A stretch of 64,000 nucleotides of DNA from a virus: the IMG/VR virus record IMGVR_UViG_3300042448_001920, positions 1-64,000 of that record. One strand, 5' to 3'. The translations under genes and the position numbers were made by a program. Under the pieces are notes generated by a model that worked only from the letters and a program-made list of their open reading frames with translations, was not told the origin of the DNA and did no database searches. This document shows positions 1 to 64,000 of this stretch, in pieces (position 1 is the first letter of the stretch; each line of letters starts with the position of its first letter).

Positions 1-3000
1 GTTGTTGTACCAGTTGTTGTACCAGTTGTTGATCCGCTGATAAAACCGTTTAATTTAAACTTTTGCTGATCTGGTAATGAGTTAACATACTCTTCTGTAA
101 TGGTGTAATCATAACCCATTAAAAGGTTAAGATTCTTTAATTGCGTATTTAATGTTGTACCAGTTAAATTAGGGTTATTTTCATTAAATAAGTAATAATT
201 TATATTTCTTATAAAACTATTTTGTGAGTTAGTCTTTTTATTAACACCATAATAGAATAAAATATCAGAAACAGTATCACCAGTTGTTGACCCTGTTGGA
301 TTTAAAGTAACCCCGCTAAGGTTATTAATTTGTAAATCAAACGCATAAGATGGTGTATAAGCTAAATCAATATCATTATTTTTACTTTCAGAATCATCTG
401 ATAACATAAATTCTAAAGTTTTATTACTAAAATCTAATAATTCATAGTTAATTTTTTCGAAAGTGTATTTCATCTCATAAACACCTTGAGCATATACATT
501 ATTGGTTGTATTTAAAACACTACCATCATCACCTCTTGTAACTAAAGCATATGAAGTTGTTTCTAAAGCCCTGGCACTATCACTTGTACCATATTCATAA
601 GGGTTAAATGAGAAATTTTCATTTGTAACAGGCCCAGTTATTGGTAATGCTAATTGACCAAAATTAAAAGTATTTGTAGCTGTTGTACCATTGGAATCTA
701 ATGCGTTATTTGTTGGTAAAAAATTATCAAAATTATATTGGTTAGGTAAGTCACCAAGCGTTGTGTAACCAAAAACTTTTTTGATGTACTCCATATTTCT
801 GGTATATTCCTTTATAACCTCATCTGAAGTGGTATTATCTATGTTGTTCTTCATTTGTTTAAAGAAATACAACCCGTTACCAAGTGATGCGTATTGGTTT
901 ATCGTAAACCCACTTGTTGGGGAAAGTGAATTGGCGTCTGTTAAAATGTTATAAACATCTGCTAAATTAATTAAATCACCACCATCTATTGTTAGCTTTC
1001 TATATTGCTCATAAGGGTTATAACCAAACATTGTACTACCAGTTACTGGTGTTGTTAGTTTTTTACCGTTAGGTATTACTTCATATAATTTAGCCCTACC
1101 CTCTGAATATGTTGCATCATAACCGTATAACGGTAATGATAATCCAGCCATAACAACTGACATTTTAGCTATGGAATCGTTTAACGCATTTAAAGTCGTT
1201 TCAGTTTCAGAATTTTTATTGGCGTAAAAACTAGTAAATTGGTTATCAATATAACTAACAAAATCTTTAACATGTTGTGTATCAAGATTCTTATAAAAGT
1301 TTTTAAACGTCTTAAGGTTATCAGCTGGGTCAAACCATATACCTAATGTATTTGTGGCAATTTTTGTTCTAAATTCTTTAGCAAAATTGTCAGCAATATC
1401 ATTATATATTTTTATACTATTTGTATCCCTAAAGTATATACCGCCTGTTTCAGATATACCATTAAAATTATTTGTATATCCGTTTGTAAAATTACCCTGG
1501 AAGTATTTACTACTCCTACCGTTATTAGTCGCACCAGTTAAAGCTGTAAAATTATAAGGTAAACCTTTACCATCACCAATTTTAAACATGTATTCTTGTG
1601 GATGTAAGTTTAACTTTAAGGCTTCAAATTCCTCTCCTTTATTGTTATTTCTAGTTAAGAAGAATGGGTGTTGTTTAAAGACATCACCAAGTTCCACATA
1701 TCTTTTTTCTTCAGCAACTGTATTAAATATTTCTGAATATGTTAAACCACTAAGATTTATGCTTGGTGTTGTTGTACCAGAAATGTTATCAATTATCTCA
1801 CTAATAGTTGTACCACTAACAGATAAAGGTTTTTTGTAGTTTTTATTTCTTAATACATTATTAATAACTTTGTATTTACCTATTGTTTTGTCATCGGTTT
1901 TACCAATAAAATCCGCAAAACCTTTTACATAATCACCAAAGCTGTAATATAACTCACTAAATAAATCAAAGTACTGAATATCATATCTTTGTATGTAGTA
2001 CCTACCATATTCTTGTCTAAAAGCAAATTCACCGAAATTAGAATGATCGATTGCTGTCCAAGTTTTTGTATCTGTTGGTAATGTTTTTGTATATATACCA
2101 TTAACAATAGGGTATTGCGCAACTTTTCTTACGTAATATTGACCCTGATAGGTAACACAAGTTTCTGCTTTGTATTCTTTATTTGGGTCAAATACTGTCG
2201 CACCCGTTAAGTTGTGATAATACGTACCACCAGCTAATTTAGGTAATAATCTTTCACTAATAACACCAATAGTACCATAAGGTATTGGTAAACCTTCTGT
2301 TGAAGGTGTTATTAATTCAGCTGCCGCAACTATCGGAATTAAATCCAATGAATTTTCAGCAAAGAAATCTTGTTCAAGATTTATTAAATCCCTCTCCCTT
2401 CTATCCGTATTAGCAAATGTTCTTTCATCGTAAACATCTGTGTTAGCGTAATAGTTAAATGTTAACGCATTTTGTAATTGGTCAACATATCTTCTTAAGC
2501 CTTGTCCACCAATATATTTAAATGATAAATTAACCTTAGCAAGCATTGGTTGTACACCGATACCTTCAGGATTTAAATCCCATAGTAACGGATCATAACT
2601 AATATTCAAACTATTAATAATGATTTTTGTGTGGTAAAAATCACCAATTCTTAAAACAGATACTGGTGGTCTACCAAAAGCTGTGTTTTTAGCATCACAA
2701 CCAGGTACACCAATATCTTTAGTAATTGTATCACCAGGTCTCATACATTGCTGTAAGAAAGTTAATCTTGCGTTTAAACCTTCTGGTGTCATCGCATGGA
2801 ATGCTGGGCTAAAATATTTTAATTTTTGTTTTAAACTATCAAAAATAATTGGTGACTCTTCTGATAAATAATCAAAGTAATCACACTCAGTTAATAATTT
2901 ATTGAGTATTCTTTGCGCAATTTCTCTTTTAGTTACATTTGTTGTTGGAACTTCTTCCTCACGATATAACGGTGGTGTTTCCGCTGGTGGTTCCTTTCTT

Positions 3001-6000
3001 TCCAAAGGTATTACTTTTGGTATAAGTTCAGCGTTAATTTCAACTCTTCTCGCAAATGAGGCAATTGGCGATAAGTTACCACAAACAATGTCAGATTCTT
3101 CTCTTGCTATTTGTTCAAAAGGTTTTGTTCTTACAGCTATACATGTACCAATATATTTTTCTGCTATTTTAGTACCATCCTTTAGTATAAAATTATCTTT
3201 ATATTTAAACCACTCATCTTTTGTTTTGACCATATAATAAGTTTCGTTTTGACCATAGCTTATTGGGAAATAGTCAACATTATCTTTGGTTTTAAGTGGT
3301 CTACCAAATAATTGGGTGTACTCGTTAGGTTCTGGGTTTGTTTGGAATAAATCGTCTAATGTCTGGCCTCTTGAAACAATATCAAAACTAATCTCTTGTT
3401 TAGAATTAATGTCACCTCTTAAAATAACAATTCTTTTTGATTTTTCCAAATCACCATGTAGTTTATTAACATCAGCTTCTGATATTATTTCTTTACCGTC
3501 TGTTGTAAAACATTTAACATCAGCATCACTCATTACATCAAGTATTAACCATTTTGTAACTGAAACAAATCTTCTTGAAGCCAATTTATCGTTATATCTT
3601 TGCAAAGCCGCTGCATCTTGACCAGGTGCTGATGGTGATGCGTGTGCAACCATACTAAATCTTAAATTATAATCTTTAGTACTAGCATAAGCTTTTGCTG
3701 AATAAGTTTTTGCTATAGATTGGTATTGTTCCTTATAACCATATGATTTTTGGGGATATGTTTTTCTATCTTCTGTAAAAAAGTGTTGGTGTTCTGCTGG
3801 TGCGTTAGTACCTATTGTATAGTCATATCTAATCCAAGCTAATCTTTCGGCAGGTGATAAATTAGAATTACCGCCAACAGCAACTTCTTTAAACTCTGAG
3901 TTTTGGTCAAGTTTTGTACCTCTCGCCAAACTATCATATATTTCATAATAATCGGAATATTTGTCAACAACAAAATTATCTGGATTTTTATATGAATTTT
4001 TTTGTATTGGAATGTCGTTCTCAAAGAATAAATTAAACTGTGTGTTTTTTATAGTTTCTAATCTTGGGGTTTCTATCTTAACACCTTCTTGCTGGAAACT
4101 ACCAGATGATTCAACTTTAGTTCTTATTTTCTCATTAGGTAATCTAATATCTAAATCAGATATAACCTTTTTAAAATATTCAATATCACTATCACTAAAT
4201 ACACCCCATATTCTCGCCAATTCAAATATGTCATAATCCAAACAACCAGCCCAAAAAGCCGCCAATAATTCGTCAACTTCACCATCCGTTAATTGGGCAA
4301 ATTCTTTATCAACCAATAAGTTCATTATTGTTGGGTGATCGACAACGATGTCCCATGACAACGTACCAGATCTTTCCGTGTTGTTATATGTATATATTGG
4401 TTCTGGTCTACCTAAAAATTGGTGAGTAGTCCAGTTTGTTGTTGTATCATCGGTAAATCTAATGTTATAAGGTGGGAACCACATGATTCTTCCACCATTA
4501 GAACCTTTTTCACAAGGTGGTAATTCATTAAATTGCGCTGAATCTCTCCAAGCTAAATTCTCAATGGAGAACATATATTTTCTCGCCCTTTTTTCACCAA
4601 AAGCTTCAACAACGGCATCACCCAAACCATCACCTAATCTACCATAACCTTCGTTAACGTTAAGTGCTGATGGGTGTATATTTAAGTTTCCGTATCTATC
4701 CAATACAGAATTTCTTTCTTTTCTATTTAATTCTTTCCATCTAATAAGATCTGTTATTTTCGAGAATGGCTTTGCTTTTGTCCAAGCTCTACAAAGAGTA
4801 ACCTCATTATACATTCTCTCATCATCTCTCTTACCAGCTGTATCCAAACCAGGTACTAAATAAGTATAACCAATAACCTCATCTTTTTTGTTTTTTCTTG
4901 TGGTTCTAAGTGGAGTAATTACACCAGAACTTTTTGGTGAAAAGTGGTATCCATCGGTAAATTTTGTTTTTGTTTGGTCAATGGATCTTATTGCACGGTT
5001 ACTATAACTACTTTCTAGTAATTTTTGTGTGACATCCATTATTGAACAATCTCTAAATCTATCAGCAGAAGTTCTGGATAAAATATCGTTATCAAGATCA
5101 GCATCCCAATTAAGTTTACCATTTTTACCATCTTCTATTGTCCAACGTGTTTCAACTGACTCACCTCTCCAAATAAATGAAGTTTGAACTGATCCGTATT
5201 TTGAAACATCTTCAACACCTGGTTCTACGAAATAGTTGGGTACACCACCGTTTTCTCCCGTACCAATTCTAATAGCCTTTGTTAACTCGCTATTAGCTTT
5301 AACCTGTAAACCATTATTATCTTGTAACAAATAGAATATACTAACATTTTTACCAGCTGTAATGTATGGAGTGAAAACAACATCCTCAGTACCTTTTTGG
5401 GCTTTAGCTGTTCTTTTAAATAACCTTTTATCAGCACCACTTAATTTGTTTGTATAATCTGGTGAATATTTGTTATTACCTAAATTAGAAAACAAGAAAA
5501 ATCTTTGAGCTCTACCCGTTTCATCTAATCTATCAATAACTCTATTCTCTAATTTATCTTCTATTCTTGAATCACCGAAACAAGTTGGTCTTAGTGTAAC
5601 AGAATCATCTGAAAAGAAAGCGGATGTTAAACCACCTAAACCACCAATATCTGAAATAAAGCTAGCTAATTTACCTAAACCGCCCTTAAATGTTGTGATA
5701 TCAGCATTACCCCTTTCAAGAATTGATGATGGATCTTTAATGAACTCAATAACTTTGAGTGGGTTTGTTAACATATCATCAATGGTTGTTAAACCAGCAA
5801 CTTCCTGAGCCGTTTTAGCTAATAACCTTGTGTTTAAATGGAATTTTAATTGCAATGCCGCTACTTGTGCCAACACCGTATCATTTTTTAAAGTAGGTTC
5901 GGTTAACAAATTTGCTATATCCAAATCAGCACCTAATAGAGCACTCAATGGTGTTGATGCTGTAGGTATATTTAAGAAATCACCCATTCTTATTTCTGTT

Positions 6001-8117
6001 GGGTCAGCATTACTTAATTTGTCCTGAGTAAGATATGGGTTTTGTGGTGTGTTTGGTGTTTGATTTAATAATAAATTTTGTAATATTTCATATACGACAA
6101 CATTTTCAGCACCATATTTATTACTACTTATATTAGTTGTGTAGTTTGGTGTTAAACTAGATAATTGCGCCTGGTTAGGTACAATAAAGTCGTTTATGAT
6201 TGTGGACGCACCAACTGGAACAACACCTGGGTTAGCTAATGTGAATGCATCAGTAGGATCGTTTGGATCCTTAACCATATTTTTATTAAATAAACTGATC
6301 ATTATTGGACCAGCCAATGTAACAACATCACCAGGGTTAAGATTTGCAAATGTACTTATTTGTGCTAAAGTACCTCTACCAGCTAAATACTGTGCAGCAA
6401 TTGACGCACTTGGTGATAAAGCGGTAAGACCAGCAGAAACATCTACTGGTGTGTTTAATGTCATTGATAAGTTTAAGTTCCTTGGTGTTACAGCTTGTGT
6501 TATTACATCACCAGGGTTAACAACGTTAAAATTATTGATGGTTGTATCTAAACCTCTACCACCTAAATATTGGGATGCGATTAAAGCTGAAGGTGTTAAA
6601 TTAACAATACCAGCAGTAATATCAGCTGGTGTGTTTAGGTTCATCGCAAGATCCAATGTTCTTGGTGCAAATGCATCTGAAACAACATTACCAGGGTTTA
6701 CATTTATATAGTCATTAATAACACTATCTAAACCTCTACCAGCCAAATATTGAGCCGCTAAAGCACCACTTAATGAAGTAACCCCAGCTGTAATATCAGC
6801 TGGTGTGTTTAGAGTATGTGAAAAGTTTAAGTTTCTTGGTATTACAGAGTCTGTAACAACGTTACCAGGGTTTGTGTTAGGTAATGTACCAATCGCAACA
6901 AATGATCCCTTACCAGCCAAATATTGCGCTGCATAGGCGCCACTTAAATTATTAACCCCTGCGGCAATATCAACTGGGGTGTTTAATGTTTGTGCAAAGT
7001 TTTGTGTTCTAGGTGTTACAGCTTCACTCAATACATCACCAGGGTTTACGTTTGGTGATGTTGTGATAGCAACAAACGTACCTTTACCTGAAAGGTATTG
7101 TGCTGCTAAAGAAGCGTTGGGTGACAAATCATTTACACCAGCAGTAATGTCCGTAGGTGTACTTAATGTTTGTGCAAAGTTTTGTATTCTAGGAACTACA
7201 GCATCTGTTAATACATCTCCAGGGTTAACAACATTAAATGTGTTAATAACACTGAATGTACCTAAACCAGCTAAGTACTGTGCGGCATAAGCAGCGTTAG
7301 CAGTTAAATCGTTTACACCAGCGGTAATATCAGCAGGTGTATTTAGATTCATTGCAAGATCTAACGCTCTTGGTATTAATGCGTCAGTTAATACATCACC
7401 AGGGTTTATATTCGCAAATGTGTTAATTACGGTAAACGCACCCTTACCTGAAAGGTATTGTGCAGCGTATGCTGCGTTAGGCGTTAAATCGTTCACACCA
7501 GCAGTAATATCTGTAGGTGTGTTTAGAGTCATGGCGAAATCCAAGTTCCTTGGGGCAATTGCATCGGTTAATACATCACCAGGATTAACATTCACAAAAT
7601 CATTTACAACTGTGAATGAACCTCTACCTGAAAGGTATTGCGCAGCAAAAGTCGCATTAGCCGTTAAATCGTTTACACCAGCGGTAATATCCGTTGGGGT
7701 ATTTAATGTATGTGATAAATCCAAATTTCTTGGTGCAACAGCTTCTGTTAACACATCACTTGGATTTACATTTGAAAAATCATTTATTACGGTTAATTGA
7801 CCTTTACTATTAACCAAAGAAGCCACGTAAGCGGCACTTGTTGTTGTATCAAGTAAACCAGCGTTAATATCAGCTGGTGTATTTAATGTTTTATTAAGGT
7901 TTGCTATTCTAGCTGGGATACCATCAGTATCAACATCGCCAGGGTTTTGTACATTATGAAAATGTATCGCAGCGTCTTGTCCTAACGAACTCAAATAAGC
8001 GTTAACCGTAACCGAATTGGTTAAGTTAACCAAACCAGTTACAACATCAGGTGGTGCCTGTAAATTTAAATTAAGGATAACATTTCTAAACTGTCCCGAT
8101 ATACTATTTAAGCTCAT
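1..8117 (-). CDS. Giant tail/baseplate protein with tandem repeats (partial, runs off left edge)
   Basis: An open frame of at least 2705 codons starts at the ATG at 8117 and reaches the window edge without a stop. Residues about 19-613 are ten 60-residue repeats. The middle has a conserved structural stretch (KYMFSIENLAW, GGRIMWFPPY, NTERSGTLSWDIVVDHP). Residues about 1489-1530 resemble an OmpA C-terminal domain (HASP, YNDKLASRR), and about 1973-2015 resemble a carbohydrate-binding module of the CBM5/12 type (VTYQGQYYV). The left end becomes rich in T/G (GSTTGTTTGTT). A late-promoter motif lies just before the ATG. Position ahead of tape-measure, tube and sheath genes suggests a tail tip or baseplate role that contacts the cell envelope. 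The general role is inferred; I recognise no full-length family. Confidence 0.85.
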   Translation of the reverse strand, partial: MSLNSISGQFRNVILNLNLQAPPDVVTGLVNLTNSVTVNAYLSSLGQDAAIHFHNVQNPGDVDTDGIPARIANLNKTLNTPADINAGLLDTTTSAAYVASLVNSKGQLTVINDFSNVNPSDVLTEAVAPRNLDLSHTLNTPTDITAGVNDLTANATFAAQYLSGRGSFTVVNDFVNVNPGDVLTDAIAPRNLDFAMTLNTPTDITAGVNDLTPNAAYAAQYLSGKGAFTVINTFANINPGDVLTDALIPRALDLAMNLNTPADITAGVNDLTANAAYAAQYLAGLGTFSVINTFNVVNPGDVLTDAVVPRIQNFAQTLSTPTDITAGVNDLSPNASLAAQYLSGKGTFVAITTSPNVNPGDVLSEAVTPRTQNFAQTLNTPVDIAAGVNNLSGAYAAQYLAGKGSFVAIGTLPNTNPGNVVTDSVIPRNLNFSHTLNTPADITAGVTSLSGALAAQYLAGRGLDSVINDYINVNPGNVVSDAFAPRTLDLAMNLNTPADITAGIVNLTPSALIASQYLGGRGLDTTINNFNVVNPGDVITQAVTPRNLNLSMTLNTPVDVSAGLTALSPSASIAAQYLAGRGTLAQISTFANLNPGDVVTLAGPIMISLFNKNMVKDPNDPTDAFTLANPGVVPVGASTIINDFIVPNQAQLSSLTPNYTTNISSNKYGAENVVVYEILQNLLLNQTPNTPQNPYLTQDKLSNADPTEIRMGDFLNIPTASTPLSALLGADLDIANLLTEPTLKNDTVLAQVAALQLKFHLNTRLLAKTAQEVAGLTTIDDMLTNPLKVIEFIKDPSSILERGNADITTFKGGLGKLASFISDIGGLGGLTSAFFSDDSVTLRPTCFGDSRIEDKLENRVIDRLDETGRAQRFFLFSNLGNNKYSPDYTNKLSGADKRLFKRTAKAQKGTEDVVFTPYITAGKNVSIFYLLQDNNGLQVKANSELTKAIRIGTGENGGVPNYFVEPGVEDVSKYGSVQTSFIWRGESVETRWTIEDGKNGKLNWDADLDNDILSRTSADRFRDCSIMDVTQKLLESSYSNRAIRSIDQTKTKFTDGYHFSPKSSGVITPLRTTRKNKKDEVIGYTYLVPGLDTAGKRDDERMYNEVTLCRAWTKAKPFSKITDLIRWKELNRKERNSVLDRYGNLNIHPSALNVNEGYGRLGDGLGDAVVEAFGEKRARKYMFSIENLAWRDSAQFNELPPCEKGSNGGRIMWFPPYNIRFTDDTTTNWTTHQFLGRPEPIYTYNNTERSGTLSWDIVVDHPTIMNLLVDKEFAQLTDGEVDELLAAFWAGCLDYDIFELARIWGVFSDSDIEYFKKVISDLDIRLPNEKIRTKVESSGSFQQEGVKIETPRLETIKNTQFNLFFENDIPIQKNSYKNPDNFVVDKYSDYYEIYDSLARGTKLDQNSEFKEVAVGGNSNLSPAERLAWIRYDYTIGTNAPAEHQHFFTEDRKTYPQKSYGYKEQYQSIAKTYSAKAYASTKDYNLRFSMVAHASPSAPGQDAAALQRYNDKLASRRFVSVTKWLILDVMSDADVKCFTTDGKEIISEADVNKLHGDLEKSKRIVILRGDINSKQEISFDIVSRGQTLDDLFQTNPEPNEYTQLFGRPLKTKDNVDYFPISYGQNETYYMVKTKDEWFKYKDNFILKDGTKIAEKYIGTCIAVRTKPFEQIAREESDIVCGNLSPIASFARRVEINAELIPKVIPLERKEPPAETPPLYREEEVPTTNVTKREIAQRILNKLLTECDYFDYLSEESPIIFDSLKQKLKYFSPAFHAMTPEGLNARLTFLQQCMRPGDTITKDIGVPGCDAKNTAFGRPPVSVLRIGDFYHTKIIINSLNISYDPLLWDLNPEGIGVQPMLAKVNLSFKYIGGQGLRRYVDQLQNALTFNYYANTDVYDERTFANTDRRERDLINLEQDFFAENSLDLIPIVAAAELITPSTEGLPIPYGTIGVISERLLPKLAGGTYYHNLTGATVFDPNKEYKAETCVTYQGQYYVRKVAQYPIVNGIYTKTLPTDTKTWTAIDHSNFGEFAFRQEYGRYYIQRYDIQYFDLFSELYYSFGDYVKGFADFIGKTDDKTIGKYKVINNVLRNKNYKKPLSVSGTTISEIIDNISGTTTPSINLSGLTYSEIFNTVAEEKRYVELGDVFKQHPFFLTRNNNKGEEFEALKLNLHPQEYMFKIGDGKGLPYNFTALTGATNNGRSSKYFQGNFTNGYTNNFNGISETGGIYFRDTNSIKIYNDIADNFAKEFRTKIATNTLGIWFDPADNLKTFKNFYKNLDTQHVKDFVSYIDNQFTSFYANKNSETETTLNALNDSIAKMSVVMAGLSLPLYGYDATYSEGRAKLYEVIPNGKKLTTPVTGSTMFGYNPYEQYRKLTIDGGDLINLADVYNILTDANSLSPTSGFTINQYASLGNGLYFFKQMKNNIDNTTSDEVIKEYTRNMEYIKKVFGYTTLGDLPNQYNFDNFLPTNNALDSNGTTATNTFNFGQLALPITGPVTNENFSFNPYEYGTSDSARALETTSYALVTRGDDGSVLNTTNNVYAQGVYEMKYTFEKINYELLDFSNKTLEFMLSDDSESKNNDIDLAYTPSYAFDLQINNLSGVTLNPTGSTTGDTVSDILFYYGVNKKTNSQNSFIRNINYYLFNENNPNLTGTTLNTQLKNLNLLMGYDYTITEEYVNSLPDQQKFKLNGFISGSTTGTTTGTT
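6279..8063 (-). repeat. Ten tandem 60-residue protein repeats (180-nt period, two units 174 nt)
   Basis: The conserved NPGDV codons recur at 6331, 6511, 6691, 6865, 7039, 7219, 7399, 7579, 7759 and 7939, a spacing of 180 nt with two steps of 174. The unit consensus is LNTPxDITAGVNDLT, then AAQYLxGxG, then NxNPGDVLTDAxxPR. The first (N-terminal) and last units are most diverged and the central ones most alike, as expected from expansion by unequal exchange. Function unknown; a repetitive rod or adhesin-like segment is plausible. Confidence 0.95.
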
Positions 8118-8121
8118 ATAT

Positions 8122-8129
8122 AATAAATA
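8122..8129 (-). promoter_or_regulatory. Late-promoter-like motif TATTTATT
   Basis: TATTTATT in the sense direction of the giant tail gene. It begins only 12 nt before the ATG, closer than most copies, so transcription from it would be nearly leaderless or the motif is fortuitous. Confidence 0.45.
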
Positions 8130-8155
8130 TTATTCAAATCGTTTTTTATTAAGAA

Positions 8156-10918
8156 TTATATTGGCGCAACACCAAAATCAACAATATAATTTGCGGTACC
8201 GTTTCCATTTTGTGACATTGTTTTTTTAATCCACTCACCCATCATAACAGGATCTGAATCATAAAAGTCTTTTGCATTTATTTTTTGAGTACCGTCTTTA
8301 GTTTTTGCTTCAATCTCACCATTCACAACAACCGTAATTGTTTGTTCACTAGAGTTGGCAGAATTTGAATACTTATTAGCGTTTAATTCCGAAATTAATG
8401 CCATTGCTGATCCAGGTGAAGCTGAAAAAGCTTTACCGTTTGATAGTGCTAAATAATCATTAACTTTTAAACTTGCATCAGATATTTCAGCACCTAGTTC
8501 TTGTGGTACAGCGTCAATACCTATTATGCTTTTTAATTCTTCGTTATTACCTTTTAATGCTTCTGATATTAAATCTTGTTTAGCTTGGTTACCACCAGTA
8601 AAAAGATCTGAAAATTGTGCCCCACTAGCGCTAAAATTAGCTACCGCCCTATCAGCCAAATAATCAGCGGCACTAGTCCAACCAACCATATCAGCAGCTG
8701 TCATACCAACAATGTCAACAGCACCACCAATACCAGATAGTATACCACCTAATAAATCGTCACTCCACCCAGCTTGGTTTTGTTCTTCCCTTGTTTTCTT
8801 AACTATTTCGGTTAAGGCACCCTTGTTATCAATACCCATTGCTTGTGCTATATCCCTTGTTTTTTTATCTTTAGTTTCCATAGCAATACCAGCTTTCCAT
8901 AAAGATTCACCGACAGTTGGCACGTCTTTCATTGCTTTAAGTATTTCACCAAATAAGATTTTTACATACGGTATAACACCATCTAAAACAAAACGCACCA
9001 CTTCATTGAATATCGTACCTATTTTTTGGAAAAAAGTTTTGTTTTTATCACCCATGATATCTCTTATACCCTTTATAAAATCCTTAAAACCAGCTAAAAA
9101 CAAATCCATACCAGTTCTAAATGTACCACCTGGGCTAAACAAATCTTTCATAAGTGGTATTAATGTTGCGGCTATTTCTTTACCTAAGGTTTCAATCTCA
9201 TTCAATAAACCGCTATCAGCTAAAAGTTTATTCAACTCCGTAAATAAAGGTGTTAAACCAATTGCAAATCTTTCTAATATATTATTAAATCTATCTTGTA
9301 GTGTTAATCTTTGTTTTGCGGCTTCTTCATTAGCTGTTCTTTGTGATAAAATTTGTCTTAATTGATCTTGGCTTGTTATATTACTAACCAATTGGCTAAC
9401 ACCGTTAGCCATTTTAATTTCATATTGACCTTTATCGTTTACTGTCATTAAATTAGCCAATGCCTGTTGGTCGTCATCACTAAAACCAATTAAAGAACCT
9501 GTGGTTTTTGTTAAGTTATTTAATTTGTCAGCTGTTCTAGCTTGCTCTATACCAGCATTAACAATATCATCATAGTTTTGTCCAAGTGCTTCAGCGGTCT
9601 CTCTTAATATTTGACGTTGCGCTGGTGGTATTATAAAATCACCATTTTTGTTTTTAATGGCTAAACTTTTTGCTGAAGTTATTAATTTTTCGGCCATACC
9701 ATCCGCATTGTTCATCGAATCGTACATTAATTGGAACGGGTCACCAAACATTTGTGCAAACTCACCGCCAAGAACTTGTATCTTAGCCGCAGCTTCCACA
9801 GCCTTTTCTGGGCTAAAGAAAGCATCTTTAAATGATTTAATTGATTCAGCTAAGTTAAATCTTAATGATTCGGCTTTAGCGGCTAGTTTTGTTAAACCCT
9901 CAACGCTTCTACCAAAACCAGATCCTGTTAAAGCTTTAACAACATCTGTTGTTGTTTGTAATAATTTTGTTTGATTAATATTAAATCTAGCAGCCTCATT
10001 TCTACCTTTTTGGGCAACTTTAAGTGTTGTACCTAATGAATACCCAACATTATCAAATTCAGCAACCATTTTGGTTACACCCTCAACAGCTAATCCAGTA
10101 CTATTACCAAGATTAACAATATCGGTAATTTCTTTAGTACTAAAAATTCTGTTTTTACCAGTTGCTTCACTAAAACCTTTTATGATCTTGCCAACGTCTT
10201 CTATTTTACCACCATACTCAAGTATTTCGTTGTATATTGTTGGCATCGCATCTAATAACTGGTAATACTCTTTACTTGTCATACCAATATCAGCGGATAA
10301 GGCACCTACAACTTTTTGCATTTCTAGGAACAGTTTCCAAGCTCTTTCTATCGGGAAGATGATTTTAAAAATTGCTTTACCAATATCCCAAGCAGTACTT
10401 AAAATACTACCAAATAAACTAAATAAACCACCAAATACGTTAGTTAATGTACCACCAACTTTACCAAATAAATCAAATGCTCTACCCAAACCACTTACGG
10501 AACCTTTAGCTGTTTGGTAATTTACTTCTTGTATCTCTTTTTCAAGTTCAAGTTGCTCTTTTTTCTTTTTAACCAACTTAGCTGCTTCTTTGTTACCCCT
10601 TTTTTCAAGTTCATTAGCGACTTTACCCATATTAACAATCTCATCTTCGGTTTTTTTAAGATTTTTCTTAGCTTTTCTAAGGTTATCAGCGTCTTCAGCC
10701 ATTTCCTTAGCAAATCTTTTTAAGTTACCCCATATTGATTGTGTTTTTAAATCCCACTCTCTACCAGCAGCTTTTTTAGCGTTTATGGCATCATACATAG
10801 ACAACATCTTATTGATGTGGTCTTCTTCTTGTGTTTGGCTTATAATACCCTTTTTTCTGGCATCCGTTAACTTGTTTAAAGCCCCGTCCAAATTGTTAAA
10901 AAAATCTGCTTGCGCCAT
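8156..10918 (-). CDS. Tape-measure-like tail protein A (920 aa)
   Basis: The N-terminal 130 residues are charged and coiled-coil-like (KKKKEQLELEKEIQEV). A glycine- and phenylalanine-rich hydrophobic stretch follows (about 135-185), then a long helical core from residue ~200. That core is visibly paralogous to the next upstream gene: shared blocks include MPTI-NE, NLGYSL/NVGYSL, GLTKL/GMTKL, KDAF, LGGxFA and DPxxLM. The architecture (coiled coil, hydrophobic transmembrane-like segment, large size, place beside tube, sheath and chaperone genes) fits a tail tape-measure protein, which sets tail length and may exit into the cell envelope. The C-terminus (MSQNGNGTANYIVDFGVAPI) differs from the paralog. 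Tape-measure role is inferred from architecture and context. Confidence 0.75.
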   Translation of the reverse strand: MAQADFFNNLDGALNKLTDARKKGIISQTQEEDHINKMLSMYDAINAKKAAGREWDLKTQSIWGNLKRFAKEMAEDADNLRKAKKNLKKTEDEIVNMGKVANELEKRGNKEAAKLVKKKKEQLELEKEIQEVNYQTAKGSVSGLGRAFDLFGKVGGTLTNVFGGLFSLFGSILSTAWDIGKAIFKIIFPIERAWKLFLEMQKVVGALSADIGMTSKEYYQLLDAMPTIYNEILEYGGKIEDVGKIIKGFSEATGKNRIFSTKEITDIVNLGNSTGLAVEGVTKMVAEFDNVGYSLGTTLKVAQKGRNEAARFNINQTKLLQTTTDVVKALTGSGFGRSVEGLTKLAAKAESLRFNLAESIKSFKDAFFSPEKAVEAAAKIQVLGGEFAQMFGDPFQLMYDSMNNADGMAEKLITSAKSLAIKNKNGDFIIPPAQRQILRETAEALGQNYDDIVNAGIEQARTADKLNNLTKTTGSLIGFSDDDQQALANLMTVNDKGQYEIKMANGVSQLVSNITSQDQLRQILSQRTANEEAAKQRLTLQDRFNNILERFAIGLTPLFTELNKLLADSGLLNEIETLGKEIAATLIPLMKDLFSPGGTFRTGMDLFLAGFKDFIKGIRDIMGDKNKTFFQKIGTIFNEVVRFVLDGVIPYVKILFGEILKAMKDVPTVGESLWKAGIAMETKDKKTRDIAQAMGIDNKGALTEIVKKTREEQNQAGWSDDLLGGILSGIGGAVDIVGMTAADMVGWTSAADYLADRAVANFSASGAQFSDLFTGGNQAKQDLISEALKGNNEELKSIIGIDAVPQELGAEISDASLKVNDYLALSNGKAFSASPGSAMALISELNANKYSNSANSSEQTITVVVNGEIEAKTKDGTQKINAKDFYDSDPVMMGEWIKKTMSQNGNGTANYIVDFGVAPI

Positions 10919-10946
10919 ATGTTAAATTTAATTATTATTGCTTAAC

Positions 10947-10954
10947 TATAAATA
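10947..10954 (-). promoter_or_regulatory. Late-promoter-like motif TATTTATA
   Basis: AATATTTATAG in the sense direction, 36 nt before the ATG of the tape-measure-like gene ending at 8156, in the short gap between the two paralogs. It implies separate transcription of copy A. Confidence 0.6.
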
Positions 10955-10971
10955 TTAAACATTCTATTTTA

Positions 10972-13560
10972 TTATGAATTATAGACCATTTGGTTTATTA
11001 TTTGTTTAGACACAATATTCGTTGCGTCTTTAACACCATTATTATCTAAATCATGTTTTGTTAAATCTATTGTACCAGTTAAATTCAATTTAACAACTGG
11101 TTTTTTTGCTGTAGCTATTTGATTAGCTTTTTGATCAAAAAATAAAATAGCGTCATCTTTTCTACCTTGCATTATCTGGCCATTTGCAAAAACAAAAGGT
11201 GTTTTTGGATCAAATAATTTTAAACCAAAATTATTATCTGTTTTAAACGGTACACTTGCATTTGAAGAACTTTGCCCATAATTCATAAAACTAGGTATTG
11301 GTACGGTATTAAGTCCTTTAAAAGTTTTTTCATTTTCAACAACTTTTTTATTAGCCTCTTCAATTTTTGTTTGTAAACTGGTTAAATCACTTAAATTAAT
11401 TTTTTCAGATTCATCATCAGCATATCTGTCATTGTATGTTTTTACATCTTTTATTAAACCTGGTAAGGCTTCTTTAGCTAAAAAACTATTTTCACCAGCA
11501 GATAAAACGGATTTAGCTTTTAAATTTAAACCATAACCTTTAACCGTATCACTTTTAATTAAACTACCTATACCTTCAATTGCCATACCACCAACATATG
11601 TTATATATGGTAAAACATCTTCTTTAAAAAAAGAAAAAATTAAAGAACCAGACTCACTAATTTTTTGACCTATGGTTAAATTCGGATCTTTCCATATATC
11701 AAATAATTTACTAAAAATATTTTTTACAAAAGTAAAACCCGCTAACACATCTTTACGAAAAGAACCATTGTTAGAAAATCCTTGGTGTATGAAATCAATC
11801 ATGTTAATTGTTATATCCTTTGCTAAGGAATCAAGATCACCAATTGTGTTATGGTTATTAAAAAGGTTATTTAATTCAACAAAAAATTGCGAAAACCCAA
11901 TTGAAAACCTATCAAGTACGATAGATAATCTTTCTGCCAATGTTTTTCTAAGTAACGCAGACTGTTCGTTTTTTCTTTCTTGATTTAAGATACCATATAT
12001 TTCTGAGGTACTTGGTGTTTCAGATAAATTTTGTATAACCCCATTTGATAACCTTATACTATAAGATCCATCTTCATTCATTGTCATTAGATTTGTCAAT
12101 AAATCTTTTTGGTCATCATTTAAACCAAATGTTGCTATACCTTTTTTTCTTAAAGCTTCTATTTTATCCTCATATTTAGCGTCCTCAATTGCTGCGTTAA
12201 ATAATTCGTCAGCATCTTGATTCATTGCCGTTGCAAACTCCCTGATTAATTCACGATCAGCTGGTGATATTTGAAACCCGTTTCTACCCTTAAAAGCTTT
12301 ACCTTTAACAACTTCCATTAAATCAGCTGTTAACTGTAAAGGATCTTCAATACTTTTAGCCATCAACATCATTGGGTCGCTGAAATAAAAAGCAAATTTA
12401 CCACCAAGTAATCTGGCTGTTGCAGCCGCCTCAATTGCTGTTTCTGGGTCAGTGAAAGCATCCTTAAAAGCCCCGACACTTTTTTTAACATCAATTCTAG
12501 CTTTTTGAGTTTTGATAATTAGTTTGGTCATACCTTCTAAACCCTTCTCAATACCAAACCCAGTTAATTCAACAACCAATTCACTAGCTTTCTTAAGAAT
12601 CGTTGTTTGGTTCTGAGAAACCGCCATTGATTTTTTTCTAACAAAATCGGTGAATTTTAATGTTCTGTCTAAAGAATATCCAAGGTTTTCAAAATTACCT
12701 ATAAGTTCACCAGCGGCATCAACACCAAGCCCTGTACCTAAACCAAGCTCAATTATTGATTTAAATTCAGTACCACTAAAAACTCTATTTCTATTTGTTA
12801 ATCTATTATAGGCATCGTAAGCCTCACCAACTTGCTCAATGGTACCACCAACATCTAAAACTTCATTCATTATTGTTGGCATCTGATCTAAAAAATTTTT
12901 AGATTCACTCGCAATTAAACCAGAGTCAGCCGCAACACGACCAACCAATCTTTGCATTTCTAAAAATTTTTCATAAACAGCACCAACCCCAAATTCAAAA
13001 TCAAGTAAATTTTTTGCAAAAGAAAAAGCAACTTTAACAATACTTAAAGCCACTCTAAATAAAGCTTTTAAAGCACTCCACGCTAATTTAGCGACAAGCA
13101 TTATTATGGCCAAATATGGGTTACCACCTTTGGCGCTTGATTGAACAGAATCAGCAACGTCATCCATTGCATCTTTAATATTTTTTTCAATTTCAAGTTG
13201 TACCCTCTTTTTAAATAACTCTTGACCTAATTCGGTTTTATTATCTTTTATCGCCTCGTTTTCTTTTTCTTTAAAAAGGTTTATTTGATCTTCAAGAAAT
13301 ATTAAATTCTCTTTTCTTTTTTGTCTTTCTTTGTATAGTTTGTGTTTTTCGGCTTGGATTCTTTTAAAATAAGCGTATAAACCTTCATTCTTAGAATCCC
13401 ATCTATACATTTCTTTTTTCTGGGCAATAGCATCGTTATACGCATCAATTACATCTTGTACGTACCCCTCAATCATTTGTTGTGAATCGGTTGAAGCTGC
13501 CGTGTTAACTTGCAACTTTTTAACCATTTCATCTATTGCTGATGCTATATCTCCTTGCAT
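10972..13560 (-). CDS. Tape-measure-like tail protein B (862 aa), paralog of A
   Basis: Same plan as copy A: charged coiled-coil N-terminus (about 1-125), hydrophobic alanine/valine/phenylalanine-rich segment (about 145-190), then the shared core beginning with MQRLVGRVAADSG at residue ~200 (copy A: MQKVVGALSADIG at the same position). The C-terminal 200 residues diverge and end in an asparagine-rich tail. The start codon is one nucleotide from the end of the preceding gene, so the two are probably co-transcribed from the motif at 14335. Two full-length tape-measure-like proteins side by side is unusual; they could be alternative, co-assembled, or one could have become a hub or plug protein. 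Confidence 0.75.
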   Translation of the reverse strand: MQGDIASAIDEMVKKLQVNTAASTDSQQMIEGYVQDVIDAYNDAIAQKKEMYRWDSKNEGLYAYFKRIQAEKHKLYKERQKRKENLIFLEDQINLFKEKENEAIKDNKTELGQELFKKRVQLEIEKNIKDAMDDVADSVQSSAKGGNPYLAIIMLVAKLAWSALKALFRVALSIVKVAFSFAKNLLDFEFGVGAVYEKFLEMQRLVGRVAADSGLIASESKNFLDQMPTIMNEVLDVGGTIEQVGEAYDAYNRLTNRNRVFSGTEFKSIIELGLGTGLGVDAAGELIGNFENLGYSLDRTLKFTDFVRKKSMAVSQNQTTILKKASELVVELTGFGIEKGLEGMTKLIIKTQKARIDVKKSVGAFKDAFTDPETAIEAAATARLLGGKFAFYFSDPMMLMAKSIEDPLQLTADLMEVVKGKAFKGRNGFQISPADRELIREFATAMNQDADELFNAAIEDAKYEDKIEALRKKGIATFGLNDDQKDLLTNLMTMNEDGSYSIRLSNGVIQNLSETPSTSEIYGILNQERKNEQSALLRKTLAERLSIVLDRFSIGFSQFFVELNNLFNNHNTIGDLDSLAKDITINMIDFIHQGFSNNGSFRKDVLAGFTFVKNIFSKLFDIWKDPNLTIGQKISESGSLIFSFFKEDVLPYITYVGGMAIEGIGSLIKSDTVKGYGLNLKAKSVLSAGENSFLAKEALPGLIKDVKTYNDRYADDESEKINLSDLTSLQTKIEEANKKVVENEKTFKGLNTVPIPSFMNYGQSSSNASVPFKTDNNFGLKLFDPKTPFVFANGQIMQGRKDDAILFFDQKANQIATAKKPVVKLNLTGTIDLTKHDLDNNGVKDATNIVSKQIINQMVYNS

Positions 13561-13562
13561 TA

Positions 13563-14321
13563 TTAATAAGTAACAATTATTTGGCCACCACTTTTTCTAA
13601 TATTTCTTATTTTTTTTGGTAACGCTTTATTAACAAAATCTAAATTACTTCTATCATTAAAATAGGCTATAATTTTGTCTATTGTTGACGGTAATACATT
13701 ATTGATCTCTACTTTTCTTGTAACTTTTTGTTTATTTGTATGTATAACAATTGTGTTATTTAAAGTATGCACTCTAATATCATCTGGATTATTTGGGTCC
13801 ACATTTATTTTCACTTGTGTTTTTGTAAAATCATCCGATAAAAGTGCTCTTAAATTTTTATTATTTAAGTGTATTAAATTTTTATCATACTTAAGTTTAA
13901 CGTCCTGGTACTTCTTTTTATCAACAAAATATGCTATTGTGATAATAATTGCAGCTAAATCCTCACCATCACCCAAAACACTTTTATCATACATTAATGT
14001 GTAGGAACTGATATTCCTATAATGTTTCCCTGCGATTTTTAATAGGTTGTCTTCGGCTTTATCTAAATAAGCGTTACCTCTATTGGCACTAACTTGCGCT
14101 TGAACATTTGCTTCTATGTCAGGCTTACCGACATTTGGGTCGTTTTGTGCATCTTCTTCAGATTTTGCTATAAACTCTTGGAAACTTAAAGGTTTTACAT
14201 TAGTCATATCCTCATCTGGTAGTTTTGTAAATTTAACTTTACTACTCCAAGGCCAACTTATCTCACTAAGATTCTCAAATATCTTTTCCAATTGAGCTTC
14301 TGTTATAACATATTTTTTCAT
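13563..14321 (-). CDS. Unknown protein with capsid-targeting-like N-terminus (252 aa)
   Basis: I do not recognise the family. The protein starts MKKYVITEAQLEK, which resembles the T4 capsid-targeting peptide of internal head proteins (MKTYQEFIAE followed by cleavage), with I-T-E then A as a candidate site for the phage prohead protease; a second possible site is L-S-E at ~19-21. The rest is a soluble mixed alpha/beta protein with many lysines and asparagines and a basic C-terminus (KKIRNIRKSGGQ). It has its own late-promoter motif 21 nt upstream and directly precedes the tape-measure pair. It may be an internal virion protein or a tail-assembly factor; the tag-based idea is inference. Confidence 0.7.
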   Translation of the reverse strand: MKKYVITEAQLEKIFENLSEISWPWSSKVKFTKLPDEDMTNVKPLSFQEFIAKSEEDAQNDPNVGKPDIEANVQAQVSANRGNAYLDKAEDNLLKIAGKHYRNISSYTLMYDKSVLGDGEDLAAIIITIAYFVDKKKYQDVKLKYDKNLIHLNNKNLRALLSDDFTKTQVKINVDPNNPDDIRVHTLNNTIVIHTNKQKVTRKVEINNVLPSTIDKIIAYFNDRSNLDFVNKALPKKIRNIRKSGGQIIVTY

Positions 14322-14334
14322 AAACGTATTTTAA

Positions 14335-14342
14335 TATAAATA
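14335..14342 (-). promoter_or_regulatory. Late-promoter-like motif TATTTATA
   Basis: GATATTTATATTAAA in the sense direction, close to the best form of the motif, 21 nt before the ATG at 14321 and just downstream of the terminator hairpin of the preceding operon. Confidence 0.7.
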
Positions 14343-14355
14343 TCGAATAAAACAA

Positions 14356-14380
14356 AAAACCCACCTTGATAGTGGGTTTT
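14356..14380 (-). terminator. Intrinsic terminator for the tail-assembly pair
   Basis: Nine-base-pair perfect stem (AAAACCCAC / GTGGGTTTT) with a 7-nt loop, followed on the minus strand by a T-rich tract. It lies immediately after the stop codon of the 14383-14631 gene. Confidence 0.8.
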
Positions 14381-14382
14381 AT

Positions 14383-14631
14383 TTATCTTCTTCCAGCTTT
14401 CGCTTTATTCATCTCTCTTTCTCTTGCTTCTTTTATTTTTTCGTTTTCTTCCATCAAGATATCAATAAATTTCCTTCTCTCAAAAACTGGCATAACCATT
14501 ACGTCTGAATAAGTAAAATTAGCATGCTTAACCAATATGTACGATTCGTACATCATTTGGTTTCTATACTCATACGTAAGGCCAAAGAAATTTGGCTGTA
14601 ATAGGAAGTTCACCAAAAAAAAACTCTCCAC
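14383..14631 (-). CDS. Small tail-assembly protein overlapping the upstream gene, possibly made by frameshift
   Basis: The frame overlaps the end of the upstream gp26-like gene by 62 nt. Its conserved-looking part (NFFGLTYEYRNQ, then DVMVMPVFERRKFI) resembles the small gp51/tail-chaperone proteins that follow gp26 in T4-like phages. That part begins upstream of the first ATG codons of the frame (M31, M32), so translation must start earlier: at GTG 14631, at GTG 14613, or by ribosomal slippage from the upstream gene on the T9 run at 14615-14623. A +1 (or -2) shift there would fuse the two products, as in tail-assembly chaperones of other phages. The exact start is unresolved. Confidence 0.65.
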   Translation of the reverse strand: MESFFLVNFLLQPNFFGLTYEYRNQMMYESYILVKHANFTYSDVMVMPVFERRKFIDILMEENEKIKEAREREMNKAKAGRR

Positions 14632-15328
14632 TTGGAGCTTCTACATTGATGGTCAAATCAAGACCTGGTTCGTTATCTGATAAATGCTTCCTAAATTCAG
14701 CAGAATCCATTGGTGACATAGTATCAATGAACTGGGCAATTGCAGCCTTTTCTCTGATACCATCAACTTCAGTGATTTGACTTTGTAATCTAAGCGTCAT
14801 CAATTGGCTAATTGCGTTTGAGCCCATTTTTTTGGTTCTGGCTTGGTCTTCTTTAACCAATTTATCATCTTCATCAGATGTCAAATATCTAAACTTAACT
14901 GTTTTCTTACACTTTGGTAGTGTAAATGAACATTCACCATTTTCATCTGGTTGTAAAGCATTTTCTTTTGTTGGTAATTGACTAATATCAATGTCCTCAA
15001 CAAATTTTTCACCTGTTTTAGGGTCAGTTAATTCAACTGGATAAATTTCACCATATCCTGTTGCTCTTAAAAAGAAGATAATAGCATTTCTATCACCTGG
15101 TAATAATTGACCAGCTTTGATGTCTTTATCTAAAATCTTTTTTTCCAATAAAACATCTAAAACTTTACCGTTTTGTAATAAGTTTGGTGATGTTAAAATG
15201 TTCTCATCAGCCGCTGTCATATAAGCAACCTTGATAGTATCTTTTTTGTTTTTGTAAAATTTACCACCTGAAGGTAAGCTAATCACGTCATGCGCTGGCT
15301 CAAAGTAAACTTGTTGTCCGTTATCCAT
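14570..15328 (-). CDS. Baseplate hub/tail-assembly protein, T4 gp26-like (252 aa)
   Basis: The N-terminal pattern SLPSGGKFYKNKKDTIKV, the central GDRNAIIFFLRATGYGEIYPV and the following SDEDDKLVKED fit the T4 gp26-type baseplate/tail-assembly family (T4_baseplate). The C-C zinc-like pair seen in some members is absent. The last codons run over a T9 stretch and end at 14570, inside the next gene. No clear late motif was found in the AT-rich leader at 15329-15375. The assignment is by pattern recognition and genomic context (next to the tube and tape-measure genes). Confidence 0.6.
   Translation of the reverse strand: MDNGQQVYFEPAHDVISLPSGGKFYKNKKDTIKVAYMTAADENILTSPNLLQNGKVLDVLLEKKILDKDIKAGQLLPGDRNAIIFFLRATGYGEIYPVELTDPKTGEKFVEDIDISQLPTKENALQPDENGECSFTLPKCKKTVKFRYLTSDEDDKLVKEDQARTKKMGSNAISQLMTLRLQSQITEVDGIREKAAIAQFIDTMSPMDSAEFRKHLSDNEPGLDLTINVEAPSGEFFFGELPITAKFLWPYV
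14615..14623 (-). promoter_or_regulatory. Candidate translational slip site (nine T)
   Basis: On the minus strand GAG is followed by TTT TTT TTT GGT in the gp26-like frame. Moving one base forward (+1, equivalent to -2) enters the downstream tail-assembly frame with no intervening stop. The run lies ~45 nt before the upstream stop codon. Confidence 0.4.
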
Positions 15329-15442
15329 ATTTTATTTATTTAAATTAATTATAGTACATTATTAAATAGTGTAAACAGTATTTTTTTTAAAATTTACAGT
15401 TTACTCGTTTTTTGACGGTACTTATTATAATAATACGCACAT

Positions 15443-15844
15443 ATGACCAAAAAGAAAAGAAAAATTGGGAAATTATTTAAAAAAATGGGTGGTACCTCAA
15501 ACCTTGAAGTATCTTTCGCTGAAATACTTACGAGTTTGAACATAAAGTTTGAACAACATTTTGTCTTTAAAAAACGAGAATTTGATTTTTTATTGACTGA
15601 ACATAACATTTTGGTTGAAACTCATGGTTGTTTTTTTCATTGTTGTAAGAAACACAATCCAGAGCCAAAATACGCCTTCCAAAGAAGAAACTTAAAGAAT
15701 GATCAGTACAAGGTTAAAATCGTCAAATTTGACCCCGCATACACCTTAATGGTCATTTGGGAGCATGAGTTGGAAACTAAAACCGTGTTAATGGAGAAAA
15801 TTAACACTTTTGTTGGTAAACACAGTAAATTGCTTAATGGATAA
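15443..15844 (+). CDS. Vsr-like endonuclease (133 aa), lone plus-strand gene in the tail block
   Basis: The core REFDFLLTEHNILVETHGCFFHCC matches the Vsr fold in two pieces: D48 corresponds to the Vsr metal ligand, and T60-H61-G62-C63-F64-F65-H66 matches the THGCFWH motif of E. coli Vsr. A later VIWEHELE matches the usual IVWEC element. Cysteines and His71 nearby could bind zinc. Family members cut at T:G mismatches, but related free-standing forms act as phage homing endonucleases of the EDxHD type; E22, D48, H66 and D96 are candidate catalytic residues. It is the only plus-strand gene between 1 and 21146, sits between tube and gp26-like genes, and is best read as a mobile endonuclease, though a repair role is possible. 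Confidence 0.75.
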   Translation: MTKKKRKIGKLFKKMGGTSNLEVSFAEILTSLNIKFEQHFVFKKREFDFLLTEHNILVETHGCFFHCCKKHNPEPKYAFQRRNLKNDQYKVKIVKFDPAYTLMVIWEHELETKTVLMEKINTFVGKHSKLLNG

Positions 15845-15850
15845 AAAAAA

Positions 15851-15871
15851 AGGGGTCGCATAGCGTCCCCT
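15851..15871 (-). terminator. Intrinsic terminator for the tail tube gene
   Basis: AGGGGTCGC / GCGTCCCCT stem with one internal mismatch and a 3-nt loop. On the minus strand it is followed by a run of nine T. It lies between two convergent genes, so it could also slow transcription from the nuclease gene. Confidence 0.75.
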
Positions 15872-15895
15872 CTTTGTAAAAAGTAATTGCAAATC

Positions 15896-16384
15896 TTAGT
15901 AAACCAATATACAACGGTCCATTCTCAATGTTGCGGTGATATCTGCGATTTCGTCATCGCTGTATTCTAACGATCCAAAGTCAACGTTGGTCATAAATGT
16001 ACCTTGAAGGATCCATTTTTCTACAACAACACCTGTTGGATCAAGCATTTCTAATTCAATATCTTTTTTATAACCAGCAGCATAACCCATTCTTCCTGTT
16101 ACTGATTCAGCATGCAAACGAACCCATTCCATTAATGCTTGTGCAGCTGAAGGACCAATTGGGTCTTTAAACGTAACATCAATTGCATCCCAAGTAAATC
16201 TACCAGCTACCCATGTAGAAGTATTTAAGAATGGAATCTCAACTTCGTTTATTGCAATTTTTGGTCTTGACGTAGAGATTACAAACCACTCGTTAATACC
16301 AAGTGAGCTTGGGAATCTTAAAATAAACCTGTTCTTTCTTTTTGGTTCGTAAGGAACAGGCATTTTCATTAATAAGTTAGCCAT
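15896..16384 (-). CDS. gp19: Tail tube protein, T4 gp19-like (162 aa)
   Basis: Length is essentially that of T4 gp19 (163 aa). The pattern is that of contractile-tail tube subunits: an N-terminal RKNRFILRFPSSLGI, a central VAGRFTWDAIDVTFKDPIGPSAAQALMEWV, and a C-terminal ATLRMDRCIL that matches the usual final strand. Subunits stack as hexamers inside the sheath. It lies directly downstream of the sheath gene, as in T4 (18 then 19), but with its own late-promoter motif and its own terminator, consistent with high expression. Confidence 0.9.
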   Translation of the reverse strand: MANLLMKMPVPYEPKRKNRFILRFPSSLGINEWFVISTSRPKIAINEVEIPFLNTSTWVAGRFTWDAIDVTFKDPIGPSAAQALMEWVRLHAESVTGRMGYAAGYKKDIELEMLDPTGVVVEKWILQGTFMTNVDFGSLEYSDDEIADITATLRMDRCILVY

Positions 16385-16420
16385 ATTTTTTCTTTATTTA
16401 ATTTTGTTTTATTGTTTATT

Positions 16421-16428
16421 AATAAATA
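16421..16428 (-). promoter_or_regulatory. Late-promoter-like motif TATTTATT
   Basis: GATATTTATTAATAAAC in the sense direction, 44 nt before the tail tube ATG. Confidence 0.6.
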
Positions 16429-16654
16429 TCTTTGTTTTTGCTTTTGTACACCTTTTTAAAAAAATATTTCAAAATACTTGACTTTTGCCGTTTTTTATCT
16501 TATTTTTGTTAAGGGTCTTAACCAAGGTACTCTATTCTTATAGTACTATAATATAATAGTAATTATATTCTATTCTATATATGTACTATATACTTATTTT
16601 TCTTTGTTACTTTCTTTTTAACCGCTGACGGAAAACCACCTACGGTAAAAAATA

Positions 16655-16679
16655 TGGGGGTACTATTAAGGCACCCCCA
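16655..16679 (-). terminator. Intrinsic terminator of the tail sheath gene
   Basis: Seven-base-pair GC-rich stem TGGGGGT / ACCCCCA with an 11-nt loop, followed on the minus strand by ATATTTTTT. It lies 7 nt after the sheath stop codon. Confidence 0.8.
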
Positions 16680-16685
16680 GTTTTA

Positions 16686-19600
16686 TTATATGTTATCAAA
16701 TGATACGTTTTGTGGAGTTACTGTAAATTCAAGTTCAATGAATTCTAAAGTAGGTGTTGGTTTGATAAAGATTTTACCTTTTAAAGTATTTCTATCGTTA
16801 TCTTCAATGTCCATCGCAACGCTAACTCTAAAGTCTGTTAAACCTCTTTCTTTTCTAATGTTATCCAAGATTGGGTTAACCAAAGACAAGAATTGGTTTC
16901 TAACTGTAGTATCGTTTGGATCGAATAACAATCTCTTAGACACACTCATGATCAATCTTCTTGCTTGTAACAACAATCTTCTGATGTTAAGTCTATCAAG
17001 AGCGCTTGATTTAACTTGCAAGTTTCTGTTACCCCAGATAACAACCCCAACGTCTGAATAAGTCGCTAATGGGTTAATTCTACCTGGATATAAGATGTCT
17101 CTTGCTTCTTGATCAAGAACGATACGAGCTCTATTACATTTAACTAAACCTCTATTGTAACCAGCAGTTGCAAACCAAGGGAACGCTACGTTATCAGTAT
17201 AAGCCATGTTTCTTACTACCTCAGCAGTAGGTGGTATAAATAAGTTTGCGTTATTGTCTGTGTCTGTGATTTGAATCCAAGGGTAGTAAACCGCAGTGTA
17301 GTTAGAGTCAATATCAGTGTTTTCTAATTCATCAACGATATCTTCAGCAAAGTACCAATTTTCAGTATCCGAAGGGTTGTTATTGTTTAACAACTTGATA
17401 TCAGGTAATGTTGGTAAGTAAATTGCATCCAATCTCTTTTCTTCAACAACCTCAATTGCATCTCTAACCAAGTCAGTGTTGTTTAACACGTCAATACCAG
17501 GTGTTGCTAAGATGTTGATAGCGGTTTCTTCTGGGTTTTGGAATGTTCTGATACCGTACATTGTAGCGTAGTAGTCAGAAGTACCAAACAACTCAGCGTA
17601 CTCAACGTTTGTGAATGTATCGAATGTACCAGCTACGAAACCAGTTCTACCGATTTTGTATTCATCTGTATTTGTTCTGTTAACTCTATAAGCATCCCAA
17701 CCGTCAAAACCACCAGCAAATAAAGCTGTGAATTTTCTTGTTCTCATGTTATTATAAGGGTGAGTTGTTGTACCATCAACCACAATTGGGTCAACGAATG
17801 AAGCAACACCAACCGCAAAAACTTGTTCTCCAGTCACAGAGTCAACAATGCTACTTGCATTGATGTCCATGTGGAAACCTTTTGTTTTTGTTGAATAGTC
17901 ATCACCAGTGTTATAAGCGTTATCACCTAAGATACTAATTTTACCTTTAAACAATAATAGGTCTTTGTCAAATCCAAATTGGTTTGAGAAACCTAAATAG
18001 TTTTTAGTTACTCTATCACCACTAGAAACTGTTGCGTTAGCAAATGGTGGGTTGTAAATTGTATCGCCAGGAGCGTAGTATTTTAATTTATAAGGTATTT
18101 CAGGAACAGCTGTTGCTGTGTAACCAGAAACACCATTTGTTCTAAATTCGTAACCCTCAAAACCAGCTGGTACACCATCAGTTGGTGCGTTTACAGCCAT
18201 TTCAAGAACAACATAAGAACTCTTAAGTGGGTATTTGTTATCGATAGTACCGATTTTTCTACCAACGAAATTATCTAATGATTCATCCATTGTACAATCA
18301 ACAAATCTTTCAAGTATTGATACCGCTCTATCTGTATCACTAAATGATCTAATGTAGATATCAAAAGTTTTCTTAGATAAGTCAACATTAGCGATTGAAG
18401 CTTTAATCTCAGTGTTTGCACTTGTACCGTCAGAAATTGAAATTAATCTGAACAATCTTTGTGGTAAACCACCTCTTAATTCAGATACGAAGAAAGGTGT
18501 AACTGGTGATTGGTACTGGAATCTGTAGTGATCCCAATTATTAACTGATGTTAATTCACTATATAAACCTTTAATTTTACCACTTAACCATCCTAATTTT
18601 AATGAATTATCGTAAACCTCTTCAACAAAGATTTGAGAATCTTTATCACTTGGGGTTGTACCGATTACTTTTTTAATGTAGTTAGATTTTGTGCTATCTA
18701 AAGAAACCGTGTATGTAAATGTGCTACCAGTTGGGTTAGCTGTTGTACCAGTTAAGTCAAATGCTAAATAAGGGTCGCTAACAACACCAGCTGGAGCAAC
18801 CATGTCCAATGAATTAACTCTGTAACCTAATACATCTGAAGTGTAAGTACCTCTACTTCTTACAGTAGCAACGTTTTTATTGTGACCATCTTGGAAAGGA
18901 TCAGCTGTTAAATTAACAGTAAATAACTCTAATTTACCATTAAGTGTATGCGCACCAGCCGATGTAAATGTGTGGCAATATAAAGCAAATGAAGGTCCAT
19001 TATATGTTTCAGTTGCAGTGTTGTATATTAATTCGTTATTTAACACATAAGCATCTCTATCAGAATTTGGAACTGTGAAAGGTAATTCGTATGCGTCAAA
19101 ATAGATTGGTGTTAAAGCGTTTGTAGCTGCATCAGTCACTAAATCAGTGTCCATATCGTCTGTCAAAAGACCCCAATATAAAGCGTTACCAGCGTAGAAA
19201 TCAGCGTTGTTAAAACCACCAATTGTTGTAAAGAATTGATTAAATACTGTATCAAAATCAGTTGCGGCAACACCAGTTAAGTTTGCGATATAATCAATCA
19301 AATCCGTATTACCAGAACCACCAGTAACATAGAAATCATTGTTATTAGTATCAACTTTGAAATTAATTGTTGTTTGAGTAACACCAGTGTGGGATAAAGT
19401 TGACTCATCGCATGCACCCAATGTCTTAATAACCCAAGCCATACCCGCCTCATAGCCAGATAAACCTAAAAGTCTTGTAACATACAATTGGTTTGATTGC
19501 GTTAAATACTGCTTTGCTATGTACGGTAATTCGTACTTAACGATTTGTGTATTTTTAAATTTTTCTGGATTAGTACCACCAAAAGTAGTCTTAAATTCAT

Positions 19601-19751
19601 CGAAATTTCTGATGAATATTGGTTGGAACGCTGGACCCTTTAAGGTTTCACCCACTACACCTAATGTTGTAACACCAACTGTTTCAGTTGTGAATGTTAA
19701 ATCTTTTTCGGTTGTGTAGACACCTGGAGATGCATAAACTTTGTTTGCCAT
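16686..19751 (-). CDS. gp18: Tail sheath protein, T4 gp18-like, enlarged (1021 aa)
   Basis: The N-terminus MANKVYASPGVYTTEKDLTF has the SPGVY motif of contractile sheaths, followed by GVVGETLKGPAFQP and the DEFKTTFGG segment. The C-terminal third has the conserved sheath fold: AGYNRGLV, LYPGRINPLATYSDVGVVIWGNRNLQ, LDRLNIRRLLLQARR and the DFRVSVAMDIEDND region. T4 gp18 is 659 aa, so about 350 extra residues are present, mostly in the middle, where sheath proteins carry surface domains. It contracts to drive the tube through the envelope. Own late motif upstream, own terminator downstream. Confidence 0.95.
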   Translation of the reverse strand: MANKVYASPGVYTTEKDLTFTTETVGVTTLGVVGETLKGPAFQPIFIRNFDEFKTTFGGTNPEKFKNTQIVKYELPYIAKQYLTQSNQLYVTRLLGLSGYEAGMAWVIKTLGACDESTLSHTGVTQTTINFKVDTNNNDFYVTGGSGNTDLIDYIANLTGVAATDFDTVFNQFFTTIGGFNNADFYAGNALYWGLLTDDMDTDLVTDAATNALTPIYFDAYELPFTVPNSDRDAYVLNNELIYNTATETYNGPSFALYCHTFTSAGAHTLNGKLELFTVNLTADPFQDGHNKNVATVRSRGTYTSDVLGYRVNSLDMVAPAGVVSDPYLAFDLTGTTANPTGSTFTYTVSLDSTKSNYIKKVIGTTPSDKDSQIFVEEVYDNSLKLGWLSGKIKGLYSELTSVNNWDHYRFQYQSPVTPFFVSELRGGLPQRLFRLISISDGTSANTEIKASIANVDLSKKTFDIYIRSFSDTDRAVSILERFVDCTMDESLDNFVGRKIGTIDNKYPLKSSYVVLEMAVNAPTDGVPAGFEGYEFRTNGVSGYTATAVPEIPYKLKYYAPGDTIYNPPFANATVSSGDRVTKNYLGFSNQFGFDKDLLLFKGKISILGDNAYNTGDDYSTKTKGFHMDINASSIVDSVTGEQVFAVGVASFVDPIVVDGTTTHPYNNMRTRKFTALFAGGFDGWDAYRVNRTNTDEYKIGRTGFVAGTFDTFTNVEYAELFGTSDYYATMYGIRTFQNPEETAINILATPGIDVLNNTDLVRDAIEVVEEKRLDAIYLPTLPDIKLLNNNNPSDTENWYFAEDIVDELENTDIDSNYTAVYYPWIQITDTDNNANLFIPPTAEVVRNMAYTDNVAFPWFATAGYNRGLVKCNRARIVLDQEARDILYPGRINPLATYSDVGVVIWGNRNLQVKSSALDRLNIRRLLLQARRLIMSVSKRLLFDPNDTTVRNQFLSLVNPILDNIRKERGLTDFRVSVAMDIEDNDRNTLKGKIFIKPTPTLEFIELEFTVTPQNVSFDNI

Positions 19752-19787
19752 ATTTAGTTAATTTTATTTATTTAATTTTATCTTATT

Positions 19788-19795
19788 CATAAATA
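19788..19795 (-). promoter_or_regulatory. Late-promoter-like motif TATTTATG
   Basis: TGATATTTATGAATAAG in the sense direction, 44 nt before the sheath ATG; same spacing as the tube gene's motif. Confidence 0.6.
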
Positions 19796-19854
19796 TCAGA
19801 TTTTTTACCAAAAAACCATAATATCCGTTCATTTTTAAAATTCTTTCTTTATTT

Positions 19855-20622
19855 TTAAATATTTTCAGTTATTGTAAAAGTTCTGCTAATCGCTGGTGTC
19901 ACAATATAATCTTCTGGATCCGATATAAACCCTTGCAAATTAAAATTGTACAATTGCACGTAAAACCTTTTATTATTAAGATCAGTCACTTGACTTTCAT
20001 CTGAAGAATCTTCTAAAACAATTGGAATATAATGTCCATTAACCACAGTATAAGCTTGTCTGCTTTGAAAATTCTTTAAAACCGTGGCGTTAAACTTATT
20101 AAGCTCTTGTTGTCTATAAGAAAAAATTCTAACATCGTAAGTTATATCAACAGGTATTGGTTGAGGTATTTTATAAACATCAACACCCATTTTATTACCA
20201 TCCCAAGTTGGGACTTCCGCATATGTGTAATGTTTACCAGTTGGTATGTTATAAATCAAAGAAGGGTTTGTACCGTATTTTGTGTCTGGATTCCTAACAA
20301 TGTTTATAAAAGGTATTTTAAGATTTTTATATTCATCTGAAAATTTCCAGGTTTGAGAAAACTCGTTCCATTTTTGTATACCCATCATAAAAACAGGTAC
20401 TTTTTCACCGTCAAGACTTATTGATAGGTTATTGGTTACAAAGTCTTTAAAACCCCTATCTAAGTCAATATGCATAACACCTTTAGGAAGATACGTATCA
20501 TTATTAATGATCATATCTTTCATATTTTCAGCCGCACCGCTTTGCATAGAGTATGGATACTCAATGTTAGCACGTTGTTGCGTGATATTTATTTTCTTTT
20601 TAAATGAACCTGGTAAAGCCAT
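19855..20622 (-). CDS. Tail completion/terminator protein, gp15-like (255 aa)
   Basis: The layout resembles T4 gp15 (272 aa): a KVPVFMMGIQKW strand, then IPQPIPVDITYDVRIFSYRQ (gp15 has a similar proline-rich strand before its Y-E-L-x-I-F element), a helix with VLKNFQSRQAY, NGHYIPIVLED, and a C-terminal ...GFISDPEDYIVTP. gp15 caps the tail and joins it to the neck. It lies between the sheath gene and the gp14-like gene, with only 2 nt separating it from the latter. Sequence similarity is weak by eye, so the call relies on pattern plus context. Confidence 0.55.
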   Translation of the reverse strand: MALPGSFKKKINITQQRANIEYPYSMQSGAAENMKDMIINNDTYLPKGVMHIDLDRGFKDFVTNNLSISLDGEKVPVFMMGIQKWNEFSQTWKFSDEYKNLKIPFINIVRNPDTKYGTNPSLIYNIPTGKHYTYAEVPTWDGNKMGVDVYKIPQPIPVDITYDVRIFSYRQQELNKFNATVLKNFQSRQAYTVVNGHYIPIVLEDSSDESQVTDLNNKRFYVQLYNFNLQGFISDPEDYIVTPAISRTFTITENI

Positions 20623-20624
20623 AA

Positions 20625-21146
20625 TTACATCCCTTTAAATACGTTAGGGTCAACATTAGTACATTTTATTCTTCTGAAATAACCAGAATAACCGAATTGG
20701 CTACTTGCATTATCTGTGTTTATGGTATCGTCATCAAAAACTGTGAAATATTTCATATTGTTTTCTCTATCTGAATAACCAACAATATCACCATAACTTA
20801 TTTCAGTGTTTTTTTCATTTAGTTGTTTTTGTAAAACCGTAAACTCAAGATTACCATAATCTTGGTACCTTAAATTACCATTTGGTGAATAAGATTTGTT
20901 CTCACCGTTTTCAAGGTTAAGAATAACTTTTAACTCAACTGGTGATAAAAATCTGATATCGTTTACATTACTTTCACCGTAAACATCATCCATTTGAGTG
21001 TTAACTCTATCAACTCTAAATAAAACAACAGTAAAGTTCATATCACCCTCGATTAGCTCAGTAGCCATATCAAGTTCGAGTTGAAAATCTTCTTCGTCAT
21101 AAAACCTATTCAACCTTGTGTTTGGTATTCTAGTTTTTCTTTCCAT
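20625..21146 (-). CDS. Neck protein, gp14-like (173 aa)
   Basis: The segment DDVYGESNVNDIRF followed by the strand-rich ISYGDIVGYSDRENNMKYFTV resembles the gp14 arrangement (DLIFGEDL... EGDLIYFPMDNSLFEI). T4 gp14 is 256 aa, so this is a short form. gp13/gp14 form the neck that connects head to tail. The gp13-like gene is nearby at 24233 on the other strand. Own late motif 19 nt upstream. The family assignment is tentative. Confidence 0.5.
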   Translation of the reverse strand: MERKTRIPNTRLNRFYDEEDFQLELDMATELIEGDMNFTVVLFRVDRVNTQMDDVYGESNVNDIRFLSPVELKVILNLENGENKSYSPNGNLRYQDYGNLEFTVLQKQLNEKNTEISYGDIVGYSDRENNMKYFTVFDDDTINTDNASSQFGYSGYFRRIKCTNVDPNVFKGM

Positions 21147-21157
21147 TACCGTTTATA

Positions 21158-21165
21158 TATAAATA
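21158..21165 (-). promoter_or_regulatory. Late-promoter-like motif TATTTATA
   Basis: GTATTTATATATAAACG in the sense direction, 19 nt before the ATG of the gp14-like gene. Confidence 0.65.
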
Positions 21166-21182
21166 CTTTGATTTATTAATGA

Positions 21183-21214
21183 ATTGACTTTGTCCCAAAA
21201 ATTTATTATTATTG
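21183..21214 (+). promoter_or_regulatory. Putative early/middle promoter TTG-N20-TATTATTG
   Basis: ATTG at 21183, 20-nt spacer, TATTATTG at 21207, 39 nt before the helicase start. The -7 part is one base from the Bacteroidota TANNTTTG form and matches the variant TA(T/C)TATT(A/G) also found at 34299, 58459 and 60644. Confidence 0.5.
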
Positions 21215-21228
21215 AATAATAATAAATT
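21200..21228. promoter_or_regulatory. 29-bp perfect palindrome over the helicase promoter
   Basis: Two 14-nt arms (AATTTATTATTATT and its exact complement) around a single central G. The palindrome covers the -7 element, so it is a candidate operator for a dimeric repressor; the sequence is low complexity, which weakens this. Confidence 0.45.
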
Positions 21229-21245
21229 AAAGGAAAAGGGATTGA

Positions 21246-23024
21246 ATGCAGTTACCAATAGAAAAGAGAGCACTGGATATATTAAAAACATATAAGGGGT
21301 CTAACGATTACATATTAGGTATACAAAACACCTACTTCACAAGTAAAAGTTTTATACCAACAAAGAATCAAAGTGATTATATCATAAGGAATGGCGCTGT
21401 AGAACCAGTTGTTGTTAATAAATTATTTGATATTAGTAAATCTTGTAGACCTTTTATCGCTGAACAATTAAAATTAGATTTTATCCCAGATAAGATTTTT
21501 ATCAATAAATTACTCAGTAGAAAAGAAAATTTTTTACACGTATTTGGCTGTTTTGAAGAGGGTTGTGACAAATATTACACTTTTTATATTTCAAAAGAGT
21601 GTGTAAAGGTTAGTCGACCAGAACCAGAAATTGACCCAACAAAATATGAAAGGGATCCAAAACCACATCAAATAACAGCGATTAAAAAATTATTGACAAA
21701 CGATAAATTTATCCTGGCCGATGAGATGGGTCTTGGTAAAACAACATCCGCTATTATTGCGGCTATGGAAGGACAATTCAAAAAGATATTAGTTGTTTGC
21801 CCAGCATCTCTTAAACTTAACTGGAAGATTGAGATCTCAAATTACGACTCACCTGATAATATCAGTGTTGTTGACGGAAGCAATCTTACCGTAAAGAAAT
21901 GGACTATTGTAAACTACGACATTCTTAAAAATTTTCACCATTTACCTAGACGTGGTGTCAAAACAGCGGATCTACCAGTATCACCAATCGATTACCATAA
22001 GTTTGATTTAGTTATTGCTGATGAGGCTCACTACCTTAAAAACGCTTCATCTAACAGAACAAAAATCTTTAATGATTTTGCGATGAAAATACCAGTAAGA
22101 TGGTTATTAACAGGTACACCGATCACAAATAAACCAATTGATTTTTATAATCTTCTGTATTTGTGTGATTCACCTGTTGCAGCTAACTGGGTTGGTTACG
22201 TTAAAAGATATTGTGCTGGTAGACAGTTTAATCGTAAAGGTACCAAACAAAAGTATTGGGTTTGTTCTGGATCTTCAAATCTTGAAGAATTAAAAGATTT
22301 TTCATCTGATGTTATCCTTAGAAGGACTAAAAACGATTCTATTGATTTACCGCAAAAGACTATTAAACCTGTGTATCTCCCATTAGAATTTTCAACGAGT
22401 TACAATGCATATATTGCTGAGTATGAGGCTTGGATTGAAGAAATGGAAGCGGCTGGGGAAAAACCCACAATTACGGATCACCTTACAAAACTTATCAAAG
22501 TTAGACAATTATTATCTTATGATAAGATCGCTCATACAATTGAAATGGCTGAGGAAATGCTCGAGAACGGTCAAAAAGTTATCATATTTAGTTGTTTTAC
22601 AAACACAATTAAAGAATTGCAAGCGCATTTTGGTAAAAAAGCTGTAACAATTGACGGGTCTGTTTCAAAAGAAAAAAGACAACAAGCTGTTGACCAATTT
22701 CAAACTGATGATAAAATCACCGTTTTCTTGGGTAACATTGTTGCCGCTGGTGTTGGTTTGACCTTGACTGAAAGTAGTGTTGTGATATTCAATGATTTAG
22801 ACTGGACACCAGCAAACCATATGCAAGCTGAAGATAGAGCACATAGAATTGGCCAACAAAACCAAGTTCACATCATTTATCCGTTATTTGCCGATACTTT
22901 GGATATGATCATGTACAAAGCACTTCAAAGTAAAATGAAGATTATTAGTACGATTATGGGTGATAACCCATCTGAAGAGGAAATATCAGTTGGTAAAGAG
23001 GTTATTATGCACCTTAGACGTTAA
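21246..23024 (+). CDS. SNF2-family DNA helicase/translocase (592 aa)
   Basis: All helicase motifs are present: Q-like PHQITAI, motif I DEMGLGKT (D159-T166), motif Ia VVCPASLKLNW, motif II DEAH (D259-H262), motif III WLLTGTPI, motif V-like GLTLTESS, and motif VI DRAHRIGQ (D530-Q537). The spacing and the AHRIGQ motif are those of SNF2 proteins close to SMARCAL1/HARP, which move on or re-anneal DNA. A role in phage replication fork repair or recombination (as UvsW has in T4) is likely. The ~130-residue N-terminus is not recognised. It has an early-type promoter rather than the late motif. Its end overlaps the convergent GP88-like gene by 4 nt. Confidence 0.9.
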   Translation: MQLPIEKRALDILKTYKGSNDYILGIQNTYFTSKSFIPTKNQSDYIIRNGAVEPVVVNKLFDISKSCRPFIAEQLKLDFIPDKIFINKLLSRKENFLHVFGCFEEGCDKYYTFYISKECVKVSRPEPEIDPTKYERDPKPHQITAIKKLLTNDKFILADEMGLGKTTSAIIAAMEGQFKKILVVCPASLKLNWKIEISNYDSPDNISVVDGSNLTVKKWTIVNYDILKNFHHLPRRGVKTADLPVSPIDYHKFDLVIADEAHYLKNASSNRTKIFNDFAMKIPVRWLLTGTPITNKPIDFYNLLYLCDSPVAANWVGYVKRYCAGRQFNRKGTKQKYWVCSGSSNLEELKDFSSDVILRRTKNDSIDLPQKTIKPVYLPLEFSTSYNAYIAEYEAWIEEMEAAGEKPTITDHLTKLIKVRQLLSYDKIAHTIEMAEEMLENGQKVIIFSCFTNTIKELQAHFGKKAVTIDGSVSKEKRQQAVDQFQTDDKITVFLGNIVAAGVGLTLTESSVVIFNDLDWTPANHMQAEDRAHRIGQQNQVHIIYPLFADTLDMIMYKALQSKMKIISTIMGDNPSEEEISVGKEVIMHLRR

Positions 23025-24187
23025 TGTTCGGTATGGATGATTCTTTTTACATCTGATCTATAAAGAGCGTCATCACCATCATTTGGCGTTATAATTACAT
23101 GATATTTTTTAACACCCATATCTTTTGTTGACATCATCTCATCATAAGATAAAATATCATCTATATTTGGTATATTATAATACTCAGCAACCCTTTCTTT
23201 TAAAGTTTCTAAATCATCAATCCTATCTAAATCAAGATCCTTAAACTCACTTGAAGGGAACCTAACCGAAAGTTTTTGATTTTCTGGGTTAATTTTACTT
23301 AATTCTCTTTTATTAGCATCGGCTGAAAAACTTGTTGAATCTAATTCTGAGTCTTGGGCAACTGAAGCTATTTTTGTGTGTGCGGCACTTATAATATTAT
23401 AACCCTCTTCTTTTAATCTATTTATAACGTTCTCGGCCATTCTAACGTATTTTTCCGTAAAAAAGTCCCCAGAATCGTTCCATCTAAACATAACTCTCCA
23501 TTTATAACCTTTAAGAGCCTTATGTTCAATACATTTATCTTTTAACTCTTTATAAAGTCTTTCTTCATATTCTTTTGGGAAATTTAAAAGATAATTTAAT
23601 CTTCTGGTCATACTATCATAAGATGCTGGATATTGGATATATTGACCAGATAAAGCGTAACAACCTTGTCTACAAGTACCTGCACCTGGGCATGTATTTA
23701 TAATAACAAATTTTTTATTTTGTATATCATAAGCTAAACCTCTAAAAGCGGGTAAACCTGTCTTATAAACAAAATCGTTGGGACCACCGCTTTTTATCAT
23801 TTTTTCGTTAGTGTTTACAACGTTATTTGGTGGCTCAGTCATTCTTTTTATAAAAGTGTTAACATCAGCTGTTTCAAAATTACCTTTAACCGTTTCATCT
23901 TTATATTCCTTATCTGTACCTAAAAGTCTGGTTTTTGCGTGAATAAATGGTAGACTTGTTGGGAATTTTTTTCTGTCTTTTGTAGATAAATTTCTGTTAT
24001 CAATTAAATCATTTAAGTATTCAATTAATTGCGGTAACGGTAAACAACTTTTTTTAACATCACTAAAATCGCCTTCCCAGTCAATTTCAAATAAATCATC
24101 CTCATATAGATTACTTTCATTAATAGGTAAACCTATAATATTTTTCATTCTATTTAACGATTCTTGTAAACTCAATTCCTTTTTCAT
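23021..24187 (-). CDS. GP88-like cysteine-motif protein with capsid-targeting-like N-terminus (388 aa)
   Basis: The motif C166-P-G-A-G-T-C172-R-Q-G-C176-Y, followed by ALSGQYIQYP, matches the GP88 family first seen in mycobacteriophages (gene product 88), whose biochemical function is not established; the clustered cysteines suggest metal or Fe-S binding. A conserved FRWNDSGDFF follows. The N-terminus MKKELSLQESLNRMKNIIGL then INES contains L-Q-E/S and I-N-E/S, which fit the (L/I)xE cleavage rule of T4-type prohead proteases, so it may be packaged into the head. It has a late motif 37 nt upstream, shared back to back with the gp13-like gene. Confidence 0.7.
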   Translation of the reverse strand: MKKELSLQESLNRMKNIIGLPINESNLYEDDLFEIDWEGDFSDVKKSCLPLPQLIEYLNDLIDNRNLSTKDRKKFPTSLPFIHAKTRLLGTDKEYKDETVKGNFETADVNTFIKRMTEPPNNVVNTNEKMIKSGGPNDFVYKTGLPAFRGLAYDIQNKKFVIINTCPGAGTCRQGCYALSGQYIQYPASYDSMTRRLNYLLNFPKEYEERLYKELKDKCIEHKALKGYKWRVMFRWNDSGDFFTEKYVRMAENVINRLKEEGYNIISAAHTKIASVAQDSELDSTSFSADANKRELSKINPENQKLSVRFPSSEFKDLDLDRIDDLETLKERVAEYYNIPNIDDILSYDEMMSTKDMGVKKYHVIITPNDGDDALYRSDVKRIIHTEH

Positions 24188-24209
24188 ATAATATTCCCGT
24201 ATTTAAAAG

Positions 24210-24217
24210 TATTTATT
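24210..24217 (+). promoter_or_regulatory. Late-promoter-like motif TATTTATT (plus half of divergent pair)
   Basis: GTATTTATTATAAATATT can be read in both directions; this copy faces the gp13-like gene, 23 nt before its ATG. Confidence 0.65.
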
Positions 24218-24224
24218 ATAAATA
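24217..24224 (-). promoter_or_regulatory. Late-promoter-like motif TATTTATA (minus half of divergent pair)
   Basis: AATATTTATAATAAATAC facing the GP88-like gene, 37 nt before its ATG. It shares bases with the plus-facing copy at 24210. Confidence 0.6.
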
Positions 24225-24232
24225 TTAGGAAA

Positions 24233-25324
24233 ATGAGAATAAATCCAATCGAAAAGCAAAAAATATACAAACAAGCCAAACACAGGCTTGGGGCCCCTAT
24301 TAGAAAGATTCAGTTAGAGGATGAGCAAATGGACTCACTTCTTGAAATCGCTACAGAAGATTATGTTGAGTTTATCAATAACTGGTTGATTGAACATCAA
24401 TGGCCAAGTTTAATTGGTTTGAATGTTAGCGAGGCTGATTTAACAAGAGCTTTTATTTATAGAACTTTTGATTTGGTTACACAATACACATATTCGTATT
24501 CGAAAATAGTTGGTTTGGGTGCTGGTGAGGGTGGTTATGTTCTTAAAAAAGACTATGTTGAGTTAGTTAAAGGTCAACAAATGTATGAAATCCCAGCTAA
24601 TAGAGAGATCAACGAAGTTTTATGGTTTACCCCAGCCTCATTAGACCAATCTGTTATTGACCCATTTTTAGGTGTTTGGAATAATCAATTTGGTGCCGAA
24701 TACATGGGATTGGGTAGTTATTATATTCTGCCAGCCTTTGATATTTTAATGAGAACGACTGACAGAAATCTTAAGAACAGAATGATTCGTTCTGAGTTAA
24801 TTTATAAAATTACAAACGCACCAGATGGTAAAAAATATCTTCATTTAATGAACACACCTGGTGGTAGATTTGATTTTAGGGGTGCCATGGTTGAACAAGG
24901 TAAATGTTGGTATTGGTATTATGATATCAATCCATTGATAAAAGATGATTGTTTAGCTAAAAATAAAGATATTATTAAATCACCAGCCGATGTTCCTTTG
25001 GATGATATTTCATTTGATGATTTAAATGACCCAGCTAAAGTTTGGATTAGAAGATATTTTATTGCGTTATGTAAAGAAACTTTAGGTAGAGTAAGAGGTA
25101 CTTTTGGTGGTAAAATACCAGTTCCAGATGCAAATATGGAAATTGAATACCAATCACTTTTATCAGAAGGTAAAGATGAAATGGTTACACTTAAAAAAGA
25201 ATTAGAGGATAGAATGTTCAAATTAAATCCATTAGAGATTTTAAAAAGAATGTCTACCGAAGCTGAAGAAATTAATAAAGCTCTTAGATACAGAGCTTTC
25301 CAAAAACCAATTAAAGTTATATAA
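24233..25324 (+). CDS. Neck/head completion protein, gp13-like (363 aa)
   Basis: The C-terminal half has the pattern of T4-like gp13: WIRRYFIALCKETLGRVRGT, then IPVPDANMEIEYQSLLSEG, then a helix ending in LNPLEILKRM. The protein is somewhat longer than T4 gp13 (309 aa). The N-terminal half is rich in aromatic residues and has KDYVELVKGQQMYEIP, typical of an embedded beta module in these proteins. It would form the neck with the gp14-like protein encoded 3 kb away on the other strand. The stop overlaps the next start by one base (TAATG), indicating a translationally coupled operon with the fibre-like gene. Confidence 0.7.
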   Translation: MRINPIEKQKIYKQAKHRLGAPIRKIQLEDEQMDSLLEIATEDYVEFINNWLIEHQWPSLIGLNVSEADLTRAFIYRTFDLVTQYTYSYSKIVGLGAGEGGYVLKKDYVELVKGQQMYEIPANREINEVLWFTPASLDQSVIDPFLGVWNNQFGAEYMGLGSYYILPAFDILMRTTDRNLKNRMIRSELIYKITNAPDGKKYLHLMNTPGGRFDFRGAMVEQGKCWYWYYDINPLIKDDCLAKNKDIIKSPADVPLDDISFDDLNDPAKVWIRRYFIALCKETLGRVRGTFGGKIPVPDANMEIEYQSLLSEGKDEMVTLKKELEDRMFKLNPLEILKRMSTEAEEINKALRYRAFQKPIKVI

Positions 25325-26961
25325 TGTTTTATACAGCCCTAGATAAAAGTGAATATTTCGATTTAATCGTAACAAATGATTGCCGTGATTTCTATCGTGA
25401 TTATAGCGAATGTTATTTAATTGATATTAACGTTACAGCAGGTCTTTGCTCAACAACTGGAATATCACAATCAGAAGAGATTGAACTCGAGAATATAACT
25501 TTAAACGGTTATGATAATTTTTTCATAAACAACGGTGAGGTATCTAATATAAACAATTTCACTGGGGACACCATCGGTTACACGGTTAATGAAAATGTTG
25601 TTGTTAATGTTGATAAGGACCTAGTTTATGTTATTGAAACAGGTGATACATTTTGTTTTCACGAAATATCTGGTTACAGTGGTAATTATTGTTATGAAAT
25701 TGATCATTTAAGGGTTGATAATGGTGTTTATTATAACAAATTAAATGGTGGTTTTTATCAAGGTTTTTATAAAATTTTTGGTGAAAATGTTGAATGGTAT
25801 CCAGCTAGAGCTAAAATGGGTTGGACCGTTGATATGGTTGTTCATTTTCCAATGGATTTAACAGGTTCAACTGGAACTAGTGGCACCTCTGGAACATCTG
25901 GGTCTTCAGGATCTAACGGTACCTCTGGAACATCAGGTTCCTCAGGATCATTCGGATCTTCTGGGTCTTCTGGTGTTTGTTTAACGTTAAATGACACATA
26001 CCCAAATAACAGTGGTTTTGTTTTTTATTTAGGTACTAGAGCTGAAAATAAATTTGCCGACAAAACTGATGTTGAAATACAAAGATTTGAGGATAACTAC
26101 AATGTTGTGCCACTAAACACACAAAACCTATTTACATATAATAATTTAATAAGTTTGGATGGTTTAACAAATTATGTCGGTTATTTTAATTACTATAATG
26201 GTTTAATGTATACTGGTAGAAATTATACAGTTGACTCACAACCACTACAGTATCATCAAGAATATAGTGATTTAACATATAACGCTTTTGGTATTAGAGT
26301 TACAAATGACGGTAGAATTGGGTATAGAACAATATACCCAACCGATATTTGCTATACTGGTGTAACACAAGAAGTTAGCGGTATAACAAATAATTCATTC
26401 ATTATGGATCCAACCGATGACTGCGTTAATTATACAAGAGCATTAATCGTTACAAAGTATTTTACTATAGAAGAATGTTACACCAAAAACCCAGTAATTG
26501 ATGTAACCGAAAATAAGTTTTTAAATATAACTGGTGTATTTGAAAGAGATTTTGCGTATGGAAATAATTGCCAGTTAAAATACGGTGATTATAAAAAAGG
26601 TACGTTCTCAATTTATCTTAACGGGTTTTTAGTTTTTAGAAATCGTAATTTTGTTGAGGTTATACCTCATGAATTAGATACCGAAGCTAAATATCAAGAG
26701 GGTGTTCCATTTAACATTTCATTTGGTGGTGGAACCCAAAGTTTGATCGACACTGTGGTATTTGATAAAACAAAAGTTATGGGTACTGTTTTAGAAAGAT
26801 TTTTTGCTGGTACATTTTTAGGTGGGGTGAAATCTATTAAGATGTATTGTGTACCTTTGTATACGGTTGAAATCAAAAAAAATGTTTTAAATATAGCTAG
26901 TTTATATAATTTACCAATAATAAAAGGTGGTAGACAGATATTTATAAAAAATAGATTCTAA
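25324..26961 (+). CDS. Fibre-like virion protein with Gly-X-Y linker (545 aa)
   Basis: A 38-residue stretch of Gly-X-Y triplets made of G, S, T, N and F (residues 181-218) separates an N-terminal domain of about 180 residues from a C-terminal domain of about 330 residues. Such proline-free Gly-Thr-Ser/Gly-Ser-Ser linkers are common in tail and head fibres of Bacteroidota phages. The flanking domains are rich in Y, N, G and aromatic residues, typical of beta-structured virion proteins. Translationally coupled to the gp13-like gene, so it may be a neck or whisker-like fibre. Function is inferred. Confidence 0.65.
   Translation: MFYTALDKSEYFDLIVTNDCRDFYRDYSECYLIDINVTAGLCSTTGISQSEEIELENITLNGYDNFFINNGEVSNINNFTGDTIGYTVNENVVVNVDKDLVYVIETGDTFCFHEISGYSGNYCYEIDHLRVDNGVYYNKLNGGFYQGFYKIFGENVEWYPARAKMGWTVDMVVHFPMDLTGSTGTSGTSGTSGSSGSNGTSGTSGSSGSFGSSGSSGVCLTLNDTYPNNSGFVFYLGTRAENKFADKTDVEIQRFEDNYNVVPLNTQNLFTYNNLISLDGLTNYVGYFNYYNGLMYTGRNYTVDSQPLQYHQEYSDLTYNAFGIRVTNDGRIGYRTIYPTDICYTGVTQEVSGITNNSFIMDPTDDCVNYTRALIVTKYFTIEECYTKNPVIDVTENKFLNITGVFERDFAYGNNCQLKYGDYKKGTFSIYLNGFLVFRNRNFVEVIPHELDTEAKYQEGVPFNISFGGGTQSLIDTVVFDKTKVMGTVLERFFAGTFLGGVKSIKMYCVPLYTVEIKKNVLNIASLYNLPIIKGGRQIFIKNRF
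25864..25977 (+). repeat. Gly-X-Y triplet repeat coding for a fibre linker
   Basis: Thirteen consecutive codon triplets beginning with glycine, mostly GTS and GSS, in frame within the fibre-like gene. Confidence 0.9.
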
Positions 26962-27362
26962 TGGTATTTAGTATAAGACAAAACGCAACATTACCTATTT
27001 TGAAAATGAAAGTTTTCAGAGATGGACGCAATGATTTTAGACGTTTCGAGGAATTAATCGAAAATTGTGTCGCAACATTTGCGATGAAAGACGAAAAAAC
27101 GGGTATATATAAAGTTGCTAATAAAGCAGCGACAATTGCGCTTGAAAACCCATGTGATGAAAATGGTTATAAACACTACATCATAACGTACCAATTTACC
27201 AAAGATGATACGGATAAACCTGGAATTTTTCTGGGTGAGTTTAAATTAACGCTATTTGATTTAGCTAATCCAACCCAAGTTTACGGTGAATTAATCGCAC
27301 CAATTCAAGAGGAACTATATATTCATATTCTCGATTCTTTTGTAAAAACAGACGTTATTTAA
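26961..27362 (+). CDS. Small virion-associated protein (133 aa)
   Basis: Not recognised. The start overlaps the stop of the fibre-like gene by one base, so it is translated with it. The sequence has alternating strands (VFSIRQNATLPILKMKVF, YKHYIITYQFT, GIFLGEFKLTLFD) typical of a beta-sandwich like the N-terminal domains of phage baseplate or fibre-upper proteins. An accessory or attachment domain for the fibre is plausible. The gene ends 10 nt before the PolB promoter. Confidence 0.65.
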   Translation: MVFSIRQNATLPILKMKVFRDGRNDFRRFEELIENCVATFAMKDEKTGIYKVANKAATIALENPCDENGYKHYIITYQFTKDDTDKPGIFLGEFKLTLFDLANPTQVYGELIAPIQEELYIHILDSFVKTDVI

Positions 27363-27370
27363 TTTTTTTT

Positions 27371-27401
27371 TTTGCTTTTACCGTTTTTATACTTATATTT
27401 G
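27371..27401 (+). promoter_or_regulatory. Bacteroidota-type promoter TTTG-N19-TATATTTG for PolB
   Basis: TTTG at 27371, exactly 19 nt, TATATTTG at 27394. This matches the known primary sigma factor promoter of Bacteroidota. The ATG is 18 nt after the -7 element, giving a very short leader with no Shine-Dalgarno. Confidence 0.8.
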
Positions 27402-27418
27402 TGCCAAAATAATAAAAT

Positions 27419-30400
27419 ATGGCCGAATACAAGATTTCCCTTGAAGAGATAGAAAAGTTTTTAAATGGGCACGATGATGAAAAATACATCGTGAATGTTG
27501 AGTATGATGCCGAAACTAATCTGATCCATAAGATTAAACAGGACCCAGAGAGGGGTAATTATGTTGAAACAGAGCCTCTGTTGGCTTTTATGTGGATTAA
27601 AAACCTTAACAAGATTAAGGAAATAGTTAATTTTTACGGAAATAGTGATTCAAAAATCAAAGCCGCTAGACAAAGATACGGCATTGAAATCAAATCTTTA
27701 GGTGGGGATCACCCTAAATTAATTGATGGTTATAAATATTTGGTAACTTGTAACCAGGGTCAAAAAAGAATGTTAGAGTTCTTTAGAGAGGGTGGTATTT
27801 TTGTCTATGATACTAGACATGATATTAAATCACATTTTTTGATGTTATCACCTGTTGAGCAGTATTTTATACACACTGGTAAAAGATTATTTAAAGGGTT
27901 TGAGGAGTATGATGAAATCCACAAATTCATATTTGACTTAGAGACAACAGGTTTAGATCCAGCAATCAACCGTATTTTTTTAATTGGTATCTACACTAAC
28001 TTAGGTGTTAGAGAAATCATACCCATTGAAGATAATGATGAGTCTGAAAGACAAGGTATTATAAAATTCTTTGAGAAAATCAATGAGATTAAACCAACAA
28101 TTATTGCTGGATATAATAGTGCAAACTTTGACTGGCCATTCTTCTTTAAAAGATGTGAAATTCTCGGGTTAAATATTCAGGATATTGCTATAACACTAAA
28201 AGTTGGTGAATTAATCAACAACAAAGATAGCATGTTAAAATTGGGTAATGAGGTTGAAAACTACACCCAAACTAATATGTTCGGTTACAGTGTGATTGAC
28301 ATTATCCACTCCGCTAGACGTGCCCAAGCTATCGATTCTAGTATGAAATCTGTTGGTTTGAAGTATGTTTGTAAGTACAACAAGATCGCTAAAAAGAATC
28401 GTGTTTACATTGTTGGCGATAAAATCGGTGATACTTGGTATTCTGAAAGCAAGTTTTATTTTGATGATAGAACGGGCGCATACGCTAAAACAAAACCCGC
28501 TTTAGAGTTTATGGATTACATTCGCAGAGAAGATATCCAAGCTAATCCAGATAAAGTTTTTGTTTTTGGTGATAACATGATAAGACAGGGACTTGGTGGC
28601 CAGGCTAAAGAAATGCGTGGTGAACCAAATGTTATTGGTATTGTAACTAAACATACACCAGAATCAAACCCAGAGTCTTATTTTAATGACAAAGATTTTG
28701 AGGATATTAAAAAACATATCGATGCCGATGTTAATCAAATAATCGAAAAGATTAAACAGGGTAAAACAATTGTCTTCCCTAAAATGGGTATTGGTACAGG
28801 TTTGGCTCAATTAGATATGCGAGCACCAAAAACATTCAAATACCTAGTTGGTTTATTACGTGCATTACGTGAATATATTAATACATTTCAAGAGGTTGAT
28901 GGTAGATACATCGTTGAGCGTTACCTGATTGATGACTTATGGGAGACCATGGAAGTTGACGATGTTTATAATCAATCATCATTCTTGTTGGCTAAATTAG
29001 TACCAACAACATACCAAAGGGTATCAACTATGGGTACCGCTGGTTTGTGGAAACTACTGATGATGACATATTCATTTGAAAATGATTTGGCCATACCAGT
29101 ATCTGATGTTAAAAGAGATTACACTGGTGGTTTATCGAGATTGTTTAAGGTCGGTTACTCAACGACTTTAAGAAAGATGGACTACAATTCACTTTACCCA
29201 GCTATTCAGTTGGCCCATGATGTATTCCCAGCTGTTGATGTTAACGGTGCGATGAAATCGATGTTAAAGTATTTCCACACTGAACGTTTTAAAGCCAAAA
29301 ATTTGGCTAGTAAATACAAAAAAGAAGGTAACTATCAGTTAGCTGACAAATACAAACGTAAGCAGTTACCACTTAAGATCTTCATTAACTCAATGTTCGG
29401 TGCCTTGGGAGCACCTATGGCTTTCCAATGGGCTGAGATTGATGTCAGCGAACGTATTACATGTACGGCAAGGCAATACCTTAGACTCATGGTCACATTT
29501 TTCCTTAAACGAGGTTACACACCCTTGGTACTTGATACGGATGGTGTGAACTTCATGGCCCCTAAGAATGGTGAACCATTTACTTATGTAGGTAAAGGTT
29601 TTAATGATGAGGTTGAGGCTGGTAAAGAATATAAAGGTGTCAAAGCTGTTGTGGCTGAATTTAATGATACGTACATGCGTGGTGAAATGGGTCTTGGTTT
29701 GGATGGTATTTGGCCAGCAACCATAAACTTATCAAGAAAAAACTACGCTTTATTAGAAGATGATGGAACGATCAGTTTAACTGGTAACAGTATTAAATCA
29801 AAAGCTATGCCCGTTTATATCGAAGAATTTTTAGGTAAGGGTATGAAAATGTTATTAAATGGACATGGTTACGATTTCGTACAATATTACTATGAATATG
29901 CTGAAAAGGTGTGTAATAAGCAAATACCGTTATCTAAAATCGCCACAAAATCTAGGGTTAAGAAATCAATAAACGCTTACATAAATCGTGGTGGTGATAA
30001 AAACGGTAAACAATTGGCTAAACAAGCCCACATGGAATTAGCTATTAAACATAACCTAGATGTTAACCTTGGTGATACAATTTATTACGTTAATAACGGT
30101 AAAACTAAATCACACGGAGATGCCCAGGAAGATAAAAACGGTGAAATGTATGCTACATTAGTACCGAATGACATTATCGAAAACCAACCAGATTATATTG
30201 GTGAATACAATGTACCAAAATATTTGGAAGCTTTAAATAAAAAAGTTGAGCCTTTGTTAGTTGCTTTCCCACTTGAAGTTAGAGATAAAATCCTAATTAA
30301 AAAATCTGGTGAAAGAACAATGTTCTTAAAATCTGAGTTAGAATTAGTGAATGATCAACCAACAGATATTGAAGATCAGGATACTTTGGAAGAATTTTTT

Positions 30401-30517
30401 ACACCGTCCCAAATGGAAAAAGAATTCTGGGCTAAAATGGATTATGAATCAGACTATTGGTTTTCTGACGAAATAACATTCAAAATACCTGGTTTAGATG
30501 AAGAATTTACAGTTTAG
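27419..30517 (+). CDS. Family B DNA polymerase with an inserted macro-like domain (1032 aa)
   Basis: Exonuclease motifs: Exo I FDLETTG (D173, E175), Exo II AGYNSANFDWPFF, Exo III in the YSVIDIIHSARR region. Polymerase motifs: A D588-YNSLYP, B KIFINSMFG (N657), C D706-T-D-G. Between exonuclease and palm, about residues 366-489, lies a separate domain with VFVFGDN (380-386), GLGGQAKEMRGEPN and FPKMGIGTGLA. These motifs define a family of small stand-alone phage proteins with a macro-like look. The flanks (TGAYAKTKPALEF before, FQEVDGRYIVERYL after) are ordinary PolB sequence, and no intein end motifs are seen, so the domain is retained in the mature enzyme. Host-type early promoter upstream. 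Confidence 0.95.
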   Translation: MAEYKISLEEIEKFLNGHDDEKYIVNVEYDAETNLIHKIKQDPERGNYVETEPLLAFMWIKNLNKIKEIVNFYGNSDSKIKAARQRYGIEIKSLGGDHPKLIDGYKYLVTCNQGQKRMLEFFREGGIFVYDTRHDIKSHFLMLSPVEQYFIHTGKRLFKGFEEYDEIHKFIFDLETTGLDPAINRIFLIGIYTNLGVREIIPIEDNDESERQGIIKFFEKINEIKPTIIAGYNSANFDWPFFFKRCEILGLNIQDIAITLKVGELINNKDSMLKLGNEVENYTQTNMFGYSVIDIIHSARRAQAIDSSMKSVGLKYVCKYNKIAKKNRVYIVGDKIGDTWYSESKFYFDDRTGAYAKTKPALEFMDYIRREDIQANPDKVFVFGDNMIRQGLGGQAKEMRGEPNVIGIVTKHTPESNPESYFNDKDFEDIKKHIDADVNQIIEKIKQGKTIVFPKMGIGTGLAQLDMRAPKTFKYLVGLLRALREYINTFQEVDGRYIVERYLIDDLWETMEVDDVYNQSSFLLAKLVPTTYQRVSTMGTAGLWKLLMMTYSFENDLAIPVSDVKRDYTGGLSRLFKVGYSTTLRKMDYNSLYPAIQLAHDVFPAVDVNGAMKSMLKYFHTERFKAKNLASKYKKEGNYQLADKYKRKQLPLKIFINSMFGALGAPMAFQWAEIDVSERITCTARQYLRLMVTFFLKRGYTPLVLDTDGVNFMAPKNGEPFTYVGKGFNDEVEAGKEYKGVKAVVAEFNDTYMRGEMGLGLDGIWPATINLSRKNYALLEDDGTISLTGNSIKSKAMPVYIEEFLGKGMKMLLNGHGYDFVQYYYEYAEKVCNKQIPLSKIATKSRVKKSINAYINRGGDKNGKQLAKQAHMELAIKHNLDVNLGDTIYYVNNGKTKSHGDAQEDKNGEMYATLVPNDIIENQPDYIGEYNVPKYLEALNKKVEPLLVAFPLEVRDKILIKKSGERTMFLKSELELVNDQPTDIEDQDTLEEFFTPSQMEKEFWAKMDYESDYWFSDEITFKIPGLDEEFTV

Positions 30518-30541
30518 TTGAAATATTACCCAAATCACCGA

Positions 30542-30549
30542 TATTTATA
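30542..30549 (+). promoter_or_regulatory. Late-promoter-like motif TATTTATA
   Basis: GATATTTATAG, 20 nt before the ATG at 30562, at the head of the small-gene cluster 30562-33439. Confidence 0.65.
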
Positions 30550-30561
30550 GTAAAATATTGG

Positions 30562-31134
30562 ATGGAAACTAATAAAGACATAAACGAATTTATTGACGCA
30601 GATGGGGATATAATTACTGGTGATAAAAGACATATTGATTATGTTAACACCACTAAAAAAACAACTGATGCTACAATTTTAATGACCAGACAACCATTCG
30701 TCTTCCAAAATTATAGAAGATACTATGGTGAGTCTGTCTTACCTTTTAATAATGAGGCTGATTTGTGTAAAGAAAACCCTAAAAAATTCTATGAGTTTTT
30801 AGAAAAAAAGGGTATGGAACATACTTTTGAGGATTACTTTACTGAAGTAAAGCCAAGAAAAGATGTTAAACCAGTTATTGATCCAAAAGATAAATTAAAA
30901 GAGATTGCGAAAGAAAAAGCATTTAAAATGCTTGAAGATCTTCTTTCCAAGAAAAAAGATAGTGACTATCTTATATCTAAAGATATGCCAACAACTATCG
31001 AAGAAATCAAAGATAAAGAAAAATTACTTTTCGATAAATTCGATAAAATACTAGAATTTTTTAAAGAAAATTTAAGCGAGGGTGAGAAAAAGATATTATT
31101 ATCTTATTTTGAAAATTCATTAAAAAATGGGTAA
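30562..31134 (+). CDS. Unknown acidic/lysine-rich protein (190 aa)
   Basis: No family recognised. The N-terminal 80 residues include a motif with aromatic residues (MTRQPFVFQNYRRYYGESV); the C-terminal half is predicted helical, highly charged and probably coiled-coil (KEIAKEKAFKMLEDLLSKKK). First gene of an operon driven by a late motif, so probably a virion or assembly protein. Its stop overlaps the next start by 8 nt. Confidence 0.65.
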   Translation: METNKDINEFIDADGDIITGDKRHIDYVNTTKKTTDATILMTRQPFVFQNYRRYYGESVLPFNNEADLCKENPKKFYEFLEKKGMEHTFEDYFTEVKPRKDVKPVIDPKDKLKEIAKEKAFKMLEDLLSKKKDSDYLISKDMPTTIEEIKDKEKLLFDKFDKILEFFKENLSEGEKKILLSYFENSLKNG

Positions 31135-31621
31135 GAATTCAAAATTATATGAAGTAAACTCAAAACTTATCGGTATGTCTTATGATATACCAGATGAGAT
31201 TTTAATTCATATTAAAAATACATTAGAAAAATTTAAAGATCATAAAACGGTTAAAGGTTACAAAAGAGCTAATTTTTTGGTGAATAACCCAAACCAGCCT
31301 TATGTTAATTTAGCTATGATCAAATCATATTTTGATAATGTAAATAAGGATGAGGTTAACCCAATTGAATACGCTTTAAATGGTGGCGATGTGTTAAATG
31401 TTTGGGTTCAGGATCTTATAAAAAGAGAAAAAGAAAGAGTTGAGGGTAGTAAAGTTGCGAGAACAAACGCTGGTATGAAAGGTCAATATAGAAAAGATTC
31501 CGAAGGTAATGATTTTGATACCAGTTTGGATGATAGAATTATGGATACCCCAGATATAATGTTTAATAGTGCATTATTAGAAGATATTAATAGAATAAAA
31601 AATTTAATAAATAAAATTTAA
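31127..31621 (+). CDS. Unknown helical protein (164 aa)
   Basis: Not recognised. Mostly helical, with VKGYKRANFLVNNPNQPYVNLAMIKSYFDN and a C-terminal segment containing a basic GMKGQYRKDS followed by an acidic stretch. Overlaps the upstream gene by 8 nt and precedes the next by 2 nt, so it is part of the same late operon. A similar Y-x-x-x-NxLxGGDxLNxW pattern occurs in uncharacterised proteins of large phages, which I cannot name. Confidence 0.65.
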   Translation: MGKNSKLYEVNSKLIGMSYDIPDEILIHIKNTLEKFKDHKTVKGYKRANFLVNNPNQPYVNLAMIKSYFDNVNKDEVNPIEYALNGGDVLNVWVQDLIKREKERVEGSKVARTNAGMKGQYRKDSEGNDFDTSLDDRIMDTPDIMFNSALLEDINRIKNLINKI

Positions 31622-31623
31622 TC

Positions 31624-31887
31624 ATGGCTGACAATATTTTAAAAGTACCAGCATCAGAGCAATTAAGACAAATTGCTTTTGAAGAAAGAGAGGGTAAATT
31701 AATACCCGTTAACGAATATAAACCAAACGCTTTTGAGTATAGCGCAACAAACCCTAACGCACTTAGTGGTGACGCTAAAGGTAAAGGTGATATCGGTAAC
31801 ACTACTGATGTTGAAGAAAGATCAAAGTTAATTGCTGTTAATAATTATAAAGATAGTAACACATATCCAGATTCATCTGTAGTTTAA
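31624..31887 (+). CDS. Small unknown protein (87 aa)
   Basis: Not recognised. An N-terminal helix (SEQLRQIAFEEREGKLIPVNEYK) is followed by a glycine- and aspartate-rich disordered segment, and the motif KLIPVNEYK is echoed by KLIAVNNYK 45 residues later, a weak internal duplication. Starts 2 nt after the upstream stop; same operon. Confidence 0.6.
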   Translation: MADNILKVPASEQLRQIAFEEREGKLIPVNEYKPNAFEYSATNPNALSGDAKGKGDIGNTTDVEERSKLIAVNNYKDSNTYPDSSVV

Positions 31888-31899
31888 TTTTTTCCATTT

Positions 31900-32478
31900 A
31901 TGCTTATTATTGAACAAAACGAAAATGAAAAGTTGTCCTTATTACGTCAAGCGATTGAAAATAAGGTAGAAATTTCATTTTGGTATAGAGGTATCAAAGT
32001 TAGCGACCCTAAAAATAAAAAGTACACCAAACAAAACTGGAGATTTGCCCAACCAACCGATTTAGGTAAAAGCAAGGGTGATGGTAACAGATGGATGTTA
32101 AGGGCGTACCAAAAAAGCGGGGCTAGCAATACCAATAATAGAGCATGGAAGACATTTTTAGTGGATGAAATGAATAATATAACGCTTTTAGGTGGCGATG
32201 ACAAGGCAGCTATATTAAGTAAGTATGGTTATTTTGATAAACCAGACGGGTCTGGATTCAACCTAAGCGGAGATAAAAAAATGGTTAATGATAAACCAGA
32301 AATTAAAATAGATATAAACAAAAAAAGACCAGAAAATAAACCAGAAGAAAAGCCAGTTGAACCTCAACCACAAGGACAACCTCAAGGACAAAATGTCCCA
32401 GAGACCCCAAATGATGAGGAGCCAATAACTGAACATAGTTCTGGATTCTTAAAATGGATTTATAATATATATGGATAA
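31900..32478 (+). CDS. WYL-domain-like protein with Pro/Gln-rich linker (192 aa)
   Basis: Residues about 10-105 have the WYL pattern: VEISFWYRG, then R-x-x-x-P-T-D-L-G (RFAQPTDLG), then RWMLRAYQ and a final WKTFLVDEMNNITLL. WYL domains bind nucleic acid or nucleotide ligands and are best known from bacterial regulators and some CRISPR and defence proteins. No DNA-binding helix-turn-helix is attached; instead a proline/glutamine linker (about 142-170, with repeated QGQPQGQ) leads to a short aromatic C-terminus (FLKWIYNIYG). It lies in a late operon, so a virion or late regulatory role is more likely than classic repression. The ends overlap the next gene by 8 nt. Confidence 0.6.
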   Translation: MLIIEQNENEKLSLLRQAIENKVEISFWYRGIKVSDPKNKKYTKQNWRFAQPTDLGKSKGDGNRWMLRAYQKSGASNTNNRAWKTFLVDEMNNITLLGGDDKAAILSKYGYFDKPDGSGFNLSGDKKMVNDKPEIKIDINKKRPENKPEEKPVEPQPQGQPQGQNVPETPNDEEPITEHSSGFLKWIYNIYG

Positions 32479-33079
32479 TCAAGATAAAGCGGCTTTATTA
32501 GCACAAGGAATTGCTAAAGCTAGAATGGTAATGGAAAAAGTTGAAGCCAATACAGGTGGTAGAATGGCTCAGGATAGAGGTGTGTCATCTATGAACAGAG
32601 AAATGTACTCTGATAATTATGAGGAACGTGAACCAGAGTATTTATCAGAAGAACAAGTTGCGGCTAGAACAAGAAATGCCGCTGGTAACGTACCCAAAAA
32701 CACTATGAGAAATTTAGCAACATCAAAAATGCCAAAAGAAATACTACAATCGTTTATGGAAAACCCAATTGTTGACCCAACGGTTCCAGTTGGAATGGAT
32801 AGTTTAATGGAACATGTGGCTAAAACACAACCTAAAATGAAACAAATTGAAGAAATGGCTCAACCAAGACATACTCCGCAGGCACCACAAAATCAAGCGG
32901 TTACAATGGATAGAGAATTAATCGAATATATCATTAAAAAAACTGTTGAGACGGTTCTTGAAGAACAAGCTAAAAAAACCAGTATTGACGAAAATTTTCA
33001 AATTAAAATAGGAGATAAAATATTTGGTGGTAAATTAAATGTTTTAAAAGAAAGTAATAATAAAACAAATAAAAAGTAA
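32471..33079 (+). CDS. Unknown helical, glutamine/methionine-rich protein (202 aa)
   Basis: Not recognised. The sequence has an N-terminal helix (LAQGIAKARMVMEKVEA), a low-complexity middle rich in M, P, Q and E, and a C-terminal helix (RELIEYIIKKTVETVLEEQAKK) followed by a short strand region (FQIKIGDKIFGGKLNVLKES). This C-terminal helix plus hairpin resembles oligomerisation tails seen in phage head accessory proteins. Part of the late operon from 30562. Confidence 0.6.
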   Translation: MDNQDKAALLAQGIAKARMVMEKVEANTGGRMAQDRGVSSMNREMYSDNYEEREPEYLSEEQVAARTRNAAGNVPKNTMRNLATSKMPKEILQSFMENPIVDPTVPVGMDSLMEHVAKTQPKMKQIEEMAQPRHTPQAPQNQAVTMDRELIEYIIKKTVETVLEEQAKKTSIDENFQIKIGDKIFGGKLNVLKESNNKTNKK

Positions 33080-33084
33080 AAACT

Positions 33085-33252
33085 ATGAAAAAAGAACAAT
33101 TATTAGGTGTTGTACGTCACGTATTAACATTTGTTGGTGGTATTTTAATCGCTAATGGTTTAGCCAACGAAGCTTTATCACAAGAGCTTGTTGGTGCAAC
33201 AATAACTTTGATCGGTGGTATCTGGTCAATTGTAGAAAAAAACAAAAAATAA
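33085..33252 (+). CDS. Holin-like small membrane protein (55 aa)
   Basis: MKKEQLLGVVRHVLTFVGG... has two hydrophobic stretches (about residues 9-24 and 35-50) separated by a short polar hairpin (NEALSQE) and ends in a lysine-rich tail (EKNKK). This size and layout match small two-helix phage holins. No endolysin is visible next to it. It sits between the late operon and the glycan island, with 5 nt from the upstream stop and 1 nt to the next start. Membrane topology is inferred; other small phage membrane proteins look alike. Confidence 0.65.
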   Translation: MKKEQLLGVVRHVLTFVGGILIANGLANEALSQELVGATITLIGGIWSIVEKNKK

Positions 33253-33253
33253 G

Positions 33254-33439
33254 ATGAGTAACGTAGTTAAATTTTGTAAAAACAAATGTTGCCCAGTTAT
33301 TGAAGTACAAGAAAATGCAATTGTATTAGGTGACAAAGAAGGCCCAGAAGGTATAACAACATGGACTAAAAACCAATTTGCTGACTTTGTTGAGGCGGCT
33401 AAAGAAGGTAAATTTGATGAGATCATCAATGAAAATTAA
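33254..33439 (+). CDS. Small cysteine-containing protein (61 aa)
   Basis: Three cysteines near the N-terminus (CKNKCC) precede a compact beta-like segment, VIEVQENAIVLGDKEGPEGITTWTKNQFADFVEAAKEGKFDE. The order (strand, D-x-x-x-P-x-G, T-x-x-x-F-x-x-F, K-x-G-x-F-D) recalls the DUF397 fold of actinobacteria, but length is too short to be sure. Last gene of the late operon; two inverted repeats follow, the second being a terminator. Confidence 0.55.
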   Translation: MSNVVKFCKNKCCPVIEVQENAIVLGDKEGPEGITTWTKNQFADFVEAAKEGKFDEIINEN

Positions 33440-33458
33440 TTGTTAAAAATTTTAACAA
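33440..33458. repeat. Perfect inverted repeat with 1-nt centre
   Basis: TTGTTAAAA, one A, TTTTAACAA. It begins at the stop codon of the preceding gene and precedes the terminator/promoter block of the glycan island; a candidate regulator binding site. Confidence 0.5.
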
Positions 33459-33468
33459 AAAACTAATG

Positions 33469-33498
33469 ATGGGGAATTTGACATTCCCCATTTTTTTT
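33469..33498 (+). terminator. Intrinsic terminator overlapping the glycan-island promoter
   Basis: Nine-base-pair stem ATGGGGAAT / ATTCCCCAT, 5-nt loop, then eight T. The -33 TTTG of the following promoter lies in the stem/loop and the -7 element begins right after the T run. Confidence 0.85.
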
Positions 33499-33507
33499 GT
33501 ATATTTG
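33477..33507 (+). promoter_or_regulatory. Bacteroidota-type promoter TTTG-N19-TATATTTG for the glycan island
   Basis: TTTG at 33477, 19 nt, TATATTTG at 33500. The ATG at 33512 is only 4 nt after the -7 element, which predicts a leaderless mRNA. Confidence 0.8.
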
Positions 33508-33511
33508 TGAT

Positions 33512-34261
33512 ATGGATAAGATAAAGATTGTAGTTATTGGAGAAAATTGTACTGATAAATTTATATATGGTAGTGTTACCAGATTATGCCCAGAGGCACC
33601 AGTACCAATATTAAACCCTTATAAAACAACAAAAAATCCTGGGATGGCTGGTAATGTTGTTGAAAATATTAAAGCGCTTAGAAAAGAATGTGATATCACA
33701 TTTATTCATCAGGATACTAAGATCGTTAAAACAAGGTATGTTGACGAGCAAAGTAATCAAATGATTATTCGTGTTGATGAAGGTGAGAATGACGTAAACC
33801 CACTACAATTAACCCAGGAGTTAATTGATGAGTTATTATTAGCTGATATTGTGATTGTTAGTGATTACAATAAAGGTTTTTTAACAAATGAAATTTTAAG
33901 CAGTATTGGACATTACTCATCGTGCTCAATACTTGATAGTAAGAGAGTTATGTTACCAATATTTAAAGATTTTACTTTTATTAAATTAAATAAAAGCGAA
34001 AGATTACAACAAAAAGACGGTTTAATTGCCGATTTAAATATTATAACTACTTTGGGTAAAAAGGGTGCTGAATATAAGGGTAACGTTTACCCATCCCCAA
34101 TGCCAAGAGATACTATTGATGTTAGTGGGGCTGGTGATACCTTTACAGCTTCATTTATTTTAAAATACCATGAAACTAAAGATATTAAGACAGCCATATA
34201 TTTTGCTAACACCAAAGCGTCTGATGTTGTTAGTAGAAGAGGCGTTGTTGTACCGAAATAA
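33512..34261 (+). CDS. PfkB-family sugar kinase, HldE/RfaE heptose kinase-like (249 aa)
   Basis: A near-complete kinase of the ribokinase/PfkB fold: VIGENCTDKFIYGSV at the start, PGMAGNVVENI (substrate glycine loop), TRYVDEQSNQMIIRVDEG (the lid segment typical of HldE heptose-7-phosphate kinases), SDYNKGF, and DVSGAGDTFTA with catalytic base D209. HldE makes heptose bisphosphate on the way to ADP-heptose used in LPS and S-layer glycans. The protein is shorter than the ~310-residue kinase domain, and no nucleotidyltransferase domain follows. The ATG at 33512 is chosen over an in-frame TTG at 33497, which lies inside the promoter. First gene of the glycan island. Confidence 0.8.
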   Translation: MDKIKIVVIGENCTDKFIYGSVTRLCPEAPVPILNPYKTTKNPGMAGNVVENIKALRKECDITFIHQDTKIVKTRYVDEQSNQMIIRVDEGENDVNPLQLTQELIDELLLADIVIVSDYNKGFLTNEILSSIGHYSSCSILDSKRVMLPIFKDFTFIKLNKSERLQQKDGLIADLNIITTLGKKGAEYKGNVYPSPMPRDTIDVSGAGDTFTASFILKYHETKDIKTAIYFANTKASDVVSRRGVVVPK

Positions 34262-34275
34262 ATTTCATAATATGT

Positions 34276-34306
34276 TTTGATTTTTCCCTTATTTTTCCTA
34301 TTATTA
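34276..34306 (+). promoter_or_regulatory. Putative promoter TTTG-N19-TATTATTA
   Basis: TTTG at 34276, 19 nt, TATTATTA at 34299, 26 nt before the glycosyltransferase ATG at 34325. Same variant -7 form as three other sites. Confidence 0.4.
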
Positions 34307-34324
34307 TGGAAACATATTGAATTT

Positions 34325-35545
34325 ATGAGCAAAATTAATATACTGGTACAACCAAATGACCGAGCTGGTTCAGGTAAATATAGATGCGTGGATCCTCACG
34401 TAACCTTACAGAATAACAATCCAGAGGATTTCTTTGTTGAGATTAACGAAAATGTTAATTTTAACGATGATAACTATTTGAAAAAATTTCAGTTATTCTT
34501 CTTTCATAGAGCACCTGGTGGAAATTACTTACAGGGTGTCGAGATTGTTAAAAAAATTAAATCATTTGGTGGTAAAGTTATCATTGACTTAGATGACCAT
34601 TGGAATTTAGACCCATCACATGGTCTTTATCAAACTTCTAAAAAGAATGATATCCCATTCCACACAATTTCTATCATAAAAGAAGCTAATTTGGTAACAG
34701 TATCTACGCACTTGTTACAAAAAGAAGTACTTAGGTATAACAAAAACTGTGTTGTTTTAGCAAATGCCATAAACCCTAATGAAACTCAATTTAAACCACA
34801 GCCAAGTGAATCAAATCGACTTAGATTCGGCTGGCTTGGTGGTTCATCGCACATAAAAGATATTGAATTATTAAAAGGCGTACCCCAAAAATCAAATGAA
34901 TATGGGGATAAAATGCAAATTGTTTTATGTGGATACGATACAAGGGGTAAAGTTAAAGCCATACACCCAGAAACTGGTCAGGTAATGGAAAGAGATATGC
35001 AACCAGTTGAAACAACCTGGTTTATGTATGAAGTCTTTTTGACGGATCATTTTAAAACAATCAAAGATCAGGAGTATATTAAACATTTATTAAAATTTGA
35101 TCAAACATTGAATTATGATGATAAGTATATGCCGTATAGAAGAATTTGGACTAAGTCTATTGACACATACGCAAAGGGCTATAATGAATTTGATGTGGCA
35201 TTAGCACCTTTAAATGATAGCCCATTCAACCTTTATAAGTCACAATTGAAAGTTATTGAAGCTGGATTCCATAAAAAAGCTATAATTGCACAGAATTATG
35301 GACCATATACAATTGATTTAGTTTCTGCAATAGAAAAGGGTGGTGGTTTTAATGACAACGGTAATTCTTTACTAGTTGAACCGAGTAAAAACCACAAACA
35401 ATGGAGCCAACACATTAAGAGATTGATTGATAACCCAAATCTCGTTAAAGATCTTGGTGAAAAATTATATGAGTCTGTTAAAGATAAATACAATATCAAC
35501 TATGTAACCAAATTGAGGGCTGAAATTTATAAAACATTAATATAA
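34325..35545 (+). CDS. Glycosyltransferase, GT4-like/GT-B fold (406 aa)
   Basis: GT-B-like features: N-terminal MSKINILVQPNDRAGSGKYRC, the VIIDLDDHWNLDP segment, ANLVTVSTHLLQKEVL (interdomain), LRFGWLGGSSHIKDIELLKG (start of donor domain), and the E-rich donor-binding FNLYKSQLKVIEAGFHKKAIIA with the GNSLLVEPSKNHKQW loop. Such enzymes transfer a sugar from an NDP-sugar. Annotation from ATG 34325; an upstream in-frame TTG at 34277 would add 16 hydrophobic residues but lies in the putative promoter. Substrate cannot be told. Confidence 0.75.
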   Translation: MSKINILVQPNDRAGSGKYRCVDPHVTLQNNNPEDFFVEINENVNFNDDNYLKKFQLFFFHRAPGGNYLQGVEIVKKIKSFGGKVIIDLDDHWNLDPSHGLYQTSKKNDIPFHTISIIKEANLVTVSTHLLQKEVLRYNKNCVVLANAINPNETQFKPQPSESNRLRFGWLGGSSHIKDIELLKGVPQKSNEYGDKMQIVLCGYDTRGKVKAIHPETGQVMERDMQPVETTWFMYEVFLTDHFKTIKDQEYIKHLLKFDQTLNYDDKYMPYRRIWTKSIDTYAKGYNEFDVALAPLNDSPFNLYKSQLKVIEAGFHKKAIIAQNYGPYTIDLVSAIEKGGGFNDNGNSLLVEPSKNHKQWSQHIKRLIDNPNLVKDLGEKLYESVKDKYNINYVTKLRAEIYKTLI

Positions 35546-35546
35546 T

Positions 35547-36131
35547 ATGAACAATAAATTAGAAAATTTAGACATGGGTGAGTTTTTTGATGATGAAACA
35601 AAAAACGAATTGGATAGTATTCTAAAACAAACCCAACACCTGATGGGTGATTGGGATTACGATCCAGAAACAATGTTAATTAAACTAAAAGTTTCTTTTA
35701 TAAATAAATCGGATAACCCAGATCCAACTTATGAAAAAGAAGGTGATAGTGGTTTTGACATAAGAGCTAATATAAACAAAACAATCGAAATTGAGCCTGG
35801 TCACAGGGCTTTAATTCCAACTGGTTTATATTTTGAAATACCTTTAGGCTATGAGCTACAAGTTAGATCTAGAAGTGGGTTGGCTTTAAAAAATGGTATT
35901 ATGGTTTTAAATAGCCCTGGTACTGTTGATTCTGGTTATAGGGGTGAGGTTGGTGTTATATTGTATAATTCAGATAAATCAACACCTTTTTATGTACATA
36001 AAGGGGATAGAATTGCACAAGGTGTTATTTCAGCTGTACAAACAATGGGAAAAACAAAATTTATAAAAACGAATACACTATCAAGTAGTGATAGAGGTGC
36101 TGGTGGATTCGGTTCAACAGGTATTAATTAA
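35547..36131 (+). CDS. dut: dUTPase with N-terminal extension (194 aa)
   Basis: All five trimeric dUTPase motifs: DSGFDIRA (D67-), RSRSGLALKNG, GTVDSGYRGEVGV, KGDRIAQGVI and the C-terminal glycine-rich RGAGGFGSTG. It hydrolyses dUTP to dUMP, keeping uracil out of phage DNA and feeding dTMP synthesis. About 45 residues precede the usual start (MNNKLENLDMGEFFDDETKN...), an acidic extension of unknown role. It lies oddly inside the glycan island, starting 1 nt after the glycosyltransferase stop and sharing its last base with the next start. Confidence 0.95.
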   Translation: MNNKLENLDMGEFFDDETKNELDSILKQTQHLMGDWDYDPETMLIKLKVSFINKSDNPDPTYEKEGDSGFDIRANINKTIEIEPGHRALIPTGLYFEIPLGYELQVRSRSGLALKNGIMVLNSPGTVDSGYRGEVGVILYNSDKSTPFYVHKGDRIAQGVISAVQTMGKTKFIKTNTLSSSDRGAGGFGSTGIN

Positions 36132-36439
36132 TGATAGTATTTAAAGATCAAATAAAAGCGTATAAATCAATCACACCTGATATATTAAATCAAATAGAAT
36201 ATAAAACTGTTTGGTCTGGTAAAAGAATACAGGTTGGTGATAAAGTTTTGTATGCTTTTGTTTACCCATTAAATTCAGAGGATTATAAACTAGCCACATT
36301 TCTTGAGCGTGAACTTGATGAGGTTAATCAACTATTCACGTATATCCAAACAATAAAAGGTATCATACCTGTTTTAAAATACAAAAGCGATAATCTTGAA
36401 AGGAGTTTAATCGTAGAGGAAGAAGATGATGGACTATAA
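36131..36439 (+). CDS. Unknown small protein (102 aa)
   Basis: Not recognised. A mixed alpha/beta sequence with VGDKVLYAFVYPLN in the middle and an acidic C-terminus (EEEDDGL). The start shares its first base with the dut stop (TAATG) and the end overlaps the next glycosyltransferase by 14 nt, so it is translated as part of the same run. No signal or membrane segment. Confidence 0.65.
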   Translation: MIVFKDQIKAYKSITPDILNQIEYKTVWSGKRIQVGDKVLYAFVYPLNSEDYKLATFLERELDEVNQLFTYIQTIKGIIPVLKYKSDNLERSLIVEEEDDGL

Positions 36440-37865
36440 AATTAGTGTTGTATTCTCAACCAGAAAAATAGACGAAAACTTTATTGATCATGTTAAAAAA
36501 ACATGCATGTATAAAGGTGTTGAGGTTTTACCTTATGAGAATAATGGTGAATATTCTTTAACTGAGATATATAATAAGGGTTTATCAGAGGCATCAAGCG
36601 ACATTGTTGTTTTTTGTCATGATGATATCTTATTTGAGACAAAAAATTGGGGTGAGAAATTATTAAAAGCTTTCACCAAAAATCCAGAATATGGTATTCT
36701 TGGTGTTGCTGGTACAAACCATATGATTAGTGGTATGTGGTGGGAGATCAAAAATGCGATGCATGGTACTGTTAAACATACTGATGGTACTAAAGTTTGG
36801 ACAAATAAGTATTCACAAAATTATGGTAATGATTTAAAAGAGATGGTTGTTGTTGACGGTTTATTTATTGCTGTTAACAAAAATATCATAAAACATAAAT
36901 TTGATGAAAAATTTAACGGGTTTCATTTTTACGATTTGTCTTTTTGTTTTAAAAATCATTTAGATAATGTAAAAATAGGTTTAATCTCAAACATCCTAAT
37001 ACTACATAAATCAGTTGGTGCTGTTAACCAACAATGGGCTGAAAATAAAACTAAATTTGAGTCAATTTATTCTGATAAATTACCAATTTGTTTAAATAAA
37101 GAAAACAGTCATATCATCTTCGATAAAGACCTACCTAAAATAGACATGCATGTCCTTTGCTGGAACGAGGAAAAGATTATACCGTATTTTTTAAATCACT
37201 ATGAGAATTTGGTTTCCAACATATTTGTTTATGATAATAAGTCAAATGATAACGGTACAAAGATTTTAAAAAAACACCCTAAAGTCACGATTATACCTTA
37301 TGATACAAATGACCAGATTAGAGATGATGCTTACCTACAAATAAAAAATAACGCATGGAAAAACTCAATAGGTAAGGCTGATATTGTCATTGTATGTGAT
37401 ATGGATGAATTTTTATACAGTGATGATTTAAAGAAATCAATTATTGATTTTTACGAAAGCGATGCCACCCTCATTAAACCAACTGGTTATGATATGATTG
37501 TAAATGAGTTTGAGTTTAACTATAATGATAAGTTAACTAATCTTGTTAAAACTGGTTATAAAAACAATCTTTTTGATAAGATGGTTATGTTTAAAACAAA
37601 GGATATAACAGAAATAAATTATAATGGTGGTTGCCATGTCGCTGCACCAAGAGGCCCTAAGGTTAAACTATTCGAAAATAATTTTTTACTCCTACACTAC
37701 AAACGACTTGGTTTAAAATATTTTTTAAATAAAATGTCGTCTTATAGAAAAAGGTTAAGCGAGTTTAATAAAAAGTATAAGCTTGGTTATGAATATGAAT
37801 TTAATAACGATAAACACATTGAAGATTTTAATGACTCTTTGAGTAAAATATCCGATGTTATTTAA
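36426..37865 (+). CDS. Two-domain glycosyltransferase (479 aa)
   Basis: Residues about 1-230 are a GT-A fold domain of the StrF/GT2 type: KISVVFSTRKI, EIYNKGLSEASSDIVVFCHDDILFE (with the metal-binding HDD), ILGVAGTN. Residues about 235-479 are a second GT domain of the Glyco_tranf_2_4 type: DMHVLCWNEEKIIPYFLNHYE, VYDNKSNDNG, VIVCDMDEFLY (metal-binding DMD), YNGGCHVAAPRG. Two catalytic domains in one chain suggest that two successive sugars are added. Start is either of two adjacent ATG codons. No membrane anchor seen. Confidence 0.85.
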   Translation: MMDYKISVVFSTRKIDENFIDHVKKTCMYKGVEVLPYENNGEYSLTEIYNKGLSEASSDIVVFCHDDILFETKNWGEKLLKAFTKNPEYGILGVAGTNHMISGMWWEIKNAMHGTVKHTDGTKVWTNKYSQNYGNDLKEMVVVDGLFIAVNKNIIKHKFDEKFNGFHFYDLSFCFKNHLDNVKIGLISNILILHKSVGAVNQQWAENKTKFESIYSDKLPICLNKENSHIIFDKDLPKIDMHVLCWNEEKIIPYFLNHYENLVSNIFVYDNKSNDNGTKILKKHPKVTIIPYDTNDQIRDDAYLQIKNNAWKNSIGKADIVIVCDMDEFLYSDDLKKSIIDFYESDATLIKPTGYDMIVNEFEFNYNDKLTNLVKTGYKNNLFDKMVMFKTKDITEINYNGGCHVAAPRGPKVKLFENNFLLLHYKRLGLKYFLNKMSSYRKRLSEFNKKYKLGYEYEFNNDKHIEDFNDSLSKISDVI

Positions 37866-37875
37866 TTTTTATAAC

Positions 37876-37883
37876 TATTTAGA
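37876..37883 (+). promoter_or_regulatory. Variant late motif TATTTAGA
   Basis: CTATTTAGATTAAAG, 23 nt before the ATG at 37899. It has one mismatch to the late core but keeps the trailing ATTAAA and the usual spacing. Confidence 0.4.
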
Positions 37884-37898
37884 TTAAAGTAATATTAT

Positions 37899-38879
37899 AT
37901 GGGTTTTTTTAGAATTAGAAAAAAAGTAAAAGATGATTATACCATAACGGAAGATCTCGTACAAGAAGAGAGATTAGTTGATCTACCAAAAATAACCATA
38001 AAAAAAAGTTATACGGATACAAATAAAGGTGAACCATACGTGAAAAAAACTTCAACAGTAGTTAGAAAAAATGAGGCCCCTGATGTAACAAAGTATTTTG
38101 AAAAAAAAGAATTTGTTGCAGATTACGCTTTTCCAGAAATAACAGAAAAATTTGGTATTATAGATAATATTAATAATATTGAACCTTTCCCTTTTAGACA
38201 AAGGAAATTGGCTGTTTTTCTTCACATGTTCTACCCAGACCTATGGGATACGCTAGACAGCTATTTGAGTAACATCGAATGTGAGTTTGACCTATATATA
38301 AACGCTGTGATGGATAAATATGATAATGATGTTATATACAAAATAGTTGATAAATACCCCAACGCAAAAATTATTAAAAATATTAATAAAGGTCGTGATA
38401 TTGGTGGTTTAATAACCATGTCAAAATATATTATAAAAAATCAGTATGATTGTGTATATTTTATACACACAAAAAAGAGCCCGCATTTAAAAAGTGGGCA
38501 CGTTTGGAGAAATGATATGTTAACTTCATTAATGGGTGACGAAAATAAAGTTAATAACCTTATTAAAGATATAAGGTATAATAATTTTGGTTTGGTAGTA
38601 CCAGGTTTATATAAAACAAATTCCATGGGTAGTAATTATACTAATTTAAAAAAATTAATGCAATTATATGGAGTTGATTACGACTTAAATAAATTAGAAT
38701 TTTCAGCTGGTACATTTTTTTTATGTAATGCAGAATTAATTGAAGAAATAGGTGCGTTAATGGATTTATCATATTTTGAAGATGGTTCTGATCTTGACGG
38801 GCAAATGGCCCACGCATTTGAAAGGTTTTTACCCATTTTAACAATAAAAAAATTACATAAAACAATTAAATATGTCTAA
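37899..38879 (+). CDS. RgpF-like rhamnan synthesis protein (326 aa)
   Basis: Residues about 100-320 match the RgpF family: KLAVFLHMFYPDLWDTLDSYL, FDLYINAVMD, NKGRDIGGLITMSKYI, YDCVYFIHTKKSPHL, WRNDMLTSLMG. RgpF enzymes build rhamnose-rich cell wall or O-antigen polysaccharide. The first 100 residues are charged and unrecognised. The gene overlaps the next by 8 nt. In bacteria RgpF and WbsX-type genes often lie side by side, as here, which suggests that the pair was acquired as a unit. Confidence 0.85.
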   Translation: MGFFRIRKKVKDDYTITEDLVQEERLVDLPKITIKKSYTDTNKGEPYVKKTSTVVRKNEAPDVTKYFEKKEFVADYAFPEITEKFGIIDNINNIEPFPFRQRKLAVFLHMFYPDLWDTLDSYLSNIECEFDLYINAVMDKYDNDVIYKIVDKYPNAKIIKNINKGRDIGGLITMSKYIIKNQYDCVYFIHTKKSPHLKSGHVWRNDMLTSLMGDENKVNNLIKDIRYNNFGLVVPGLYKTNSMGSNYTNLKKLMQLYGVDYDLNKLEFSAGTFFLCNAELIEEIGALMDLSYFEDGSDLDGQMAHAFERFLPILTIKKLHKTIKYV

Positions 38880-39951
38880 ACCAAAAATTATTTGTTTCTA
38901 TCTACCACAATTTCACCCTTTTGATGAAAATGATCAATTTTGGGGCCGTGGTTTTACTGAGTGGAATAATCTATATAGCGTAAAAAAATTTCATAAAAAT
39001 CAAAAATTTATGAGAACATCATCTGAATTTGGTGATTATGATCTGAGAAGTTATACTGTTAGAAAAAGACACGCTGAGTTAGCCAAAGAGCATGGTATAG
39101 ATGGGTTTTGTCTTTACCATTATTGGTTTTATGGTCACCCAGGTAATAAAGTTATGTATGAGGTTGCTGAGAGAATGCTTGAGGATGGTGAACCTAACAT
39201 TAATTTTTGTTTTGAATGGGCAAACGAACCTTGGACAAGAACTTGGGATGGTATGGAAAAAAACTACCTAATAAAACAGGAATATGGTACTGAAAAAGAT
39301 TGGACAGAACATTTTAATTATTTATTGAAATTTTTTAAACACAAAAATTATATAAAAGTTGATAATAAACCAATGTTTCTTGTTTATAGAATGGGTCACT
39401 TTAAAGAGTTTGATAAATTTAAAAAACATTTTGATAACTTAGCTAAGAAAGAGGGTTTTGATGGTATTATTTTTTCACAAACTTTAAACCATTTTAATGA
39501 AGATGGTAGTTATGAAGGTGTTAATAAAAATGCTGATGCATATATCGAGTACCACCCTATGTATGTAAATAGATTTTCTAAACCAGAACCAGAAAGTAAT
39601 GATGATGTAACTATATTCTATGCACCTAAAAAATGGGAAGACATAACCAATCTTAAGAAACCAAAAGATGTTGGTGATAAACCATATATTCGTGGTTTTT
39701 ATAGTGGTTGGGACTCATCCCCAAGGGCTAAAAACAGAGCATCAACAATTGATTTATACAACGACCCAAAAAACTTTGAGTTTTATTTAAAAAAACAGTT
39801 AAATAATGTTGTTGACGACAATAATGAACCTTATAATTACTTATTTATTTTTGCTTGGAATGAATGGGGTGAAGGTGCGGTAATTGAACCGAGTGATCTA
39901 TATGGTAACCAATATTTGGTTGCGATAAAAAACGCATTAAATGGAATCTAA
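38872..39951 (+). CDS. WbsX-like glycosyltransferase/GH99-like protein (359 aa)
   Basis: Clear WbsX (GH99-like) signature: KIICFYLPQFHPFDENDQFWG at the start, GFTEWNNL, GIDGFCLYHYWFYG, NFCFEWANEPWTRTWDG, and near the end FIFAWNEWGEGAVIEP. The glutamates in ANEPW and WNEWGEG are the likely catalytic residues. The family takes part in polysaccharide synthesis and is full length here (~350 aa). Overlaps RgpF-like upstream by 8 nt and the next gene by 11 nt. Confidence 0.9.
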   Translation: MSKPKIICFYLPQFHPFDENDQFWGRGFTEWNNLYSVKKFHKNQKFMRTSSEFGDYDLRSYTVRKRHAELAKEHGIDGFCLYHYWFYGHPGNKVMYEVAERMLEDGEPNINFCFEWANEPWTRTWDGMEKNYLIKQEYGTEKDWTEHFNYLLKFFKHKNYIKVDNKPMFLVYRMGHFKEFDKFKKHFDNLAKKEGFDGIIFSQTLNHFNEDGSYEGVNKNADAYIEYHPMYVNRFSKPEPESNDDVTIFYAPKKWEDITNLKKPKDVGDKPYIRGFYSGWDSSPRAKNRASTIDLYNDPKNFEFYLKKQLNNVVDDNNEPYNYLFIFAWNEWGEGAVIEPSDLYGNQYLVAIKNALNGI

Positions 39952-40582
39952 TAAAGTCTGTATAATCGCATTAAAATATTTAGAAGATTATTGGGAATCA
40001 ACGCAAAAAAATATTGTTGATTCTGGTTTACCTGTTATATATGTTGATAGGGAAGGTGTTGGCTCTATGACAAAAGCTTTTAACTCAGCAATACCAGAAT
40101 TAAATATTATTTTTGGTGATAATTTACCTGAATATTTGTTTTTTGTAACAAATAATAATTTTACATTAGATGTTGTTAATAGATTAGTGGAATCGATGGA
40201 TAACACAGGCTTTGCAGCAATTCACCCAACACATGATAGTGATCACCCATCACATATAAATAATAAATCTGGACAAGTTATTGAAACAAAGTATATTGAG
40301 TGGACATCACCAATTGTTAGAACTGACTTGTTTTTAAAATATCCTTTAAATGAAAATTATCATTATTGGTTTTTTGATTTGGTTTGGAGTTTTGAAATCA
40401 AAAAGCTTGGTTATAAAATTGGTGTCGATCATGGCGCTTTTGTTGATCACAGGTATCTTGTAAAAGATTTATCAAACCCAATATCCAAAAAAAGAAAAGA
40501 ATTAAGAGACGCTAGAAATAGTTTTGAGTATCAAATATTAAATAAGGATTACGGCAATAATTGGCGATTAATCCTTATGTAA
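39941..40582 (+). CDS. Glycosyltransferase, GT2-like (213 aa)
   Basis: A short GT-A-like protein: VCIIALKYLEDYWESTQKNI, VIYVDREGVGSMTKAFNSAIPEL (nucleotide-binding region of family 2 enzymes), and a later WFFDLVWSFEIKKLGYKIGVDHGAFVDHRYL, which fits the acceptor/metal region of GT2. The canonical DxD is not obvious (FVTNNNFTLD occupies that place), so activity is uncertain. Overlaps the WbsX-like gene by 11 nt; part of the same operon. Confidence 0.65.
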   Translation: MESNKVCIIALKYLEDYWESTQKNIVDSGLPVIYVDREGVGSMTKAFNSAIPELNIIFGDNLPEYLFFVTNNNFTLDVVNRLVESMDNTGFAAIHPTHDSDHPSHINNKSGQVIETKYIEWTSPIVRTDLFLKYPLNENYHYWFFDLVWSFEIKKLGYKIGVDHGAFVDHRYLVKDLSNPISKKRKELRDARNSFEYQILNKDYGNNWRLILM

Positions 40583-40592
40583 ATAAATTTAA

Positions 40593-41030
40593 ATGGAAGT
40601 AACAAAAATATTAATTGATTTTGATGGTGTCTTAACAGATGGTAAGATATATTATACACACAATGGTGAACAATTTAAAGGTACCAATACACGTGATGTT
40701 AGGGCTATTAGGGAATTAATATCATATGGTTATGATGTTATCATATTAACAGCAAGTAGCTGGCCAGGTTCGGAAACTTTTGCTAAAAAAACTGGATCAG
40801 AGATTGTTATATCAAAAGATAAAAAACTTTTTGCTGATCAACTAAACGAAAAATTTATTGCCGTTGGTGACGATGTTTGGGATCTTGGTTTAATAGAAAA
40901 ATCAGAAAGATTCTTCGCACCAAAAGATTGTGATAGGGCGATTCGTTATAACAGTAATAAAATAGAAATACTTAACTGTAAAGGTGGTGAAGGCGTTATT
41001 GCTGAACTAGTATGGTTATTATGTAAATAA
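40593..41030 (+). CDS. KdsC-like HAD phosphatase (145 aa)
   Basis: HAD motif I is D9-F-D11-G-V-L-T-D-G, motif II ILTAS, the lysine of motif III is in SKDKKLFADQL, motif IV is VGDDVWDLGLI, and the end is CKGGEGVIAEL. These are the marks of C0-type HAD enzymes: KdsC, which makes free Kdo from Kdo-8-phosphate, and its relatives acting on sialic-acid-like or heptose phosphates. It is shorter than KdsC (~170-190 aa). With the heptose kinase-like protein in the same island it points to synthesis of an LPS-core-like sugar. Confidence 0.85.
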   Translation: MEVTKILIDFDGVLTDGKIYYTHNGEQFKGTNTRDVRAIRELISYGYDVIILTASSWPGSETFAKKTGSEIVISKDKKLFADQLNEKFIAVGDDVWDLGLIEKSERFFAPKDCDRAIRYNSNKIEILNCKGGEGVIAELVWLLCK

Positions 41031-41051
41031 ATAAATAAGAAAAAAAAATCT

Positions 41052-41816
41052 ATGAACACAAACAAGACAAAAACATCTTCTAGAAGAACGAGAAAAAAAT
41101 TAACACCTGAAGAGGAGTATGAAGCTTTTGAAGCTATTAACAAAGCGCACAGCGGTAACGTTCTTGATAAGATGAAAATTGACATCAAATGCAAAACACA
41201 AAATCAAAAAAAATTAGTGACTGAAATAAAAAACAAAGAAATGGTTATTTGTTCTGGGTTACCAGGTACTGGTAAAACATTCTTATCATGCGCCATGGCG
41301 TTAGAACTCCTTAAGAATGACCCAAGGTATAAAAAGATCGTTATCGTTAAATCTGTTACAACATTAAAAGACGAAGAAATTGGATTTTTAAAGGGTACGA
41401 TGAAAGAAAAAATGGAACCATTTATGTACTCATTTATGCATAACTTTGAGAAGGTTATCGGAAGACACAATGTTGAGCTTTTAAGAGCCAATAATATGAT
41501 TGAGGAGATGCCAATAGCTTACATGAGAGGTATTAACATCGACAATTCAATAACCATAATTGACGAGGCCCAAAACATTTCAATCGATAACATTAGAACA
41601 ATTATGACTAGACTTGGCGAAAACTCTAAGATGATATTCTTGGGCGATGAAAACCAAATTGACATGAAAAGGAAGGGTGAAAGTTCATTAAACTTTATCA
41701 TTCAAAAATTCAGTGACTTCGATGAGGTTGGTACAGTAGTTCTTGGTGAGGACGATGTTGTTAGAAACCCGCTGATCAAAAAAATCGAAAAAATATTTAA
41801 CGAAAGTAAAATGTAG
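41052..41816 (+). CDS. phoH: PhoH-like ATPase (254 aa)
   Basis: Walker A GLPGTGKT (G69-T76), Walker B IIDEAQN (D171, E172), and the PhoH pattern KSVTTLKDEEIGFLKGTMKEKMEPF and SKMIFLGDENQID. A ~50-residue basic N-terminal extension precedes the domain. PhoH-type proteins are widespread in marine phages; in bacteria relatives act on RNA (helicase linked to RNases) or respond to phosphate starvation. Its role in the phage is not established. It follows the KdsC-like gene after 21 nt. Confidence 0.9.
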   Translation: MNTNKTKTSSRRTRKKLTPEEEYEAFEAINKAHSGNVLDKMKIDIKCKTQNQKKLVTEIKNKEMVICSGLPGTGKTFLSCAMALELLKNDPRYKKIVIVKSVTTLKDEEIGFLKGTMKEKMEPFMYSFMHNFEKVIGRHNVELLRANNMIEEMPIAYMRGINIDNSITIIDEAQNISIDNIRTIMTRLGENSKMIFLGDENQIDMKRKGESSLNFIIQKFSDFDEVGTVVLGEDDVVRNPLIKKIEKIFNESKM

Positions 41817-41840
41817 TCTTTATTTTAGGCCGAAACCCTA

Positions 41841-41860
41841 TTATTTTTATATAAAAATAA
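41841..41860. repeat. Perfect 20-bp palindrome upstream of 41869 gene
   Basis: TTATTTTTAT followed by its exact complement, 8 nt before the ATG. It resembles a doubled late motif core with one extra T and may act as promoter or operator. Confidence 0.45.
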
Positions 41861-41868
41861 ACAATAGT

Positions 41869-42504
41869 ATGGTAATAGGTATTACGATAAATAACATTTT
41901 AAGAGAACACATTAGTAAACTAAAGGATTTATATGAATTTGAGTTTGAAAAAGAACCCATTTTACCTATAAATCCTTTTGATTTATCCAAATCATTCCCA
42001 GATATTGAGGGTGAAATTGTTGACACTAATTTTGAGGTTGACAAAGAGTTAGAGTTATCTGAAAATAAGAAAGACACTTCTTTTAACTTAAGTAAATTCA
42101 TGTATGAAGATGCGTGTTTTGAAGTATTTGGTAGAGTTGAAGAAAGTCAACCAGGTATCATTAAACAGGTATGTGATTTTTCTAACAAAAACAAAATCAA
42201 AATCGTGTTATTAAATAATGAAAGCCAAAGATCTAAATCAGCAACATTATTCTTCCTAAGTAAGAACTATTATAACCTAGAACAAATAATCTTCCCAAGC
42301 AAATGGAAAGATTTTTGGTCGTATTGTGATGTCTTAGTTACTGATAACCCTAAACTATTAAAAACCAAGCCAAAAGACAAAATATCGATAAAATACAAAA
42401 ATGATTTTAATGTTGACATTAAATCAGATTATACTATAATTAACATTGAAGAATTATTTAAAATTTTAAAAAAATTAAAGAAAGAACAAAATGGAAAAAA
42501 CTAA
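41869..42504 (+). CDS. Unknown protein, possibly degenerate HAD-like (211 aa)
   Basis: Not firmly recognised. The C-terminal half (VCDFSNKNKIKIVLLNNES, SKWKDFWSYCDVLVTDNPKLLKTKP) has the rhythm of a HAD-like fold around motifs II and IV, but the catalytic DxD of motif I is missing and the N-terminal 70 residues are acidic and variable. Could be a structural relic or a binding protein. Overlaps the next gene by 14 nt and lies between PhoH and glycosyltransferases. Confidence 0.6.
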   Translation: MVIGITINNILREHISKLKDLYEFEFEKEPILPINPFDLSKSFPDIEGEIVDTNFEVDKELELSENKKDTSFNLSKFMYEDACFEVFGRVEESQPGIIKQVCDFSNKNKIKIVLLNNESQRSKSATLFFLSKNYYNLEQIIFPSKWKDFWSYCDVLVTDNPKLLKTKPKDKISIKYKNDFNVDIKSDYTIINIEELFKILKKLKKEQNGKN

Positions 42505-43573
42505 CGAAATAGTTAAAAACATTGAATCGGCTATAAGTAAGATTCAAAACAAAGAACAAAAAATTGTTTTTTTGGTACCAGACACCAAGGGTAATGCTAA
42601 ATCAAGTGTTATCCATCTGTATAAACAAGCGTTAACACTTAAAAATTTAGGTTATAACGTTAGTATGTTACACGAAAAAAACGACTACATTAAAGTTGGT
42701 TCATGGTTGACGCCAGAATGTGATGAGTTAGAACACTTATCAATTGAAGATAATAACTTAGTTGTCGGGGCTTCTGATTTTATCATCGTACCAGAAGTAT
42801 ATGGTAGTGTATTTGAACAAATTAATAAAATGCCATTAGAAAAGGTTATTTACGTACAATCATTTGATTACATGCTTGAGGCTTTTGCCCCAGGTAAATC
42901 ATGGGTTGACTTAGGTGCTGAAGAATGTATCACAACATCAAACACACTTAAATCAATGATTGAGGATACAGTTCCAGTTGAGGATGTTCAATTCATTGAA
43001 CCAGCGGTTTCAAGTGAAATTTTCACTTTAAATGATAAACCACAAAAACCGATTATTGCTATCTATTGTCGTGAGGCTAGAAAAGCCGCAAAAATGATCA
43101 AATCATTCTACTTGAAATACCCTATCTACAGATTTGTGTCTTTTAAAGACATGCATACAATGCCACAAGACACTTTCGCTAAAAACTTAAAAGAATGTTG
43201 CGTGTCTGTTTGGATTGACGATGATTCATCATTTGGTAGATACCCAATCGAATCTATTAAGTGTAATGTACCTGTAATCGGTAAAGTACCTAACATTATC
43301 CCAGAGTGGATGACAGATGAAAATGGTGTATGGGTTTATGATGAAAATCAAATCCCTGAAATCTTATCAAGCTTTATTAAAAATTGGTTGGAAGACACTT
43401 TACCAGAAAATTTATTGAATGTAGCGAAAACCGTTGAAGGTAAATACACTGAAGAGGGTTTTGAAAAAAACACCAAAGAGGTTTATGAATACCTATTCAA
43501 TAAAAAAGTGTCAAAATTAGAAACAATAAAAGAAAATTTTAAAAAGGAAGTGGAACAAAATGAACAAAACTAA
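42491..43573 (+). CDS. Glycosyltransferase, GT4-like (360 aa)
   Basis: GT-B-like sequence: KIVFLVPDTKGNAKSSVIHLY at the start, VIYVQSFDYMLEAF, EECITTSNTLKSMI, FIEPAVSSEIF, IIAIYCREARKAAKMI (start of donor domain) and the donor site SFGRYPIESIKCNVPVIGK in which PIE corresponds to the E-x7-E-like region. It ends with a coiled tail. Probably adds one sugar in the island's pathway; substrate unknown. Overlaps neighbours by 14 nt on each side, so coupled translation is likely. Confidence 0.8.
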   Translation: MEKTNEIVKNIESAISKIQNKEQKIVFLVPDTKGNAKSSVIHLYKQALTLKNLGYNVSMLHEKNDYIKVGSWLTPECDELEHLSIEDNNLVVGASDFIIVPEVYGSVFEQINKMPLEKVIYVQSFDYMLEAFAPGKSWVDLGAEECITTSNTLKSMIEDTVPVEDVQFIEPAVSSEIFTLNDKPQKPIIAIYCREARKAAKMIKSFYLKYPIYRFVSFKDMHTMPQDTFAKNLKECCVSVWIDDDSSFGRYPIESIKCNVPVIGKVPNIIPEWMTDENGVWVYDENQIPEILSSFIKNWLEDTLPENLLNVAKTVEGKYTEEGFEKNTKEVYEYLFNKKVSKLETIKENFKKEVEQNEQN

Positions 43574-44390
43574 TTTAACCGTTATAATCCCAGTTCACTC
43601 GGTTAGTGATATTGGAAACCAAAAATTTGACGATCTTTTTGACATCGCACTATCGTCAATTAGTAGAAATGACATTAAACCAGAAAAGGTTTTAATCGTT
43701 AGATGCAATTGTATTGAAGTTGATGCTAAATTATCATCAATGGATTTATCAAAATACGACTTAAACATTGAAATTATTGCTAATGATGGTGATACTGATT
43801 ACCAAAGTCAAATAAACTTTGCGGCTCAGAATGTTGAGACTGAATACATGTCAATTTTGGAGTTTGATGATGAAGTATCAAAAACTTGGTACAAGAACGT
43901 TGAGCAGCATATCCAGGCTTACCCAGAGGTAGATATGTTCCTTCCGATAATTAATGACGTATCTGAGGATAATAAATTTATCGGTCTTTCAAACGAAGCT
44001 GTATGGGCCTATAATTTTACAGAAACTATGGGTAACATAGATTTGGAATCTTTGTTGGAATACCCAAACATTAGCCCTTGTGGTATGGTAATTAAAACAG
44101 CCGTATTTAATGAAATTAAAGGTTTAAAACAAATCAAGTTAACATTTAATTATGAATTCTTATTACGTTTCCACAAAAACGGTTACAAGTCAATGGTAAT
44201 CCCAAAAATTGGGTACAAACACGTGAATATGAGACAGGAATCATTATTCTGGTTATACAAAAATAGTGAAGCTGTTGAGTATAAGATGGAACCTAAACAA
44301 GCTTTATTTTGGATGGAAACAGCGAAGAAAGAATATTTGTTTAACGATGATAGGAATATAATATATGAGGAAAATGAAGTTAGTGAGTAA
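43560..44390 (+). CDS. Glycosyltransferase, GT2-like (276 aa)
   Basis: Family 2 layout: LTVIIPVHSVSD at the N-terminus, IIANDGDTDYQSQINFAAQNVETEYMSILEFDDEVSKTWY (donor-binding region; the FDDE acidic cluster stands where DxD binds the metal), and the later NYEFLLRFHKNGYKSMVIPKIGYKHVN. Last glycan gene of the operon; its stop overlaps the start of the late sigma factor gene by one base, tying expression of the two functions together. Confidence 0.85.
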   Translation: MNKTNLTVIIPVHSVSDIGNQKFDDLFDIALSSISRNDIKPEKVLIVRCNCIEVDAKLSSMDLSKYDLNIEIIANDGDTDYQSQINFAAQNVETEYMSILEFDDEVSKTWYKNVEQHIQAYPEVDMFLPIINDVSEDNKFIGLSNEAVWAYNFTETMGNIDLESLLEYPNISPCGMVIKTAVFNEIKGLKQIKLTFNYEFLLRFHKNGYKSMVIPKIGYKHVNMRQESLFWLYKNSEAVEYKMEPKQALFWMETAKKEYLFNDDRNIIYEENEVSE

Positions 44391-45103
44391 TGGCAAGACA
44401 GAAAAAAGATCGCAACTATTATGGTGTAGACCAGGAAAAAGCGGTGATCATGTTTCTGGAAGCCAAAACGGTTGGTGAGCGAGAAAAAATTTATAGAGAG
44501 TACTTACAAGAACCTATCAATACAATGATAGAAAGTATTATTAGGACTTATAAATTATATAGACAATCATACGAATTCCACGATTTACATGCAGACACGC
44601 TGTCATTCTTGATGACAAAATTTGACAAATTTAAGCCCGAAAAAGGTAAAAGATCATTTTCATACTTTGGTACGATATGTAAAAATTACCTTTTTGGGGA
44701 AATGGTCAAAGAATATAAAAAAAACACGTCACTGGTTGATATAGATCAATCTGAAGGTGATGTATTAAGGAGAGATGAACTACTATATCGTATTGATAAT
44801 GAGGATCTTGACCTTACACTTTTTATCGAAACATTAGCCACTAACATAAAAGATGAGCTAAAATCTGATGATTTATCGGAAAACGAATTTAAGGTTGGCC
44901 ATTCATTAGTAAAAATACTAGAGGAATGGCGTGAATTATTTTCCCAGGTCAGTGATGGTAAAAACTCACCCAAATTCAATAAAAACTTGATATTACTATA
45001 TATTCGTAATATGACTGGCTTAAATACGAAGGAAATCAGGAATAGTATGAAAAGATTTAAGTCTTTATATCGTATTTTTAAGGATAATTATTTAGATGGT
45101 TGA
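44390..45103 (+). CDS. gp55: Late-transcription sigma factor, T4 gp55-like (237 aa)
   Basis: The central segment (Y-E-F-H-D-L-H-A-D-T-L-S-F-L-M-T-K-F-D-K-F then PEKGKRSFSYFGTICKNYLFGEMVKEYKK) matches sigma region 2 as seen in T4 gp55 ([23 protein letters not shown]...), including the helix that contacts core polymerase and the -10 binding helix. T4 gp55 is 185 aa. It would direct host RNA polymerase to late promoters, here very likely the TATTTAT(A/T) motif found upstream of the structural genes. First base of the start overlaps the glycosyltransferase stop (TAATG), so it is expressed with the glycan operon. Confidence 0.75.
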   Translation: MARQKKDRNYYGVDQEKAVIMFLEAKTVGEREKIYREYLQEPINTMIESIIRTYKLYRQSYEFHDLHADTLSFLMTKFDKFKPEKGKRSFSYFGTICKNYLFGEMVKEYKKNTSLVDIDQSEGDVLRRDELLYRIDNEDLDLTLFIETLATNIKDELKSDDLSENEFKVGHSLVKILEEWRELFSQVSDGKNSPKFNKNLILLYIRNMTGLNTKEIRNSMKRFKSLYRIFKDNYLDG

Positions 45104-45111
45104 TATTTATA
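45104..45111 (+). promoter_or_regulatory. Late-promoter-like motif TATTTATA
   Basis: GATATTTATATTAAA, identical over 15 nt to the copy at 14335-14344 and the best form of the motif; 24 nt before the ATG at 45128. Confidence 0.7.
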
Positions 45112-45127
45112 TTAAATAACATTTACT

Positions 45128-45514
45128 ATGGTACCAAAAAAGAAAAAAGTTGACGTTTCAGAGGATAGTATGAAAGAACTCATGCAAGAAACTTATAATG
45201 AAATTGTTGATGAAAGAAATAGGGCTTTAACAGCCTATAAAAAATTTACAAAAGATATTAATGAAAATTCTGATATCGCTTTGGTTGGTAAGATTACAAA
45301 TGACTTATTAAAAATAATAGATTCATCTATCGAAAAAAAACTAAGGTTAATAAAAATTCAAGGTGACATTCTTTATAAGTCTGGTAAACCGTCTGATTCC
45401 GCTAGTATTGGTAATATGACAATTACCGATGAAGATAGAAAATGGGCTGAAGATTTTATTAAAAAACAAGCTACCTCAAGTGAATCGGATACGAATGAAA
45501 AAGAGTATGAATAA
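45128..45514 (+). CDS. Unknown helical protein (128 aa)
   Basis: Not recognised. Charged helices throughout, with a KRK-like N-terminus (VPKKKKVDVSED) that recalls a nuclear-localisation-like basic patch only by chance, and an acidic serine-rich C-terminus. The pattern DMTITDEDRKWAEDFIKK-like near the end suggests a small coiled-coil assembly protein. First gene of the 45-52 kb virion operon under a strong late motif. Confidence 0.6.
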   Translation: MVPKKKKVDVSEDSMKELMQETYNEIVDERNRALTAYKKFTKDINENSDIALVGKITNDLLKIIDSSIEKKLRLIKIQGDILYKSGKPSDSASIGNMTITDEDRKWAEDFIKKQATSSESDTNEKEYE

Positions 45515-45516
45515 TA

Positions 45517-47421
45517 ATGGGTTCACAAAGCGAAATATTTTCAAGATATAGATCACTAGTGGTTTCTAATAATCAGAAACCATATGCTACTAATGCACAA
45601 AAAAAACTAGACAAATTAGAGTTCGTTGACTTCTTAGTTGAGTTAGTAAAATCAACCAGAGGTCAAAAAGAATTTAAAAGTTTAATACTAAAAGGTAGTT
45701 TATCTCAATTAAAAAAATTCGATGATATCAACAAGGTTATTGTTGATAACATTATTGCTTTATTTGGGTGTGACGATAATTTAGTTATACCACAAAAATA
45801 CACAACTTTAGCCGCTGGGGGTATAGAAATTAATAAACAAGAGATTGATTCTTTTGGTTTATTAAATATCGACCCAGATAGTAAGACTGGTAAATTGATG
45901 TATGAAGGTAACGACATCACCAAACACGTAAATTACTTTTTTAGTAAATCACAAAACGCTATAAGTGACGCTCCACTAGAACTTAAAAAAGGTAATAGAG
46001 TTTTATTTACTTTATACGCAAAAGATTCATCAACATTTGTTTTTAAATTCGGTGAGTTTTATTCTAAAAAATTATTTTCAGATTTTTTAAAGGATTATTT
46101 AACCGTAGCAACACCAGTATTTAATTTCCCCAATTTTATGGCCATATTAATGGATATATTAACTGGGGCTTTATCTGTTAAAGCTAAATTAAATAAAAAG
46201 ATTATAGTAAAACAAAGCGCCTTAATTAAAGGTTTAAAGAAAATGTTTGGGTTTTGTAATGAGGATGATACAGAAAAACCAGACTCATCAAATAAATCAT
46301 TTTTAGATAAAGAATTTAATCCAGCTGACGCTCAAAGAAATGGTGAGGATAGCGGTATTTTAAATAATGATGCGGATTTCGATAACGTGTTTAATTTTAA
46401 TAAAACCGAACTTGACGATATCGAAAATACTGGTAATCTAAGGGCAAATGGGTTTTTAAGGTTCTCATCTTGTGGTAATCTTGATGTGGCTATAAACCCA
46501 GATGACATTTTAAACTCATTAGAGGAATTGTTTAATAATAGTCAGGGTGATAAATTACTATTTCCAGGTGAAAACCCGCAAGATGTGACGCCACAAGCAA
46601 ATGACTCCTTGACCGATAATTCTAAAAAAATACCTAATCTCGATCAAGCGTCCGATGTATTGGATAAAGCCTTAAAAAACGGTATTAATGATATTGTAAA
46701 TTCAGGTGAAATTAACGCAGCGATTAATTTACCTAATATTAACGCTGAAATTCAATTAAATATATTAAAAGCTATCCCTTATGCGTTAATGCAAATGATA
46801 ATAACACCAAAATTAATGATGGTCCCTAAATTGTTTTTAGTGTTAAAGGGTGATGATAGTAAAAAATCACCAGAAGAAATGATTTCTTTTGTAAGACCAT
46901 TGATTAAAAAAATTGGTAGTTTTATAACGGATTTATTGGTTAAAAATATATTTAACTTAATAAAAAAAGATTTAATTGGTTTGGCTAAAAAAATAAGTGC
47001 TGATTTCTTAAAACAAAGAGGTCTTGATTACATATCATCATTAAAAAGTTTATTAGCTCTTTTAAAGGCTTTAAAAGGTTTCAAAGTGGGTGGCTGCCAA
47101 TCAATAATAGAACAAATACTTCGCTTATTAAAATTATTGAATGTAACACCTATGCCACTTATACCACCACCATTAGTTTTATTGGGTGGTGCCTTAAAAC
47201 CAGGGTTAAACCACGTATCAATGATAAATGATCTTAAATCTAATTTAAGTGAAAAGGGTATTGAGACAGCTGCAACATTCCCAGACGGGACACCAAATCA
47301 TCTTATGATCGCTTTGGAAGAAACGATGAAAGTTATGGTTTCAAGCATAAAAACAAACGCAAAGGTTGAGGTAACAACAACAGGAGTTGGTCTTACAACA
47401 GGCTTTGGACAAATACAGTAA
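45517..47421 (+). CDS. Large virion protein, probably baseplate-associated (634 aa)
   Basis: No family recognised. The N-terminal ~230 residues are mixed alpha/beta; residues about 235-400 are acidic, asparagine-rich and probably disordered; the C-terminal part alternates amphipathic helices (NLIKKDLIGLAKKISADFLK) with a proline-rich hydrophobic stretch (TPMPLIPPPLVLLGG) and ends in a thr/gly tail (VTTTGVGLTTGFG). The hydrophobic helices suggest membrane contact on injection or a hub position. It heads a run of proteins, one of which has a gp5-like OB region. Confidence 0.6.
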   Translation: MGSQSEIFSRYRSLVVSNNQKPYATNAQKKLDKLEFVDFLVELVKSTRGQKEFKSLILKGSLSQLKKFDDINKVIVDNIIALFGCDDNLVIPQKYTTLAAGGIEINKQEIDSFGLLNIDPDSKTGKLMYEGNDITKHVNYFFSKSQNAISDAPLELKKGNRVLFTLYAKDSSTFVFKFGEFYSKKLFSDFLKDYLTVATPVFNFPNFMAILMDILTGALSVKAKLNKKIIVKQSALIKGLKKMFGFCNEDDTEKPDSSNKSFLDKEFNPADAQRNGEDSGILNNDADFDNVFNFNKTELDDIENTGNLRANGFLRFSSCGNLDVAINPDDILNSLEELFNNSQGDKLLFPGENPQDVTPQANDSLTDNSKKIPNLDQASDVLDKALKNGINDIVNSGEINAAINLPNINAEIQLNILKAIPYALMQMIITPKLMMVPKLFLVLKGDDSKKSPEEMISFVRPLIKKIGSFITDLLVKNIFNLIKKDLIGLAKKISADFLKQRGLDYISSLKSLLALLKALKGFKVGGCQSIIEQILRLLKLLNVTPMPLIPPPLVLLGGALKPGLNHVSMINDLKSNLSEKGIETAATFPDGTPNHLMIALEETMKVMVSSIKTNAKVEVTTTGVGLTTGFGQIQ

Positions 47422-47423
47422 AT

Positions 47424-47642
47424 ATGAATAACCCAAAATTAAAAGAAATTTTTGAAAACGTTGAGAAAAAATCTAATAAAGATTTAGCAAGATTATTAGT
47501 TGCTTTAAAAAATGATTTTGAAGATGTTAAAGAAACTGCTCTAAGGTTAACAGCTACAATGGAAGAGGTTGAAATGACCTACGATAAAGTTTATAATGAA
47601 TTAAAAGAAAGGTTAAAATTCGAAGATAAAAATGAAGGCTGA
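47424..47642 (+). CDS. Small coiled-coil protein (72 aa)
   Basis: Entirely helical with heptad-like hydrophobic spacing (LKEIFENVEKKSNKDLARLLVALKNDFEDVKETALRL). Starts 2 nt after the upstream stop and overlaps the next gene by 11 nt. Small coiled-coil proteins in this place are often tail or baseplate chaperones, but no specific family is recognised. Confidence 0.65.
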   Translation: MNNPKLKEIFENVEKKSNKDLARLLVALKNDFEDVKETALRLTATMEEVEMTYDKVYNELKERLKFEDKNEG

Positions 47643-49305
47643 ATTTAGTTTAGGTATTTGTTTCAACAATGGTGATCCGTTAAACCACGGAAGAATTCTC
47701 GTTGCCCCATATGAAGAATATAAAGGACATGTTTCTTATGTTTCAATTGAAAACGCCATTGATCGAATCAATATCAGTTCTACTAAATATGAAAAATGGT
47801 CTGATAGGGGTATATCCAACACTAAAACTAGTGACCCGTATGTTGCAACACCATTTTTACCTAATCAATTATCGATAATACCAAAACCTGGCCAAGTTGT
47901 TAGATTAATTAAATTTGATGATGGTTCGATAAATTATATTGGGCCAATAACACAAAACCCTCTAACATTAAACACAACATATTTTGAGGAAAATAGTAGA
48001 AGAAAATTTCCAGTATCTGATGATATATCAAATAGCATCAATGATGCGGTTTTTTCTGGTTATAATAATGAACAAGTTTCGCTTGGTAACGATAGGATCT
48101 TACTAAGATTAGATCACCTATCTAACAGAACCAGAAAAAAAACATACCCAATATTCCAATTATCTAAATTTACAAAAACAATAAATTATGCGGTTAAAGA
48201 TGTTACTGAAACTGTTAAACCAGATGTTTTTTTAGACTATATTATTGAAATAACTTTTGACTACAGTAGAAAAGAAAATTTTGAAAGTAAAAATATCGTG
48301 TGTAGTGTAAATCTATATAACACTTTAGAGGTTGTAACTACTAAACAAAGCAACCAATCTAATGTTGTTAAAGGTTTAATGAAGAAAGATTATAGCAGGT
48401 TCCAAGATTACACATCTGGTGCAAACTATAACCAATATACTGTTAACCATACCTTAGAGTTTAATGATGTTGAATCAATGGACAAAGCTATTGAAGAAAT
48501 TATATCATCATATAGGACCAAAAAAATTAAATACTATAATCCACAATTAATAGGTACCCAAAAAATTGAAACACAGTTTAATACGATTACATTAAGCAAT
48601 AGGATACCTTTTAGGGCCAATAATGCTGGTGCTAACCACGACACACCAGATGAAGTTGCTGATTTAAAAAACTTTGTTGTTAGGATAAACCCAAATAGTA
48701 GGGATTTATACACAAAACCTAGTGCTGATTTACAAAACAAACTCAATATACCAGCAACGCAACCAACTGATAACACAACACTTAACTATATTAGGTTTAC
48801 TGAATTTAATAAATTCATAACTAAAATTAAAAAATATAATAACGAAAGATTTTTAGGTGACCAAGAATTACAATCACCTGTTACAACAACAAGTAAAAAA
48901 ACTCAAGAGAGTTTAACTGATAAAGAAGTTACTGTAAACGTTAATTACGCTGATAAATTTTTATTTTTAAGTAGTATTAACTCAAGAGACTACCTAGAAA
49001 ATGCTAGAGAAGGTATGAGTAATGAAACTATTTCAAAATTTTTATCAAATTTATCTGTGGATGATTCGGGTAGAACTTACCAAACTTACGGGTTTGTTAG
49101 GGGTGAAAAAATTCTTGAACTTTTAGATCAAATTTTAGCTGTTTTCTTATCCCACGGGCATTCCATCGGACAATCTGAAGGGTCTTTAAGTAATAATGCC
49201 GTTGAATTAATTAAAAATTTAAGAGGTGATATTGCGCAAGAAATAAACGGAAACACAACAAATTCAACAACAAAGATAATTAACCATAACTTACGTCTTA
49301 ATTAA
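47632..49305 (+). CDS. Baseplate protein with gp5-type OB-like N-terminal domain (557 aa)
   Basis: Residues about 1-115 resemble the OB-fold N-terminus of phage hub proteins: NNGDPLNHGRILVAPYEEYKG, then DPYVATPFLPNQLSIIPKPGQVVRLIKFDDGSINYIGPI, with the P-K-P-G-x-x-V signature typical of those strands. The middle (about 130-330) is beta-rich and the last 80 residues hold a helix with LELLDQILAVFLSHGHSIG. No lysozyme domain is visible, unlike T4 gp5. Likely part of the central hub or spike region of the baseplate. Confidence 0.6.
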   Translation: MKAEFSLGICFNNGDPLNHGRILVAPYEEYKGHVSYVSIENAIDRINISSTKYEKWSDRGISNTKTSDPYVATPFLPNQLSIIPKPGQVVRLIKFDDGSINYIGPITQNPLTLNTTYFEENSRRKFPVSDDISNSINDAVFSGYNNEQVSLGNDRILLRLDHLSNRTRKKTYPIFQLSKFTKTINYAVKDVTETVKPDVFLDYIIEITFDYSRKENFESKNIVCSVNLYNTLEVVTTKQSNQSNVVKGLMKKDYSRFQDYTSGANYNQYTVNHTLEFNDVESMDKAIEEIISSYRTKKIKYYNPQLIGTQKIETQFNTITLSNRIPFRANNAGANHDTPDEVADLKNFVVRINPNSRDLYTKPSADLQNKLNIPATQPTDNTTLNYIRFTEFNKFITKIKKYNNERFLGDQELQSPVTTTSKKTQESLTDKEVTVNVNYADKFLFLSSINSRDYLENAREGMSNETISKFLSNLSVDDSGRTYQTYGFVRGEKILELLDQILAVFLSHGHSIGQSEGSLSNNAVELIKNLRGDIAQEINGNTTNSTTKIINHNLRLN

Positions 49306-49307
49306 AA

Positions 49308-49315
49308 TATTTATT
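49308..49315 (+). promoter_or_regulatory. Late-promoter-like motif TATTTATT
   Basis: AATATTTATTACT directly before the ATG at 49319 (11 nt from motif start to ATG), as close as the copy at 8122. Confidence 0.45.
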
Positions 49316-49318
49316 ACT

Positions 49319-50695
49319 ATGGGTATATACAGAACATATTTTGATAAAAACAACACAATCGTTAAAGATAGTGATGTTAATACTGGCAGAAATCAAGTGT
49401 CAGAGCTATATTTTGGTAATCTCATCAGTAGGTTTTTGTTTTATTGCTCATTTGATGAAATCAGAAATCTTGTCGATTCTGGTGTTATCAATTTAAACGG
49501 AAACGTAAGACATATATTAACTATTAAGAATACTAGTAGTTTTGATATTAAGGATATATTAACTATAGATAATAATTTAAGATTCGGTGATTACTATAGA
49601 CCAACATCTTTTGATGTTGAGTTACATGGTGTTAACCAACTTTGGGACGAGGGTAATGGGTATGATTTTGTCACTGGTATAAGAACTTTCCCACAAAACA
49701 TTGAGTATGTTTTAGGGCCATCAAATTGGACTAAAGCTACAAATACGACTAATTTTACCACATCTGGTGTTGTACCTAACGGAGCTACACCAATAGCAAC
49801 TCAACATCTGGATTTAGGTAATGAGGATATTAAAATGGATATAACAAACTTTGTTAATTCAATTATAAGCGGAGCTACAAGTGGTACAACCTATAACGGT
49901 TTCTGCTTAAAGTATTCAGATGCTATTGAAGCTTTAACATTCCCTGATAATAGAACTTGCGCTCTTGGTTTATTCACAAGACACACACAAACATTTTTTG
50001 AACCGTACATTGAGACAATATATGATGATCATATTGACGATGAAAGAGTTACATTCTATTTAGGTAAAGAAAATAAATTGTTTTTTTATTCGGTTATCAA
50101 CGGTAAACTAGAGAATCTAGACCAATTACCTACTTGTACTATTAACGGTACAACATATACAGTTAACCAAAAAACAAAAGGTGTTTATTACGTGACTGTT
50201 GATGGTGATGAGTCAACCTTTGTTAGTTACACAGAATCTAACGACATTTGGAGTGACATTATTTATAATGGGAATGCTAGACCTAACGTTAAATTAAGAT
50301 TTGTCCCAATTGACGCTGATAAGTACTATAACTTTAATATAGATGCTTTGGATGATACCAGATATGGTTTATCTTTGAGTGGTATAAAAGTTGGTGAGGG
50401 TTTACAACAAGGTGAGCAAAGAAAAGTTAATATCCTTTTAAGAAAACCTTATACTGTTTCAGAATACTACGTTAGTAATAGTGTTTACTACAAGTTATAT
50501 GTTAAACAAGGCCCAGCTGTTATTGATATTTTTGATTGGCAGTTGGCAAATAAAGCGTTAAATAATAATTATTTCACAATTGATACAACCTGGTTGGTAC
50601 CACAAAGATATTTTGTTGACATTAAAATTGAAACAAACGGTGAGGTAACGTTACACAGTAACGAATTACATTTTGACGTTGTGAATAAAGCTTAA
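49319..50695 (+). CDS. Virion structural protein (458 aa)
   Basis: The N-terminus MGIYRTYFDKNNTIVKDSDV is of a type repeatedly seen in baseplate or tail proteins of Bacteroidota myoviruses, though I cannot name the family. Overall beta-rich with many Y, N, T and G residues; contains a DFYRPTSFDVELHGVNQLWDEG-like stretch and several aromatic pairs. A short gap with a late motif precedes it. Probably an attachment or baseplate-wedge component. Confidence 0.65.
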   Translation: MGIYRTYFDKNNTIVKDSDVNTGRNQVSELYFGNLISRFLFYCSFDEIRNLVDSGVINLNGNVRHILTIKNTSSFDIKDILTIDNNLRFGDYYRPTSFDVELHGVNQLWDEGNGYDFVTGIRTFPQNIEYVLGPSNWTKATNTTNFTTSGVVPNGATPIATQHLDLGNEDIKMDITNFVNSIISGATSGTTYNGFCLKYSDAIEALTFPDNRTCALGLFTRHTQTFFEPYIETIYDDHIDDERVTFYLGKENKLFFYSVINGKLENLDQLPTCTINGTTYTVNQKTKGVYYVTVDGDESTFVSYTESNDIWSDIIYNGNARPNVKLRFVPIDADKYYNFNIDALDDTRYGLSLSGIKVGEGLQQGEQRKVNILLRKPYTVSEYYVSNSVYYKLYVKQGPAVIDIFDWQLANKALNNNYFTIDTTWLVPQRYFVDIKIETNGEVTLHSNELHFDVVNKA

Positions 50696-50698
50696 GAT

Positions 50699-51103
50699 AT
50701 GTATTTAATTTATATAAACCCACTTAATAAAAATTTTAAAGGTCAGTACACCTACGAGTTTATCTTTACAAAACGTTTGGATAACGTTGAGTATGGTGAT
50801 GACTGGGATGTCCAACCAGCGTCAAGCGGATCACCAACACCACCAAATGTTAAACAAATCGAATCAATTGGTATGTTAAAATCAGACGATATTGAATTAG
50901 ATCTTGCAATGAACTCAGATACATTTTCAATGTATGACTGTGTTGAAGGTATTATTGCACTTGGTTGGGAATCAGAATCACCTGAAATTGATGATAGATT
51001 AGTGTTCAGATATGGGGAAACCATTGAATCAATAAAAGAAAAAATATACAGTAGAGATAAACTACTAACAATAATAAATAAAGAAGAAATAGATAAATTC
51101 TAA
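50699..51103 (+). CDS. Small virion-associated protein (134 aa)
   Basis: Not recognised. Starts 3 nt after the upstream stop and its stop shares one base with the next start. Beta-strand N-terminus (MYLIYINPLNKNFKGQYTYEFIFTK) followed by an acidic region and a C-terminal helix. The pattern ALGWESESPEIDDRLVFRYGE suggests a compact domain, maybe an adapter between neighbouring structural proteins. Confidence 0.6.
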   Translation: MYLIYINPLNKNFKGQYTYEFIFTKRLDNVEYGDDWDVQPASSGSPTPPNVKQIESIGMLKSDDIELDLAMNSDTFSMYDCVEGIIALGWESESPEIDDRLVFRYGETIESIKEKIYSRDKLLTIINKEEIDKF

Positions 51104-51939
51104 TGGAAAACATGGAAACAAATAACAATGATGATGTAATGGGTAAAGCAGCTGCCTCAGCAATTGAAAACCCAGAGGGTATGGTGCAAAGTTTAGATAA
51201 TTTAAAAAACACATTACAACAACTTGCGGATAAAGCAAAAGAAGTAAAAGCTACTGCTGGTGTAGAAGAAACTGGTGGTCAGGTTAAAGAAGATTCAGCA
51301 AAATCTTGGACTATGGAAGATACTATTGACGAGTTGATGTCTAAAATTGTGATGGGTCATACTTATTACGATGAACCATGGAATGAGAGAAACAGACCAA
51401 AACTTAGCGGTGCTAGGTATAATATTAATGATGAATCTGGTGATACCGTTAAAGCAAATGCATCTGAAGACGATGTTATTGAGTACGCTAATACTGTTTA
51501 TCACTATGATATGGCTGACAATGAAGCTGAAGAATTTAAAACCTTCCAAGACGCTAAAAACGCCTTAGAAAATGAGGGTAATTTTATGGTTATTAATGTT
51601 GATGACACAAAACAGATGAGTTTATTCCCATCTGAAAAGAAACAACCTGAAGAAAAACCAAATACTGTCATAAGTAAAATGGATGATTCAGAATACCAAA
51701 GACTACTTAGTATGATTAACAACCCTTTTGTTCGTAACAAGATTGATGCTACGGTACAAATGTTAAGGGTTAATAAACAAAAAGAAGCGTATAGTCAATT
51801 AAGAAATTTATTGGATTCACTAAAAGAATCTAAAGAAAATTTGGTTGGTTCAGAAACATTTCGTATTATTGCAGAGTCAGAAAAACCAAAATTGACGAAA
51901 TCGGATATTTTGGAATTTGTTAAACAACGCAAAAAATAA
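51103..51939 (+). CDS. Unknown acidic helical protein (278 aa)
   Basis: No family recognised. The N-terminus is a helical coiled coil (GMVQSLDNLKNTLQQLADKAKEVKA); a central domain includes YYDEPWNERNRPKLSGARYN; the C-terminal 80 residues are helical (EYQRLLSMINNPFVRNKIDATVQMLRVN) and contain an I-I-A-E/S peptide. Acidic, soluble, without membrane parts. Located at the end of the virion operon, before the small Pro/Lys protein. Confidence 0.6.
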   Translation: MENMETNNNDDVMGKAAASAIENPEGMVQSLDNLKNTLQQLADKAKEVKATAGVEETGGQVKEDSAKSWTMEDTIDELMSKIVMGHTYYDEPWNERNRPKLSGARYNINDESGDTVKANASEDDVIEYANTVYHYDMADNEAEEFKTFQDAKNALENEGNFMVINVDDTKQMSLFPSEKKQPEEKPNTVISKMDDSEYQRLLSMINNPFVRNKIDATVQMLRVNKQKEAYSQLRNLLDSLKESKENLVGSETFRIIAESEKPKLTKSDILEFVKQRKK

Positions 51940-51948
51940 ATTTTAAAT

Positions 51949-52077
51949 ATGAAAAATAACCAACTAAGCCCAACTGAAAATCCAGTTGAAACTCCTGTAA
52001 AGACACCTAGTCCAGTTAAGGATCCATCAAAAATTGATATCCCCAAACCAAAGGCTGATCCAAAACCAAAAGCATAA
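51949..52077 (+). CDS. Tiny Pro/Lys-rich protein (42 aa)
   Basis: Starts at the ATG 9 nt after the preceding stop and ends TAA at 52077. The sequence is dominated by P, K, T, V and D in a PxxK-like rhythm (NPVETPVKTPSPVKDPSK...). Low complexity, so coding status rests on position, ATG and lack of other content in the 200-nt gap. Could be a linker peptide or not translated. Confidence 0.4.
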   Translation: MKNNQLSPTENPVETPVKTPSPVKDPSKIDIPKPKADPKPKA

Positions 52078-52080
52078 AAA

Positions 52081-52112
52081 TTTGGTTGTTTAAAAACTTT
52101 TACCTATATTTG
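52081..52112 (+). promoter_or_regulatory. Bacteroidota-type promoter TTTG-N20-TATATTTG
   Basis: TTTG at 52081, 20 nt, TATATTTG at 52105. A terminator hairpin begins inside the last two bases of the -7 element, so RNA starting here lacks most of the left arm. Confidence 0.75.
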
Positions 52113-52143
52113 CCTTGTTAATTATAAACAAGGCATTTTTTTT
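52111..52143 (+). terminator. Terminator hairpin abutting the start codon of the next gene
   Basis: Nine-base-pair stem TGCCTTGTT / AACAAGGCA, 7-nt loop, eight T, then ATG at 52144. It should stop read-through from the virion operon while sparing transcripts from the overlapping promoter. Confidence 0.8.
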
Positions 52144-53280
52144 ATGAGAAAATCAGGACTACAATTGGGTGATTACCCAAACTACATCGCTAAATCAACA
52201 GTTGATAAACTATCTAAGCGAACCCATCCATTGGCTAAAATGCCATACTACGATCAATCTACTCACCCAGAAACTTGGAGAGAGGAGATTATAGCATCTG
52301 ACCGTTATAAAGAATTGGTTGATTCTTATTGTAACACATTTGGTATGGATAAATCCCAATTAAATCCGATGGAAGTTATGATTTCCGCTAGTTCTGCTAA
52401 TTATATTGCAGTTAATAAAGAAAGTGGTAAAAGACCAAGACTTTGTTCATTGGCTGAAAAAATTATCAGAGAAGAATGGTTCCTTGGTAAGGATGAGGTT
52501 ATTTTTGATCTTGAAATATTAGAACCAGGTAACATTAAATTACCTGAAAATATGAGTATGGAATCACCTTTAACCGAGGAAGAAAAGGAAGAACTTGAAA
52601 ATGAAATGGAAGATGAGATTGTAAAGAGAAGGACAATTAATGCACTTGCGCAAGGTGCCTCATTAAGGGGTCATTACCTATTCCATTTATACCGTACTGA
52701 AATTGAAGAAATTGTACCAGATATAACAAGTTATTATCAAAAAGCGTTAATTGCTAATGACTTATTTTATTATTTGATTAGTGATGAGATGTTTCAACAA
52801 CAAATTGAGAGCGATGATTCTAATAACGCAGGTTACGTTAAGCTTGACTTTAGCGGAGAAACACCTAAAATTATAGCAAAAGCGATTAATTTACCGATAT
52901 TAATCCATGAAATGATAAAAGGTATTATTTCTCTACTATCTGTAGCTGGTTTACCAGAAAAAGATGCGGATAAAGTGATTGATTATGCTGATACTATCAT
53001 TGCTGAGTTATGGGATATTCGTTTATTTCCTATTATATGGGGTAATTTTCACGCTTTAATTGATGAGGAAGATTATGACATTAAGAAGTTAATCTTAATG
53101 GATCTCTTTAAAAGAGATGCTGAGGATTTTATTAATTTCATGTCATTGTTGGAACATCGACCTGATTACGCAAAAAAAGAGATAAAAGACATCGTCAAAG
53201 AAAAACGAATGGAAATTATGGAATATAATTTTGTTAAAGATGACCTTGACAATCTTGATTTAAGCGCTTTAGGACTATAA
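52144..53280 (+). CDS. Unknown conserved-looking protein ahead of terminase (378 aa)
   Basis: Not recognised. Soluble and mostly helical, with an aromatic/histidine-rich start (KMPYYDQSTHPETWREEI), a strongly acidic helix near 145-160 (EEEKEELENEMEDE), and a C-terminal part (DADKVIDYADTIIAELWDIRLFP). Its place before the large terminase is where a small terminase (gp16) would be expected, but length and composition do not fit gp16. Unlike its late neighbours it has a host-type early promoter and a start codon directly after a T run, with no Shine-Dalgarno. Confidence 0.75.
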   Translation: MRKSGLQLGDYPNYIAKSTVDKLSKRTHPLAKMPYYDQSTHPETWREEIIASDRYKELVDSYCNTFGMDKSQLNPMEVMISASSANYIAVNKESGKRPRLCSLAEKIIREEWFLGKDEVIFDLEILEPGNIKLPENMSMESPLTEEEKEELENEMEDEIVKRRTINALAQGASLRGHYLFHLYRTEIEEIVPDITSYYQKALIANDLFYYLISDEMFQQQIESDDSNNAGYVKLDFSGETPKIIAKAINLPILIHEMIKGIISLLSVAGLPEKDADKVIDYADTIIAELWDIRLFPIIWGNFHALIDEEDYDIKKLILMDLFKRDAEDFINFMSLLEHRPDYAKKEIKDIVKEKRMEIMEYNFVKDDLDNLDLSALGL

Positions 53281-53285
53281 TAAAC

Positions 53286-53293
53286 TATTTATA
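53286..53293 (+). promoter_or_regulatory. Late-promoter-like motif TATTTATA
   Basis: CTATTTATATGG, 23 nt before the TTG start of the terminase. Confidence 0.6.
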
Positions 53294-53308
53294 TGGAAAC
53301 AATAGGCC

Positions 53309-55120
53309 TTGGCAAAACAAATTACAGATAAAAAAGAATTACTTTTAGAGTTCGCAAGATGCTCTCAAGACCCTTGTTATGTTATAGAAAGTTATTTCGA
53401 AACTTTTGATAAAACAAGAGAGGGGTATGTACCTTTTGAACTTTTTGATGGCCAAAGAACTTTAGTTTCTAACTATAGAAAACATAGATTTAATTTAGTT
53501 CTAAAATATCGTCAGGCTGGTATCTCAACGGTAACAGCCGCATATTCTGCTGTACTCACAGCTTTCGCTAGTCCAGACAGACCTGAGAAAGTATTGATTC
53601 TTGCCAACAAGCAAGAAACAGCGATTGAGTTCCAAAACAAAATCATTAACTTCATTAAACAATTACCTGATTGGGTAAATGTAACATTTGATAAATCATC
53701 GCAAAAACACGTTAGATTATCTAATGGTTCTGAAATTAAAGCCGTTGCAACATCTCAGGATGCCTTGCGTGGTTATACACCTACGGTCTTATTAATTGAC
53801 GAGGCTGCGTTCGTTGAAGGTGGTCAAGAGTTATGGACAGCGTGTTTGGCCTCAATTGGTACTGGTGGTAAAGCTGTATTAATTTCAACACCTAACGGAT
53901 TAGATCCAATCTATTACGCCTCATATGAGGGTGCAATTAAAGGTGATAATAGTTTCTGTGTTACTCACTTAAAATGGTGGCAAGATCCACGATTCAACAA
54001 AGATTTACGTTTAATTAAAACTAAAGATATTGTTGACTGGATTCAAAAACCAAATACTGAAAAACACGAAGAAATTATTGAATCGGTTATTGATTTACAC
54101 CCAGATGTTATAGCTAAATTTATCGCAGATGGTTATAAACCACACTCCACATGGTATGAAAACATGTGTAGGGATATGAACTTTAACAAACGTATGATTA
54201 ACCAGGAGTTGGAATGTGCGTTTATTGGATCTGGTGATAACGTAATTGAAGGTGAGGTTATTAGAAAACAAGAACAAGAAAATGTTAGAGTTCCTGAGGT
54301 TAAAGATAAAGCTTGGGACAGTAACCTATGGATATGGCAATTACCACAAAAGGGTCATAGATACATATTAGCCCTTGACGTATCCAGAGGTGACTCTGAA
54401 GATGCTACGGGTATGTGTATTATTGATTACGATACTTTTGAGCAGGTTTTAGAGTATCATGGTAAAGTTCCACCAGATGTAGCCGCTTTAATTGTAGACC
54501 AATACGGTAGAATGTATGACGCATTGTCAACATTTGATATTACAGGTGGTATGGGTATAGCCTCAACACAAAAACTAAAAGAATTGGGTTACCCTAAAAA
54601 ATTATTACATTATGATAATGATGGTGATAGTAACAGCATGTATTACATGCCAGATGAAAACGCTATACCAGGTATTAATTTTGCATCTAAAAACAGAAGG
54701 AGTCAAATTGTGGCTGCTTTAGAAGAAGCTGTTGCTAGAGGTGGTTTTAAAATACGCAGCGAAAGATTGACAGCTGAGTTAAAAAAATTCGTTTATAAAA
54801 ACGGTAAACCAGACCACATGAAAGGTTCACACGATGACCTTATTATGGCCCTTGGTATGTGTCTATTTGTGGCTAACACATCATTTAAAAGGTTACAAGA
54901 ATCTGATAATATGACCAGAGCTATGTTAGACAGTTGGAAAATAACAACTAATAACACAAAAACAGATGCAGACTATTTATTAAAAGACGTAACTAGCTCA
55001 CCAAATCCTGATAAATCATATTATAATTCTGATGAATTTGCTACGAATAATAATATGATGAACACCAGGGAATTTTCTTGGCTTTTTGGCGTTATGAAAC
55101 CTAAACCTAATAATAATTAA
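53309..55120 (+). CDS. gp17: Large terminase, T4 gp17-like, TTG start (603 aa)
   Basis: ATPase domain: deviant Walker A Y67-R-Q-A-G-I-S-T74, in which the usual lysine before S/T is isoleucine and basic residues precede the loop (K66, R68); Walker B LLIDEAAF (D164, E165); coupling motif STPNG. Nuclease domain: ALDVSRGDSEDA (D357) and KGSHDDLIMALGM (D509, D510). T4 gp17 is 610 aa. It cuts concatemeric DNA and pumps it into the prohead through the portal. An in-frame TAG two codons upstream and no early internal Met make TTG at 53309 the only reasonable start. The late motif is upstream; the portal gene follows after a small gene. Confidence 0.95.
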   Translation: MAKQITDKKELLLEFARCSQDPCYVIESYFETFDKTREGYVPFELFDGQRTLVSNYRKHRFNLVLKYRQAGISTVTAAYSAVLTAFASPDRPEKVLILANKQETAIEFQNKIINFIKQLPDWVNVTFDKSSQKHVRLSNGSEIKAVATSQDALRGYTPTVLLIDEAAFVEGGQELWTACLASIGTGGKAVLISTPNGLDPIYYASYEGAIKGDNSFCVTHLKWWQDPRFNKDLRLIKTKDIVDWIQKPNTEKHEEIIESVIDLHPDVIAKFIADGYKPHSTWYENMCRDMNFNKRMINQELECAFIGSGDNVIEGEVIRKQEQENVRVPEVKDKAWDSNLWIWQLPQKGHRYILALDVSRGDSEDATGMCIIDYDTFEQVLEYHGKVPPDVAALIVDQYGRMYDALSTFDITGGMGIASTQKLKELGYPKKLLHYDNDGDSNSMYYMPDENAIPGINFASKNRRSQIVAALEEAVARGGFKIRSERLTAELKKFVYKNGKPDHMKGSHDDLIMALGMCLFVANTSFKRLQESDNMTRAMLDSWKITTNNTKTDADYLLKDVTSSPNPDKSYYNSDEFATNNNMMNTREFSWLFGVMKPKPNNN

Positions 55121-55134
55121 AACAATTAAACAAA

Positions 55135-55374
55135 ATGGCAAATATAATTAAACAAGCTAGAAGTACTGGACCAGGGTCCACATCAATCATTAGAAAAGTA
55201 GACCCAAAAAATTTAGACAGAAGAGATGGTAGAGCATTGCAAAGAAATATTGATGCAATTAAATGCTCACCAGAATCAGATGGTACAACAACATATGTAC
55301 AAAAAAAAGAATGGGTCGAAGCTGTTGAAAATTACAACTTCCCACCATATGTAGATTGTGAATACGTAAATTAA
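55135..55374 (+). CDS. Small protein between terminase and portal genes (79 aa)
   Basis: Not recognised. Sequence starts MANIIKQARSTGPGSTSIIRK, then NLDRRDGRALQRNIDAIKCS, and ends in an aromatic EAVENYNFPPYVDCEYVN. In T4 the sheath and tube genes occupy the place between genes 17 and 20; here only this small gene is present. It may be a head or portal accessory protein. Confidence 0.7.
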   Translation: MANIIKQARSTGPGSTSIIRKVDPKNLDRRDGRALQRNIDAIKCSPESDGTTTYVQKKEWVEAVENYNFPPYVDCEYVN

Positions 55375-55380
55375 AAATAT

Positions 55381-57240
55381 ATGGCAGATAATAGATTAAC
55401 AATATTTCAAAGATTAAATAAAGTTCTCGGCAATGAAGTCGATGGGCCAAAATACGTCATTGACCCTAGTTCATTCAATGGGTTAAGTGGTGATGATTTG
55501 GAACAAAAAAAGTTAGAGGCGCAACAAACGCTATATCTACAAAATCAGTGGAAAAAAATTGATAATGAACTTTATCAAAAAGCCGTTTACTATGAACCAA
55601 CAAGAATTGCGTCATATTATGATTATGAAGCCATGGAATATACTCCAGAAATTTCTGTTGCGTTGGATATTTTTGCTGAGGAAGCAACAACTGCAAATGA
55701 AAACGGTAAAGTTTTAACAATTTATTCTGATAGCACAAGAATTAAAAAAGAGTTAACGGATTTATTCGAAAATGTTTTGGATATTAACGCTAACCTTACG
55801 TCTTGGGCTAGAAACGTATGTAAATACGGTGATAACTTTGTCTATAACAAGATTGTACCTAACCAAGGTATTGTTGGCGTAACCCAATTACCTAATATTG
55901 AGATGACCAGATCTGAACCAGGTTTTTCAAAGGTTACAAGTTTGGATGATCAACAAAAAGAAAAAAACATTAAATTTTTCTGGAAAGATAAAAACGTTGA
56001 GTTTAACTCATTTGAAATTTCTCACTTTAGATTACTTGGTGACGATAGGAGATTACCGTATGGTACCTCTATGCTTGAAAAAGTAAGAAGGATTTGGAAA
56101 CAATTATTGTTATCTGAAGATGCTATGTTAGTTTACCGTGTAACCAGAGCACCAGAAAGACGTGTTTATAAAGTATTCGTTGGTAATATGGATGATAAAG
56201 ATGTTGATGCTTATGTTGACAAGATCGCCAATAACTTTAAAAGGGTTAATATGGTTAATAAAGATAATGGTAATCAGGATACACGTTATAACGCATTAGC
56301 TGTTGATCAGGACTATTTTATCCCTGTTAGGGATCCAAGCCTTGCGATGCCAATTGAGACGCTTCCTGGGGCTCAAAACCTATCAGAAATAGCCGATATC
56401 GAATACATTCAAAAGAAAATGCTTGCCGCTCTTAGAGTACCTAAAGCTTTTATTGGTTTTGAAGAAACAACTGGTGATGGTAAAAACTTGGCCATCCTTG
56501 ATGTTCGTTTTGCAAGAGCCGTACATAGAATACAAAAAGCTCTTATCCAAGAGTTAAATAAAATGGCTATTATCCATTTATATACCAAAGGTTTTACAGA
56601 TGACCTAGAAAACTTTACATTAACATTAACAAGCCCATCCACACAAGCTGAAATGCTTAAAATCCAAAACTGGAAAGAGAAGGTTACGTTATATCGTGAT
56701 GCGGTTTCTGATGCTGGTAATGGATTCTCAGCTATGTCAATGACTTATGCTAAGAAAGAGATCTTAAACATGAGTGATGATGAGATTAAACTTGATATCC
56801 AAAGACAAGCTGTTGAAAAAGCTGGTGGTGAGGAAATTAAAGCTCTTGGAGAAACCATTAAACAAACAGGTATATTCAGAGATATTTACAAAATTTACAA
56901 AATCGACCCTAATAACATGACACTTGGTGCTACTGGTGGAACTGGTTCAGACGCTGCTGCTATGGGTGGTGGTGGTGGATCCATGGGCGGTGGTATGACG
57001 GAACCTGCTGGTGGTACAGACTTTACAGCACCTTTAGAAGTTCCAGGAGCTGAGGCTGGTGCTGAAATACCTGGTGCGGAAACCCCAGAAGCTGGTGCCG
57101 AAACAGAGGCTAGTACGGAAATACCTGGTACTGAAGAACCTTTAGCTGAGATAACTAAAAGAAAATTAGATGCTAAGAATAAATTAATCAATGAGGCGCT
57201 CAAAAAAACAATTGATGAAATTGACGATTTATTGGTATAA
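55381..57240 (+). CDS. gp20: Portal protein, T4 gp20-like (619 aa)
   Basis: Characteristic blocks of gp20: YYEPTRIASYYDYEAMEYTPEISVALDIFAEEA near the N-terminus, then RLLGDDRRLPYGTSMLEKVRRIWKQLLLSEDAMLVYRVTRAPERRVYKVFVGNM, ISEIADIEYIQKKMLAALRVPKAFIGFE, and LAILDVRFARAVHRIQKALIQEL. T4 gp20 is 524 aa; the extra length is a C-terminal tail (about 520-600) of glycine, alanine and glutamate with repeated GAE/PGAE units. The portal is the ring through which DNA enters and leaves and on which head assembly starts. It has no own late motif; it is co-transcribed from upstream. Confidence 0.95.
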   Translation: MADNRLTIFQRLNKVLGNEVDGPKYVIDPSSFNGLSGDDLEQKKLEAQQTLYLQNQWKKIDNELYQKAVYYEPTRIASYYDYEAMEYTPEISVALDIFAEEATTANENGKVLTIYSDSTRIKKELTDLFENVLDINANLTSWARNVCKYGDNFVYNKIVPNQGIVGVTQLPNIEMTRSEPGFSKVTSLDDQQKEKNIKFFWKDKNVEFNSFEISHFRLLGDDRRLPYGTSMLEKVRRIWKQLLLSEDAMLVYRVTRAPERRVYKVFVGNMDDKDVDAYVDKIANNFKRVNMVNKDNGNQDTRYNALAVDQDYFIPVRDPSLAMPIETLPGAQNLSEIADIEYIQKKMLAALRVPKAFIGFEETTGDGKNLAILDVRFARAVHRIQKALIQELNKMAIIHLYTKGFTDDLENFTLTLTSPSTQAEMLKIQNWKEKVTLYRDAVSDAGNGFSAMSMTYAKKEILNMSDDEIKLDIQRQAVEKAGGEEIKALGETIKQTGIFRDIYKIYKIDPNNMTLGATGGTGSDAAAMGGGGGSMGGGMTEPAGGTDFTAPLEVPGAEAGAEIPGAETPEAGAETEASTEIPGTEEPLAEITKRKLDAKNKLINEALKKTIDEIDDLLV

Positions 57241-57255
57241 TAAAAAAATAACTGA

Positions 57256-57263
57256 TATTTATA
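57256..57263 (+). promoter_or_regulatory. Late-promoter-like motif TATTTATA
   Basis: TGATATTTATATAAA, 23 nt before the ATG at 57279. Confidence 0.65.
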
Positions 57264-57278
57264 TAAAAAATTAAACAA

Positions 57279-57992
57279 ATGTTTGGACAATTAAAAGAAA
57301 GTATTCTTTCAGATTTAGAAAAAACATACCAAGAAAAAGGTGAAAAAGATTTTAAGAAATCTTTTGCTAAGTATGTTAAAGTATTAAAAGAAAATAACGT
57401 ATTAAGAGAGTTTAATGAGGTTTATAACTTATTGAACACAATGAAATTTGAAAACGAAGAAATTGCAAAAGAATTCGTTGAAGAATCAATAATACATTTA
57501 AAATCTTTTGATTTAACAAAAGTTGATGCTTTAAAAAGTTTAACTGAAAACGTTACTATTGTTAATAACACAATTAACGAAAGTATCGACCAGCTTATTT
57601 TTAATAAAAAAATATCTTTAGTTGATAAAGTTAAACATAAAACAAATTTGGTTAAACACTTAACTAGAGTTGATGAAAATGTTGTATCGTTAAAAGAATC
57701 AATCGATAAGATTAATGAAAGTTTAGCGGATAAAATCTCAAAATTAAATGAGGAACAAGTAAAGGTTTTAAATTTATTTGCTGAAAATGATGAATCGGCT
57801 ATTAATGAATATTACACAACATTAATTGAAAGCACACAAGGTGTGGTTGAAGAGACTATCAATAAAGCTGATGACATTATTGTTGTTAAGAAATTATTAG
57901 AGGTTAGATCAAAGTTAAATGAGATGAAAAATCAAAAACCATCGCTAGATGTCATTGATAACGTACTTGATTTAAAGAAAAGTTTCGAATAA
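57279..57992 (+). CDS. Coiled-coil head-assembly-like protein (237 aa)
   Basis: No family recognised. Nearly all-helical with long heptad-like stretches (for example KISKLNEEQVKVLNLFAENDES) and repeated N-E-S motifs (I-N-E-S at about residues 101-104 and 146-149) that also occur in the scaffold and capsid and that fit L/I-x-E/S protease sites. Placed between portal and protease genes, with its own late motif and terminator, it may be a second core/scaffold or internal protein. Confidence 0.65.
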   Translation: MFGQLKESILSDLEKTYQEKGEKDFKKSFAKYVKVLKENNVLREFNEVYNLLNTMKFENEEIAKEFVEESIIHLKSFDLTKVDALKSLTENVTIVNNTINESIDQLIFNKKISLVDKVKHKTNLVKHLTRVDENVVSLKESIDKINESLADKISKLNEEQVKVLNLFAENDESAINEYYTTLIESTQGVVEETINKADDIIVVKKLLEVRSKLNEMKNQKPSLDVIDNVLDLKKSFE

Positions 57993-58014
57993 AACAAAAT
58001 TACTTATAAAAAGT

Positions 58015-58048
58015 AAAGCCAGGGTAGCGAATCCTGGCTTTTTTTTGT
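58015..58048 (+). terminator. Intrinsic terminator after 57279 gene
   Basis: Nine-base-pair stem AAAGCCAGG / CCTGGCTTT, 9-nt loop, followed by a T run. Confidence 0.85.
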
Positions 58049-58074
58049 TCCATAACTGGAACGGTCCTAAAACA

Positions 58075-58087
58075 CCGCTTATAGCGG
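58075..58087 (-). terminator. Short hairpin downstream of the minus-strand membrane gene
   Basis: CCGCT / AGCGG with a 3-nt loop, followed on the minus strand by TGTTTT. A weak terminator for the 58094-58402 gene. Confidence 0.4.
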
Positions 58088-58093
58088 AATATC

Positions 58094-58402
58094 TTATTTG
58101 GTTTCCTCAACCGCAGTATCTTCAGTAGCAGCTGACGCCTCAGCATTTGATTTCGCTATTGATACTTTGTGACCAGTATAGTTTTTATAACCAATTAAAG
58201 CGGCCCCAATCATGGTAAAAGCCACCGCCTGGTTAATTACGTCCATACTTTTGTCAATGAACATTTTATCAATCACCCCTAATAAGAATGATAAACAGCC
58301 AATCATTACGATTATAAAGCCTGATGTTGATGTTACAGATGTTTTTCCGTCTGGGTTCGATGTCATCTCACCGAAAGACCATTTTTTGATGTCTACGTTC
58401 AT
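58094..58402 (-). CDS. Small two-helix membrane protein (102 aa)
   Basis: Two transmembrane segments at about residues 28-46 (GFIIVMIGCLSFLLGVI) and 55-73 (AVAFTMIGAALIGYKNYTG), a soluble N-terminus of ~25 residues and a C-terminal tail rich in A, E and T. It is the only minus-strand gene between 24.2 and 64 kb and has an excellent late motif 25 nt upstream. Holin, antiholin, or virion membrane-pore roles are possible. It differs from the 55-aa holin-like protein at 33085 and could be its partner. Confidence 0.7.
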   Translation of the reverse strand: MNVDIKKWSFGEMTSNPDGKTSVTSTSGFIIVMIGCLSFLLGVIDKMFIDKSMDVINQAVAFTMIGAALIGYKNYTGHKVSIAKSNAEASAATEDTAVEETK

Positions 58403-58419
58403 AATTAATGTGTGTTTAA

Positions 58420-58427
58420 TATAAATA
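58420..58427 (-). promoter_or_regulatory. Late-promoter-like motif TATTTATA
   Basis: GATATTTATATTAAA in the sense direction, 25 nt before the ATG at 58402; same 15-nt sequence as two other copies. Confidence 0.7.
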
Positions 58428-58434
58428 TCCGAAA

Positions 58435-58466
58435 TTTGCTTTAATGAACTTTTTTTCTTATTATTA
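58435..58466 (+). promoter_or_regulatory. Putative promoter TTTG-N20-TATTATTA
   Basis: TTTG at 58435, 20 nt, TATTATTA at 58459, upstream of the 58508 gene. Partly surrounded by an AT-rich inverted repeat (TTATTATT ... AATAATAA). Confidence 0.45.
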
Positions 58467-58507
58467 TATTAATAAATAATAAAAAAGACTAAACATGAAG
58501 AAAGAAA

Positions 58508-58957
58508 ATGCAATGCAAATTTGGGAAAGAAAAGAAACTCTTTACAGACGAGAGATTTCGAGTTAAATACGGTACGATTGATGCCGTAAAATTAAACGCA
58601 GTATACCTAAATATCGAATCCTGGGTACAACCAAAAGATATAGAAAATTACGATTCATATATCAGGTTAATGCGAAAACAAATTATTGTTAAAATAAAGG
58701 ATAGTATCGACACAATAACGTTTAATGAGAATTTTATTGTTGATCTAGACCTGAGAGCTTCAGGTATGTCAACAGATAAAAAAAGTTTTATGTTTATCGA
58801 ATTAACCGTGTATCCAAAAGAAAAATTGAAATTTAATTCAACTTTAATGTTTAAAAAAATGCAAGAATTATCTAATCTTGTGATAGAATCCTTAGAACAG
58901 AATAAATTAAACTACTTTTCAAAAAAATCAAATGCTAGATCAAGAAGACTTATATGA
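58508..58957 (+). CDS. Unknown protein (149 aa), coupled to AAA+ ATPase
   Basis: Not recognised. Alternating strands and helices with INESW-like aromatic sites (VYLNIESWVQPKDIENYDSYIRLMRK), a mid-protein FNENFIVDLDLRASG and a basic C-terminus (KKSNARSRRLI). It overlaps the AAA+ ATPase gene by 26 nt, so the two are coupled and probably act together. Another ATG at 58495 lies out of frame (23 codons) and is not taken as the start. Confidence 0.65.
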   Translation: MQCKFGKEKKLFTDERFRVKYGTIDAVKLNAVYLNIESWVQPKDIENYDSYIRLMRKQIIVKIKDSIDTITFNENFIVDLDLRASGMSTDKKSFMFIELTVYPKEKLKFNSTLMFKKMQELSNLVIESLEQNKLNYFSKKSNARSRRLI

Positions 58958-59855
58958 GATGTCTCCAGAAGAGGGACAGGAAATGCTTAAAGACCATTTA
59001 GAAAAAATATACCCATCAATTGAATCGTGGTATACAATAAACAATACTGATTTCTTTTTTAATTTTAAAACAGTTGCCACTGTTGAATCTGGTTTATATA
59101 GCATGATATATAACGATGGTAACGGCTTTGGTGTTTCAAAACTACCATATAAAAGCGATGAATTTTTTCATTTACCATCATTACCACATAATGAAATTAT
59201 TGATGATTTAATTAATTTTTGGGATAATGTTGATAGGTTTAAAAAATATAACCTAACACCTAAAAGAGGTATTATTTTATATGGTGACCCAGGTTGCGGT
59301 AAAACATCATTAATTTATTTATTAGTTGATAAGTTAAAAGAATATAACGGACTGTCAATCTATTTTGATAACCCATTTAATTGGGTTGAATTAGCTAAAT
59401 TAGTTAGAAAGGTTGAAAAGACAAGACCTTTACTTTGTATCATTGAAGATATAGATCTTGTAATTCAAAAGTTCGGTGAGGAAGTTTTTTTAAACTTTTT
59501 AGATGGCCTAAACTCAATAGATAATGTTGTTTACGTTGCCACAACAAATAATCTTGAGAAAATACCAGCTAGGATTAAAGATAGACCATCAAGATTTGAT
59601 AAAAAATATAAGATAGAAAAGCCAACCGCAGAAGATAGAAAGATTTATTTCAAGGAGATATTGGATGAAGAAGACCAAAAGCTGTATGACATGGATAAAT
59701 TAGTTAAAGATACTAATGGTTATACCATGGCCCATCTTAAGGAAACTTTTATTTCATTATATATTCTTAAAAACCCATATGATGAAACGATCAAGCGATT
59801 AAAAAATAAAAAAATTGCTGACGAAAGAATGGGATTTGATCTTTCTGATGATTAA
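58932..59855 (+). CDS. AAA+ ATPase, BCS1/FtsH-like core (307 aa)
   Basis: Walker A GDPGCGKT (G118-T125), Walker B CIIEDID (E172, D173, D175), sensor 1 YVATTNNLEKI, and the arginine-bearing RPSRFDKKYKI box typical of classic AAA proteins. About 115 N-terminal residues (Y-x-I-N-N-T-D-F-F-F-N-F ...) precede the AAA core and may be a substrate-binding domain. Such ATPases remodel protein complexes. T4 has no AAA ATPase in its head cluster, so this member between portal and protease genes is a notable addition; it could assist head assembly or act as a late-stage unfoldase. Promoter is of the early/middle type. Confidence 0.85.
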   Translation: MLDQEDLYEMSPEEGQEMLKDHLEKIYPSIESWYTINNTDFFFNFKTVATVESGLYSMIYNDGNGFGVSKLPYKSDEFFHLPSLPHNEIIDDLINFWDNVDRFKKYNLTPKRGIILYGDPGCGKTSLIYLLVDKLKEYNGLSIYFDNPFNWVELAKLVRKVEKTRPLLCIIEDIDLVIQKFGEEVFLNFLDGLNSIDNVVYVATTNNLEKIPARIKDRPSRFDKKYKIEKPTAEDRKIYFKEILDEEDQKLYDMDKLVKDTNGYTMAHLKETFISLYILKNPYDETIKRLKNKKIADERMGFDLSDD

Positions 59856-59880
59856 CCACGCACTTAACTTGTTTTCATTA

Positions 59881-59888
59881 TATTTATA
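59881..59888 (+). promoter_or_regulatory. Late-promoter-like motif TATTTATA
   Basis: ATTATATTTATATTATA, 25 nt before the protease ATG. Confidence 0.6.
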
Positions 59889-59905
59889 TTATATAATCTA
59901 CTAAA

Positions 59906-60619
59906 ATGGGTATAAAAATATTAAAAGAAAACGAAGAAGGTTTTGGTATCTTAATTGAAGGTGATGCTGGTTCAGTATCCGAGGTATTACAAGGGCAAAT
60001 TATAAATGAGGAAATTAGTAAGGGCCCGATAGATTTATCTGGACCCATATACTATTACGCCACATTACAAAAATATGGTGTTGAAAATAGAAATGGTAGG
60101 GTTTATCCTGAGAATATCTTAAGAAAAGAAGTTGAGAGATATAGAGAAGTTATTGCTCGTAATTCCAGTTTTCATGAATTGGATCACCCACAGGAATCGG
60201 TTATATCACTTAAAGGTGGTTCACCACATAGGATAGTTGATATCTTCTGGAAAGATAATGTTCTTATCGGTAAATTAGAAATATTAGTATCTGAAGGTTT
60301 TAGAAGAGGTGGTATAATTTCTTGCAATGGTGATTTAGTAGCACACTACTTAAGTTATGGTATGACATTAGGTATCTCATCTAGAGGTGTTGGTAGCCTT
60401 AAAAAGATCAACGGTAAAAATGTTGTGCAAGATGACTTCGAATTAATATGTTGGGATATTGTTTCATCACCGTCTACCCCAGGTTCTTACTTATATAAAG
60501 ACCCACAGGATTTCAAAAAATATGATGAAGTTTTAAACGAACCAGCTGGTATTGAAGAAAACGCAGCACCAGAAGAGGATAGTTTTTTAGCAAATCTTAA
60601 TAAATTTTTGAAGTTTTAA
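59906..60619 (+). CDS. gp21: Prohead core protease, T4 gp21-like (237 aa)
   Basis: S77-family signature: YYATLQKYGVENRNGRVYPE, the histidine motif SFHELDHPQES (H90, H94) and the serine motif GISSRGVGS (S158/S159), followed by ELICWDIVSSPSTPGSYLY. T4 gp21 is 212 aa. It sits in the prohead core, cleaves scaffold and capsid after (L/I)xE, then destroys itself. Its substrates here probably include the gp22-like scaffold, capsid (after MLNE60), and proteins with similar N-terminal tags. It has its own late motif. Confidence 0.92.
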   Translation: MGIKILKENEEGFGILIEGDAGSVSEVLQGQIINEEISKGPIDLSGPIYYYATLQKYGVENRNGRVYPENILRKEVERYREVIARNSSFHELDHPQESVISLKGGSPHRIVDIFWKDNVLIGKLEILVSEGFRRGGIISCNGDLVAHYLSYGMTLGISSRGVGSLKKINGKNVVQDDFELICWDIVSSPSTPGSYLYKDPQDFKKYDEVLNEPAGIEENAAPEEDSFLANLNKFLKF

Positions 60620-60620
60620 G

Positions 60621-60651
60621 TTGTTTTTTTAAAAAATTTTTACTACTATTA
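60621..60651 (+). promoter_or_regulatory. Putative promoter TTG-N20-TACTATTA
   Basis: TTG at 60621, 20 nt, TACTATTA at 60644, 30 nt before the DUF4494-like ATG. Confidence 0.4.
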
Positions 60652-60673
60652 TAGCAGTTAAAAAATATTTTTT

Positions 60674-60913
60674 ATGAAAACTTACTATTGGTACACAGTT
60701 ACAATTCAATTCGTTGTTGAAGACGAGCAAACAGGAAAAATTAAAAAGATTAAAGAAAATTATCTTACCAAAGCAATCTCTGTTACTGACGCAGAAGCCT
60801 CTGTAATCAAGGATCTTGAAGGTACAATGGGTGATTTTAGAATCTTAAAAATTGATGAGTCTAAAATTGTTAGAGTTATCCTTCCACAAGGAGTTGACAT
60901 CAACGCTGAATAA
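60674..60913 (+). CDS. DUF4494-like protein (79 aa)
   Basis: The order W-Y-x-V-x-I-x-F, an E-x-T-G-K spacer with KIKENYLTKAISVTDAEASVIKDL, then GDFRILKIDESKIVRVI matches DUF4494, a small family found mainly in Bacteroidota. Its function is not known. It lies between protease and scaffold genes with its own promoter and terminator, so it is likely a host-derived early gene or accessory (moron-like) inserted in the head cluster. Supports the Bacteroidota host. Confidence 0.8.
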   Translation: MKTYYWYTVTIQFVVEDEQTGKIKKIKENYLTKAISVTDAEASVIKDLEGTMGDFRILKIDESKIVRVILPQGVDINAE

Positions 60914-60936
60914 AAAACTAAGACAAAAACATTTAA

Positions 60937-60966
60937 AAAACCATCCATATCGGGTGGTTTTTTTTT
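60937..60966 (+). terminator. Intrinsic terminator after the DUF4494-like gene
   Basis: AAAACCATCC / GGGTGGTTTT stem with one G-T pair and a 5-nt loop, then eight T or more. Confidence 0.8.
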
Positions 60967-61038
60967 GCTTAATGCCCATGTTATATGGGAAAAAAGGGAT
61001 AATTTTTATTTTTTTTTGTTCTTTTGATATTTTCATAG

Positions 61039-61046
61039 TATTTATT
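61039..61046 (+). promoter_or_regulatory. Late-promoter-like motif TATTTATT
   Basis: GTATTTATTACTAA, 50 nt before the scaffold ATG; the longest leader among the late genes. Confidence 0.55.
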
Positions 61047-61088
61047 ACTAAGATAACCTATCATAATAATTTTTTAATAAATTAAAAC

Positions 61089-62381
61089 ATGAGCAAAACA
61101 AATATTTTAGCAGAGACTCTAGCTGAAATTCAAGAATTAAGAGAAGCCGTTTCTAAAAACGCTAATCACGCTTTGAAAAGCACTCTTAAAGAAGAATTAG
61201 AAGAAATTGTCAAAAACAACCTAGAGGAAGTTAATGACGAAGAGTTAACAGATGACATGCCTGGTGATAATCTACCAGGTGATCAAGCAGCAGATAATGA
61301 TGCTGACGGTATGGGTGATATGCCTACTGAACCACAAGATGGTGAAGAGGTTATTGACTTAACCGACAAATCAGATGAGGAAGTAATTAATCATTTCAAC
61401 CTCATGGAACCAGCTGACGAGATCGAAATCGTACAAACTCCAGAAGGTGGGGTACAAATCAACATTACAGCATCTACTAAGGATGACGAAGAATCTAAAG
61501 AAGATTCTGAAGAAACACCAGTAGCTACTGATATTGATGAGTACAACGATAAACCAATGGAAGGTATGGTCGATGAAATGATTGACTTAGAAGAAGAGCC
61601 AGTGTATGAGGTTGAAATCTCAGAAGAGGATCTTAACGAAGTTGCTAAGGAAGCTACAGCTCACATCGTAAACAAAGGTGGATCAGTTCCAACAGGTGAA
61701 AGTAAACTTGAAGAACCCGCTAAAGAAAATGGTGTGATTAAAAATGCAGCTACCAAACACATGTCTACTAAAGGTGGATCAATTCCAACAGGTGAAAAGA
61801 AACTTGAGGAACCAGCTAAAGAAAACGGTGTAATCAAAAATGCGGCTACGAAAGACATCCACGAAAGTACACAAAATAAGGCTGGAAACAAAAACAAAGA
61901 AAAAGAGTTACATGAAAGCTTGGTGGTAATGAGAAAAAAATACCAAGAAGCAGTGGCTGAAAATAATAAAAAGACTCAAGAGTTAGATAGCTTCAAAACT
62001 TTAGCGGAAGAATTTAAAGGTTCTGAAACTGAATATAAGTCAGCTATTAAAAATCTTAAGTCGCAGTTACAAGAAGTTGCTTTGTTCTCATCAAATCTAA
62101 CTTATGCAATCAAATTGATTACTGAAAACTCTACAACTAAGGATGAAAAATTAAATATCCTTAAGAGATTCGATTCAGCTAAAAACTTAAACGAGTCAAG
62201 AGAAATCTTCAATAGTTTGCAAGATCAGTTAGTTTCTGGTAAAACAGCAACAAAACAGGTGATTGAAGACAAAATTATGGAAAGTCCGAAAGCTAGTGGT
62301 TCTTCAAAATTAAATGAATCAACTGCTTATCAAAATCCACAATTATCTAGAATGTTAGATATCATCGGAAAAATTAAATAA
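61089..62381 (+). CDS. gp22: Prohead core scaffold protein, T4 gp22-like (430 aa)
   Basis: Follows the protease and precedes the capsid gene, exactly the T4 order 21-22-23. Composition fits a scaffold: N-terminal helix (AETLAEIQELREAVSK), then a long acidic disordered region (D/E/G/P-rich, about 50-190), a duplicated 32-residue unit (196-259), a helical coiled-coil (MRKKYQEAVAENNKKTQELDSF) and repeated L-N-E-S peptides that fit protease cleavage (after E). T4 gp22 is 269 aa, so this one is longer, mainly by the acidic region. It is degraded by the protease on maturation. Confidence 0.85.
   Translation: MSKTNILAETLAEIQELREAVSKNANHALKSTLKEELEEIVKNNLEEVNDEELTDDMPGDNLPGDQAADNDADGMGDMPTEPQDGEEVIDLTDKSDEEVINHFNLMEPADEIEIVQTPEGGVQINITASTKDDEESKEDSEETPVATDIDEYNDKPMEGMVDEMIDLEEEPVYEVEISEEDLNEVAKEATAHIVNKGGSVPTGESKLEEPAKENGVIKNAATKHMSTKGGSIPTGEKKLEEPAKENGVIKNAATKDIHESTQNKAGNKNKEKELHESLVVMRKKYQEAVAENNKKTQELDSFKTLAEEFKGSETEYKSAIKNLKSQLQEVALFSSNLTYAIKLITENSTTKDEKLNILKRFDSAKNLNESREIFNSLQDQLVSGKTATKQVIEDKIMESPKASGSSKLNESTAYQNPQLSRMLDIIGKIK
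61674..61865 (+). repeat. Tandem duplication of a 32-residue unit in the scaffold protein
   Basis: KGGSVPTGESKLEEPAKENG-type unit at 61674-61769 and again at 61770-61865 with only a few changes (S/K, V/I). A recent in-frame duplication of 96 bp. Confidence 0.9.
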
Positions 62382-62413
62382 TAAATTAAAAAAAAACTTA
62401 AAAAAATACTAAA

Positions 62414-63997
62414 ATGGGAGCATTATTAGAATCAGGAAAAGTTGGTAACGTAAGCTTAAATCACTTGAAAGCTGTACGTACTGACGTAATTAACAGATGG
62501 GACAGCTTAGGTCTTTTAGAAGGTCTTGCTGGTCACAGAAAAGAGAATATCGCACAATTATTTGAAAACCAAGCATCACACATGCTTAATGAATCAGTTG
62601 CTTTAGGTAACGAAGGTTCTTTCGAAACTGTGGTATTCCCAATCGTGAGAAGAGTATTCTCAAAATTATTAGCTAACGAAATCGTTTCGGTTCAAGCATT
62701 AAACTTACCTATTGGTAAATTGTTCTACTTCATTCCGAAGTTAGAGAATTCATCATTTGCTTCGGGTGCAGCTGGTATCGACAAAACCCCTAACAGCACA
62801 ATCAGCCCTAACCTTTATGACGCTTTCTATGGCGAAAACGGTCTTTATGACAACTCAAAAGGTGCTGCTTCAACAATAACAGGTGCTACAACAACTGCTA
62901 ACTTGTACCAATTTAGCTCATCATCTTCTGATGGTTATGCTACTTTAGCTGGAACTAGTGCACCAACAGGCGCAACTTCAATCGTCAAGGTTGATTTCGC
63001 TCCATCTATCACTAACTGGGATAATGCTGAAGAAGTTCTTTCAACATTGAATGTTACTTCAGTTACTTCTGGTGCTGATTTCGATTTCTATTTACCAGCT
63101 CAAAAATACGGTAAATCAATCATGGATTCTAACGGTGTTATCTATGTTGCAGTTGTTAACAACAGTGCTACAGTAGCATTACCTTTGACTGGTTTAACAG
63201 TAACGGCTAAAGAATACGCTTCATTAGAGTATGAAGATACAATGGGTGAAGTAAGCTTCGAACTTCAATCTGTAACAGTTTCTGTTATCGAAAGAAAGTT
63301 AAGAGCTCAATGGTCTCCAGAATTAGCTCAAGACGTATCAGCGTTCCATAACATTGATGCAGAAGCTGAATTAACAGCTTTATTGTCTGAGCAAGTTGCT
63401 GCTGAGATTGACCGTGAAATCTTAAGAGACTTAAGAAGAGGTGCTGCTTGGAGAATGACTTGGGATTACTCAGGTTCAAGAGTTAACACTGGTGGTTTGA
63501 ACGCTACAAACGGTTTCTATACTCAAAAAGATTGGAACCAAACTTTGATCACTGCGATCAACCAAGTTTCTGCACAAATCCACAAAGCTACTTTAAGAGG
63601 TGGTGCTAACTGGATCGTAGTTTCTGCTGAGGTTTCAGCTATCTTGGACGACTTAGAATACTTCCACGTATCTAACGCTGCTCCAGAGCAAGACAAATAT
63701 AACATGGGTATTGAAAGAATCGGTTCATTGGGTGGAAGATACCAAGTTTACCGTGATCCTTACTTCCCAGCTGATACAATCTTGATGGGTCACAAAGGTA
63801 CATCTTTGTTGGATACAGGTTACATCTACGCACCATACGTGCCAATGCAATTAACTCCTACAATGTACAACCCATTCACCTTTGCACCAGTTAAAGGTAT
63901 TATGACTCGTTACGCTAAGAAAATGGTTAACAACCGTTTCTATGGTGTAATCAAATGTCAAAATATCGTTAGCTTCGGTATCACAGGTTTGAGATAA
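62414..63997 (+). CDS. gp23: Major capsid protein, T4 gp23-like (527 aa)
   Basis: Typical gp23: N-terminal propeptide, then ENIAQLFENQASHMLNE60-S as the likely protease site (T4 cleaves after E65 in a similar place), FPIVRRVFSKLLANEIVSVQALNLPIGKLFYF, KLRAQWSPELAQDVSAFHNIDAEAELTALLSEQVAAEIDREIL, SAEVSAILDDLEYF, and at the end FAPVKGIMTRYAKKMVNNRFYG. Length matches T4 gp23 (521 aa). Forms the hexamers of the head; T4 also has a paralogous vertex protein (gp24), not seen in this window. Codon use is GC-richer than neighbours, as expected for a highly expressed gene. No late motif of its own; transcribed with the scaffold gene. Confidence 0.97.
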   Translation: MGALLESGKVGNVSLNHLKAVRTDVINRWDSLGLLEGLAGHRKENIAQLFENQASHMLNESVALGNEGSFETVVFPIVRRVFSKLLANEIVSVQALNLPIGKLFYFIPKLENSSFASGAAGIDKTPNSTISPNLYDAFYGENGLYDNSKGAASTITGATTTANLYQFSSSSSDGYATLAGTSAPTGATSIVKVDFAPSITNWDNAEEVLSTLNVTSVTSGADFDFYLPAQKYGKSIMDSNGVIYVAVVNNSATVALPLTGLTVTAKEYASLEYEDTMGEVSFELQSVTVSVIERKLRAQWSPELAQDVSAFHNIDAEAELTALLSEQVAAEIDREILRDLRRGAAWRMTWDYSGSRVNTGGLNATNGFYTQKDWNQTLITAINQVSAQIHKATLRGGANWIVVSAEVSAILDDLEYFHVSNAAPEQDKYNMGIERIGSLGGRYQVYRDPYFPADTILMGHKGTSLLDTGYIYAPYVPMQLTPTMYNPFTFAPVKGIMTRYAKKMVNNRFYGVIKCQNIVSFGITGLR

Positions 63998-64000
63998 TCT

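Follow-up and report, generated by a model that had tools for sequence, protein, structure and literature searches.

To our knowledge, replicative polymerases rarely take whole extra domains inside their exonuclease domain. A reading frame in a phage record of 66,101 bases (IMG/VR record IMGVR_UViG_3300042448_001920, of which positions 1 to 64,000 were analyzed and are called the window below) raises the question of how such a domain came to lie in a family B DNA polymerase (PolB) and what it does there. An initial annotation, made from the sequence alone, had described a polymerase with a macro-like domain, assigned to DUF7831, between exonuclease and palm, and had suggested binding of an ADP-ribose-like or nucleotide ligand.

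A phage family B polymerase carrying an additional domain

The reading frame (27419..30517, + strand) is open over 1032 codons, as initially annotated, and encodes a 1032-amino-acid (aa) protein in which PolB domains flank DUF7831: hmmscan against Pfam placed a PolB exonuclease domain at residues 206 to 316, DUF7831 at 363 to 477, and a PolB domain at 610 to 690. PHROG matches were phrog_262 (DNA polymerase) and, at residues 362 to 474, phrog_2072 (unknown function). An AlphaFold model of the whole protein (65-row alignment, pLDDT 87.7) found its best PDB matches in the archaeal PolBs KOD and 9N (E ~3e-29); the model was judged on pLDDT, and the orientation of the insert relative to the exonuclease site is provisional.

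Catalytic motifs were compared with those of 78 further polymerases. The Exo I motif D173-x-E175 (FDLETTG; 27935..27943, +) is invariant in all 79 sequences, as are D238 of the Exo II motif GYNSANFDW (residues 231 to 239; 28109..28135, +) and Y502, D505, and D506 of the Exo III motif YLIDD (Y502 to D506; 28922..28936, +). Polymerase motif A, DYNSLYP (D588; 29180..29200, +), and motif C, DTDG (D706 and D708; 29534..29545, +), are likewise invariant. Residues of Exo I, II, and III and of Pol A, B, and C thus identify the protein as a family B DNA polymerase, and D173, E175, D238, Y502, D506, D588, K653, N657, D706, and D708 are the same in 79/79 polymerases, fused or unfused.

The window also encodes a portal protein (phrog_213), large terminase (phrog_2), tail sheath (phrog_23), major head protein (phrog_138), and helicase (phrog_62), a set that indicates a contractile-tailed phage, with modules that we take to be T4-like. 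A search of the phage sequence for tRNAs found none. Five large open reading frames of 458 to 920 aa, at positions 8156-13560 (-) and 45517-50695 (+), had no PHROG match at E<=1e-5.

The insert is a complete DUF7831 domain ahead of Exo III

Alignment of fused and unfused PolBs delimited an inserted segment at about residues 359 to 488 (28493..28882, +), which stands in for a linker of 11 to 29 aa. Residues 363 to 477 of this segment (28505..28849, +) belong to DUF7831 (PF25176), which confirms the family named initially: E values were 1.2e-44 by hmmscan and 1.5e-47 in a genome profile search, scores reached 151 to 156 bits against a curated cut-off of 27 bits, and the match covers positions 2 to 116 of the 118 in the Pfam model.

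The motifs named in the initial annotation are all present. VFVFGDN (residues 380 to 386; 28556..28576, +) forms a strand plus loop, with the strand at 379 to 386 in the model, and its G384, D385, and N386 are conserved at 98 to 100% among 55 stand-alone DUF7831 relatives. The motif GLGGQAKEMRGEPN (residues 391 to 404; 28589..28630, +) is also conserved in these relatives, at 96 to 100% for G394, Q395, A396, R400, E402, and N404. A near-invariant Thr-Lys pair, T410-K411 (28646..28651, +; 100% and 98%, respectively), comprises candidate ligand or catalytic residues and aligns with the TK of a family of small proteins like N4 gp14. Finally, the GIGTG loop (residues 457 to 461; 28787..28801, +) contains G459 (100%) and G461 (98%). 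The invariant positions thus cluster in the loop motifs GDN, GxGGQA, RGEPN, TK, and GIGTG, the pattern expected of a ligand site.

The placement of the insert differs from that first proposed. Exo II residues N233 to D238 precede it, and in an alignment with P. abyssi PolB the query pairs, from residue 494 on, with sequence starting at Exo III (KYSMED/RYLIDD), where YLIDD faces YSMED. The domain lies about 13 residues ahead of the Exo III tyrosine. With Exo III downstream, DUF7831 is embedded in the exonuclease domain, flanked by Exo II and Exo III, and not placed between exonuclease and palm. The whole-protein model agrees in its order of elements, with a strand at 345 to 348, the inserted domain at 361 to 487, a strand at 491 to 494, and a helix at 495 to 517 that carries Exo III. 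As judged from the aligned residues, insertion immediately before Exo III left the active-site residues of both polymerase and exonuclease intact.

Structure prediction of the isolated domain (residues 357 to 504, 60-row AlphaFold alignment) gave a pLDDT of 92.6 and a pTM of 0.85, with the order strand-helix-strand-loop-strand-long helix-strand-loop-helix; within the whole-protein model, the insert retained a pLDDT of about 91 to 93. Fold matches in BFVD included DUF7831 proteins of Tupanvirus, Caulobacter phage Seuss, Hyperionvirus, and RHph_N34 (E values of 5e-14 to 4e-11, TM scores of 0.78 to 0.82), and the predicted fold is thus common to the insert and stand-alone family members. On the strength of these models, we are confident that the insert is a discrete, independently folding DUF7831 domain, in agreement with the initial view of a domain inserted in the enzyme.

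The fused polymerases form one clade

Searched with the full-length protein, IMG/VR yielded 33 loci, 24 of them with the complete fused protein; at five others (L026, L028, L031, L032, and L033), the insertion site held a short linker only. More fused and many unfused polymerases came from scans that used either DUF7831 or a PolB alignment as query. Altogether, about 30 IMG/VR contigs from many metagenomes shared both the insertion and its site; one of them (L015) encodes a protein identical to that of the window. The non-redundant aligned set comprised 79 polymerases, 23 fused (the window included) and 56 unfused.

In a tree of the PolB core from which the insert was left out, the 23 fused proteins formed one clade (support 1.0) among the 56 unfused sequences. 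The insertion site spans 134 columns in 23/23 fused proteins, compared with the 11- to 29-aa linker in the unfused ones. Consistently, all PolB-borne domains grouped together in a tree of 101 DUF7831 sequences (support 0.988). One clade of polymerases and one group of inserted domains point to a single derived insertion, which is the simplest reading of the two trees. The common ancestor of one clade of myovirus-like phages therefore acquired, in a single event, a complete DUF7831 domain in a linker of the PolB 3'-5' exonuclease domain.

The initial annotation named two outcomes that would count against it, namely no independent fold in the segment or an ancestral segment unrelated to the stand-alone family, and neither was observed. 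We rejected an ancestral segment lost elsewhere, as the fused proteins are a single clade among insertion-less relatives; chance or a chimeric assembly was rejected as well, given recurrence in about 30 contigs from many metagenomes. The insertion-less PolBs (such as L028 and L147 to L213; PHROG 262) resemble that of the window and share its motifs, with about 45 to 57% identity over the exonuclease and palm regions for L028 and L031, but have the short linker where the window polymerase has a domain of 130 aa. Seven insertion-less contigs, possibly fragments, contained no stand-alone DUF7831 gene, the presence of which would have pointed to conversion of a gene into a fusion. Among the matches listed for GenBank phages, PolB and DUF7831 matches fell in separate records, none with the fusion, and no mention of DUF7831 was found in the literature searched. 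Overall, the domain insertion is real, well supported, and apparently undescribed.

In-frame insertions in phage PolB genes are often inteins, and the insert could in principle be one, or some other mobile or self-removing element, and be absent from the mature enzyme. The polymerases of L031 to L033, interrupted at motif C, lend this idea some plausibility. The segment in the window, however, matches DUF7831 and no intein or homing endonuclease family in Pfam, lies in the linker before Exo III rather than at a catalytic motif, and in the model grows straight out of an exonuclease hairpin; its length is fixed across the clade, and stand-alone DUF7831 genes exist. We rejected the intein reading, which is largely refuted and in our estimate extremely improbable.

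The three interrupted relatives (L031:9956-14362, L032:9965-16183, and L033:3686-9818) are broken up at or beside motif C (DTDG, near residue 707), either by some 340 additional aa or by a split into separate reading frames; these are probably inteins or introns.

Constraint and loop remodelling within the insert

Between clades, the insert is 45 to 58% identical, compared with 80 to 91% for the flanks, and its dN/dS is 0.25 to 0.46 versus 0.03 to 0.12. Within clades, insert dN/dS falls to 0.05 to 0.11 in the motif-intact clade of the window and to ~0.08 in the group of L014, L016, and L019; with dS near saturation, all of these dN/dS figures are rough. They indicate that the insert is under purifying selection within clades.

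Motif loss was scored on residues conserved at >=95% in the 55 stand-alone relatives. Two PolB-borne sublineages, together 7/23 fused proteins, have lost several family-invariant residues of the glycine loops. Both the L010-L018 group and the L014/L016/L019 group have substitutions at G384, G394, and A396; D385 is replaced in 6/7 of their sequences, and G461 in the L014/L016/L019 group. Both groups retain N386, R400, E402, N404, T410, P454, G459, and P470, as well as K411 except in L016 (R), so that TK is kept in 22/23 fused proteins. The L009/L021 pair has only the GIGTG loop altered and is placed differently in the insert tree and the core tree, a conflict that makes recombination within the insert possible. 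The core motifs GDN and GGQA persist in 16/23 fused proteins, including the earliest-branching lineages, and GxGTG in 14 of those 16. Probably, then, the ancestral fused domain had intact motifs, and two lineages remodelled their glycine loops.

These patterns bear on a structural or interaction role, in which a folded add-on contacts a replisome protein or alters the polymerase surface and ligand binding is irrelevant in the fusion. A length fixed at 134 columns while the sequence outpaces the flanks would suit such a role, as would the low dN/dS of the L014/L016/L019 group despite its degraded loops. A changed surface could also evade defence systems that recognize phage polymerases, and defence systems have been suggested to drive polymerase diversification (PMC11348598, PMC10684548). 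Against this, the GDN and GGQA motifs of 16/23 proteins are kept under strong purifying selection, and a pure spacer would not need them. We regard a structural or interaction role as possible but somewhat doubtful; where the loops have been remodelled, in the two sublineages, the domain probably has either a structural or interaction role or a changed ligand.

Relation of DUF7831 to macro domains

By eye, macro domains (PF01661; YmdB, Appr-1-p, and TARG1/DarG types) resemble DUF7831 in the order strand, glycine loop, strand, helix, GxGTG, but direct profile and fold comparisons gave no significant match. No match to Pfam Macro (PF01661) was seen in 60 DUF7831 members at E values up to 10, within HMMER's filters. 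Foldseek of the domain model against the PDB returned a best E value of 0.15 and no macro domain among the best 50 of 269 matches, and PDB sequence searches with the domain or its profile gave nothing meaningful. In hhalign, DUF7831 scored probabilities of 0.7% (YmdB type) and 4.6% (Appr-1-p type) against macro profiles, near the best shuffled controls, whereas the positive control of macro against macro reached 97.5%. Macro membership is thus so far unsupported by Pfam, Foldseek, and hhalign, and so are the macro fold and ADP-ribose binding suggested in the initial annotation.

A remote relation to the N4 gp14-like family was indicated. Here, hhalign probabilities were 72% (A4) and 87% (stand-alone set) over 85 columns, with pairwise E values of 3e-5 to 4e-6 and scores of 35 to 43 against 27 for the best of 60 column shuffles. 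The alignment pairs FVFGDN with FVFGSN, TK with TK, and GIGTGLA with IGCGLAG. The result amounts to remote profile homology, not to membership of one family. The gp14-like proteins (FVFGSN..PTKD..IGCGLAG) have the same motif order as DUF7831 but are separate small proteins with GSN for GDN and a C in the IGCG loop, and no polymerase fusion was seen among them. Match regions L226 to L305 belong to this family (FVFGSN..PTKD..IGCGLAGY) and have no Pfam family over the cut-off.

The best PDB match of the gp14-like profile was TARG1 (OARD1), aligned at ITK and IGCGL but not significant (E=0.21), and 2/43 gp14-like members had a weak Pfam Macro match (best E 0.03). The TARG1 lysine in this alignment is presumably the catalytic K84. 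The chain from DUF7831 through the gp14-like family to TARG1 may be a weak, indirect link to macro domains. Relatives of a divergent macro protein from Hymenobacter were also sought, with one further match in 198 genomes of its phylum and none in a viral scan. We put forward a macro fold and ADP-ribose binding of DUF7831 as a hypothesis and not as a finding.

A specific form of this hypothesis is de-ADP-ribosylation of the DarG/TARG1 kind, in which the insert would remove ADP-ribose from the template at the fork or tolerate it there. By ADP-ribosylating phage DNA, DarTG blocks replication, a block that T-even phages escape through mutations in PolB (PMC11348598, PMC11481870); this makes the proposal attractive and directly testable. 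Reversal of thymidine-ADP-ribose uses a catalytic lysine, K84 in TARG1 and K80 in the macrodomain of DarG (PMC8501950). The near-invariant TK of DUF7831, present in 22/23 fused proteins, aligns, through the gp14-like family, with the ITK region of TARG1. This chain of homology is, however, not significant at its last step, Foldseek recovered no macro domains among the best 50 matches, these phages have no known association with a DarT system, and DUF7831 has alanine where TARG1 has its second catalytic acid, which we take to be D125. Removal or tolerance of template ADP-ribose, a special case of the ligand module that we prefer below, is unlikely in our judgement.

DUF7831 in other proteins and gene neighbourhoods

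Most relatives of DUF7831 are stand-alone genes. They were found in 99 records of annotated phages, chiefly large phages of alphaproteobacteria, in a few plasmids, and in bacterial genomes, some of them on mobile elements of Acidobacteria; by fold, the domain is also present in giant viruses and in crAss-like phage proteins. The window insert keeps the motifs of this family (PF25176; PHROG 2072), but known members stand alone or within other giant proteins, whereas that of the window sits inside a polymerase exonuclease domain.

Several further, independent fusions were seen. DUF7831 lies within a protein of >3,400 aa (L074:3-10379 and L075:3-6383), with domains of the N4 virion RNA polymerase seen in L074, a second, independent fusion of DUF7831 to a phage polymerase. 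A 3,000-aa phage protein (L098:1317-10316) that resembles a polyvalent injected protein has a weak SNase-like match, a cpYpsA SLOG domain, and DUF7831 in tandem. Another giant protein (L109) joins DUF7831 to a 2OG-Fe(II) oxygenase-like match, and in an Acidobacteria sequence (L335) the domain forms the N terminus of a 1544-aa protein with DUF488.

In apparently mobile elements of Acidobacteria (L321 to L350), DUF7831 recurs beside a single-stranded-DNA-binding protein (SSB) and a relaxase-like protein; by raw neighbour counts, the median distance to SSB is 125 bp over 13 non-independent loci. A raw listing of neighbours of stand-alone DUF7831 genes includes rIIA/rIIB, SSB, SNF2 helicase, YAcAr SLOG, and DUF4326, and in Rhizobium phage RHph_TM61 a 3'-5' exonuclease like DNA Pol III epsilon is two genes away. 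On one contig, a DUF4326-YAcAr SLOG fusion protein (L105:73-789) lies ~4 kb from DUF7831. SLOG/YAcAr and DUF4326 have been predicted to act in NAD/ADP-ribose networks that bridge to replication and modification (PMC7824862). The fused phages sampled had no Macro, YAcAr, or DUF4326 genes and no enrichment of NAD-salvage genes.

Discussion

The analysis shows the insertion, its predicted fold and single origin, the intact enzyme residues, the constraint, and the partial motif loss; that the domain binds a ligand, what this ligand is, and that it works at the fork are inferred. Our preferred reading, held tentatively, is that the insert is a module for a nucleotide- or ADP-ribose-type ligand that acts in cis. 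DUF7831 would be a small domain that binds or processes such ligands at nucleic acid machinery in phage-host conflict, and its fusion to PolB would put this activity at the primer-template end of the fork. There, when a nucleotide-derived modification stalls the polymerase, it might recognize or remove this modification; alternatively, it might sense a nucleotide signal and tilt the enzyme toward synthesis or toward proofreading. Counter-defence against DNA ADP-ribosylation is one possible use. In favour of the ligand-module reading are the single derived insertion, the confident predicted fold, the intact catalytic residues, the low insert dN/dS in the motif-intact clade, the invariant loop motifs, the independent fusions, the gene neighbours of stand-alone copies, and the remote relation to the gp14-like family. 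The lack of a significant fold match in the PDB, direct macro profile comparisons at noise level, the 7/23 fused proteins without several family-invariant loop residues, and the absence of Macro, YAcAr, and DUF4326 genes from the fused phages sampled all weigh against it.

A bolder version would make the insert an in-cis eraser or reader of ADP-ribose or nucleotide adducts beside the proofreading site, directed against toxins like DarT, with DUF7831 as a minimal, hitherto unrecognized macro-like family put to the same use on virion RNA polymerases and injected giant proteins; we give it a rather small chance.

DUF7831 also occurs on virion RNA polymerases, in giant phage proteins, and in giant viruses. 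Its function would thus bear on the protection or control of nucleic acid synthesis by viruses, and an insertion of single origin with motif-intact and motif-lost descendants offers a ready-made natural experiment on that function.
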